From IMG/VR virus record IMGVR_UViG_3300028299_000014, positions 1 through 35,343 of that record: a stretch of 35,343 nt of DNA; one strand, 5' to 3'. Position numbers and translations under genes: made by a program. The first letter of the stretch is position 1; each line of letters starts with the position of its first letter. This document shows positions 1-35,343 of the stretch, one piece after another. The notes under the pieces are model-generated. The model was not told where the DNA came from, made no database searches, and was given only the letters and a program-made list of their open reading frames with translations. This stretch comes from a virus.

Positions 1-179
1 ATAGAAACGAAAACAAACAAGATTAAAAGAATTCTCTTCATTTTTGTGTTTATTGTTTTTTATTTTTTTATAAATTGTAAAAAATTGTGACTTATATATA
101 TTTTAAAATATATCAAAAGTTTTGTATATTTTGGAAAAACTTTACATATTTACAATAATATATAAAATAAAAACCAACT

Positions 180-392
180 ATGATTCCAACTGGATATTTT
201 GATACAGGAGACAAGTTGAGTAAAGTTACAGAGGATGGATTGAGAATTAATTTGTATGATAATGGTATTGTTACTAATCAACAACCATATCAATCACACA
301 CGGATTATTCTAATAATATCCCTAATAATTTCTCAACTTTGAGTCAAAAGGAGTTTAGTGATTATACTTTTAATTTATTCAAAGCGAAATAA
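180..392 (+). CDS. Hypothetical protein, 70 aa
   Basis: Unrecognised 70-residue soluble protein, polar and rich in Asn, Asp and Tyr. I see no membrane segment, signal peptide or known motif. It is the only open frame in the first 500 bases, and the ATG follows an A-rich leader without a Shine-Dalgarno sequence, as is usual in Bacteroidota-type genes. Upstream, TATATTTTG at 125-133 is a loose match to a -7 element, too weak to annotate separately. The gene is followed by a large stem-loop at 411-462, so it is probably a single-gene unit. Confidence 0.55.
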   Translation: MIPTGYFDTGDKLSKVTEDGLRINLYDNGIVTNQQPYQSHTDYSNNIPNNFSTLSQKEFSDYTFNLFKAK

Positions 393-410
393 ATTATGGT
401 TGTAATCTGT

Positions 411-462
411 AATACCTTGTAAATCATATAGTTATAATATGATTTAGGATTCCTTAGGTATT
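411..462 (+). other. Two-part stem-loop between genes
   Basis: Two nested inverted repeats: the outer arms AATACCT (411-417) and AGGTATT (456-462) enclose the inner arms AAATCATAT (421-429) and ATATGATTT (437-445). Only a short T run follows, so it is a weak terminator candidate for the gene at 180-392. It could also be a regulatory hairpin just upstream of the promoter at 470-507. The base pairing is seen directly; the function is open. Confidence 0.4.
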
Positions 463-469
463 TTCTATA

Positions 470-507
470 AAATTTTTATTTTACACAAAATTGTTGTATC
501 TTTGTAT
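470..507 (+). promoter_or_regulatory. Promoter with TATCTTTG -7 element, upstream of the R-M gene
   Basis: AAATTTTTATTTTA (470-483), exactly 13 bases, then TATCTTTGTAT (497-507). TATCTTTG fits the Bacteroidota -7 consensus TAnnTTTG, while the -33 position is TTTT rather than TTTG. The same two blocks with identical spacing recur at 28368-28405. A start site near 511 gives a leader of about 50 nt to the ATG at 561 and would leave almost no leader for the earlier in-frame ATG at 519. Confidence 0.65.
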
Positions 508-560
508 AACTAAAATTATTGTGTAAACTTTTTTATTATATTTATATAAATATTAAAAAT

Positions 561-3500
561 ATGCCGAAATCAAGAAATAGGAAGAAAAAAGATTATTTAG
601 TGACAAAGAACAATCATTTATTGATAAAAGATGATAAAGAAATCATTATTAAAAAAGTGGTTTCAAAAAATGAAGATATGAAAAGAATAAAAGATATTAT
701 TCCTCATATTGAAAAATTTCAGAATTTTGAAGATTTGATTGATTTTGTTTCCAATGAGATTGCCAAAACACAAAATGGAGATTATAACCTTCAATCAATT
801 AAAGGAAATGTATATGAAGCTATTGGTCAGTTAATTGTGTTTATGAAATCTTCAGATTTTGGTAAAGTGGAATATTATGAGGGTAATATAAATAAGGATT
901 CCATTGTTAGAATAAATTCATTAAAACAAATTTTATATACTAAGATTCAATCTGGTAATGCATCTGGATTTTCTGATTTACATTTTAAGAAAGATGATCA
1001 GTGGTACATTTCAACAAGTAAATATTTCGTTTCAAATAATAAAAAGTTAACAGATTATGATTTGTTAAAATTAGATGGTATAACCTCTAATATTGATGAA
1101 TTGTCAGATGCTAAATATCTTGTATTTGTAAAAAATAAAAAAGACTTTGTTAACACATTTAACTCAGCTAATAGTTCATCTACTGATATTTATAAAAATA
1201 GAATAGATTTAGAAAAATTTGTTTTTGGTTTAGAAGAAATTCAACCCTGGTACGAGAATTTGAGAAATTTGATTATAGATAATAAGTTTGATCTAGATTA
1301 TATTGATTCGGAGTATATTGATACCGATAGAGTACCATATACACCATTTTATAATCAAAGTCTTGCTATCACTTGGTTATTGAATGAGATTTATAATTCA
1401 AAAATAGGTAAAAGAAAAAGAAAACTTCTTTTAGATGTGTTACAAGGACAAGGTAAGACATTTATTATTTTTGGTTTAATGATTGAAAATATTAGAAAAG
1501 GAAGAGATTGGAATTATATTTTAACTACTAATAGACCTTCATTGTTTCATCAATGGTCTGAACCAATTTATCAATTTCTTGGTCTTGAAAGAATGAAAGT
1601 CATTGATTATTTAAGAGATCGTGATAAATATACTGATGAAGAGTGGAATAAAATGATTGAAGAAGGTAATAATTTTATTTTATTATCTATTCAAGCAGCA
1701 AGAAATATTATGAATGAGAAATATTCAGATATCAGGAATATTGAATTTGATATGGAAATCCGTGATGAATCACAAGAAGCGTCTGAAACAAAACTTTCTC
1801 TTGAAAAATTAGAACACATAAATTCAAATATTAAAGTGTTTCTTAGTGGAACACCACAAAAAAATATTTATTATCAGGCTATATCAGGGTATTTTGATAG
1901 TATGTTTCATTGGAATATGATGGACTTGTTTAATGTTATTAAGACCGGTTATCATAAAGGAATTAAAGTTGATAAGAGAAGTTTGGATTGGTATAGAGAA
2001 CTGCCTGGTTTAGGATATTTTATTGATGAATGGGATGAAGAATTTGTTAAAAAATTACACGAATCAGGATATCCAAAAGAATTATATCCAACGCCACAAA
2101 AAGTTTTTGAAGTTAAAAATGGTAAATTTGTTTATGAATCAGCTATTGAATATTGGATTGAAAAACAATTAGGGGATTCTTTAATGAAAACTGGCTGGTT
2201 ATTTGATAAAAATTATATTAAAGGAACAACAATCATAACTTTTGATAATAAAGAACAACAAACACAATTCAAAAAATTATTAGATAAGACAATAAACGGA
2301 TTTTCAAAAACATTTGAAGTTCATATAATTAATAGTGCTGAGTATTCTTCAAAAGAATTGAGGAATATTAAGAATTTACCTTATGGTTCTGATGGTAGAA
2401 TTTTACTCATTGTTGATCAGTTAAGAGTAGGTACAAATATTAAAGGTAAAAGTACAAAAGATTTAAAAGATGATCTTGATGCTCATACTATTATAAAATT
2501 GGATAGTAAAAGTTCATATCCTATAAATTTTCAAACAGATGGTAGACTATTAAGAAAATATAATGGATATTTTGGTAAAAAAACAAAGGTAAGAGTTATT
2601 GACCCCTGGGTTTACAGAGGATATAATTGTTACAATAATATAATTTTATCAAATATAAAAAGAGGTGATGATGTTGAAAAAACTACATTTGAAATGTTAA
2701 AGTCATTATCATTTTATCATAATGGTACAAGAATATCAGATTCAACTGAAGAATGGATTGAAATGTTAACAAGATATACTGATTCTGATTATTATAATCA
2801 GGATAAAGCGTCTATGAAATTTAAAAGTACTTGGAATATCAGTGAATCAATTGAACATTTTGATTTGGTTAAGTTATTACCAACAAGTGGTGATATTAAA
2901 GGTGATAACAAGGAAGATGGGGTTGGTGATAAGGATAAAAAAGGTAAATCAAAAAAAATCACAAGTAAGGGCGAGGGTAAAAGTGAAGAAGAAAAATTAT
3001 CACTAGAAGAAATTAAAAGCCGTATAAAAACTGTTTATAATTCGTTGTTCTATTTGCCTTTTTTAACCAAATTTGAATATAAGAATATACATAATATATT
3101 AAACAACCTACATAAGAATTTTATATATATTAAAGGTAAGAAGTATAATGCGAAATCTTTTTATGAGAAACATATTTTAGGATGTAGTATTAGTATTTTC
3201 CGACAACTTTTAGATGAAAAATGCCTAAATGAAAGCGGAATTAATAATTATCTAAACAATTTTAGTGATGATTATGAAAAAATAAATGAAGATAAATTGA
3301 GTATCGTTGAAAGACTCGAAAGTATTTATAATCTTATTGATGAATATCGTTCAATATCTACAATAGAAAAGAAGAAATATGGAGAGGTATTTAGCCCGTT
3401 TGAACTTATTCAAGAAATGCTAGATACATTACCAAAAGAAGTTTGGTCTGATTCAAATTTGAAATGGCTAGATCCTGCAAATGGTGTTGGTAATTTTCCC

Positions 3501-4601
3501 ATTATTATAATAATGAGATTGATGGATGGATTAAAAGATAAAATTGAAGATGAAGAAAAGAGATATAAACATATCGTTGAAAAAATGATTTATGTTTGTG
3601 ATATTCAACCAAAGAATAATTTCATTTTTACACAGTTATTTGGTGGTATTAATAAAAAAGAATATAATTTAAATATTTATCAATATTCATTTTTGGATAA
3701 AGGGGGATTTGATAAACATATGAAAGAAGTTTGGTGTTTAGATAAATTTGATATTATTGTTGGTAATCCGCCGTATAACAATGGTACTCAAAGCGTTTCA
3801 GAAGTTTTATGGATTAAATTTATTAAAAAATCAATAAAAAATTCAGAATTAGTTTTGTTGGTTACACCAAAAACTTGGTGTAATTTAAATGAAAACTCCT
3901 TTGATAAAGAATTATATCATATATTCAAATATTTTTTAAAGTATGCTAATATTTCAAATTGTATAGCAAAAGAACATTTCAAAGGTGTCGGATCAACATT
4001 TTCTTATTATGTTTTAGATACGAAGAAAAAAAATCATATTTTTGAATTAAAAACAGATAATGGTGTTTTTGTCTTAGATTATAATAAAATAATGTTTGTC
4101 CCACAAATATTCAATGAACTTACTTCGTCAATATTGAAAAAAACTCTTTTTTCTGATAATAAAAAAATAAGTGGAATTTTCAAAGAAATAACTGGATATC
4201 GCAAAGGAGGAAAATATATTAAAGAAGATGGTAATTTTAAAGTAAGTAATACATCATCTCAATATTCTAAAAATAATTGGTTATTTACTGATAACCAACA
4301 AGATATTATGACCAAACCAAAAGTTATATTTTCTGATAGTGGTTATAATAAACCATATTATGATAACGGTGAGATAAATCTTGGTCATCATTCAAGAGCT
4401 TTTTTTGTTAAAAATGAAGAGGAATCCAAAAAACTAATTAATTTTTTAAATAGTGATTTGGTTAAATTTTTATCTATGTTAATGGTTTCAACTGGTAGTT
4501 GTGTTGGATTTGAACGATTTGTTAATTTAATACCAAATGATTATGAAGGTATTAAATTAACAGAAGAAGAAATAAAATTTATTGAAAAAATAGTGAAATA
4601 A
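561..4601 (+). CDS. Nuclease-helicase-N6-adenine methyltransferase fusion (type ISP-like R-M enzyme)
   Basis: About 1346 residues from the chosen ATG; an in-frame ATG at 519 would add 14 hydrophobic residues but lies too close to the promoter. Apparent order: a basic N-terminus (MPKSRNRKKK); a PD-(D/E)XK-like nuclease at about 75-190 (GNVYEAIG, then GFSDLHF and ISTSKY); a superfamily 2 helicase with Walker A GQGKT near 297, a DEAD-box-like RDESQ near 401, and VGTNIKG and DGRLLRKYNG as late motifs at 619-660; a charged linker at about 778-812; then a gamma-class methyltransferase with GEVFSPFELIQEMLD, motif I DPANGVGNF near 970 and motif IV NPPYNNG near 1069, followed by a probable target-recognition region. 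This order matches single-chain ATP-dependent R-M enzymes such as LlaGI (established family knowledge). It may restrict rival phages or modify phage DNA. No separate specificity subunit is seen. Confidence 0.85.
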   Translation: MPKSRNRKKKDYLVTKNNHLLIKDDKEIIIKKVVSKNEDMKRIKDIIPHIEKFQNFEDLIDFVSNEIAKTQNGDYNLQSIKGNVYEAIGQLIVFMKSSDFGKVEYYEGNINKDSIVRINSLKQILYTKIQSGNASGFSDLHFKKDDQWYISTSKYFVSNNKKLTDYDLLKLDGITSNIDELSDAKYLVFVKNKKDFVNTFNSANSSSTDIYKNRIDLEKFVFGLEEIQPWYENLRNLIIDNKFDLDYIDSEYIDTDRVPYTPFYNQSLAITWLLNEIYNSKIGKRKRKLLLDVLQGQGKTFIIFGLMIENIRKGRDWNYILTTNRPSLFHQWSEPIYQFLGLERMKVIDYLRDRDKYTDEEWNKMIEEGNNFILLSIQAARNIMNEKYSDIRNIEFDMEIRDESQEASETKLSLEKLEHINSNIKVFLSGTPQKNIYYQAISGYFDSMFHWNMMDLFNVIKTGYHKGIKVDKRSLDWYRELPGLGYFIDEWDEEFVKKLHESGYPKELYPTPQKVFEVKNGKFVYESAIEYWIEKQLGDSLMKTGWLFDKNYIKGTTIITFDNKEQQTQFKKLLDKTINGFSKTFEVHIINSAEYSSKELRNIKNLPYGSDGRILLIVDQLRVGTNIKGKSTKDLKDDLDAHTIIKLDSKSSYPINFQTDGRLLRKYNGYFGKKTKVRVIDPWVYRGYNCYNNIILSNIKRGDDVEKTTFEMLKSLSFYHNGTRISDSTEEWIEMLTRYTDSDYYNQDKASMKFKSTWNISESIEHFDLVKLLPTSGDIKGDNKEDGVGDKDKKGKSKKITSKGEGKSEEEKLSLEEIKSRIKTVYNSLFYLPFLTKFEYKNIHNILNNLHKNFIYIKGKKYNAKSFYEKHILGCSISIFRQLLDEKCLNESGINNYLNNFSDDYEKINEDKLSIVERLESIYNLIDEYRSISTIEKKKYGEVFSPFELIQEMLDTLPKEVWSDSNLKWLDPANGVGNFPIIIIMRLMDGLKDKIEDEEKRYKHIVEKMIYVCDIQPKNNFIFTQLFGGINKKEYNLNIYQYSFLDKGGFDKHMKEVWCLDKFDIIVGNPPYNNGTQSVSEVLWIKFIKKSIKNSELVLLVTPKTWCNLNENSFDKELYHIFKYFLKYANISNCIAKEHFKGVGSTFSYYVLDTKKKNHIFELKTDNGVFVLDYNKIMFVPQIFNELTSSILKKTLFSDNKKISGIFKEITGYRKGGKYIKEDGNFKVSNTSSQYSKNNWLFTDNQQDIMTKPKVIFSDSGYNKPYYDNGEINLGHHSRAFFVKNEEESKKLINFLNSDLVKFLSMLMVSTGSCVGFERFVNLIPNDYEGIKLTEEEIKFIEKIVK

Positions 4602-4611
4602 AAATAAAGTT

Positions 4612-4980
4612 ATGATTAATAATCCAATAAGACAATTACAGATACCAAATTTAATAAATAAAGATATTTTAGAAGATATTATTTTTAATGATAATATGAA
4701 AATTTTATTTGAATATGAATTTGATGAATTATCAATTAATATATTAAGATTAGAAATCTATGATTTTTTGAATAATAATCCATCTAAATATTCATTTCCA
4801 CCCACATTAAAATACATAGAAACTAAGACACCATTAAATATTATAAAAGACACATTAGAATCAAAAATAATAGATGCTATAGAAAATAACACATTTAGAT
4901 TATTAGATAATCATATAACTATTAATGAAAAAAACACTGTTGTTATTGATTGTAATATTGAAAAAATAAAAAAACAATGA
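4612..4980 (+). CDS. Hypothetical protein downstream of the R-M enzyme, 122 aa
   Basis: An Ile/Asn-rich 122-residue protein with no recognisable motif, membrane segment or tag. It starts 10 bases after the R-M stop and so is very probably cotranscribed from the promoter at 470-507. Position suggests an accessory of the R-M enzyme or simply the next gene in the unit. Its stop TGA overlaps the ATG of a 25-codon ORF. Confidence 0.7.
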   Translation: MINNPIRQLQIPNLINKDILEDIIFNDNMKILFEYEFDELSINILRLEIYDFLNNNPSKYSFPPTLKYIETKTPLNIIKDTLESKIIDAIENNTFRLLDNHITINEKNTVVIDCNIEKIKKQ

Positions 4981-5054
4981 CATTATCAACCTACTACAAT
5001 CAAATTCTAGAGAAGTACACTGAAAAACAATATAAGTTATTGAAATTCAATTAA
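4977..5054 (+). CDS. Possible 25-aa peptide, ATGA-coupled
   Basis: A 25-codon frame (MTLSTYYNQILEK...) whose ATG overlaps the previous stop as ATGA, the arrangement used throughout this window. It ends by overlapping the stop of the converging gene at 5047-5160 by 8 bases. No family is recognisable, and it may simply be chance at a convergent junction. Confidence 0.3.
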   Translation: MTLSTYYNQILEKYTEKQYKLLKFN

Positions 5055-5160
5055 TGAATTCGGTATTTTCTGGACTTATCTTTGATAATATTATCTCAGA
5101 TATCTTTTTAACATCAGGGCTTATTGAAGACTTTTCTTCGTATAGTTTTAAATATTTCAT
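5047..5160 (-). CDS. Tagged mini-protein, 37 aa
   Basis: Thirty-seven residues beginning MKYLKLYEEKSSISPDV, so it carries the first half of the window's N-terminal tag without the acidic DFDW part. The remainder is a short amphipathic stretch (VKKISEIILSKI). Its ATG overlaps the stop of the gene at 5157-5567 as ATGA, which implies translational coupling as the last gene of the 15-gene leftward run. The tag makes this short frame credible. Function unknown; if the tag is a capsid-targeting propeptide, it would be a small head cargo. Confidence 0.65.
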   Translation of the reverse strand: MKYLKLYEEKSSISPDVKKISEIILSKISPENTEFIN

Positions 5161-5567
5161 GTACTTTTATTATCTTTTGGTTTAATTTCTAAAAAAACAC
5201 CACCATTACCACCTTCAGAATAAACATTAATAGGATATTCTTCACCATCATTATTAATTAAAAATAATTCACCCGATAGTTCCATTACACCTTCGTAATC
5301 ATCCATATATTGATATCTGATTTTCAAATTACTACCAACCTCTAATCCGTCATCGTTATATTCAATACCCGCACTCTCACCACCAGTATCTTCACCGGGT
5401 GTTATCATATAATCCTCAGTTTCAATCCCATAGAATAAGACTTGATATTCTTTACTCTTATCAATTCTTGTTATTCTACCTAGATTGATAATATGATCAT
5501 CAACAGGATTTTCTTCCCATTGTATATCAAAATCTTCCATTTCTTCAAAAAGTTTAATGTATCTCAT
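5157..5567 (-). CDS. Tagged protein, 136 aa
   Basis: Begins MRYIKLFEEMEDFDIQWEEN, a variant of the tag with DFDIQW replacing DFDW. The body has a beta-rich pattern (LGRITRID, YQVLFYGIE, GVMELSGELFLINNDGEEYPI) with Gly-rich turns, suggesting a small beta-barrel or sandwich. No catalytic motif is visible. It overlaps the upstream gene (5554-5985) by 14 bases and the downstream mini-gene by 4. I do not recognise the family. Confidence 0.8.
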   Translation of the reverse strand: MRYIKLFEEMEDFDIQWEENPVDDHIINLGRITRIDKSKEYQVLFYGIETEDYMITPGEDTGGESAGIEYNDDGLEVGSNLKIRYQYMDDYEGVMELSGELFLINNDGEEYPINVYSEGGNGGVFLEIKPKDNKST

Positions 5568-5985
5568 AATCTAGTTTATCTTTTTTTAATTTCATTAATA
5601 ATTCATAATTATCTTCTGTTATAAATTTAACATCTCCATCCTTTATTATTCCGAGTTCTATTAGTTTATCCCAAGTAATGAATTCTGTATTACCACAGAG
5701 TCTAATTCTTCTTTTTCCACTTTTTATATCATCTACCTCTTTATTAGTTAAAATAGCATTCTTAGACATATTTAATGAATAAGACCAATCAAATTCTTTA
5801 TCATTATCTAATAATGTTACAATATTTTTCCTAAGTACTAATTTACCAATTAATGAACTAGATTCAACACCACCATCATACTTAAAGATAATTATATCGC
5901 CATCACTTATATCATTATCTTCCTCTTCCCATTCAAAATCATTCTCATCAAAATCTATCTTTTCAAAAAGTTTAATATATTTCAT
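5554..5985 (-). CDS. Tagged protein, paralogue family A, 143 aa
   Basis: Tag MKYIKLFEKIDFDENDFEWE, then a body of about 115 residues shared with two other genes here: GDIIIFKYDGG, LIGKLVLR, a stretch ending in RIRLCGN, then TWDKLIELGII and DVKFITEDNYELL. The same body forms the second half of the 6564-7274 protein and the body of 7576-7974. The GDIIIF...LIGK start looks like a small beta-barrel. LFE within the tag is an L-x-E site. Function unknown; the three copies show local duplication. Confidence 0.85.
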   Translation of the reverse strand: MKYIKLFEKIDFDENDFEWEEEDNDISDGDIIIFKYDGGVESSSLIGKLVLRKNIVTLLDNDKEFDWSYSLNMSKNAILTNKEVDDIKSGKRRIRLCGNTEFITWDKLIELGIIKDGDVKFITEDNYELLMKLKKDKLDYEIH

Positions 5986-5993
5986 AAGTTTAT

Positions 5994-6215
5994 TTATTTT
6001 TTTATATTAATATAATCATCTACAATATCTTTAATTTTTTTCATTTCTCCTTTTTCATCCATAAAAGGTCTCGCGTTACCAGTTATGAATCCATTATCTT
6101 CCAACCAATTAAAAAAATTCAATAATTCCTCTTTTGTATTATTATCTGGATCTTTTTCTTCCCAGTCAAAATCATTATCAATATCAATTTCTTCAAAAAG
6201 TTTAATATATTTCAT
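5994..6215 (-). CDS. Tagged small protein, 73 aa
   Basis: Tag MKYIKLFEEIDIDNDFDWEE followed by only about 50 residues (ELLNFFNWLEDNGFITG..., DIVDDYINIKK) that look helical. It sits 8 bases upstream of the family A gene at 5554-5985. No known domain. The tag is about a third of the protein, so the mature part would be very small if the tag is removed. Confidence 0.75.
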   Translation of the reverse strand: MKYIKLFEEIDIDNDFDWEEKDPDNNTKEELLNFFNWLEDNGFITGNARPFMDEKGEMKKIKDIVDDYINIKK

Positions 6216-6252
6216 AAATCTATATATAAATTTCTATTTATTAATTTTTGGG

Positions 6253-6549
6253 TCAGCGATTTACGGGAGTGATCTCCAGATTTTCAAAATATTCATCTAA
6301 TAATTTTTTGGAAAAGTATATATCTTTTTTATCATAACTAATACTTTGTATAATATACAAATCATCATTATATTCAATTTTAATTATTTTATATTTTTGA
6401 TTTACATTAACAAACATTGTTGGTTTTTTACAAATAAGAATATCACCAATCTTATAATCAGGTTCTTCTTCCAACCAATCAAAATCATCAAAATCTATTT
6501 CTTCAAATACCTTCGGATTCACATTCGTGAATAATTTTAAATATTTCAT
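6253..6549 (-). CDS. Tagged protein with doubled tag start, 98 aa
   Basis: Starts MKYLKLFTNVNP and then restarts the motif as KVFEEIDFDDFDWLEEEP, as if two tag beginnings had been joined; VFEE here resembles the join seen inside larger proteins. The body (YKIGDILICKKPTMF, QKYKIIKI, YIIQSI) looks like a small SH3-like barrel related to the first domain of the 7971-8603 protein and to part of the 29889-31775 protein. A 37-base gap separates it from the next gene downstream. Confidence 0.8.
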   Translation of the reverse strand: MKYLKLFTNVNPKVFEEIDFDDFDWLEEEPDYKIGDILICKKPTMFVNVNQKYKIIKIEYNDDLYIIQSISYDKKDIYFSKKLLDEYFENLEITPVNR

Positions 6550-6563
6550 AATATTTCTTTATT

Positions 6564-7274
6564 TTAATATAAACTATCAATATTGTCTTCTGTTACAAAT
6601 TTAACATCATCACTATTAAATAACTTAAGGTCTAATAAATCACTCCATCTTATTCTAATTGGATTACCCGCGAGTCTAATAGTTTTTTTATCACTTTTTA
6701 TATCCTCTACATCTTTTTCTGTAAAAAATTTCTTATCTATAGCGTAATCAATTGATATTTTCCAATCAAATTTGTTATCATCTGATGATAGTAATAATAA
6801 TTTTTCCCTATTTAAAATCTTACCGATTAATGCTTCATTTTGTTCAGAACGATCATATCTAAAAATAATTATGTCATCAATATTTATATCATTATCCTCT
6901 ATCCACTCAAAATCTTCTTCATCAAAATCAATACTTTCAGATATTTTATTTTTTGGATATACCCACATATAATTCATATGAACTAATTCTCCAGCATCTT
7001 CTTCACCCATTCTAAGTATTGGTATTGAAAAAACAAACCAGTTTTGTCTATCTTCTTTTTCAAAAAATTCTTTCATTGAAACTGGTGCAGCTAACATTGT
7101 ACGATGTTTAATAGACTCTTCATCATAAAAATGGTTTACCCATTCTTCTAGATAATTATTTTCTATTAAAAATTCTTTAAAATCTTGTGGAATATCATCA
7201 TATGAATCTTCTTCCATCCAATCAAAATCATTTTCATCAAAATTTATTTCCTCTAATAATTTTAAATATTTCAT
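6564..7274 (-). CDS. Tandem tagged protein with internal second tag, 236 aa
   Basis: Two modules. Residues 1-110: tag MKYLKLLEEINFDENDFDWM plus a helical body with an acidic patch and FSIPILRMGEEDAG. Residues 111-236: a second tag, ISESIDFDEEDFEWIE, then a family A body (IDDIIIFRYDRS, LIGKILN, IRLAGN, SDLLDLKLF, KFVTEDN). I111-S112-E113 followed by S114 fits the T4 gp21 prohead protease preference (L/I-x-E before a small residue), so this may be a polyprotein cut in the middle. It overlaps the upstream gene by 4 bases (ATGA). Confidence 0.85.
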   Translation of the reverse strand: MKYLKLLEEINFDENDFDWMEEDSYDDIPQDFKEFLIENNYLEEWVNHFYDEESIKHRTMLAAPVSMKEFFEKEDRQNWFVFSIPILRMGEEDAGELVHMNYMWVYPKNKISESIDFDEEDFEWIEDNDINIDDIIIFRYDRSEQNEALIGKILNREKLLLLSSDDNKFDWKISIDYAIDKKFFTEKDVEDIKSDKKTIRLAGNPIRIRWSDLLDLKLFNSDDVKFVTEDNIDSLY

Positions 7275-7579
7275 TTTATTATTTTAAAATATTTTTTAAA
7301 ATATGGGCATATGCTATCTTCTTTAAATGAAAAAAGTATATTATTTACTTTTACATAATTGGCAAATTCAATACCCATATATTTTTCTCCAGCTCTAATA
7401 GATCCTTCTGGATCACCATATATTTTATCTATTTTATAAAATTCACCTTTCTTACAAGACTTAAATGTTATTATACATTCTATCTTAGTGTTATATAAAT
7501 CTAATAATGAATTAGGCTCTTCCTCTTCCCAATCAAAGTCATCAAAATCAATCTCTTCAAATAATTTAATATATCTCAT
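7271..7579 (-). CDS. Tagged protein, 102 aa
   Basis: Tag MRYIKLFEEIDFDDFDWEEE, among the copies closest to consensus. The body is beta-rich (IECIITFKSCKKGEFYKIDKI, MGIEFANYVKV, ILFSFKED) and probably a small barrel; two cysteines are present but no metal motif. It overlaps both neighbours by 4 bases. Its tag protein is almost identical to that of 7576-7974, yet codons differ at synonymous positions, which argues for selection on the peptide rather than a recent DNA copy. Confidence 0.85.
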   Translation of the reverse strand: MRYIKLFEEIDFDDFDWEEEEPNSLLDLYNTKIECIITFKSCKKGEFYKIDKIYGDPEGSIRAGEKYMGIEFANYVKVNNILFSFKEDSICPYFKKYFKIIK

Positions 7580-7974
7580 TTTTTTACTAAATTTTTAAGT
7601 GATTCAAAATTATCTTTTGTAAGAAATTTAATTTCATTTTCGTCAATTATTCTTTGTTTTAATAATTCATCCCATCTTGTATATTTTTCTACTCCACACA
7701 ATCTTATCCTCAAACCATTTTTTACTTCAGATATTTTTTTATTACTAATAATGCCGTTAATGCCGTATTTAGTGATTAAAGAAATTGGGCTTATAATACC
7801 AAATGCCATATCATCCTGGAGTAATCTTATATTATACGATTGAATCTTTCCAATTAATACACTATCATAATAATTAAATATTAATATATCACCATCGTTT
7901 ATTTCATTTGGCTCTTCTTCCTCCCAATCAAAGTCATCAAAATCAATCTCCTCAAAAAGTTTAATATATTTCAT
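7576..7974 (-). CDS. Tagged protein, paralogue family A, 132 aa
   Basis: Tag MKYIKLFEEIDFDDFDWEEE, then the family A body: NDGDILIFNYYDSVLIGK, IRLLQDD, RIRLCGVEKYTRWDELL and EIKFLTKDNFESL. It aligns along its length with the body of 5554-5985 and with the second half of 6564-7274. It overlaps both neighbours by 4 bases, so expression is coupled. Function unknown. Confidence 0.85.
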   Translation of the reverse strand: MKYIKLFEEIDFDDFDWEEEEPNEINDGDILIFNYYDSVLIGKIQSYNIRLLQDDMAFGIISPISLITKYGINGIISNKKISEVKNGLRIRLCGVEKYTRWDELLKQRIIDENEIKFLTKDNFESLKNLVKK

Positions 7975-8603
7975 ATTATTTCAACTTCATTTTCACTTAT
8001 ACCAAGTTCTTTTATTATATCAGATAGTTTACTTCTACCTAGAGTCACTTTATCTCTTATATTATAAATTATTTCTTCACCAGTCCAGTGTCTAGATAAT
8101 ATCTCTTTTTTGCATGGAAATTCACGATCTGAGAATTTTAGTTTTCCATTATCTCTATACATAGAGTACATTTTTCCATTTTCTAATTTACAAAAAAATC
8201 CATGGTTATCATTAGGATGTGGGAATACAACATAACCTTTTTCTAGTTCATCCTCTTCCCAATCAAAGTCATCAAAATCTATTGATTCATTAGTTATTAA
8301 TGTCATATTCCAAGGTGTTACCCATAATTCTATTGAATCTATGTAATATATTAATCCTTCGTAATTTTTACAGTCTTCTTCATTACCGTGTTTCATATCC
8401 CTGAAACATGTATCACCTCTAATTAAAATTCCTTTTGTTATTTTTACTATTGTTCCATTTTTATTTTCAAAACTATAACCAGAAATATTTCCATTAATTA
8501 TAACCTTATCACCTACTTCAAATTTAATAGGTTCTTCTTCATCCATCCAATCAAAGTCATTTTCATCAAAATCTATTTCCTCATATAATTTCAAATATCT
8601 CAT
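7971..8603 (-). CDS. Tandem tagged protein with internal second tag, 210 aa
   Basis: I start at the ATG at 8603, which overlaps the upstream stop as ATGA, rather than two codons earlier. Module 1: tag MRYLKLYEEIDFDENDFDWM, then a barrel-like body (FEVGDKVIINGNISGYSF, GTIVKITKG). Module 2 begins near residue 103 with TNESIDFDDFDWEEDE and continues GYVVFPHPNDNHGFFCKLENGKM, GKLKFSDREF, a family B body shared with 10856-11224. The join reads TNES rather than L/I-x-E, an exception to the proposed protease rule. Confidence 0.85.
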   Translation of the reverse strand: MRYLKLYEEIDFDENDFDWMDEEEPIKFEVGDKVIINGNISGYSFENKNGTIVKITKGILIRGDTCFRDMKHGNEEDCKNYEGLIYYIDSIELWVTPWNMTLITNESIDFDDFDWEEDELEKGYVVFPHPNDNHGFFCKLENGKMYSMYRDNGKLKFSDREFPCKKEILSRHWTGEEIIYNIRDKVTLGRSKLSDIIKELGISENEVEII

Positions 8604-9229
8604 AACCAATCTTTTAATTCTCCCATATATTCATATACATTGTCTATGTAAAATTCATAACCAAATTTTGACATAGGATTAAAACCACAATATGATATTT
8701 TACCCTTATCTATTTTTACATTAAGGTATATAGATGCACCTTTATTTTTTAATATTTTATAAATACGATAATGTTTTTCTTTGTCTAATTTTTTCATAAT
8801 ATTTTCAAAATCCTCAAATTTAACAAGGAAAAAATACCATCCATCTTCTAAATTTTCAATATGGTTTTCTTCCATCCATTCAAAGTCATCAAAGTTTATA
8901 TTCTCATTCACGTTCTCATTGATTACTATTAAATCTTTCTTTGGGTATCCATCTTCATATTCATTATCCCATTTTACAGTAACACTAAATATTCCATTTT
9001 TGGTGACAGTACCATCTGTCGGGTGGCCATTAAGATGTGATCCCCAAATAATAGGTTTAAAATCACTTAAACACTGATAATAATATCTAGAATCTCTTTT
9101 CATCCTAACTCTTGTTCCAATATTATTACCTTTAATAGACGATAATTCTATTGGTTCAGATGGATCTTCATCTTCCCAGTCAAAGTCATTCTCATCAAAA
9201 TCTATATTTTCAAATCTTTTTATTTTCAT
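8600..9229 (-). CDS. Tandem tagged protein with internal second tag, 209 aa
   Basis: Short tag MKIKRFENIDFDENDFDWED, a beta-rich body (GTRVRMKRDSRYYYQCL, GTVTKNGIFSVTVKWDNEY, typical of a small barrel), then I103-N104-E105 and a second acidic tag (NINFDDFEWMEEN). Residues 125-209 form a family C body (LEDGWYFFLVKF, YKILKNKGA, YEFYIDNVYEYMGEL) shared with the second half of 9226-9933. The first tag has RFE in place of LFE. It is coupled by 4-base overlaps on both sides. Confidence 0.85.
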   Translation of the reverse strand: MKIKRFENIDFDENDFDWEDEDPSEPIELSSIKGNNIGTRVRMKRDSRYYYQCLSDFKPIIWGSHLNGHPTDGTVTKNGIFSVTVKWDNEYEDGYPKKDLIVINENVNENINFDDFEWMEENHIENLEDGWYFFLVKFEDFENIMKKLDKEKHYRIYKILKNKGASIYLNVKIDKGKISYCGFNPMSKFGYEFYIDNVYEYMGELKDWL

Positions 9230-9933
9230 ATTAAATCATCTATTTCACCTAGATATTCGTAATCTAGTTTAATATAATATTTATACCCATTTTCATCAGG
9301 CATCCATCCATAACTACTATGTTTTCCATTCATACTTACTATACTAATAAAAAAGAAGTCTTTACATTTTATTTTTATATTCTTATTTGAAAATGGATTT
9401 AAACCATTGATATCTTTTCTAAATTTATCAAATACTTTTCTGTAATAAAAAATATCCTTACCCATTGGTACTTTAATAAAATATTTACCATCTGGTAAAT
9501 CATAGATATCTCTTTCTTCTTCCCAGTCCCAATCATTCTCATCAAAATCTAATTCTTCAAAAAGATTATCATTGTCATGACCATCATCATCATATAATAC
9601 AACAATTTTATCACTCATATATATTTCTGTTTCACCATCAACATCAAGATTTAAAAAAATTATAACCTTTTGTTCACTCTCAACATTTCTTTGATATCCT
9701 TTGTCTACTCTTAGGCATTTTTGATTACAAATAACAACCTTATCATTTCTATCTATTATTCTAATATGTTTGTCTAAAATATTTTCATTTAACCATTTCA
9801 CACACTCATCTAGATTACCTAAATGATTATACAAATTTCTAATTTTAATATTTCTAAAATCAATATCAGGGTCTTCTTCTTCATAATCCCAATCATCAAA
9901 ATCTATTTTTTCAAATAATTTAATATATTTCAT
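9226..9933 (-). CDS. Tandem tagged protein with internal second tag, 235 aa
   Basis: The ATG at 9933 overlaps the upstream stop (ATGA) and is preferred to an ATG three codons earlier. Module 1: tag MKYIKLFEKIDFDDWDYEEE and a body with HLGNLDECVKWLNENIL and KVVICNQKCLRVDKGYQ. Module 2 starts with L124-F125-E126 inside NLFEELDFDENDWDWEEE, the most complete internal copy, and continues into a family C body (LPDGKYFIKVPMG, YKYYIKLDYEYLGEI). Either a fusion of two tagged genes or a polyprotein. Confidence 0.85.
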   Translation of the reverse strand: MKYIKLFEKIDFDDWDYEEEDPDIDFRNIKIRNLYNHLGNLDECVKWLNENILDKHIRIIDRNDKVVICNQKCLRVDKGYQRNVESEQKVIIFLNLDVDGETEIYMSDKIVVLYDDDGHDNDNLFEELDFDENDWDWEEERDIYDLPDGKYFIKVPMGKDIFYYRKVFDKFRKDINGLNPFSNKNIKIKCKDFFFISIVSMNGKHSSYGWMPDENGYKYYIKLDYEYLGEIDDLI

Positions 9934-10340
9934 GGTCTCCATATAATTTTAGTTTTAAATTCATTATCCAAAAGACGATATAATGTATTTTCAGTTTCTT
10001 CAATATAATCCTCTTCATTTTTGTAGAATTTTATTTTTTTACCATCACCTCGTCTTTCAAAAAGTATTATTATATAATTCTCCCAAGATTTCTCTAGATT
10101 TTTATCTTCATAATCAACTTCTCTACCACTAGACCATTTTATATTATTTCTATTTAAAAAATCAACAAAATCTTTCCATAATTTTTTAGGCACTTTTATA
10201 CTAAATGTCTCAATATCACTTCTTTTTATTCCATTATCTATTAATTTTAAAAATTTCTTATCATCAACATCTGGTTTTGGGTCATCTTCTTCCCATTCCC
10301 AATCATTTTCAAAATCTAATTCTTCAAATCTTTTTATCAC
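9930..10340 (-). CDS. Tagged protein, 136 aa
   Basis: Short tag MIKRFEELDFENDWEWEEDD (RFE, not LFE). The body, about 110 residues, includes ETFSIKVPKKLWKDFVDFLNR and YIIILFERRGDGKKIKFYK, an alternating alpha/beta pattern without recognisable catalytic residues. It overlaps the downstream gene by 4 bases and lies 4 bases from the upstream gene's stop. Function unknown. Confidence 0.8.
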   Translation of the reverse strand: MIKRFEELDFENDWEWEEDDPKPDVDDKKFLKLIDNGIKRSDIETFSIKVPKKLWKDFVDFLNRNNIKWSSGREVDYEDKNLEKSWENYIIILFERRGDGKKIKFYKNEEDYIEETENTLYRLLDNEFKTKIIWRP

Positions 10341-10344
10341 AATC

Positions 10345-10770
10345 TTAATTTATTACTTTTTGAAATCCAACATAAGCGCCGTTAGTCTGCATCATATGAA
10401 TGTTACAACGACCCTTCAATTGTTTTCGTATTGATAATTGGGCCGCACTTTGGGTTTCACCTATGACTACAACCACATTATATTTACTATCACCTTTGAA
10501 AAAACTATCTATTGGTAAATTACCTGGTAGATTTTTTAGCTTCTTCGCCATTTTTAAAGCCTCTTTACCATCAATTGATTTTACTTGATTGTATTGTTTC
10601 TTTTGTATCATTTCTATACCAATATTATCACCACTAGATACACCTTTGGCAAATGTTGGAGATCCAACTAACAAACTAGCTCCAAGAGCCACACCAGTTA
10701 TTGCTGTTTTCCAACCCTCGTTTTCTTCTTCAAAATTAAAAAATTCTTCATATGTTTTTAAATTTTCCAT
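10345..10770 (-). CDS. Tagged protein with hydrophobic segment, 141 aa
   Basis: The start at 10770 gives MENLKTYEEFFNFEEENEGW, a divergent tag (KTYEEF resembles T4 capsid-targeting KTYxEF); the upstream ATG at 10803 would place 11 unrelated residues before it. Residues 22-41 (TAITGVALGASLLVGSPTFA) form a hydrophobic stretch with a signal-peptidase-like end, so the mature part may be exported or membrane-anchored after delivery. The C-terminal part (YNVVVVIGETQSAAQLSIRK) looks like one alpha/beta unit. No family recognised. Confidence 0.75.
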   Translation of the reverse strand: MENLKTYEEFFNFEEENEGWKTAITGVALGASLLVGSPTFAKGVSSGDNIGIEMIQKKQYNQVKSIDGKEALKMAKKLKNLPGNLPIDSFFKGDSKYNVVVVIGETQSAAQLSIRKQLKGRCNIHMMQTNGAYVGFQKVIN

Positions 10771-10805
10771 ATTTTTATAATTATTTTTATGGTTCCATTT
10801 CAATC

Positions 10806-10856
10806 TTAGTTTTCATCCCAAATATCATAATTTTCAAATAATTTTATATATCTCAT
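10806..10856 (-). CDS. Free-standing tag peptide, 16 aa
   Basis: A 16-codon frame, MRYIKLFENYDIWDEN, that is nothing but the tag: basic/aromatic half, LFE, then a shortened acidic half with its Trp. The ATG overlaps the stop of 10856-11224 by one base (TAATG), indicating translational coupling. It may be a functional peptide (for example a scaffold or protease decoy) or the remnant of a gene that lost its body. The frame alone would not be convincing; the exact tag match is the evidence. Confidence 0.6.
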   Translation of the reverse strand: MRYIKLFENYDIWDEN

Positions 10857-11224
10857 TAGTAATATTTTATATTTTCAATATCAACTCTAATTTTATCACA
10901 GATGTTTTTTAATTTATCTATATGAGAACTTCTATTACGAACATATGATATATTCATATTTTCAGTAATTTCTTTATATTTATCTCCTTTAATTAGTTTA
11001 TCTATCTCAAAAAAGACAAAATCATTAAATCTTAATTTTCCTAGATCTAGGTCGTAAAATAAAATATGCATTTTATCTCCAACTAAACTACCTAGAAAAT
11101 AAGAACCATCGTTTCTTGGATGGTAAAAAACATATATGTTAGAATATAAATCTTCTTCCTCTTCAAATTCTTCATAATCCCAATCATCAAAATCTATTTC
11201 CTCAAATAATTTAATATATTTCAC
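10856..11224 (-). CDS. Tagged protein, paralogue family B, 122 aa, GTG start
   Basis: Starts with GTG: V/M-KYIKLFEEIDFDDWDYEE, then an extra acidic run. The body (NIYVFYHPRNDGSYFLGSLVG, GKLRFNDFVFFEIDKL) matches the second module of 7971-8603 (YVVFPHPNDN, GKLKFSDREF). It is the first gene of the 15-gene leftward run; the 48 bases to the divergent gene at 11273 must hold both promoters, but I see no TAnnTTTG there at a sensible distance. Confidence 0.85.
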   Translation of the reverse strand: MKYIKLFEEIDFDDWDYEEFEEEEDLYSNIYVFYHPRNDGSYFLGSLVGDKMHILFYDLDLGKLRFNDFVFFEIDKLIKGDKYKEITENMNISYVRNRSSHIDKLKNICDKIRVDIENIKYY

Positions 11225-11272
11225 CCAAAGACATTATTTTTATATATATATATTAAAAATGAAAAACACTTT

Positions 11273-11917
11273 ATGAAAATTTTAGTCGCTTGTGAAGAAA
11301 GTCAAACAATAACAAAAGAACTTAGAAAGAAAGGACACGAAGCGTATAGTTGTGATATATTACAATGTAGTGGTGGTCATCCAGAGTGGCATATATGTGA
11401 TGATGTGACAAATCATTTAGATGAGAACTGGGACGCGATGATAGCACATCCAGAATGTACATACTTAACTGTTACAGGAAATAAATGGTATTTTCATCCT
11501 GATGATAAACATTTACCATTAAATGAAAGAAGACCACATCCTAATTTTCCAAATAGAAAGAAAGATAGATACGAAGCGATAGGATTTTTTATGTTTCTCG
11601 CGAACGCACCGATATCTCGTATAGCGATTGAAAACCCAGTTGGAATAATGAACACAATTTGGAGAAAACCAGACCAAATAATTCAACCCTATGAATTTGG
11701 TGATCCTCACGCTAAAAAAACTTGTTTATGGTTAAAAGGATTACCAAAATTAGTTCCTACCAATATAGTTGAACCTGAGTATGTTACATTCAAAAGTGGA
11801 AAAAGAATGGCAAAATGGTATACGGACGCGGTTAATCTTCCACGAAAAGAAAGAGCGAAATTAAGGAGTAAAACTTTTCAAGGTATCGCGGAAGCGATGG
11901 TGGATCAATGGTTTTAA
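11273..11917 (+). CDS. Phage DNA cytosine methyltransferase-like protein, 214 aa
   Basis: Resembles a compact phage family annotated as C5 cytosine methyltransferase. Visible: an N-terminal SAM-fold start (MKILVACEESQTITKELRKKGHEAYSCD) in two beta-alpha units, HPECTYLTVTGNKWY with the putative catalytic Cys in the motif IV position (PEC instead of PPC), and IENPVGIMN in the motif VI position (ENP for ENV). The late PHAKKTCLWLKGLP is also family-typical. It is shorter than classical 5mC methyltransferases and has no clear target-recognition domain. It stands alone on this strand and overlaps the stop of the convergent GNAT gene by 4 bases. A 5-codon frame (MKNTL) ends over its ATG. Confidence 0.7.
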   Translation: MKILVACEESQTITKELRKKGHEAYSCDILQCSGGHPEWHICDDVTNHLDENWDAMIAHPECTYLTVTGNKWYFHPDDKHLPLNERRPHPNFPNRKKDRYEAIGFFMFLANAPISRIAIENPVGIMNTIWRKPDQIIQPYEFGDPHAKKTCLWLKGLPKLVPTNIVEPEYVTFKSGKRMAKWYTDAVNLPRKERAKLRSKTFQGIAEAMVDQWF

Positions 11918-12708
11918 AGTTTTTTCCATTTTTCGTAAGCTGATAATAATGAATTATGTATCTTGGTAGCTTCTCTAACAACCTTTTCGGTTTTCTTTAA
12001 TTTTATAGAATAACCCTCTTCCTCTGTTCTATTATTTAAGTTTATTCTATCAGCTCTTAAAAATATAGCCATATCAGGTTTTGTTAATTTCATATCCAAC
12101 GCTTTCTGTTTAGCGGTTTCACGATCAGGAGCTAAAATATACCCAATTATATCATAATCTCTTCCAATCGCTACCGTATAGATGTATTGTGGTCTATCAT
12201 CTTTGATATCCTCATCTTCCCAAAAATCATCATTTATTTCAATATCTTCAAATATTTTCGGATGATTTAAATCTTTTATCATATAATCTCCATTATCCGT
12301 TGGATAATATTTAAATCCAGCCTTTGTATAAAATTTTATCAATGTTTTTGTTTCTGTGTCTTTATCAGAGGATTCTAAAATGATGAACTTTTTATTTTCT
12401 TCTATAGATAATTTAATAATTTCTTTTAAAAAGTATTCTCCATACCCCATTTTTCTATATTCTGGATCTATCTTCATATATCCCAATTCTAATCCATTTT
12501 CTATATCTATATCTAAATTATATTTTTCAAAAACCTCTTTAAATCTCCAAATTTTTCCAAAATTTCCAACATTAGATAAAAAAGCATATCCTATTTTTTT
12601 ATTATCTAAATAAAGTTTACAAGTCTTACCATCATATGTCATTTGTATATCCTCTTCCCAAAAATCATCATTAATATCAACATCTTCAAAAAGTTTAATA
12701 TGTTTCAT
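11914..12708 (-). CDS. Tagged GNAT acetyltransferase with second tagged module, 264 aa
   Basis: The start at 12708 gives the tag MKHIKLFEDVDINDDFWEED; an ATG 8 codons upstream would bury it. Residues 22-148 are a GNAT N-acetyltransferase: acetyl-CoA motif A is IDPEYRKMGYGEYFLKEI at 80-97, followed by KFIILESS and an FYTKAGF motif near 126. A second tag, KIFEDIEINDDFWEDED (I152-F153-E154), opens a C-terminal module of about 110 residues (YIYTVAIGRDYDIIGYI, RETAKQKALDM). An enzyme carrying the tag is a parallel to T4 Alt, an ADP-ribosyltransferase packaged in the head and injected. The acetylation substrate is unknown. Confidence 0.8.
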   Translation of the reverse strand: MKHIKLFEDVDINDDFWEEDIQMTYDGKTCKLYLDNKKIGYAFLSNVGNFGKIWRFKEVFEKYNLDIDIENGLELGYMKIDPEYRKMGYGEYFLKEIIKLSIEENKKFIILESSDKDTETKTLIKFYTKAGFKYYPTDNGDYMIKDLNHPKIFEDIEINDDFWEDEDIKDDRPQYIYTVAIGRDYDIIGYILAPDRETAKQKALDMKLTKPDMAIFLRADRINLNNRTEEEGYSIKLKKTEKVVREATKIHNSLLSAYEKWKKL

Positions 12709-12715
12709 AATTTGT

Positions 12716-12770
12716 ATATAGTAAAAAACCATTTTTAAAAATTACTATATAACAATAAATAACAATAAAT
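12716..12770 (+). promoter_or_regulatory. Inverted and direct repeats upstream of the RHH gene (putative operator)
   Basis: ATATAGTAA (12716-12724) and TTACTATAT (12742-12750) are perfect 9-base inverted repeats; AACAATAAAT is then directly repeated (12751-12760 and 12761-12770), ending five bases before the ATG. Ribbon-helix-helix proteins usually bind short inverted or tandem repeats near their own promoter, so autoregulation is a reasonable inference. TTACTATATA (12742-12751) also occurs before the other two homing endonuclease genes. Confidence 0.5.
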
Positions 12771-12774
12771 AGTA

Positions 12775-12942
12775 ATGAAGAAAACAAAAACATTTACAAT
12801 AGATGAAAATTTGTTAGAGGAGTTTATTGAAATATCAAAAAAGAAATCAATAAATAAATCATTATTTATTGAAAATTCAATACGGGATTTCATTGAAAAA
12901 TATAAAAATGAAAATGATTTTAACAGAGAAGGTAAAGGTTAA
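12775..12942 (+). CDS. Ribbon-helix-helix DNA-binding protein, 55 aa
   Basis: A 55-residue frame starting MKKTKTFTIDENLLEEFIEI and continuing through SKKKSINKSLFIENSIRDFI. The pattern, a beta strand with alternating residues (KTFTI), helix 1 (DENLLEEFIEISKK), the N/S-K-S turn and helix 2, is that of CopG/Arc-like regulators. It overlaps the homing endonuclease start by 35 bases. It probably controls its own promoter or that of the endonuclease. Confidence 0.7.
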   Translation: MKKTKTFTIDENLLEEFIEISKKKSINKSLFIENSIRDFIEKYKNENDFNREGKG

Positions 12943-14476
12943 TATATCTTTTAATAATAAAGAACATTATTCCAAATATTTTGATAATTTGAAAATTGGT
13001 AATCAAATAGAAATATCACCAGATGAACTTTCAAAAAATAGTCATTTAAAGATATTGGTAATGTGTGATATTTGTAAAGAAGAAAAATTTATTCCATATA
13101 GAGAATATCTTCAAAGTTTTGATAATGGAAATTATTATTCTTGTAGAAAATGCAATAAAGATAAATTTAGAAATACTTGCATAGAGAGATATGGTGTTAA
13201 TCACCCATTGAAAAACAAAGAGATAAGAGATAAAATAGAAGAAACCAATTTGAATAAATATGGGTGTAAGAATGTTTTCCAAAGTGATATTATTAAAAAT
13301 AAAATAAAAGAAACAAACTTAAAAAAATACGGAGTTGAATATTCTGGTCAATCTGAAAACAACAAGAAAAAATCAAAGAAAACTTGTTTGTCTAAATATG
13401 GAGTGGAACATCATTTGAAAAATAAAACAATATTAAAAAAACAACACAATACAAATATGGAGAGGTATGGGACAATAACTTCTTCTAGGAATGATAAAAT
13501 AAAAGAAAAAATATCAATAGGAATTAAAAATTTCTATATGAAAAATTCTAATAAGTTTTATGAAAATTTAACAGGAATAAGTGGGAATACAATAGAAATA
13601 TTTTGTGAAAAATGTAAAAAAACATTTAAAGTAAAAAAACATTTTTATCATGGTCGAAAACATATAAACGCAGAACAGTGTATATTTTGTAATCCTTTGA
13701 ATAATTTAGAATCATCGTATGAAAATAATATTAAGGAATTTATCAATGATAATTATGATAATGTTATTATTTTTAATGATAGGAAAGAAATAAACTTAGA
13801 ATTGGATATTTATTTGCCAGATTTAAAATTAGCGTTTGAATTTAATGGATTATATTGGCACTCAGAACTATTTAAATCAAATAATTATCACTTACAAAAG
13901 ACCGAATTATGTGAAGAAAATGGAATACAATTAATTCATATTTATGAGGATGATTGGATTTATAAAAATGATATTGTTAAATCAATGATATTAAATAAGT
14001 TGGGGAAAACCGAAAATAAAATAGACTTTAACAAATGTGAAATTAGTGAAATAACAGATAATAAATTAGTGAAAGAGTTTTTAGAGGAAAATCATATTCA
14101 AGGATTTATTGGAAGTAAAGTTAAATTGGGTCTTTTTTATAATGATGATTTAGTTAGCTTAATGACTTTTGGGAAAAGAAAAATGGAATATGAGTTATTG
14201 AGGTTTTGTAATAAACTAAATACGAATGTGATTGAATCGGAAAATAAATTATTAAAGTACTTCATTGAAAATTATAAACCAATAATGATTACAATATATG
14301 TGGATAGATCGTGGAGTACAGGGGATTTATATAAAAAATTAGGATTTGAATATGAAGGAAAGACAAAACCTAGTTTTTATTATATTGTTGATAAAAAAAA
14401 ATATAAAAATAAAAGCAAATTAGAAAAAAAGATATACAGAATATATGATTCTGGAAATCTGAAGTTTATCTACTAA
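12908..14476 (+). CDS. Homing endonuclease 1 with KYG repeats and PD-(D/E)XK-like nuclease, 522 aa
   Basis: I choose the ATG at 12908 (MKMILTEKVKVN); the open frame extends to 12869. Features in order: zinc-knuckle pair CDIC...CRKC; four copies of a (T)xxxKYGVxxxxK-type repeat (RYGVNHPLKNKE, KYGCKNVFQS, KYGVEYSGQ, KYGVEHHLKN), the DUF723-like DNA-binding repeat of phage homing enzymes; a second zinc pair CEKC...CIFC; then a nuclease core ELDIYLPDLKLAFEFNGLYW with candidate acidic residues; and a C-terminal domain ending in YRIYDSGNLKF. The C-terminal half is closely similar to homing endonuclease 2. A mobile gene, converging on the gene at 14466-15227 with an 11-base overlap. Confidence 0.85.
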   Translation: MKMILTEKVKVNISFNNKEHYSKYFDNLKIGNQIEISPDELSKNSHLKILVMCDICKEEKFIPYREYLQSFDNGNYYSCRKCNKDKFRNTCIERYGVNHPLKNKEIRDKIEETNLNKYGCKNVFQSDIIKNKIKETNLKKYGVEYSGQSENNKKKSKKTCLSKYGVEHHLKNKTILKKQHNTNMERYGTITSSRNDKIKEKISIGIKNFYMKNSNKFYENLTGISGNTIEIFCEKCKKTFKVKKHFYHGRKHINAEQCIFCNPLNNLESSYENNIKEFINDNYDNVIIFNDRKEINLELDIYLPDLKLAFEFNGLYWHSELFKSNNYHLQKTELCEENGIQLIHIYEDDWIYKNDIVKSMILNKLGKTENKIDFNKCEISEITDNKLVKEFLEENHIQGFIGSKVKLGLFYNDDLVSLMTFGKRKMEYELLRFCNKLNTNVIESENKLLKYFIENYKPIMITIYVDRSWSTGDLYKKLGFEYEGKTKPSFYYIVDKKKYKNKSKLEKKIYRIYDSGNLKFIY

Positions 14477-15227
14477 TTTTGAACCACGCAACCTTACTTT
14501 CTTCTTTAACTAGAGTTTCAACTTTTTCCATCATCGCTTGACCTTCTGAAATCACATCAGACGCATTATATTGAAAATTTCCAGGTAATGAAAAGTTAAA
14601 TCTACCAATCAATTCTCCCATTCTTTTTCTTGACATACCAATAACATATTCTTTAAATAATTGTAAATCAAATAGTTCTTCTTGTTGAATTCTACACCAA
14701 CATTCTAATACCATTGGTCTTTCTATTTGTCCAAGTAAATTCAGTCTTTTACTAACTGGGTTATAATTGTATTTCATTCTTTCTAGTGAGAGTTTATTCA
14801 ACTCATCGGAAAACGCACTTATAACGGAACGATAAACACCCAAATCACCAGCGGTTGTTACAAATGAAGTAAGGAAGGGTTGATTAGTGACACCGAGATT
14901 AATAGATAGATATGGCGCTTGTATACCAATATTCCACATATGAGGTCTGTCTATGGATTTTATTTCAACAACCGCTTCTATTTCTTCTGGTAACACAAGA
15001 TATTTATATTGTGTATATTGTTCGGTTGTTAAGAAATCTAGTGGTAAATAATAATATATTTTTTGTAACGCGAACTGATAGTTTTTATAAAACCATTCTA
15101 ACGCGAGTTCCTTTATAAGCCGTTTTATTTCAATATCGGGTAATGTTTTTGGTAACATACCTGATATTGTTAAATCTTGTTGTACTATATCTATTAATTG
15201 TTCTATTGTTGTTGATCCACCGTACAT
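14466..15227 (-). CDS. Possible virion structural protein, 253 aa
   Basis: Starts MYGGSTTIEQLIDIVQQDLT, soluble, with aromatic-rich segments (ALEWFYKNYQFALQKIYYYL) and a Gly/Leu-rich middle. No tag and no enzyme motif. Composition and higher GC than neighbours resemble conserved phage structural (neck or connector-type) proteins, and I have a weak sense of similar proteins among T4-like relatives, but I cannot name it. It is flanked on both sides by homing endonucleases, which tend to sit next to conserved genes. Confidence 0.5.
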   Translation of the reverse strand: MYGGSTTIEQLIDIVQQDLTISGMLPKTLPDIEIKRLIKELALEWFYKNYQFALQKIYYYLPLDFLTTEQYTQYKYLVLPEEIEAVVEIKSIDRPHMWNIGIQAPYLSINLGVTNQPFLTSFVTTAGDLGVYRSVISAFSDELNKLSLERMKYNYNPVSKRLNLLGQIERPMVLECWCRIQQEELFDLQLFKEYVIGMSRKRMGELIGRFNFSLPGNFQYNASDVISEGQAMMEKVETLVKEESKVAWFKISR

Positions 15228-15274
15228 AAATATTATTGTTTTTCTTTATATATTAAAAAAACAATATCAAAATA

Positions 15275-15284
15275 TTACTATATA
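15275..15284 (+). promoter_or_regulatory. TTACTATATA element upstream of homing endonuclease 2
   Basis: The decamer TTACTATATA lies 36 bases before the ATG at 15321. The identical decamer precedes the RHH/homing endonuclease 1 pair (12742-12751) and homing endonuclease 3 (33405-33414). It may be the -10 region of a phage-specific promoter class. The match is seen; the role is inferred. Confidence 0.4.
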
Positions 15285-15320
15285 CCATAGTACATTGTTA
15301 CCAAAAAAGTCAGAAACGAT

Positions 15321-17102
15321 ATGTTAAAGGAAATAATAGAAAGAAAGAAAAATAATATAGGATCATTGACTTTATTTATTAGTAAAAGAAGTGATTTATT
15401 AGAAGAATTAAATGATAAATTCAAGAATAATGATTTAACAATTCCACAGAAGTTATGGTATTTTATGAATGATGATTTTGAATTAAAATTATGTGAATGT
15501 GGAAAATTGAAAAAATGGAAATCATTTAAGTATGGATGGAAAGAAACTTGTGGCAATATGGATTGTGTGATTAAAAAAAGAAAAAAAACAAACTTAGAAA
15601 AGTATGGTGTTGATAATCCAATGAAAAATGATGATATTATTGATAAAGTAAAAAAAACAAATCTAGATAAATATGGTGAAACATCTCCATCAAAAAATAT
15701 TGATGTAAGAAACAAGATAAGTATTAATTATAATAAAAAATCAGAAGATGAAAAACAACATATTATAAATAAAAGAGTTAAAACATGGAATAATAAAACA
15801 GATGAAGAAAAAGAAAAAGTAAAAATAAAAAAAAAGAAATCTTATAATAATCTAGATCAAGATAAAATTATAGAAAAAAGAAAAAAAACAAATTTAGAAA
15901 AGTATGGATTTGAATATACTGTAACGACACCAAAAATAAAGAAAAAGATTTTATCCACTTTAAAACATAGATATGGTGTGAATTCTACCCCATTTGAAAA
16001 TATTGAAATAAGAAAGTCCGCTTCTATTTCTTATATGAATAGACATATTGAAAATATTAAAAACGGATTGTTAAAATTTCAGTGTAAATACATTTCTCAT
16101 TATGATAAAGGTATTGGTAATTTAGAATATGAAATTTTATGTGAAAGAACAAATAAAATATTTAAAATAGGATATTCAAATCTGAGAATCAGACTTTTAC
16201 AAAATCTAGAAATTTCTCCATTTTTTTATAAACAACATGGTATATCAGAAATGGAAAAAGATTTATATAAATTTATTTGTGATAATAATATTAAAATTGA
16301 AAAAAATAATAATATTATAACCCCATATGAATTGGATATTTACATACCTGAACTAAAATTAGCATTTGAATTTAATGGTGTTTATTGGCATAATGAATTA
16401 TATAAAGATAAAAATTATCATTTAGAAAAAACAGAATTGTGTGAAAAAAATGGAGTACAACTCATTCATATTTATGAAGACGATTGGGTATATAAAAATG
16501 ATATTGTTAAGTCAATGATATTAAATAAGTTAGGAAAAACACCCGAAAAAATATACGGAAGAAAATGTGAAATTCGTGAAATAATTGATAATAAATTAGT
16601 TAAAGATTTTTTAGAAAAAAATCATATTCAGGGATTTATCGGAAGTAAAGTAAAAATAGGATTATTTTATGAAAATGAATTGGTTAGTTTAATGACTTTT
16701 GGAAAAAGAAGAATTTCAATGGGAAAAAAGAATACAAGAGAAGGAGAATATGAATTGTTAAGATTTTGTTCAAAGTTAAATACGAATGTTATTGGTGGTG
16801 CACAAAAATTATTTAAATATTTTGTGAATAATTATAAAGTTAACGAAATTACAACATACGCAGACAGATCGTGGAGTACAGGAGATTTATATAAAAAATT
16901 AGGATTTGAATATAAAGGAAAGACACAACCAAATTATTATTATGTTATTGATGGGTTGAGACATCATAGATTTAATTATCGTAAAGATAAATTAATCAAA
17001 GATGGGTTTGATAAGAATAAAACAGAACACGAGATTATGATTGAAAGAGGAATTTATAGAATTTATGATAGTGGGAATTTAAAATTTATTTTTTTAATCT
17101 AA
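15321..17102 (+). CDS. Homing endonuclease 2, 593 aa
   Basis: Paralogue of homing endonuclease 1. N-terminal cysteine pattern CECGKLKKWKSF...CGNMDCV; three or more KYG repeats (KYGVDNPMKNDD, KYGETSPSKNID, KYGFEYTVTT, RYGVNSTPFEN) interrupted by a Lys/Asn-rich coiled region; then the nuclease core ELDIYIPELKLAFEFNG-YWH and the block LCEKNGVQLIHIYEDDW, nearly identical to enzyme 1; and a C-terminal domain with YADRSWSTGDLYKKLGF and YRIYDSGNLKFIF. An extra FNYRKDKLIKDGFDKNKTE segment occurs near the end. It converges on 17094-17414 with a 9-base overlap. Confidence 0.85.
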   Translation: MLKEIIERKKNNIGSLTLFISKRSDLLEELNDKFKNNDLTIPQKLWYFMNDDFELKLCECGKLKKWKSFKYGWKETCGNMDCVIKKRKKTNLEKYGVDNPMKNDDIIDKVKKTNLDKYGETSPSKNIDVRNKISINYNKKSEDEKQHIINKRVKTWNNKTDEEKEKVKIKKKKSYNNLDQDKIIEKRKKTNLEKYGFEYTVTTPKIKKKILSTLKHRYGVNSTPFENIEIRKSASISYMNRHIENIKNGLLKFQCKYISHYDKGIGNLEYEILCERTNKIFKIGYSNLRIRLLQNLEISPFFYKQHGISEMEKDLYKFICDNNIKIEKNNNIITPYELDIYIPELKLAFEFNGVYWHNELYKDKNYHLEKTELCEKNGVQLIHIYEDDWVYKNDIVKSMILNKLGKTPEKIYGRKCEIREIIDNKLVKDFLEKNHIQGFIGSKVKIGLFYENELVSLMTFGKRRISMGKKNTREGEYELLRFCSKLNTNVIGGAQKLFKYFVNNYKVNEITTYADRSWSTGDLYKKLGFEYKGKTQPNYYYVIDGLRHHRFNYRKDKLIKDGFDKNKTEHEIMIERGIYRIYDSGNLKFIFLI

Positions 17103-17414
17103 TTTATCTAATATTTCATCTACTTTTGTTAAAATTACATTAACAACATCAAGGATTTTATTCTCAGTAAACAATCCTTCATTCATTGGTTCATTTTCTT
17201 CTTCTTCCTTTTTCCATTTCTTTTTATACTCAGGTTCTTCTTTCATTCTTTTCTTGTGTAATTGGTCTAGTTTATTTAATTTCATCGTGGTTTCTGCGGA
17301 ATACCCACCTTTTTCTTTTAAAATATCCAATCCAACATCTGTTCTTTTGGTTTTCTTTTGAATTTCAGGTTTCCAACTTTTGTCAAAATCACTGAATTTT
17401 ATTATGTTTTCCAT
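17094..17414 (-). CDS. Small charged protein with divergent tag-like start, 106 aa
   Basis: Begins MENIIKFSDFDKSWKPE, which keeps the Lys-Phe spacing, an acidic Phe-Asp stretch and a Trp of the tag but lacks L/I-x-E. The middle is strongly charged and coiled-coil-like (KLDQLHKKRMKEEPEYKKKW); the C-terminus (ENKILDVVNVILTKVDEILD) is an amphipathic helix. No family recognised. It leads a run of leftward genes with two other KF-type starts. Confidence 0.65.
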   Translation of the reverse strand: MENIIKFSDFDKSWKPEIQKKTKRTDVGLDILKEKGGYSAETTMKLNKLDQLHKKRMKEEPEYKKKWKKEEEENEPMNEGLFTENKILDVVNVILTKVDEILDKLD

Positions 17415-17423
17415 ATTTTTAAA

Positions 17424-17570
17424 TTATTTTTTACAATCACATTCCTTATCTTCTTTACCCTTTTTCTTTTTATTTATTATATCCATAAATTTTTTTCTAG
17501 CCGCTAATTGTTTCGGAGAAGCTTTTTTCTTCTCGTTTATGAAACTTCCAAATTTTAATAATTTTTCCAT
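17424..17570 (-). CDS. Small basic protein with capsid-targeting-like start, 48 aa
   Basis: A 48-residue frame beginning MEKLLKFGSFINEKKKASPK: KFGSFINE is close to the T4 head-targeting pattern and has I-N-E at the expected place. The rest is Lys-rich (ARKKFMDIINKKKKGKEDK) and ends with two cysteines (CDC). Small, basic and tagged is what T4 internal proteins look like, so packaging with DNA is plausible. It lies between two leftward genes, 9 bases after one and 20 before the other. Confidence 0.65.
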   Translation of the reverse strand: MEKLLKFGSFINEKKKASPKQLAARKKFMDIINKKKKGKEDKECDCKK

Positions 17571-17590
17571 TTTTTTTTTAATTATTTTTT

Positions 17591-17947
17591 TTAATATAAA
17601 TCAATTAATATAGTCTCTAATTTATCTAAATCTTTTTTTGTTTTTATATTATTTCTATCTAATATTTCTCTAAATTCTTTTTCAGTTGTTTCGGTTACTT
17701 TACCATTGTTGTAATGGAATATACTAACACCACTTGAAAATCCAAATAATAAGACCACTACAATTTTATCACCACTTATTTTGGCTTTTTTTATACATAA
17801 TTTACCAATTTCAAGTTCACTAATATCTAACATAACAGCAGATGTATCGGCTTTTATCAAAACTATATTTTCATCGTTATGAATGGGTTCTTGTTCTTCC
17901 CAATCTTCTTTAAAATCAATTTCTTCAAATAATTTTAAGTGTTTCAT
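17591..17947 (-). CDS. Tagged protein, 118 aa
   Basis: Tag MKHLKLFEEIDFKEDWEEQE with a shortened acidic half. The body is beta-rich at first (NIVLIKADTSAVMLDISELE, KIVVVLLFGFSSGVSIFHY) and then helical (REILDRNNIKTKKDLDKLET). LFE is present in the tag. The order of elements resembles family A, but I cannot align them with confidence. It is followed at once by the small basic tagged gene at 17424-17570. Confidence 0.8.
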   Translation of the reverse strand: MKHLKLFEEIDFKEDWEEQEPIHNDENIVLIKADTSAVMLDISELEIGKLCIKKAKISGDKIVVVLLFGFSSGVSIFHYNNGKVTETTEKEFREILDRNNIKTKKDLDKLETILIDLY

Positions 17948-17961
17948 AATTTATATGTTTT

Positions 17962-18360
17962 TTATACATATTTCAACTTATTTAACCCATAATAATAATC
18001 GACAATTCTGCACTTGAGCACTCCCATTGTTTGTGCATTCCATGATGTGGTCGCGTTTGGTCTTTCTAATAACGCGGTTACCCAAATTATATCACCTCTT
18101 TTTACTTGTTTCAATAATAAATCTGTATTAAAAACAGGAGCTCCTGGAACTTTTTCACTTAATTGATTTTCAATTTTCTGTATTTCTTTATCATCTGTAA
18201 TAACACCAGTAACCTGAACAACATTTATTGGTCCTTTAACTTTCTCATAATCACCATTTTCCAATTTTCGTATTATGGTTATATCATCAGATAATGGTGG
18301 TTGTCCCTGTTTATCTTTGAACTTCTCAAAGTCGGTTGTTATTTTATTTTGTTTATTCAT
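17962..18360 (-). CDS. Hypothetical protein, 132 aa
   Basis: An untagged protein beginning MNKQNKITTDFEKFKDKQGQ. The body has alternating strands (PINVVQVTGVITDD, RGDIIWVTALLER, MGVLKCRIVDYYYG), suggesting a small beta-barrel such as an OB-fold; no catalytic motif is visible. It overlaps the upstream DUF5662 gene by 8 bases, so the two are coupled. Function unknown. Confidence 0.75.
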   Translation of the reverse strand: MNKQNKITTDFEKFKDKQGQPPLSDDITIIRKLENGDYEKVKGPINVVQVTGVITDDKEIQKIENQLSEKVPGAPVFNTDLLLKQVKRGDIIWVTALLERPNATTSWNAQTMGVLKCRIVDYYYGLNKLKYV

Positions 18361-18835
18361 ATCCTAAATTTTTTGCTGTATTTTTATATATATTAAATAA
18401 TTGTTCTGACATTTTGAATCTTTTTTTATTCACATCTAAAGATTTATAAATATTTCCATCTTCATGTCTTTCTGTCGCCGATTTCCAGTCAAAAAACATT
18501 TCAACAATATCAAATAAATCCATATCATCTATTCCATTTTTATGATGTTCTGGGTGATGCCTATTATTGCCATAATGATTATCAAGTGCTACTTTTAATC
18601 TATCTAAGGAATTTTTGTATTCATCTGTTCCATAAGTTAATGATTTTAATAATGGAGTTTCTCTATCAAATGATGGTTTTTCTATGTCACCTAATTTTGA
18701 TTTGTCATGTTCTTTACCTCTTTCTATCAATATGTTGGCCGCCATACTCAATAATTCACCAACTCTATCTATGTGATTTTGAGTATCTTGTCTACTGTCA
18801 TACGATTCATTTAGAAATTTTGAAAATTTTTCCAT
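18353..18835 (-). CDS. DUF5662-family protein with capsid-targeting-like start, 160 aa
   Basis: Matches the pattern of DUF5662 phage proteins: HIDRVGELL, EHDKSKLGDIE, DNHYGNNRHHPEHHKNG and MDLFDIVEMFFDWKSA. The spaced His and Asp residues suggest a metal-dependent, HD-like phosphohydrolase, but the activity of the family is not established as far as I know. The start MEKFSKFLNESYDSR fits the T4 head-targeting layout with L-N-E followed by S, an ideal gp21-type site. It overlaps the downstream gene by 8 bases. Confidence 0.75.
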   Translation of the reverse strand: MEKFSKFLNESYDSRQDTQNHIDRVGELLSMAANILIERGKEHDKSKLGDIEKPSFDRETPLLKSLTYGTDEYKNSLDRLKVALDNHYGNNRHHPEHHKNGIDDMDLFDIVEMFFDWKSATERHEDGNIYKSLDVNKKRFKMSEQLFNIYKNTAKNLGYE

Positions 18836-18836
18836 A

Positions 18837-19142
18837 TTAAAATTCCTTTTTTATTATATGATAAAACGGAGTAGAATTATAATCACCATCTGATTCATCT
18901 GGTACCACTTCGTCATATTTATAAATTTTTGGTCGTCTCTCTACTGGAAATGGTTTAGCTTTTTTTGTAGCGTACTCCAACGCTTCTTGTTCTGATAAAA
19001 AACAGTCACCATAACTATTAACTAGATAACCATCACCTTCCCAAAAATATTCCAAAACTATATATACAGTTTTTATATCTGTTTCCTCATATTCCCAAGG
19101 TTCATTATCAAAATCTAATTCTTCAAATAGTTTTATTTTCAT
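18837..19142 (-). CDS. Tagged protein, 101 aa
   Basis: Shortened tag MKIKLFEELDFDNEPWEYEE (LFE present). The body contains KTVYIVLEYFWEGDGYLVNS, CFLSEQEALEYATKKAKPF and a C-terminal FYHIIKKEF, the pattern of a small alpha/beta domain; SEQEALEYATKKA looks like a helix common in phage proteins of unknown role. It lies between two other leftward tagged genes with gaps of 1 and 3 bases. Confidence 0.8.
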   Translation of the reverse strand: MKIKLFEELDFDNEPWEYEETDIKTVYIVLEYFWEGDGYLVNSYGDCFLSEQEALEYATKKAKPFPVERRPKIYKYDEVVPDESDGDYNSTPFYHIIKKEF

Positions 19143-19145
19143 ATT

Positions 19146-19529
19146 TTAAAATGGCCTCGCTCTCCTTATTTTTTTTGGTGCAAATCTAGAATCTTCCTTA
19201 TAAGAAACGAACCATACTCTTAATACATCTTTTTTTGGTATTAAAACAAATGAGTCATCTGGTCCATCTAGATCTTGTTGATATATTTCAGATAAATCAT
19301 CATATTCACCAGACATATCGTGACCATCTATACACCAATATTTACCTCTATCAAATTCTGGTATTTCCGTTAAAGGATTTCTATTTTTGTAACTATAGAA
19401 CCGTATTTCGGATACATCTTTGGTTTGCATATACCACAACCCTCTTTCATTTTCATCCTTATTTGGGTCTTCATCTTCCCAATCAAATTCATCAACGTCT
19501 ATTTCTTCAAATAATTTTATATATTTCAT
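19146..19529 (-). CDS. Tagged protein, 127 aa
   Basis: Tag MKYIKLFEEIDVDEFDWEDE. The body is aromatic and acidic (GLWYMQTKDVSEIRFYSYKN, YWCIDGHDMSGEYDDLSEIY, VLRVWFVSYKED) and ends in a basic tail (KKIRRARPF). It appears to contain two similar strands ending in FYSYK and WFVSYK. No known family. Part of the leftward run from 20224 to 17094. Confidence 0.8.
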   Translation of the reverse strand: MKYIKLFEEIDVDEFDWEDEDPNKDENERGLWYMQTKDVSEIRFYSYKNRNPLTEIPEFDRGKYWCIDGHDMSGEYDDLSEIYQQDLDGPDDSFVLIPKKDVLRVWFVSYKEDSRFAPKKIRRARPF

Positions 19530-19552
19530 AGTCTATTATTATTTTTTTATTT

Positions 19553-20224
19553 TCATTGTCTTATTGGTTTATTACATTTCAAACATTCTAATCTATTCAA
19601 ATCGGGGTTTGGGATAATACAATTACAATATTTATCATCATCTGGTGTTGTATAATACCCTAGAAACTCTATCCAGATCGCTTCATCTTTATGACACCAC
19701 CTATGGTCAAAATCACACCAAACCGCTTCACTCTTTTTTATATAATTACCTTTATAATCTTTAACAACATTATCCATATCATCTTCCTCCTCCTCTTCAT
19801 CTTCCCACTCAAAATCATCAAAGTCAATATTTTCTTTTAAAACTAATCCTTGATTTTTTAAATATTTTTTATATTCACTTACTACTTTTTCTAACAATTT
19901 TTTATTGTTAAAGTCCTTATTATCAACATTATACACTAACTTTTCATTTATATGTATTTTTATATTTTTATTTTTACTACTATATTCTCCTTCTATAACA
20001 TCTTTATTAGTCATTAAAATATTTATATATGTTGTTTTGTGACTTATTTCAGATTTATCAAAATATCCATCAATAGATTTTATCCTGAGACTACTCTTAT
20101 TTCTTTTTTGAATAATCATAGATAAATTATCCATCAAATAATTCTTATTGTCATCAGATATATTAATATTTATATTAATATCCGATAAATCTAATTTTTC
20201 AAATATTCTTAATTTTGTTATCAT
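19553..20224 (-). CDS. Protein with N-terminal and internal tags and zinc-binding tail, 223 aa
   Basis: The start MITKLRIFEKLDLSDI is a divergent tag containing I-F-E. Residues 17-128 are a Lys/Asn-rich alpha/beta domain. A second, canonical tag follows at 129-150 (LKENIDFDDFEWEDEEEE, with L129-K130-E131). The tail has Cys/His residues in pairs (WCDFDHRWCHKDEA, CNC, CLKC near 170-217), so it probably binds zinc. The ATG lies one base after the stop of the -1 extension of the upstream gene. Another candidate polyprotein. Confidence 0.8.
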   Translation of the reverse strand: MITKLRIFEKLDLSDINININISDDNKNYLMDNLSMIIQKRNKSSLRIKSIDGYFDKSEISHKTTYINILMTNKDVIEGEYSSKNKNIKIHINEKLVYNVDNKDFNNKKLLEKVVSEYKKYLKNQGLVLKENIDFDDFEWEDEEEEEDDMDNVVKDYKGNYIKKSEAVWCDFDHRWCHKDEAIWIEFLGYYTTPDDDKYCNCIIPNPDLNRLECLKCNKPIRQ

Positions 20225-20278
20225 ATTATTCTATAAAATTTCCAGGAATTCGTGGATCATATTCTCGTCTCTTTCTTT

Positions 20279-21424
20279 TCAATTCTTCAAGTCTAGTCTG
20301 AAATTCTGATTTTTTAAATTTCTTAAAAATCTTAACCCTTCAAAATTATTTATATCAAAATAACCCCAATTATCAATACCTGGATCATTATAAACTCTAC
20401 TGCCTCTCGCGATACCATAACGAACTTCTTCTGGTTGTTGCATATAAATGTATCCTTGGTCAATTATTGTAACTAATTGTTCGGGTGTCATATATTTTAT
20501 GTATTCTCTAGTAACACGGCATTTTTTCAACAGTGCATTCCAATTGGTTTTTAATATATCAATAAATACATCTCTATTTTCAACTGGTATAATACTTGTA
20601 CCACCTCTTTTTGGTTGATATACATCTTTATACGCGACATATTTTTTTGTATATTTACCAATAGTTCTAACAAATTCTTCATCATTATCAAAATGTAGTT
20701 CACCAATCTCACGATTATGATATTTACCTTTACCACATAAGAATATAGTATCAAGGGATAAAACATAATAAACCTGTTCTTCATCAATATCTATTTTATC
20801 ATCAACTATTTCTTCCCACTCATCCCTATCATATTCTTCATCTTCTATTGGTTCATCAACCATTTGGTTAATTCTTTCTTTTATCCTTTCATCGGTTATT
20901 AATTCCTTTATTTTTTTCATACTATAAGATTTAATATTATCTAAATCCATTTCTCTTAACTCATAGTTGTCAAATATTTTGTCTATCATTTCATAATCTT
21001 GTTGTTTAGCGTATTTCTTAACTTTTGTCTTAAAATATTCTATAACACTTTCTTTTGTGAAACCATTTGGAAATTTTTTATTCAATCTTTTTTTACATCT
21101 TTTTAACAATTTTTCTATTTTTGGGTTATGTGTATCAAATCCTTCCAATTCCTCTACTCTCAATCCTAAATTATAAAATATATCCATAGCGTTTTGAATT
21201 CCCCTAGTAAACAATCTCCAATCCTTACCAATGAATTTTTTATAAAGCATATGTATTAACGCCCCAGGAATAAATAAAATCGTCCCAATAAAAATAACCG
21301 CGACAATAACTCCAATCATTGTCCATTGTCTAACTTGTCTGAGCGATAATTCCTCATTTAATCTATCTAGATAAATTTCTATATCAAATTTATCTTCATT
21401 TATAAATTCTCCATATGTTTTCAT
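20279..21424 (-). CDS. Membrane-associated protein with T4-type head-targeting start, 381 aa
   Basis: Starts MKTYGEFINEDKFDIE: MKTYxEFI-x-E is the T4 capsid-targeting sequence almost to the letter. Residues 36-60 (MIGVIVAVIFIGTILFIPGA) form one strong membrane segment, followed by about 320 soluble, charged residues including an acidic run (DEPIEDEEYDRDEWEE). The C-terminus resembles a receptor- or channel-like soluble domain of unknown type. In the zero frame the protein ends FRLDLKN, but a -1 shift at UUUAAAA (20312-20318) would add 28 residues, rich in Lys and Arg, ending PGNFIE at 20226. That exactly fills the gap to the next gene. Confidence 0.75.
   Translation of the reverse strand: MKTYGEFINEDKFDIEIYLDRLNEELSLRQVRQWTMIGVIVAVIFIGTILFIPGALIHMLYKKFIGKDWRLFTRGIQNAMDIFYNLGLRVEELEGFDTHNPKIEKLLKRCKKRLNKKFPNGFTKESVIEYFKTKVKKYAKQQDYEMIDKIFDNYELREMDLDNIKSYSMKKIKELITDERIKERINQMVDEPIEDEEYDRDEWEEIVDDKIDIDEEQVYYVLSLDTIFLCGKGKYHNREIGELHFDNDEEFVRTIGKYTKKYVAYKDVYQPKRGGTSIIPVENRDVFIDILKTNWNALLKKCRVTREYIKYMTPEQLVTIIDQGYIYMQQPEEVRYGIARGSRVYNDPGIDNWGYFDINNFEGLRFLRNLKNQNFRLDLKN
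20312..20318 (-). other. Candidate -1 frameshift heptamer UUUAAAA
   Basis: On the minus strand the zero-frame codons read AAT TTA AAA AAT, so U UUA AAA is a canonical X XXY YYZ slippery heptamer in the correct phase, 11 codons before the zero-frame stop. In the -1 frame translation continues for 28 codons (starting KSEFQTRLEELKRKRR) to TAA at 20226-20228, immediately before the next ATG at 20224. I see only a weak 4-bp hairpin downstream. A sequencing indel is the main alternative. Confidence 0.4.
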
Positions 21425-21503
21425 ATTTAATTATTTTTTATTGTATATATAAAAAAACAAAACTTAATTTTTAATACCATATATAAAAAGAAAAAAATAT
21501 ATT

Positions 21504-21800
21504 ATGCCAAAATCAAAACAAAGAAAGAATCACAAAAAGAAACTAGCTCAATTTAAAAATAAACAACAACAACAGAGAAATCAATTCCGTAAAGCGTATA
21601 TGGAAACGATGAACAATAAGAGAATGGAACATTTAGATGGTGAGTTAGAGAAACAAAGAGAAACAGAAGAAAATATTATCAACACTGAAGAAATGGGATT
21701 GGATTTTGATGATGATTTGAAGATTGATGATATTGATATTGAGTCTATGGGAACATCTGGTTCTGATGGTGTAATGTCAGATACTTTTCGTCAGGTCTGA
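21504..21800 (+). CDS. Small charged protein, 98 aa
   Basis: Starts MPKSKQRKNHKKKLAQFKNK, very basic and Gln-rich, then turns acidic (MGLDFDDDLKIDDIDIESMG) and ends in a Ser/Gly tail. Probably disordered or coiled-coil; no family recognised. The MPKS-basic start resembles that of the R-M enzyme at 561. It is a single-gene unit: the upstream spacer is A/T-rich with TATATAAAAA-like sequence, and an intrinsic terminator follows at 21822. Confidence 0.7.
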   Translation: MPKSKQRKNHKKKLAQFKNKQQQQRNQFRKAYMETMNNKRMEHLDGELEKQRETEENIINTEEMGLDFDDDLKIDDIDIESMGTSGSDGVMSDTFRQV

Positions 21801-21821
21801 TAGTTTCAGGATACATTTAAT

Positions 21822-21847
21822 AAAAGAGGGTCTTACGACCCTTTTTT
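21822..21847. terminator. Bidirectional intrinsic terminator
   Basis: AAAAGAGGGTC, loop TTAC, GACCCTTTTTT. The A run on one side and the T run on the other let it end transcription from both the + gene at 21504-21800 and the converging leftward gene at 21846-23213, whose stop codon lies at its edge. Confidence 0.85.
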
Positions 21848-23213
21848 ATTTTGATGGCTCTTGTTTCTGTGGTGGCTGTTGAATTTCATATCCACCAACC
21901 TCAATATCCTTTTTCTTTTTCATACCTTTCTTCTTTTTAGAGGTTTCTGATTCCTCATCACTAAATTGAGTATATACATCAGGCCACAATCTTCCACCTT
22001 TGTCAATATTGAAATCTAAGTCAAAGAAATCATCAAAATTTAAAACATCCGCTTTTTTCAAACGATATTCTCTATTTATATTGAGAACCAAATCTATTTT
22101 TTCTAATAACTTATCAACCATTTCATTAAATAGCTCTATTGTTCTTTCTGTGAATATACCAATTGGTTTTTTTCTTTTCTTTTGAAAAGACCCAAGAATA
22201 ACTTTGAAAATATACTCTATTTTTTGGTCACTTTTTATATATTCTATAGTTTTCTTATTATCGAGAAGTTCTATATTTATTTTAAATTTATCTTCCTTAA
22301 AAAATTCTGGAATATGAAAATCCCATTTGATTAAATCATCATAAACATCATCCATATAATTATTGAATGTTTTACATATAAGCTCAATATATAGTTCATC
22401 TCTAGTATATTTCATAAGTTTATATTTATTAATATCTTCTAATTGACAGAATTCCAAGAAATTAATTAATATTAAACTATAAATTTCAACATATTCAGTA
22501 TTATTATTTAATGATAATTTTTTATGTATTGGATTTAATATTTCAAATGAATATTCTTCATTCCAGTCAATTTTAATAATTATTTTTTCTAAATTATCAT
22601 TAAACTCCTCTTCATCCATTAAAAATGAATTTGATATATTAGGATTTAGAATTGAATAAAAGAATTTCGCGAAATTTGATTCACCAAAAACATAATCCAA
22701 GTCTTTTTCAGATGTGTTTAAAAATAAATTTATTATTTCTATTTGTTTTGAATTTAATTTACCCCTAAATAACACAGGTAAAAGATCAACATCAAATAAA
22801 TTTGAAAATTCTACTAATTCATCATAATTGTATATATGTTTTGTGCCTTTTAATATACAAGTTAGAATTAATGAATTTTTAGGAGTTCTCTTGTATTTTA
22901 TGCCAGCTGGTTGATTATCAGGAAAATACTCAAATACAAACCACCAAGTTGTGTTTATTAAATCAGTCACATAATTCGGGAGTGAATTTAGGTATATAAA
23001 CGCTTGATTATAAAACATTTGTACAGTTAAATCTACAAAATTAAGTTCATCATTTTTTATTGATTTCGGTTTGATAACAAATTTATTACCATCAAACTTT
23101 GCATATATTTGTGCTCCTTGTATATCTTCATATATAATAAGGTCTTTATCTTTTATTGTGTCTATGAATCCACTTGAATTTTCAACACTATTTAATTTTA
23201 CTACTTTAGTCAT
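21846..23213 (-). CDS. Ligase-like (nucleotidyltransferase-fold) protein with degenerate motif I, 455 aa
   Basis: Residues 28-50 (IYEDIQGAQIYAKFDGNK, then FVIKPKS) align by eye with motif I of T4 RNA ligase 2-type enzymes (EKIHGANF, then a K/R-R/K-S/T strand), and WWFVFEYFPD near 91 with motif III/IIIa. The nucleophilic Lys would be replaced by Asp (EDIQG for EKIHG), so adenylyl transfer is doubtful. The remaining 330 residues are helical and unrecognised, with a Lys-rich C-terminal tail (KKKKGMKKKKD) and a Pro/Gln end. It could be a structural protein with a repurposed fold. The ligase relationship is tentative. Confidence 0.5.
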   Translation of the reverse strand: MTKVVKLNSVENSSGFIDTIKDKDLIIYEDIQGAQIYAKFDGNKFVIKPKSIKNDELNFVDLTVQMFYNQAFIYLNSLPNYVTDLINTTWWFVFEYFPDNQPAGIKYKRTPKNSLILTCILKGTKHIYNYDELVEFSNLFDVDLLPVLFRGKLNSKQIEIINLFLNTSEKDLDYVFGESNFAKFFYSILNPNISNSFLMDEEEFNDNLEKIIIKIDWNEEYSFEILNPIHKKLSLNNNTEYVEIYSLILINFLEFCQLEDINKYKLMKYTRDELYIELICKTFNNYMDDVYDDLIKWDFHIPEFFKEDKFKINIELLDNKKTIEYIKSDQKIEYIFKVILGSFQKKRKKPIGIFTERTIELFNEMVDKLLEKIDLVLNINREYRLKKADVLNFDDFFDLDFNIDKGGRLWPDVYTQFSDEESETSKKKKGMKKKKDIEVGGYEIQQPPQKQEPSK

Positions 23214-23318
23214 AATTACATTTTTCGTTTTTTAATATAATTTAAAAATATATATAAAAATATTAATACCCATTTTTATCTATTTATAGATATGTTTGTA
23301 CCAAAAGATTAATTTATT

Positions 23319-23783
23319 ATGAAATACATTAAATTATTTGAAGAAATAGATTTTGATGATTGGGAATGGGAAGAAGAAGATCCAAAACCATCAATAATAT
23401 ATAAAGTAGGGAGTATTGTTCCAATAACTCATTTTATCGGCAAAACATTTACAGAAATAAACAATGATGAATATATTGTTTCATTTAAAACCAATGATGG
23501 TGAGGTGTATGAAATGGATCACGAACAAGATTGTAGTGAAGATGTTAGAGTTGATGATATAGTTGGTGATTTAGATGATTTAATTGGTTCACCAATTCTT
23601 AAAGCTTCAGAGGATACAAATAGAGATACTCAAAAGGATTATAAAGATGATGATTATGGGGATGAAAGTTTTACATGGACATTTTATAACTTAGCTACAA
23701 TTAAAGGTTATGTGACAATAAGATGGTATGGATCATCAAATGGTTATTATTCAGAATCTGTGGATATTATAAGGATAAAATAA
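23319..23783 (+). CDS. Tagged DUF7448-like protein, 154 aa
   Basis: The only canonical tag on the + strand (MKYIKLFEEIDFDDWEWEEE), showing that the tag is not tied to one operon. The body matches a widespread phage and bacterial domain that I recognise as DUF7448: MDHEQDCSEDVRVDDIVGDL, then SPILKASE, FTWTFYNLATIKGYVTIRWY and SNGYYSESVDI. Activity is unknown. Most members lack the tag, so the tag looks added to an independent domain. It has its own spacer and an intrinsic terminator overlapping its end. Confidence 0.85.
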   Translation: MKYIKLFEEIDFDDWEWEEEDPKPSIIYKVGSIVPITHFIGKTFTEINNDEYIVSFKTNDGEVYEMDHEQDCSEDVRVDDIVGDLDDLIGSPILKASEDTNRDTQKDYKDDDYGDESFTWTFYNLATIKGYVTIRWYGSSNGYYSESVDIIRIK

Positions 23784-23811
23784 AAAAAGGGGAGATTTTC
23801 TCCCCTTTTTT
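23782..23811. terminator. Bidirectional intrinsic terminator
   Basis: AAAAAAAGGGGAGA, loop TTT, TCTCCCCTTTTTT: a GC-rich stem flanked by A and T runs. It serves the tagged + gene ending at 23783 and the leftward SPFH gene ending at 23829. Confidence 0.9.
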
Positions 23812-23828
23812 ATTCTCATTGTTTTTAT

Positions 23829-25670
23829 TTATTCGTCCTCTTCAACACTCCAGGGTGACTCGTCTTCAACAATTGGTTTAGTTATAGTATCAGATTTTGA
23901 TATTGTGTCATTATCCAACGCTACAACCATTGGAATATTCCATCCCCTATTGTTTATAGGGACATCTAATCCTAGTTTACCTAACTTGTCCATTCCCAAT
24001 AACATTTGATTAACATTAATCATTCCATATGGGTCATTATTTTCACCATTCTCACCACCTGTATTGTAGTAAAGTGGTGTATTCCACGCTTGTGCTGGCA
24101 GATCTTTCATATTTCTCATCATTTCAATCTTAAATGTATTTTCAACACCAAGAATATCTCTTTGAGCCGCCTGACCCTTAGCTTCTTCAATCATACGAAG
24201 TTTAGTACCCTGACCTTTCAGATATTCCGCTTCTTTGTATTCCGCTGCCGCCATTTTCTCAATTTTAGCTTTAACAAGTGTACCTTGTTGTTCAGCTTCT
24301 TCACGAGATTTTTCAGTTTTAATTTTTTCAGCGTACGCACGTTGTTCTTGTTTGTAAGTAGATTCCATCTTATTCGCCAATTGTTTACGTCTATCAGGAA
24401 CAAGAAGTTCTGGTTTAATATACACTTCATTCATTTTGAATTCTTTGATAGTTAACCTAGTTCCAGTACTACCTTCTTTAAGTCTAGTATCAATTTCATT
24501 TTCAATTTTACTTCTTTCCCAAACAAATGTTGGAGCTTCGCGTTTTTCAGCGATATTTCTAATAACCGAACGAATGAGTGGAGTTGTGATTTTATTTTCT
24601 AGTTCATCCAATCCACCAACACTCGCGATAATATAAGGTGCATCCTCTGGTTGAACCTGAACAAGAATTCTACCATCTACATAAATTTCCCAACTATCTT
24701 TCGAAATAGCACGAATAGCACCATCTGCTGACTCACTTGGAATTTCTTTAAAAATTGGTTTAGATACAACCTGTGATATTTTACCATCTTCACCTATTGA
24801 TAAGTCTACTGAATACCAATCATATCCACCTTTATACGCCCATGTTTGAATTCTAGTATCAATGAGTTTTACCTCATAAGCACCTTTGTTTACGTCTGGG
24901 TGACGATTCAGATAATACATTCCAGGTTTTAATGTTTCTTTCCAAACACCCATAAATCCTCTATCAACAACTGGTGTTGCGAGTTGGTTTCCAGACGCCT
25001 CAATTTGAATATCTGTTGGAACTAATCCAACTCTAGAAATAATAACTCCAACATGACCATCTGGTACACGAGTCGCTTCAACTATCTCTACATCAAACAT
25101 ATAAGTATTAATTTTATGTTCACCAGGTTTAAGAACATTTAATTGTGGGCCTTTATAACCATTATTATTTAAAAATGATTTTACATCCAACATTGATCTT
25201 TCAATACTATCTCGTTTATTTTCCATATCTGGTGTTACCCAGTCTGGTGCGATAAATAAATCTTTTCCAAGTGGACGACCATCGACCGCTGTTAAAAGAC
25301 CTACCTGACCTTCTTCAATTTTTACATATGGAACTTGTTCGAGATCATTGATAATTCGAATAAATGGGCTGAAAATGAACCCCTCTTGTAAAAGTCGCCC
25401 TTGACGACCTCTTTCACCATTGACCGCGATAACACGATCCCCTTTTAGTTCACTACCATACTTTTTAGTAAGATGGAGTGTGTGTTTTGTTTTAACAACA
25501 ACAATACTAGTTAGTAGTACACCGAGTAATATTAAAAGAGAACCTAGTATAATACCAGTTTTCTTGATTGTCGCGGGCGGTGTTCCCCACCCCCTAAACC
25601 AACCTTTCTTGTAACCAAAGTATCCACCGATACTCATAATTAGACCAAGAATAATAAAAAATAACCACAT
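23829..25670 (-). CDS. SPFH/band 7 domain membrane protein, 613 aa
   Basis: Two N-terminal membrane segments (about 3-20 and 40-59), then an extended SPFH (stomatin/prohibitin/flotillin/HflK) region: GDRVIAVNGERG, VKIEEGQVGLLTA, DGHVGVIISRVG, LKPGMYYLNRHPD and a long helical part (KQEQRAYAEKIKTEKSREEA, AAAEYKEAEYLKG) typical of prohibitin-like coiled coils. The tail is acidic. GC content and codon use are higher than in the surrounding genes, suggesting acquisition or strong conservation. In bacteria SPFH proteins scaffold membrane microdomains and regulate FtsH; in a phage this may organise or protect the host membrane (inference). Confidence 0.85.
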   Translation of the reverse strand: MWLFFIILGLIMSIGGYFGYKKGWFRGWGTPPATIKKTGIILGSLLILLGVLLTSIVVVKTKHTLHLTKKYGSELKGDRVIAVNGERGRQGRLLQEGFIFSPFIRIINDLEQVPYVKIEEGQVGLLTAVDGRPLGKDLFIAPDWVTPDMENKRDSIERSMLDVKSFLNNNGYKGPQLNVLKPGEHKINTYMFDVEIVEATRVPDGHVGVIISRVGLVPTDIQIEASGNQLATPVVDRGFMGVWKETLKPGMYYLNRHPDVNKGAYEVKLIDTRIQTWAYKGGYDWYSVDLSIGEDGKISQVVSKPIFKEIPSESADGAIRAISKDSWEIYVDGRILVQVQPEDAPYIIASVGGLDELENKITTPLIRSVIRNIAEKREAPTFVWERSKIENEIDTRLKEGSTGTRLTIKEFKMNEVYIKPELLVPDRRKQLANKMESTYKQEQRAYAEKIKTEKSREEAEQQGTLVKAKIEKMAAAEYKEAEYLKGQGTKLRMIEEAKGQAAQRDILGVENTFKIEMMRNMKDLPAQAWNTPLYYNTGGENGENNDPYGMINVNQMLLGMDKLGKLGLDVPINNRGWNIPMVVALDNDTISKSDTITKPIVEDESPWSVEEDE

Positions 25671-25685
25671 AATTAACCTCCGTTT

Positions 25686-26285
25686 TTAATTGTTTGTTTT
25701 TAATTTACTTACCAGAAACTCTTCTGGATTTTTCTTAACCGATATAAAAAATTTTATATCGTTACTAGATATAATATTTATATCTTGTTGTATTATATTT
25801 TTTAATAAGTCTTCCATTTTACCTATTGTTTTTATACCATCTATAATCAAATGTGTTTTAAACTTGTTTTTAACACAATCTAACGCGGTGTATTTAACAG
25901 GATAATCTCCTGGTAATCCACACAAAAACACATCTGTTATATCATTTTCTTTTAATACTGTCAAAATATTTTTATCATCTTTTTTGGCGAGTAATCCACT
26001 AAATCCATCACTATAACTTCTTATAAAGATTGGAAATTTATCACCAATTTTTTCATCAATCTTAATTCCTTCATCATCAATACAATATGAATTTGTATCA
26101 GATATTTTAATATCCTCTGTTTTTGGTTTTCCCTCTATCTTATTGTGATTTATAATTGAAAATACAAAATCAAATTCTGGTGTAATATTTAAAATTCTTT
26201 TTACAATAGAACCTGAATATGGTATTGACAATTTACCATCAATAAAATCTTTTTGAGTGTCTATTATCAATAAAGCGGTCTTCAT
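25686..26285 (-). CDS. Isochorismatase/nicotinamidase-fold protein lacking the catalytic Cys, 199 aa
   Basis: MKTALLIIDTQKDFIDGKLS is the nicotinamidase/isochorismatase start, with the catalytic Asp in DTQKDF. The usual catalytic loop, (A/G)xxxDYCVxxTAxDA, reads GLPGDYPVKYTALDC here: Pro replaces the nucleophilic Cys. The metal-binding His residues of nicotinamidases are not evident either. So it is probably not a classical amidohydrolase; the fold may bind a related metabolite or have another role. It lies 16 bases before the SPFH gene and starts inside the upstream membrane protein gene. Confidence 0.75.
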   Translation of the reverse strand: MKTALLIIDTQKDFIDGKLSIPYSGSIVKRILNITPEFDFVFSIINHNKIEGKPKTEDIKISDTNSYCIDDEGIKIDEKIGDKFPIFIRSYSDGFSGLLAKKDDKNILTVLKENDITDVFLCGLPGDYPVKYTALDCVKNKFKTHLIIDGIKTIGKMEDLLKNIIQQDINIISSNDIKFFISVKKNPEEFLVSKLKTNN

Positions 26286-26526
26286 CTGAGTATTTTATTA
26301 ATTGATGTATAAGTAATATGAAAACTAAAAATGGTAAACATACCATCCAATTTTCTAGAAAAAACAATATTACAAATCCTATTGAACCAAATATGTAGGA
26401 AGAATAAACAATAATCAACACAAAAGTTAATAAACATAAAACCATTAGAAAATATTCCTTTAATCCAAAAAATCTATGTTCTGTGCTTCTATTACGATCT
26501 TTTCGTTTACGCATTGAATTTTCCAT
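26239..26526 (-). CDS. Small membrane protein, 95 aa
   Basis: Basic N-terminus (RKRKDRNRSTEHR) followed by two hydrophobic segments (about 28-52 and 55-78) and a charged C-terminus. No family recognised. It overlaps the isochorismatase-fold gene by 47 bases, an unusually long overlap here, so the two are probably translated from one message along with the SPFH gene. Confidence 0.7.
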   Translation of the reverse strand: MENSMRKRKDRNRSTEHRFFGLKEYFLMVLCLLTFVLIIVYSSYIFGSIGFVILFFLENWMVCLPFLVFILLIHQLIKYSDEDRFIDNRHSKRFY

Positions 26527-26568
26527 TGATACAAACTTAGTAAAAAGTTTTTTATATAAAAAACTTTT

Positions 26569-26940
26569 TTAACCTTTTCTATGGATTACTTTTCTTCTAT
26601 TCATATTATTCACAAATCCGTCACATAATTCTTCTATTTCTTTATGTTTAAGATGTGGATATTCTATTCTGAAAGAATTGTACATATCAATTTTCATTAG
26701 CTCTTTGTATATTGATATTTGGTCAGATAATCTTAATTCATCTAAATATTTAGAAACAATATTACCATTTCTAGATCTTATATCCACAACAACACCATCA
26801 TAAAGAGTCATACTGATTATAAAATATTCACCTCTGTCAATATTTAATTTTATATAAAAACTGGGGTCATACAAATATAAATCATATTCTACTTTTGTAG
26901 TTAATTCATATATGTTTTTTAGTAATTCTTTTTTAGTCAT
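26569..26940 (-). CDS. Hypothetical protein, 123 aa
   Basis: Soluble 123-residue protein: a helical start (MTKKELLKNIYELTTKVEYD), a strand-rich middle (YFIISMTLYDGVVVDIRSRN), helices and a basic tail (MNRRKVIHRKG). No family recognised. It begins after an intrinsic terminator that closes the upstream unit, so it must have its own promoter, possibly near the 11-base inverted repeat at 26951-26981. Confidence 0.7.
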   Translation of the reverse strand: MTKKELLKNIYELTTKVEYDLYLYDPSFYIKLNIDRGEYFIISMTLYDGVVVDIRSRNGNIVSKYLDELRLSDQISIYKELMKIDMYNSFRIEYPHLKHKEIEELCDGFVNNMNRRKVIHRKG

Positions 26941-26950
26941 TTATGAATAA

Positions 26951-26981
26951 TTTACATAAATATAATAATTATTTATGTAAA
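26951..26981. repeat. 11-bp inverted repeat before the 26569-26940 gene
   Basis: TTTACATAAAT (26951-26961) and ATTTATGTAAA (26971-26981) are perfectly complementary, spaced by 9 bases, and lie 10-41 bases upstream of the leftward ATG at 26940. Placement suggests an operator, although such AT palindromes can arise by chance in this composition. Confidence 0.4.
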
Positions 26982-27001
26982 AATAAAAAAAATCATATAA
27001 A

Positions 27002-27034
27002 AAATGGGTGTGAGATTTAATCTCACACCCATTT
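27002..27034 (-). terminator. Strong intrinsic terminator
   Basis: A near-perfect stem of about 15 bp (AAATGGGTGTGAGATT with AATCTCACACCCATTT). Read leftward it is followed by TTTTTTATATG, so it terminates the unit of the small membrane protein at 27056-27319. Confidence 0.9.
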
Positions 27035-27055
27035 GATTTCAAATGTCTTATTTTA

Positions 27056-27319
27056 TTATAAAACAATAAAAGCAGAACCAAATAAACCAAGAACAAAATT
27101 AAGTATAACAATAAACGCTATTACTATAACTATTACTCTTAGAATTTTGACTATAGGAGGTGGTGGATTAATATAAGTGATTAACCACCACAAAAACCAT
27201 AATACTAAACAAATAATAGCAACATATAGAAGAAACCATAGAAGTGATCCTATAGTCACAGATAATACTACTGTTGTAAGAACTGACGCTTGTGCGACCG
27301 AAAATAACACCATCAACAT
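27056..27319 (-). CDS. Small membrane protein, Thivi_2564-like, 87 aa
   Basis: Almost entirely hydrophobic, with three segments (about 8-30, 29-48 and 57-84). The central motif WLITYINPPPPIVKILRVIV is characteristic of a short membrane protein family often called Thivi_2564, where a Pro-rich turn joins two helices. Function unknown. It sits between two strong terminators, the upstream one ending the RNase P RNA, so its promoter must lie in the roughly 35 bases between or transcription reads through. Confidence 0.7.
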   Translation of the reverse strand: MLMVLFSVAQASVLTTVVLSVTIGSLLWFLLYVAIICLVLWFLWWLITYINPPPPIVKILRVIVIVIAFIVILNFVLGLFGSAFIVL

Positions 27320-27353
27320 AGTGAGGACTGATTTTGATATATTTTTTTATTTC

Positions 27354-27390
27354 ATAAAAAAACGGGTATTGGAAAATTCCAATACCCGTT
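27354..27390 (-). terminator. Intrinsic terminator of the RNase P RNA gene
   Basis: AACGGGTATTGGAA (27361-27374) pairs perfectly with TTCCAATACCCGTT (27377-27390) around a 2-base loop; leftward transcription continues into TTTTTATG. It begins 2 bases after the P1 3' strand of the structured RNA. Confidence 0.9.
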
Positions 27391-27392
27391 AA

Positions 27393-27611
27393 ATTAATTG
27401 ATTAAGCGTAACCAGCCTCCTGTTTTATCACATCATTTATCTATCATCCTCTACCTTGGAATTATTGTGTCGCTCACCCACTATCCTGTTTTGAGTTTAA
27501 CCCTAAGTTGTACGAACGATTGGTTAGATCTCCAACTTTAAGCGATGGTTGGCTGAGTTTCCTCACATTCTTATTTAAAGAGTAGTGCGATGTGTCCTCT
27601 TACCAATTAAT
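27393..27611 (-). ncRNA. rnpB: Minimal RNase P RNA, about 219 nt
   Basis: Read on the minus strand, the RNA forms the RNase P core. P1: AUUAAUUGGUAAG (27611-27599) with CUUAAUCAAUUAAU (27406-27393), one bulge. P2: CACAUC (27594-27589) with GAUGUG (27434-27429). P3 follows at once (GCAC..UCUU, AAGA..GUG). Then comes the universal GAGGAAA. P4: AAC(U)CAGCC (27559-27551) with GGCUGGUU (27417-27410), all 8 pairs formed and the universally conserved bulged U in place, although the sequence differs from E. coli (AAG(U)CCGGG/CCCGGCUU). ACAGGA precedes the P4 3' strand (ACAGAA in bacteria), and AGAUAAAUGAU matches the conserved AGAUGAAUGAC. P5: UCGCU/AGCGA. AAGGUA at 27457-27452 matches the L15 loop that binds tRNA CCA. 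The specificity domain is much reduced compared with about 377 nt in E. coli. It presumably uses the host protein subunit; no rnpA is seen here. Confidence 0.85.
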
Positions 27612-27617
27612 AATCTA

Positions 27618-27648
27618 CAAAGATACGAAAATCTTTTTAATTTTCAAA
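27618..27648 (-). promoter_or_regulatory. Bacteroidota-type promoter of the RNase P RNA
   Basis: On the minus strand TTTG (27648-27645), 19 bases, then TATCTTTG (27625-27618): the Bacteroidota primary sigma factor consensus TTTG-N19-TAnnTTTG. The expected start 6-7 bases downstream falls at 27611, exactly the first base of P1. The TTTG overlaps the stop codon of the MazG-like gene. Confidence 0.85.
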
Positions 27649-28093
27649 ATAATTTATTATGTTTTTTATCTCGTAACTCATTGAAAGTCATTTTCATGTC
27701 AAGGTGCTTTTCAATATCAATTCCCAATCCATCACATAAATCACCTAATCTTATAAAAACATCTGATATTTCATCTTCAAATGTGTCTTTTATGAGATGA
27801 ACAAATCTCATTTGAAATAATTTTGGATTTTCTTTTGATTGTTTATATAATTCATCCATTATATCATTATCAATTCGTGTCAATTTATCATTTCTTAACG
27901 CTTCGATACACTCTCCGATTTCTGACACTATTAATAATAATTTTTGATTGATAAATGAGTACTTAAAGATTTTAACTTCATCTTCTGAAAATTCACATTT
28001 TTTCATTTTTTCTAGTATTCTAGTGTAATCTTCCCAAAATCCTTTTTCTATTGCGATAATATGTGACTTTGTTTTTAACTCATTGATTGTCAT
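27644..28093 (-). CDS. MazG-like nucleotide pyrophosphohydrolase, 149 aa
   Basis: Contains the MazG/dUTPase-like helical signature: LLIVSEIGECIEALR (ExxE, about 53-67), FEDEISDVFIRLGDLCDGLG (ExxD, about 104-123) and the family-typical C-terminal NELRDKKHNKLF. These acidic residues bind the magnesium ions that help hydrolyse NTPs to NMP and pyrophosphate. Phage MazG proteins have been linked to nucleotide pools and ppGpp. The ATG overlaps the stop of the upstream 78-residue gene by one base, and the RNase P RNA promoter begins at its stop codon. Confidence 0.8.
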   Translation of the reverse strand: MTINELKTKSHIIAIEKGFWEDYTRILEKMKKCEFSEDEVKIFKYSFINQKLLLIVSEIGECIEALRNDKLTRIDNDIMDELYKQSKENPKLFQMRFVHLIKDTFEDEISDVFIRLGDLCDGLGIDIEKHLDMKMTFNELRDKKHNKLF

Positions 28094-28329
28094 TATTTGT
28101 CCCCTTCGTTTAATTTAACTCCATATTTATTTCTAACTGATTCTAATTCGTATAATAGTCTTAAAATTTTTATGTTTTCTATACCACTATAATCATCCCT
28201 TATCTCTCTTTTTAATGTTACAGGTATGTCTTCAAATAAATCATCAATATCAAGTTTAGAAAAATCTATTTTTTCTATTCTATCAATGAAATTACAAACT
28301 TTTTTAAATTCTTTCTTAGTTATTTTCAT
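28093..28329 (-). CDS. Hypothetical protein, 78 aa
   Basis: A helical, charged protein starting MKITKKEFKKVCNFIDRIEK, with an acidic middle (DIDDLFEDIP). No motif recognised. It is the first gene of a leftward unit with the MazG-like gene (1-base overlap) and is divergent from the gene at 28434. The shared 104-base spacer holds the TATCTTTG promoter for the rightward direction. Confidence 0.65.
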   Translation of the reverse strand: MKITKKEFKKVCNFIDRIEKIDFSKLDIDDLFEDIPVTLKREIRDDYSGIENIKILRLLYELESVRNKYGVKLNEGDK

Positions 28330-28367
28330 ATGTTTTTATAAATATAAACAATTAAAAAGTTTATGAA

Positions 28368-28405
28368 AAATTTTTATTTTAATCAAAAAATTCGTATCTT
28401 TGTAT
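28368..28405 (+). promoter_or_regulatory. Second copy of the AAATTTTTATTTTA-N13-TATCTTTGTAT promoter
   Basis: AAATTTTTATTTTA (28368-28381), 13 bases, TATCTTTGTAT (28395-28405), the same blocks and spacing as at 470-507. The start would be near 28409, a leader of about 25 nt before the ATG at 28434. It drives a rightward unit of small genes. Confidence 0.7.
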
Positions 28406-28433
28406 TATAAAATTATATAATAAAAATAAAAAA

Positions 28434-28631
28434 ATGGCAAAGCAAAATGATTTAAAAATTACTACATATAATAATGGTATTAGTTATAATATTGAAAAAT
28501 TTTATAGGTGTGGAAAATATATGAATATATGGGGTACAGAAGTTTCTGATATAGATAGTTATGATGATGCTGTAAGACTATTGATAGCCTATCAGTTTGC
28601 GGTAGGTCATTACTGCCCAAACCATAAATGA
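28434..28631 (+). CDS. Hypothetical protein, 65 aa
   Basis: Starts MAKQNDLKITTYNNGISYNI and contains two Cys residues (RCGKYM, HYCPNHK at the C-terminus) that could bind a metal together with His. A central acidic SDIDSYDDAVRLL helix follows. No family recognised. First gene behind the TATCTTTG promoter, so probably expressed early or constitutively. Confidence 0.7.
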   Translation: MAKQNDLKITTYNNGISYNIEKFYRCGKYMNIWGTEVSDIDSYDDAVRLLIAYQFAVGHYCPNHK

Positions 28632-28655
28632 ATAAACATTTAAAAATTTATATAT

Positions 28656-28778
28656 ATGTATGAAGATTATGAATTAGAAAACAGAATGACTGAGTATGGA
28701 ATTATTGAAGGAGGATGTTATTTTTTCGATGAAATTCTTGAATTTGAATTAATTATTACAAATGAGTTACCATTTTAA
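28656..28778 (+). CDS. Small acidic protein, 40 aa
   Basis: A 40-codon frame (MYEDYELENRMTEYGIIEGG...), 24 bases after the previous stop. Acidic, with a single Cys and a hydrophobic C-terminal stretch (FELIITNELPF). Its presence rules out an earlier ATG for the next gene, which would overlap it. No family recognised, but the spacing in a compact rightward unit supports it. Confidence 0.5.
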   Translation: MYEDYELENRMTEYGIIEGGCYFFDEILEFELIITNELPF

Positions 28779-28788
28779 TTTTAAAATT

Positions 28789-28971
28789 ATGTCATTAACA
28801 AAGAGATTTTTAGAAGAAGTTACATTATCATCTGATTATCAATATGATGCGGAATATATGGAATATTTGAAATCTATTGAAGATGAGAAATTTCACAAAA
28901 TGATGAACGTCACATTCAGATTAGTTGAAGTTTCAGACGAAAAAATGGAAGAAATGTATGGGATTAAGTAA
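28789..28971 (+). CDS. Hypothetical acidic protein, 60 aa
   Basis: I choose the ATG at 28789 (MSLTKRFLEEVTLSSDYQYD) because the in-frame ATG at 28762 lies inside the preceding small gene. Helical and acidic, ending DEKMEEMYGIK. No motif recognised. Its last codons overlap the next gene's start by 14 bases. Confidence 0.6.
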   Translation: MSLTKRFLEEVTLSSDYQYDAEYMEYLKSIEDEKFHKMMNVTFRLVEVSDEKMEEMYGIK

Positions 28972-29140
28972 AGATGATTTAAAAAAATTATTACCAACGA
29001 AAAAGGAAATAAATGAGGAATTTCCAATATTTGGTGGTGATGATCAAGTGAATTATCAAACTGGGTGTCGTTGTGGTGTTCGCTGGGTTATTTCAGAAAT
29101 AAAAAGACGAATTGAAAATTTAGAAAAACTTTCAGATTGA
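28958..29140 (+). CDS. Hypothetical protein, 60 aa
   Basis: Start chosen at 28958 (MGLSKDDLKKLLPTKKEINE), overlapping the previous stop; an in-frame ATG 11 codons upstream lies deeper inside that gene. Cys residues in GCRCGVRW are followed by an amphipathic helix (ISEIKRRIENLEKL). No family recognised. Last of the four small genes before the phosphatase. Confidence 0.6.
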   Translation: MGLSKDDLKKLLPTKKEINEEFPIFGGDDQVNYQTGCRCGVRWVISEIKRRIENLEKLSD

Positions 29141-29184
29141 GAGTTTTTTTTTAAACTTTTTTTTATTACATAATTATTAATATT

Positions 29185-29892
29185 ATGAGAATTTTATCAA
29201 TAGGAGATATACATGGTAATAACATATGGAAAGAATATGTTAAAGACATTGATAATTATGACAAAATAATTTTTATTGGTGATTACGTAGACTCATTTAA
29301 TTTTAGTGATGAAAGAATTTTAAAAAATTTAAAAGATTTAATAAAATTTAAAAGAAAAAACAAAGAAAAGGTTATATTATTGTTTGGTAATCACGACTTA
29401 CAATATATTGAACCACAATTCAGATGTTCTGGATATAGAGAAAGTATGGATGACATTCTATCTGAATTTTTCAAAAAGAGTAAATCACTATTTAGAATTT
29501 CTTATCAATATGAAAATTATATTTGGACACATGGTGGAATAGATACTCATTGGTGGATTAATTACGCTGATATTATATTCAAAACTAGATATAAAAAAGA
29601 ATCTGATTTGGGTGTTAGTGATAAAATAAATCTTCTGTTTAAAAAGAAAGAATGGGCTCTTAAAATGGTCTCCGCGTACAGAGGTGGAATAAGTAAGGTT
29701 AGTAGTCCACTTTGGTGTGATAGAAGAGAAATAAAACCATTAGAGAATTATCATCAGATAGTTGGTCATTCACCTGTTAGAGATATTACTAAATTAGAAA
29801 TAAATAAAGACACATCTGTAACATTTATAGATTGTTTAGAATTTGAGAGTAAATTAAAAATGGAAAAAGTGTATGTACTTGATTTAGATTAA
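29185..29892 (+). CDS. Metallophosphatase (PPP-like serine/threonine phosphatase), 235 aa
   Basis: All core calcineurin-like motifs are present in order: GDIHG (7-11), GDYVD (about 32-36), GNHD (about 67-70), THGG (near 115) and GHS (near 194). The arrangement resembles PPP-type phosphatases such as lambda protein phosphatase. Likely a soluble Mn/Fe-dependent phosphatase acting on proteins or small phosphoesters in the infected cell. It has no tag. Its stop overlaps the convergent large gene at 29889 by 4 bases. Confidence 0.85.
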   Translation: MRILSIGDIHGNNIWKEYVKDIDNYDKIIFIGDYVDSFNFSDERILKNLKDLIKFKRKNKEKVILLFGNHDLQYIEPQFRCSGYRESMDDILSEFFKKSKSLFRISYQYENYIWTHGGIDTHWWINYADIIFKTRYKKESDLGVSDKINLLFKKKEWALKMVSAYRGGISKVSSPLWCDRREIKPLENYHQIVGHSPVRDITKLEINKDTSVTFIDCLEFESKLKMEKVYVLDLD

Positions 29893-31775
29893 TTCTTAAT
29901 TGGGGAAGTTCCATATTTCCAATATTTTCCAGTATATTCATCATAAAATCCACCATTTTTCTTAAACTCTTTCTTGCTAATTGGAATTTCTGGATAATCC
30001 CCTAAAGTTAATTCTTTTTCCTCTTCCTCTTCCTCTTCAAAATTATCATTTATTTTCTTATATCTTTCTTTTACTAATTTTGGTTTCTTATTTTTCTTTT
30101 TTTCTGAGTACATTTTTCCAAGTTCACCAATTGATTTTTCTTCTAGTTCTTTTTCTGGTACACCAAGAGCGATTAATCTTCCAATATAATAATCTTTAGA
30201 TTTTTCATATCTTTCTTTTTTATCACCATCACTTTTTCTATACATATATTCTTCTTTAACATCATCATCATCAAAATCGAAATCAAAAGTTTCTAGTTGT
30301 AGTGGTGGCATTTCAGGCAGTCTTACTCTAGGTTTTGGTGGAATATAATCTAACTCAATATCTTTAGATTTACATTTCGGACATCTATATTTCATAAATG
30401 GCCTAGAAAATTCTTCAAATTCTAAACCAACATATCCACAATTATTACGATCGTATTTTTTTACTATAACACCTTCACTAACTTCCTCAAAATCAATATC
30501 TGTATTAAATTCAGTAAAATTAAATACTTCTGATACTTTATTTAAATATTCAAAAATATCTTTTTGATTAATTTTTTCTAATAATGATGGGCCAATTGGT
30601 ACACGAAGAGACGCTGCGATACGACTAGGCATTTGTTGATGTTTTACTAATTGTACCTTATCTATGGTTACTTTATATTTCTTTATAAATTTCCCATCAT
30701 TTGAGTACGCTTTTATAATTTGTTTACCTTTGCCAATTTCATTTTCATTTATCAAAAATATTCTAATACTAGTGGTTAAAAATGATTTTGGTAGATTTTC
30801 TGAAAACAATACAAAAACTCCATCAAATGGGTCAGCTTTTTCAAATTGTGGATTTCTTTTGTCTAATATATCTTGAGTATCAGTTCCTTCCATACCCATA
30901 TAAACCGACTTGAATTTAGCGTTCGGAGTCATTATATAAACAATATCATAAACATCATATCCTCTGTTTGTGTATGGTGGTAGTTTTCTAAATTTTCCAG
31001 CAGCAGAACCTTTTTCTTTATCCATAACATCCTGAATTTTAGGTATTTCTGGAGTTGTTTTAGTTAGTTCTGGATGACGGAATTTTACAATCTTACCACC
31101 TTCTGGTTTTTGACTTAATTGTTTTAATTTGTTTACTCTATTTACATCTTCTTCATTATTTTGATTTAGATAATACCATTTTTTATCAAATTCAATTCTT
31201 TTTATTCCATTATTAAATAATTCTTTTTCTATACTTTTTCTAAAATTATTTAATTTCATATATTCTCTGAAATTATCCTTCCTATCAATAGTTTTTAGTC
31301 TATAAAGTATTTTCTTTAGTTTACCTTTTTCATCTTTTATACTCTTCTCTTCATTTACTTTATAAAAATTGGATTCATTTAATCTAAATTTATTTATTTT
31401 AATTCCTTTGATTTCCTTATCGGTTTCTAAGTCCATAACATCAACGACACGATAAGTTTCATAGGGTGGTATACCCGCTCTTGTTTCTGTTTTAGAACAT
31501 ATAACAATATCACCGACTTTAATATTTTCATCTTCTGATTCTTCTTCTTCCCAATTCCAGTCATTATCATCAAATTCATTTGATTCATATTTATACTGAT
31601 CTTCATCATATCGAGATAGTCTTTGTGCTATAATATAATATTTATCCTCATCATAATGATAATCACCATTCTCAACTTCAAAAGATAATCCTTGTTCTAT
31701 TAAATCATCCAACTCTTTCTGAGTTACAAATATTGAAGGCTTATTACCATTTGAAAAAATTTCTATTTCGTTCAT
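29889..31775 (-). CDS. Large multidomain protein with internal acidic tag, 628 aa
   Basis: Starts MNEIEIFSNGNKPSIFVTQK without an N-terminal tag, but residues 65-80 (SNEFDDNDWNWEEEES) are the acidic tag half, and the body then continues KVGDIVICSKTETRAGIPPY, the small-barrel type seen after tags in other genes. A zinc knuckle YRCPKCKSKDIEL lies near 455. Acidic runs and a coiled, Lys/Glu-rich C-terminal third follow. So a tagged module appears embedded after a 64-residue N-terminal piece. Family and function unknown; by size it could be a structural or internal head protein. Confidence 0.75.
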   Translation of the reverse strand: MNEIEIFSNGNKPSIFVTQKELDDLIEQGLSFEVENGDYHYDEDKYYIIAQRLSRYDEDQYKYESNEFDDNDWNWEEEESEDENIKVGDIVICSKTETRAGIPPYETYRVVDVMDLETDKEIKGIKINKFRLNESNFYKVNEEKSIKDEKGKLKKILYRLKTIDRKDNFREYMKLNNFRKSIEKELFNNGIKRIEFDKKWYYLNQNNEEDVNRVNKLKQLSQKPEGGKIVKFRHPELTKTTPEIPKIQDVMDKEKGSAAGKFRKLPPYTNRGYDVYDIVYIMTPNAKFKSVYMGMEGTDTQDILDKRNPQFEKADPFDGVFVLFSENLPKSFLTTSIRIFLINENEIGKGKQIIKAYSNDGKFIKKYKVTIDKVQLVKHQQMPSRIAASLRVPIGPSLLEKINQKDIFEYLNKVSEVFNFTEFNTDIDFEEVSEGVIVKKYDRNNCGYVGLEFEEFSRPFMKYRCPKCKSKDIELDYIPPKPRVRLPEMPPLQLETFDFDFDDDDVKEEYMYRKSDGDKKERYEKSKDYYIGRLIALGVPEKELEEKSIGELGKMYSEKKKNKKPKLVKERYKKINDNFEEEEEEEKELTLGDYPEIPISKKEFKKNGGFYDEYTGKYWKYGTSPIKN

Positions 31776-31790
31776 ATTTATATCTTTTTT

Positions 31791-32087
31791 TTACATTATA
31801 GCTCCTTTTGGAACGTTAGATTCATTAGTTTTTATTATAACATAATTACTACGTTTTATATCATATGTTCTTGAACAATATTTTATGACTATATTGTACG
31901 CTAGTTTAATATTATTATAATCAGTTATTTCTATAATATTTTTTGATGGAATTGTTGAAAATTTTATATTATTTTCTTTTAATTCTTTTATTATTTTATT
32001 CATATTATTATCCAACATATCAAATATCCCCACATATGGATTAATACTTTCTGTTATTAATTGATTAAATTTTTTAATTCTATACAT
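31791..32087 (-). CDS. Protein with capsid-targeting-like start, 98 aa
   Basis: Starts MYRIKKFNQLITESINPY: KKFNQLITE followed by S gives I-T-E before a small residue, matching T4 gp21 site preference. The body (MLDNNMNKIIKELKENNIKF, IIEITDYNNIKLAYNIVIKY, NYVIIKTNES) looks like a small alpha/beta fold. No family recognised. Middle gene of a leftward trio with the WD40 and the large protein. Confidence 0.7.
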   Translation of the reverse strand: MYRIKKFNQLITESINPYVGIFDMLDNNMNKIIKELKENNIKFSTIPSKNIIEITDYNNIKLAYNIVIKYCSRTYDIKRSNYVIIKTNESNVPKGAIM

Positions 32088-32097
32088 ATTTTTATTT

Positions 32098-32433
32098 TTA
32101 TATTTTTAGGAATTCTCTGTGTATTTTACCAGCGGTTACATCCCAGACTTGAATATTACCATTAACATTACCAGAAACAACATATTTACTATCTTTTGTA
32201 AACGATACACTAGTTAAACGAGTAGGAGATAAAAAACTTCTTAATCTGTTACCACCCTTTAAACTCCATATGTGTATTCTACCATCAACCGACGCGACTA
32301 ATTCACCATCGGGACTTACACTTATATCAATAACAGGTGAACCATGTTTACCAGTTACTTCTGGTAGATTCTCTGGATGAGTATTTTCATCATCGTCAAT
32401 ATTGTAATACTCATTTAATTTTTTGAATTTCAT
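32098..32433 (-). CDS. Short WD40-repeat protein with tag-like start, 111 aa
   Basis: Starts MKFKKLNEYYNIDDDEN: L-N-E at 6-8 and an acidic stretch resemble the tag. Then come two WD40 blades: PVIDISVSPDGELVASVDGR...IHIWSL and LTSVSFTKDSKYVVSGNVNG...IQVWDV, each with the SPDG/TKDS turn and terminal W-D/S. A closed propeller needs about seven blades, so two would have to assemble with other copies or the gene is trimmed. WD40 repeats are rare in phages, which suggests transfer from a bacterial or eukaryotic source. Confidence 0.8.
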   Translation of the reverse strand: MKFKKLNEYYNIDDDENTHPENLPEVTGKHGSPVIDISVSPDGELVASVDGRIHIWSLKGGNRLRSFLSPTRLTSVSFTKDSKYVVSGNVNGNIQVWDVTAGKIHREFLKI

Positions 32434-32500
32434 AATTTTTATATATTTTTTACTATTAGTATATATAAAAAATAAAATCTAAAAAATTATATATAATGTT

Positions 32501-32977
32501 ATGATAACAAAATTATATGAATTTTTGGAACTTGATAAAAGTTATGATTATGAGGATATAACAGATGATAATGGAAGGTTTTATACCTTTGGTCAACTAG
32601 AATACACATTTAAAGCTGATGATGATGAAACATACTGGGTTCACCTTATGACTCATAAAGAAAGTAATACAATATCTAATATATGTTGGGCTAATTATAA
32701 GGATTCTATAAAAACATCTTATATTGATGAAAAAACAAGTAAGACCATAAATATAAATACATTATTCAAAATAATAAATACTGTATTTAAAATTGTTTTT
32801 GATGTTATGAAAAAATATGAAATTGGAGAAGCTACAATAGGTTCAAGAAATAAAAGTAAATATAGAGTATATAAACAAGCGATTGAAGAAGAAAAGGATT
32901 TTAAAATAATAACAGAATGGAGAGGTACATCCACTTACTGGATGAATTTTGAATATTTAAAAAAAAATGATAGTTGA
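32501..32977 (+). CDS. Hypothetical protein with tag-like start, 158 aa
   Basis: Starts MITKLYEFLELDKSYDYED, similar to the divergent tag MITKLRIFEKLDLSD at 20224 and containing L-Y-E. The body has an aromatic beta region (YTFGQLEYTFKADDDETYWV), a hydrophobic helix (LFKIINTVFKIVFDVMKKY) and a motif IGSRNKSKYRVYKQAIEEE. I do not recognise the family. It ends at an intrinsic terminator and is transcribed opposite to its neighbours. Confidence 0.7.
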   Translation: MITKLYEFLELDKSYDYEDITDDNGRFYTFGQLEYTFKADDDETYWVHLMTHKESNTISNICWANYKDSIKTSYIDEKTSKTININTLFKIINTVFKIVFDVMKKYEIGEATIGSRNKSKYRVYKQAIEEEKDFKIITEWRGTSTYWMNFEYLKKNDS

Positions 32978-32988
32978 TATGAATACAG

Positions 32989-33011
32989 AGGACTTTCATC
33001 CTCTTTTTCTA
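32989..33011 (+). terminator. Intrinsic terminator
   Basis: AGAGGA (32989-32994), loop CTTTCA, TCCTCT (33001-33006), then a T run to about 33010. It ends the rightward unit of the gene at 32501-32977. Confidence 0.75.
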
Positions 33012-33051
33012 ATTTTATATCATAATACATTTTTATTTAAAATTGAAAAGT

Positions 33052-33345
33052 TTATTTATCTTTCAAAACATCAATAAATTTTTGAGGTAGATAAACATTC
33101 TCTAGTTCTAACGTGTCCTTAAAGAGTGGTGCGATATCCTTTGGTGAATATTTAGACATCCCACAACCTATTTTTGTTACAAAAAAATTCTTTTCAGGAT
33201 TATTTTTAGCGAATTCTATAAACTGATCAACATATGGTTTTATTTTATCAATTGGTAATCTATTGATATACATATCTTTTGTTGGTATTCCGTATGTTCT
33301 TCCTTGTAATCCAACTCCCTGTCCATGTTTCGCTCCCCATAACAA
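33052..33345 (-). pseudogene. 5'-truncated A1S_2505-like phage non-structural protein
   Basis: WGAKHGQGVGLQGRTYGIPT followed by KIKPYVDQFIEFAKNNPEK and FFVTKIGCGMSKYSPKDIAP is the signature of the A1S_2505 phage family. Full-length members begin with about 15 more residues, including FGSNxxGxHGxGAA. Here no ATG is present: the frame is open to a TAA at 33382 and reads IPFFRIGGAKRALLWG, so the N-terminus appears lost. The only starts are non-ATG (TTG at 33345). Homing endonuclease 3 lies immediately upstream, and a paralogous 3' fragment sits on its other side. Confidence 0.6.
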
Positions 33346-33404
33346 TGCTCGTTTAGCACCACCAATTCTAAAAAAAGGGATTTGGGATTAATGAGGCTGG
33401 GTTT

Positions 33405-33414
33405 TTACTATATA
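33405..33414 (+). promoter_or_regulatory. TTACTATATA element upstream of homing endonuclease 3
   Basis: Third copy of the decamer found before the other two homing endonuclease loci, here 16 bases before the ATG at 33431. Probably a promoter element carried with the mobile genes or belonging to one phage promoter class. Confidence 0.4.
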
Positions 33415-33430
33415 CAAATAAAAAATAATT

Positions 33431-34225
33431 ATGGGAGAAATTCTTATAGAAAAAACTAAAAAATTATTTGGATATGATATTAAAGATTTGAAATATGGTA
33501 GTGAGAAATTGGTCATATGGAAATGTGAACATTGTGGAATAGAAGTTGAAAAAAAATATAGATATGCTAAAAAAAATAAATTATGTCTAAAATGTTCAAA
33601 TAAAATTAATGCTAATTCAAACAAAGAAAGAAAATTAGAGAGACTTAGAGAATGGCATAAAACAAACACCCACCCACTTAAAGGAACTACTAGACCAGAT
33701 CATGTTAAAAAAGCTCTTATAGATTCACATTTAGGTGTACCAATGTTAGAAGAAGTAAAGAGAAAATTAAGTTTAAAAAATTCTGGTAAAGGAAATCCAT
33801 TTTATGGTAAAAAACATACAAAAGAATCTATAGAAAAAATGAGAAAAATCCAGAAAGAAATTGTAAGAAAAGGAAAAGATTCCAATTTTTATGGAAAATG
33901 TTATCATGGAAAAGGAAATTGGTATTATAAAGATAGTATCAAAATTTGGATGAGAAGTTCTTGGGAGATAAAATTCGCTGAATATTTAGATAAAAAAAAT
34001 ATTAAATGGAAATATGAAAGTAAAACATTTCCTATAAAATATAATAATAAAGATGGAACATATACACCAGATTTTTATTTAAATGATAATGATTCATATA
34101 TAGAAATTAAGGGATTTTGGAGAGATGATGCATTAGAAAAATATACGGCATTTAATAAACAATATGAAAATATAAAAATAGAAATATATGATATTAATAA
34201 ACTAAAAGAATTAGAAATATTATGA
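33431..34225 (+). CDS. Homing endonuclease 3, NUMOD3-type repeats and PD-(D/E)XK nuclease, 264 aa
   Basis: A different architecture from enzymes 1 and 2. N-terminal zinc ribbon CEHC...CLKC (about 34-58), NUMOD3-like DNA-binding motifs (GKGNPFYGKKHTKESIEKM, then DSNFYGK), and a C-terminal nuclease: SSWEIKFAEYLDKKNIKW, then TPDFYL and YIEIKGFW, giving the catalytic P-D...E-x-K set. This is the phage homing endonuclease type with a PD-(D/E)XK domain. It overlaps the convergent gene fragment at 34220 by 6 bases and has inserted between two paralogous gene pieces. Confidence 0.85.
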   Translation: MGEILIEKTKKLFGYDIKDLKYGSEKLVIWKCEHCGIEVEKKYRYAKKNKLCLKCSNKINANSNKERKLERLREWHKTNTHPLKGTTRPDHVKKALIDSHLGVPMLEEVKRKLSLKNSGKGNPFYGKKHTKESIEKMRKIQKEIVRKGKDSNFYGKCYHGKGNWYYKDSIKIWMRSSWEIKFAEYLDKKNIKWKYESKTFPIKYNNKDGTYTPDFYLNDNDSYIEIKGFWRDDALEKYTAFNKQYENIKIEIYDINKLKELEIL

Positions 34226-34405
34226 TTTTTCTAATATATCAATAAATTTTCTTGGTAGGTAAATATTTTCTAATTCTAACACATCACGGAAAAGTGGAGA
34301 TATATCTGTTTTTCTATATCCAGTTGTTCCACATCCCATTATATTTATAGCGTGTTCACCATTAATTGGATTTGTTAAGTCCTTGATTTCAAGACTTCTA
34401 TCCAA
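34220..34405 (-). pseudogene. Fragment of a second A1S_2505-like gene
   Basis: The end, GCGTTGYRKTDISPLFRDVLE and then ENIYLPRKFIDILEKS, is clearly paralogous to the end of 33052-33345. The frame is open up to 34461 (reading NYERVGIYYLTKEELDRS) but has no ATG. An ATG with a purine-rich leader at 34443 lies in another frame and stops after 8 codons, which suggests a frameshift. The GVGLQGRTYGIPTKD centre is missing. Either a decayed duplicate or a chimera left by homing endonuclease activity. Confidence 0.5.
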
Positions 34406-34472
34406 TTCTTCTTTTGTTAGGTAATAAATTCCAACTCTTTCATAATTTTTTTCCTTTCTTTATTTAAATTTT

Positions 34473-34700
34473 TTAATCTGTATATTCAGTTCTTTTTCCT
34501 AATTTTTCAGCTACATACCGAGTGACAGAATTTATACTATACCCACCAAATAATTCTATAAACTGACTTTTTGGGTTCATTATACAAGAGTTCCCACCAT
34601 CTGTTAATTTAATAACATCTCCTTTGTAGTCCACACCAAAATAATCTAGAAATTCTAGACATTTTTCTAAAAATTCTTCTTCACTAATTTTTTGTTTCAT
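34473..34700 (-). CDS. Hypothetical protein, 75 aa
   Basis: A compact protein starting MKQKISEEEFLEKCLEFLDY, with KGDVIKLTDGGNSCIMNPKS and a C-terminal helix (SVTRYVAEKLGKRTEY). No family recognised. It lies 16 bases after the phosphatase in the same leftward unit. Confidence 0.65.
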   Translation of the reverse strand: MKQKISEEEFLEKCLEFLDYFGVDYKGDVIKLTDGGNSCIMNPKSQFIELFGGYSINSVTRYVAEKLGKRTEYTD

Positions 34701-34716
34701 AATATTTTTTCTTTTT

Positions 34717-35280
34717 TTAGTCCCAGTTCAATTCTTTAATTTTTTCATTAAAATTTATTGGTTCATAATCATGTAAAACCCCACCGCAATTGTAGTGATT
34801 TTTATTTAAAATTGGATATCTGTGTGTATGTCCATGAAAAATATATTCACATTTATGTTTTTCATATTCAATAATTAATTTCTTAATCATATCTATTATC
34901 TTGTTATTTGTTAAATATGTTGGTATGTTGTGTATTGGGTAATGACAAAAGAAATATTTATCAATAATATAAAAATCTTGTACATCTTTAAATCCAATGT
35001 TTATATACCAATCATCGTCTTTCTTGTCGTGATTTCCACGAATTAATGAAATATTACCATTGAGTCTACTAAATAAAAATTTCCTTACTTCATTTGTTAC
35101 ATTACTTCCAACAAAGAAATCACCCAAATGAACAACAGAATCATCTAGACCAATTCTACTATTCCATTTATTTATTATGTACTCATTCATCTCAAATTCA
35201 TCCTTAAATGGCAGAGAATCATATTTAATCACATTGTTGTGAAAAAAATGAGTATCTGAGTATAACCATATTTTATTCAT
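34717..35280 (-). CDS. Calcineurin-like metallophosphoesterase, 187 aa
   Basis: Canonical motifs: SDTHFFH (8-14), VHLGDFF (about 50-56), RGNHDKK (about 81-87), CHYPI (about 111) and HGHTHR (about 149-154). This is the small YfcE/phage-type phosphoesterase layout, common in large phages and often next to nucleotide metabolism genes. It is different from the PPP-like enzyme at 29185. Substrate unknown. No tag. Confidence 0.85.
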   Translation of the reverse strand: MNKIWLYSDTHFFHNNVIKYDSLPFKDEFEMNEYIINKWNSRIGLDDSVVHLGDFFVGSNVTNEVRKFLFSRLNGNISLIRGNHDKKDDDWYINIGFKDVQDFYIIDKYFFCHYPIHNIPTYLTNNKIIDMIKKLIIEYEKHKCEYIFHGHTHRYPILNKNHYNCGGVLHDYEPINFNEKIKELNWD

Positions 35281-35285
35281 TTTAT

Positions 35286-35343
35286 TTAATTTAATTTTAA
35301 TTTTTCAATTGTTTCTCTTCTTTCTTTCGGAGAATTTCCAATT
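35286..35343 (-). CDS. 3' end of a gene running in from beyond the window
   Basis: In the frame starting at 35342 the sequence reads IGNSPKERRETIEKLKLN and stops at TAA (35286-35288), 5 bases before the phosphoesterase ATG. It has the look of a helical C-terminus. Only 18 residues are visible, so no product can be named. Confidence 0.5.
   Translation of the reverse strand, partial: IGNSPKERRETIEKLKLN

Follow-up and report, generated by a model that had tools for sequence, protein, structure and literature searches.

Does the minus strand of this viral DNA encode an RNase P RNA at 27611-27393 and, if it does, what would a phage do with one? The ribozyme RNase P RNA is nearly universal. It is regarded as a hallmark of cells, to the point that it has served as a check on genome completeness (PMC8172020). 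The first-pass annotation of the window (the whole stretch of DNA that was analysed, 35,343 nucleotides) had proposed a phage RNase P RNA with a reduced specificity domain, and every element that it named could be located on the minus strand: the promoter, the terminator, P1 (13 bp), P2 (6 bp), P3, P4 with its bulged U and P5, as well as the motifs GAGGAAA, ACAGGA, AGAUAAAUGA and AAGGUA. From sequence comparison, we conclude that 27611-27393 is almost certainly a bacterial-type RNase P RNA. The features of the locus are as follows.

27393..27611, minus: RNase P RNA gene from P1 to P1', ~219 nt (held-out models, covariation)
27407-27593, minus: core P2-P4 of the RNase P RNA (model R1 match)
27611-27599 with 27406-27393, minus: P1, ~13 bp (letters)
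27594-27589 / 27434-27429, minus: P2, CACAUC/GAUGUG (letters, covariation)
minus: P3, CAC..GUG plus UCUU/AAGA (letters, covariation)
27564-27555, minus: CR I, GAGGAAACUC (letters)
27551..27564, minus: CR I and the P4 5' strand jointly (letters; P4 covariation in 19 phage RNAs)
27559-27551 / 27417-27410, minus: P4, AAC[U]CAGCC/GGCUGGUU, with the universal bulged U; 5' strand AACUCAGCC (covariation)
27545-27541 / 27474-27470, minus: P5, UCGCU/AGCGA (letters, covariation)
27470..27545, minus: P5 and the reduced specificity domain jointly (letters, covariation)
27538-27533 / 27510-27505, minus: P7-like stem, AAGUUG/CAACUU (letters, covariation)
27530-27528 / 27520-27518, minus: 3-bp hairpin inside the P7-like stem (letters, covariation)
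27457-27451, minus: L15-like AAGGUAG (letters; GGU invariant in alignment A3)
27442-27433, minus: CR V, AGAUAAAUGA; 27429..27442 with the P2 3' strand (letters)
27423-27418, minus: J2/4, ACAGGA; 27410..27423 with the P4 3' strand (letters)
27618..27648, minus: promoter TTTG-N19-TATCTTTG, with TTTG at 27648-27645 and TATCTTTG at 27625-27618 (letters)
27356..27390, minus: intrinsic terminator AACGGGTATTGGAA-TTTT-CCAATACCCGTT followed by a T run (letters)
27644..28093, minus: MazG-like pyrophosphatase gene, the upstream neighbour (PHROG 9236, E 1e-20)

The RNA has the layout of an independent transcription unit in that its first P1 base, 27611, which is the predicted start, lies seven bases after the promoter, and the terminator starts directly after P1'. 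The promoter agrees with the Bacteroidota consensus, and a similar one is found in the near relative L122. Within the RNA, CR I (GAGGAAA..UC), CR V (AGANNAAUGA) and J2/4 (ACAGRA) are all present, P4 carries the bulged U and forms a pseudoknot with P2, and P1, P2, P3 and P5 are each accompanied by covariation; the helix names P7 and P8 within the specificity domain are provisional. The GGU of L15 in bacterial RNase P RNA pairs with the tRNA 3' CCA, and the GGU motif is present here, with binding predicted from it. On the other flank lies a small ORF without family assignment. Elsewhere in the window, two related HNH homing-endonuclease genes occupy 12869-14476 and 15321-17102 on the plus strand, and 23829-25670 encodes an SPFH/Band 7 protein, of which LR756502 and Vibrio phages of 71-163 kb have relatives; tblastn of the window protein 29889-31775 gave no match in phages.

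Rfam returned no match to the RNA at 27611-27393, either at the gathering threshold or at E<=1, and a single-sequence energy fold did not recover the expected structure and assigned the sequence an ordinary stability (z -0.29), so its identity must rest on comparison. We aligned 19 phage RNAs and tested the inner part of P1, P2, P3, P4, P5 and two specificity-domain helices. The window RNA forms 32/32 of the hypothesised core pairs, and across the alignment 95.7% of the cells in these 32 pairs are paired, with two-sided changes at 26/32 pairs, the P4 pseudoknot included; the 19 RNAs are kin, and the changes counted are therefore non-independent events. P1, P2, P3 and P5 show 94-98% pairing, each with two-sided changes, and P4, for which the first-pass annotation had claimed compensatory change relative to E. 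coli and B. subtilis, has 97% of its cells paired and two-sided changes at 6 of its 7 pairs. The pair changes that compensate one another can be read directly in the two sequences CAGCC/GGCUG (window) and UCAAC/GUUGA (LR756502). The covariance that was called for in related phages is thus present: the covariation score is 0.734, against a mean of 0.208 for shuffles and a maximum of 0.112 when the pairings are slid. Because sliding preserves kinship yet abolishes the signal, the covariation reflects more than the relatedness of the sequences.

By held-out covariance models, the predicted RNA is far beyond chance. Model R1, built from 18 phage relatives with the window excluded, has a single match in the window, at 27407-27593 on the minus strand (143.7 bits, E 3.2e-35), and model R2, from which the window and its three closest relatives were both removed, still gives the window RNA 134.8 bits (E 4e-25); both E-values are approximate, as they derive from a shortened calibration. 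Over 16 whole records (12 viral, 4 cellular), R1 yields at most one match per record, and E. coli rnpB has no match to R1 at E<=10. The low-threshold Rfam search that the first-pass annotation recommended, empty for the window itself, was informative for the relatives: L127, L136 and L003 match class A (RF00010) with 66, 61.5 and 61 bits (E 7e-18 to 3e-16) over the whole model, below the curated 100, and neither the window RNA nor these three relatives score above that cut-off. No better-scoring alternative RNA family appeared. Taken with the covariation and the held-out models, the class A matches of the relatives bear out the proposal of a phage RNase P RNA with a reduced specificity domain.

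How widely is this form distributed? Distant BLASTN against the phage collection gave LR756502, a 642 kb metagenomic huge phage, as the sole match (71% over 190 nt), and the RNAs of L144, L003, L128 and L153 found no match in the same collection by BLASTN. A pattern of the 3' end, AAATGAT-N-ACAGRA....G.YTACG, which contains neither GAGGAA nor any 5' strand, retrieved 26 viral contigs. RNase P elements are present at 23 of these loci, 21 of them with GAGGAA..UC and the helices upstream, one permuted (L138) and one interrupted (L145); the other three resemble chance matches. Further searches added huge phages of 595 kb and 735 kb, approximately 20 more viral contigs and a cultured carrier, Stenotrophomonas phage vB_SmaS-DLP_6 (DLP6). 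In all, about 40 phage loci have a miniature RNase P RNA; they are mostly metagenomic, and the largest phage genomes known are among the carriers. An earlier viral pattern, GAGGAAA-N-AGATAAATGA, had returned chiefly chance coding matches and one true locus, L003. L178, suggested as a relative by its 5' motif, reaches just 15 bits with the model of the miniature RNA and was rejected; at 4382-4422 it has the RNase P-like motif ATCGCACTAC...GTGAGGAAAGTC, followed by tRNA-like sequence.

A pattern specific to the reduced architecture matched 30 viral contigs versus 4 cellular contigs in 84,980 species genomes. Three of the latter (L171, L172 and L174) were rejected, being without a covariance-model match, and the fourth, L173, is a full-length normal rnpB that was matched through an internal GAGGAAACTC; no genuine miniature form was found in the 84,980 cellular species genomes, for the forms that the pattern can see. 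These results bear on the idea that the element is what remains of a captured host rnpB that no longer functions, a reading invited by its small size and by the missing Rfam match of the window RNA. We consider it very improbable: all 32 core pairs are intact, as are the promoter and the terminator, covariation across phages is strong, and the same form is absent from cellular genomes.

What has been reduced is the part of the molecule that reads the tRNA elbow. The predicted catalytic domain of the window RNA is complete and of class A type (P1-P5, CR I, CR V and the GGU loop), whereas the full specificity domain, with P10-P12 and the CR II/CR III T-loop modules, is missing, and we therefore file the RNA as a variant outside canonical class A. 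A stem of 5-6 bp and a 3-bp hairpin are what is left of this domain in the window RNA, and in the RF00010 alignment of L127 approximately 105 consensus positions (the P10-P12 region) correspond to 8 nt. The specificity domain makes the contacts with the T and D loops of tRNA, and much of it is absent; without this elbow-binding part the specificity may be looser or shifted.

The genomic context points to tRNA. All 11 carrier records tested have tRNA genes: the three huge phages (595, 642 and 735 kb) have between 50 and 66 each, and the near relative L122, a 28 kb contig, has five. At 37 of 42 loci the retrieved DNA includes a tRNA, and in 37/37 the closest tRNA shares its strand with the RNase P RNA; at 22/42 loci it is at most 500 bp away, often at most 20 bp, and some carriers lack any tRNA for several kb around. 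In the window, a 35 kb fragment, no tRNA was seen. In DLP6 (KU682439.2), the RNA, at about 105787-106008 with P1 extending beyond these positions, is unannotated and lies 18 bp before a tRNA-Arg, in a region of 30 tRNAs; the paper describing this phage does not mention RNase P (PMC5349666). An active RNase P RNA that had lost its T-loop binding could also have been retargeted to other substrates (phage mRNAs, tmRNA, other leaders), and the missing elbow-reading part, together with the carriers that have no tRNA for several kb, would fit such a change. This we regard as unlikely, given that the GGU loop for the tRNA CCA is retained, that tRNAs occur in every record tested, and that archaeal type T RNAs, with most of the S domain gone, still process tRNA, which makes the loss of this domain compatible with a tRNA-processing role.

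Of 41 viral records searched for RnpA, many of them fragments and the window among them, 40 are without it; LR756502 is the exception. Its RnpA gene (L175 1495-1803, ~525.2 kb in the genome), identified by profile match, scores 53 bits with PF00825 and 52.5 bits with TIGR00188, the latter above the equivalog cut-off, and carries the RNR motif, KRAVDRNRVKRLMRE. With the miniature RNA and the RnpA match in one genome, LR756502 encodes both RNase P parts, and for the others the use of host RnpA is an assumption, made because 40 of the 41 records are without the gene. That nearly all records encode the RNA alone, and that a protein-binding core could survive the reduction of the specificity domain, would also suit a decoy that titrates host RnpA, lowers host RNase P and disturbs host tRNA processing, for which catalysis is unneeded. 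The probability of such a decoy is low in our judgement, slightly lower than that of retargeting: P4 with its bulged U, CR I, CR V and the GGU loop are kept in very diverse phages, beyond what protein binding by itself should require, the linkage to tRNA arrays fits processing, and one phage also encodes RnpA. Among the roles raised in the first-pass annotation, processing of phage tRNAs is thus favoured by the array linkage, and for titration of the host protein we found no specific support.

Catalysis is a better reading than mere titration, since the active site is retained along with the CCA-binding loop, and we hold it likely, on the strength of sequence comparison, that the element is an RNase P RNA and acts in tRNA processing. 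The phage RNA would be transcribed from its own host-type promoter and would assemble with host RnpA, or possibly with phage RnpA in at least one huge phage. The complex would then cleave 5' leaders from the pre-tRNAs of the phage and possibly from those of the host. In this way the infected cell might keep its supply of tRNA where host RNase P is limiting or ill-suited to phage precursors.

Several loci depart from the common arrangement. In L138 (IMGVR_UViG_3300028591_000212, ~770-1095, minus), an apparently circularly permuted RNase P RNA lies in a tRNA array; CR V, P2' and P4' precede P2, P3, CR I and the remainder, the ends being joined by AAAGCCUU/AAGGCUUU, and the remainder matches Rfam class B with 58.8 bits. 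This is the one case of circular permutation among the viral contigs found. The RNA of L145 (4935-5820, minus) is split just ahead of CR V by an insert of ~590 nt, whose ORF resembles, by eye, a GIY-YIG homing endonuclease; Rfam gives no support for a group I intron in the insert, and L139 2443-2653 represents the uninterrupted allele. At L132 7662-7797, L144 9792-9930 and L146 1558-1696, the cores measure ~136-139 nt with the specificity domain nearly gone, and a tRNA-Gln adjoins the RNA in all three. tmRNA genes are found at L143 5069-5412 and L003 6-363, in phages whose RNase P RNA is accompanied by large tRNA arrays.

We lean, if only slightly, towards a general picture in which many tailed-phage lineages keep, apart from that of their hosts, a distinct miniaturised RNase P RNA for their tRNA arrays, at least one huge phage has a complete two-part RNase P, and permuted, homing-endonuclease-split and ~140-nt core forms are natural variants. 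No report of a phage-encoded RNase P RNA turned up in the literature searched (huge and jumbo phages, RNase P reviews, rnpB finders), a set that mostly excludes subscription papers, and we claim no priority. Such RNAs would add a tRNA-processing enzyme to the tRNAs of the phage translation toolkit and suggest a route by which phages escape reliance on host tRNA processing. They also expose a blind spot of Rfam, which misses the miniature phage RNAs, and offer naturally reduced ribozymes for structure-function work, with DLP6 as a cultured phage in which one is testable.

The closest known system is bacterial class A RNase P RNA (RF00010, rnpB), which shares with the phage form P1-P5, the P4/P2 pseudoknot, the bulged U, CR I, CR V, J2/4 ACAGRA and the GGU loop. 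Class A RNAs are cellular, whereas the miniature form is phage-borne and, in L127, has ~8 nt in place of ~105 specificity-domain positions; the phage cores P2-P4 measure ~140-270 nt, and the window RNA 219 nt with P1, versus 377 nt in the annotation of E. coli rnpB, in keeping with the first-pass estimate of a length far below class A, and unlike class A members the window RNA falls under every Rfam threshold. The archaeal type T of Pyrobaculum has likewise largely lost the specificity domain and kept the catalytic one; type T is archaeal and cellular, with archaeal proteins, whereas the phage form is of bacterial type. Thermoproteaceae RNase P RNAs are without P12, and reduced bacterial RNAs without P12 occur in Mycoplasma fermentans and some CPR (PMC8172020). 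The bacterial examples resemble the phage RNA in missing P12 and further S-domain helices, but they are cellular and essential, whereas the phage form is absent from the 84,980 cellular species genomes by the pattern used. Finally, phage tRNA arrays are translation-support genes of the same phages and often lie directly adjacent; the arrays would provide the substrates, and the miniature RNA would be the RNA of the enzyme that processes them.
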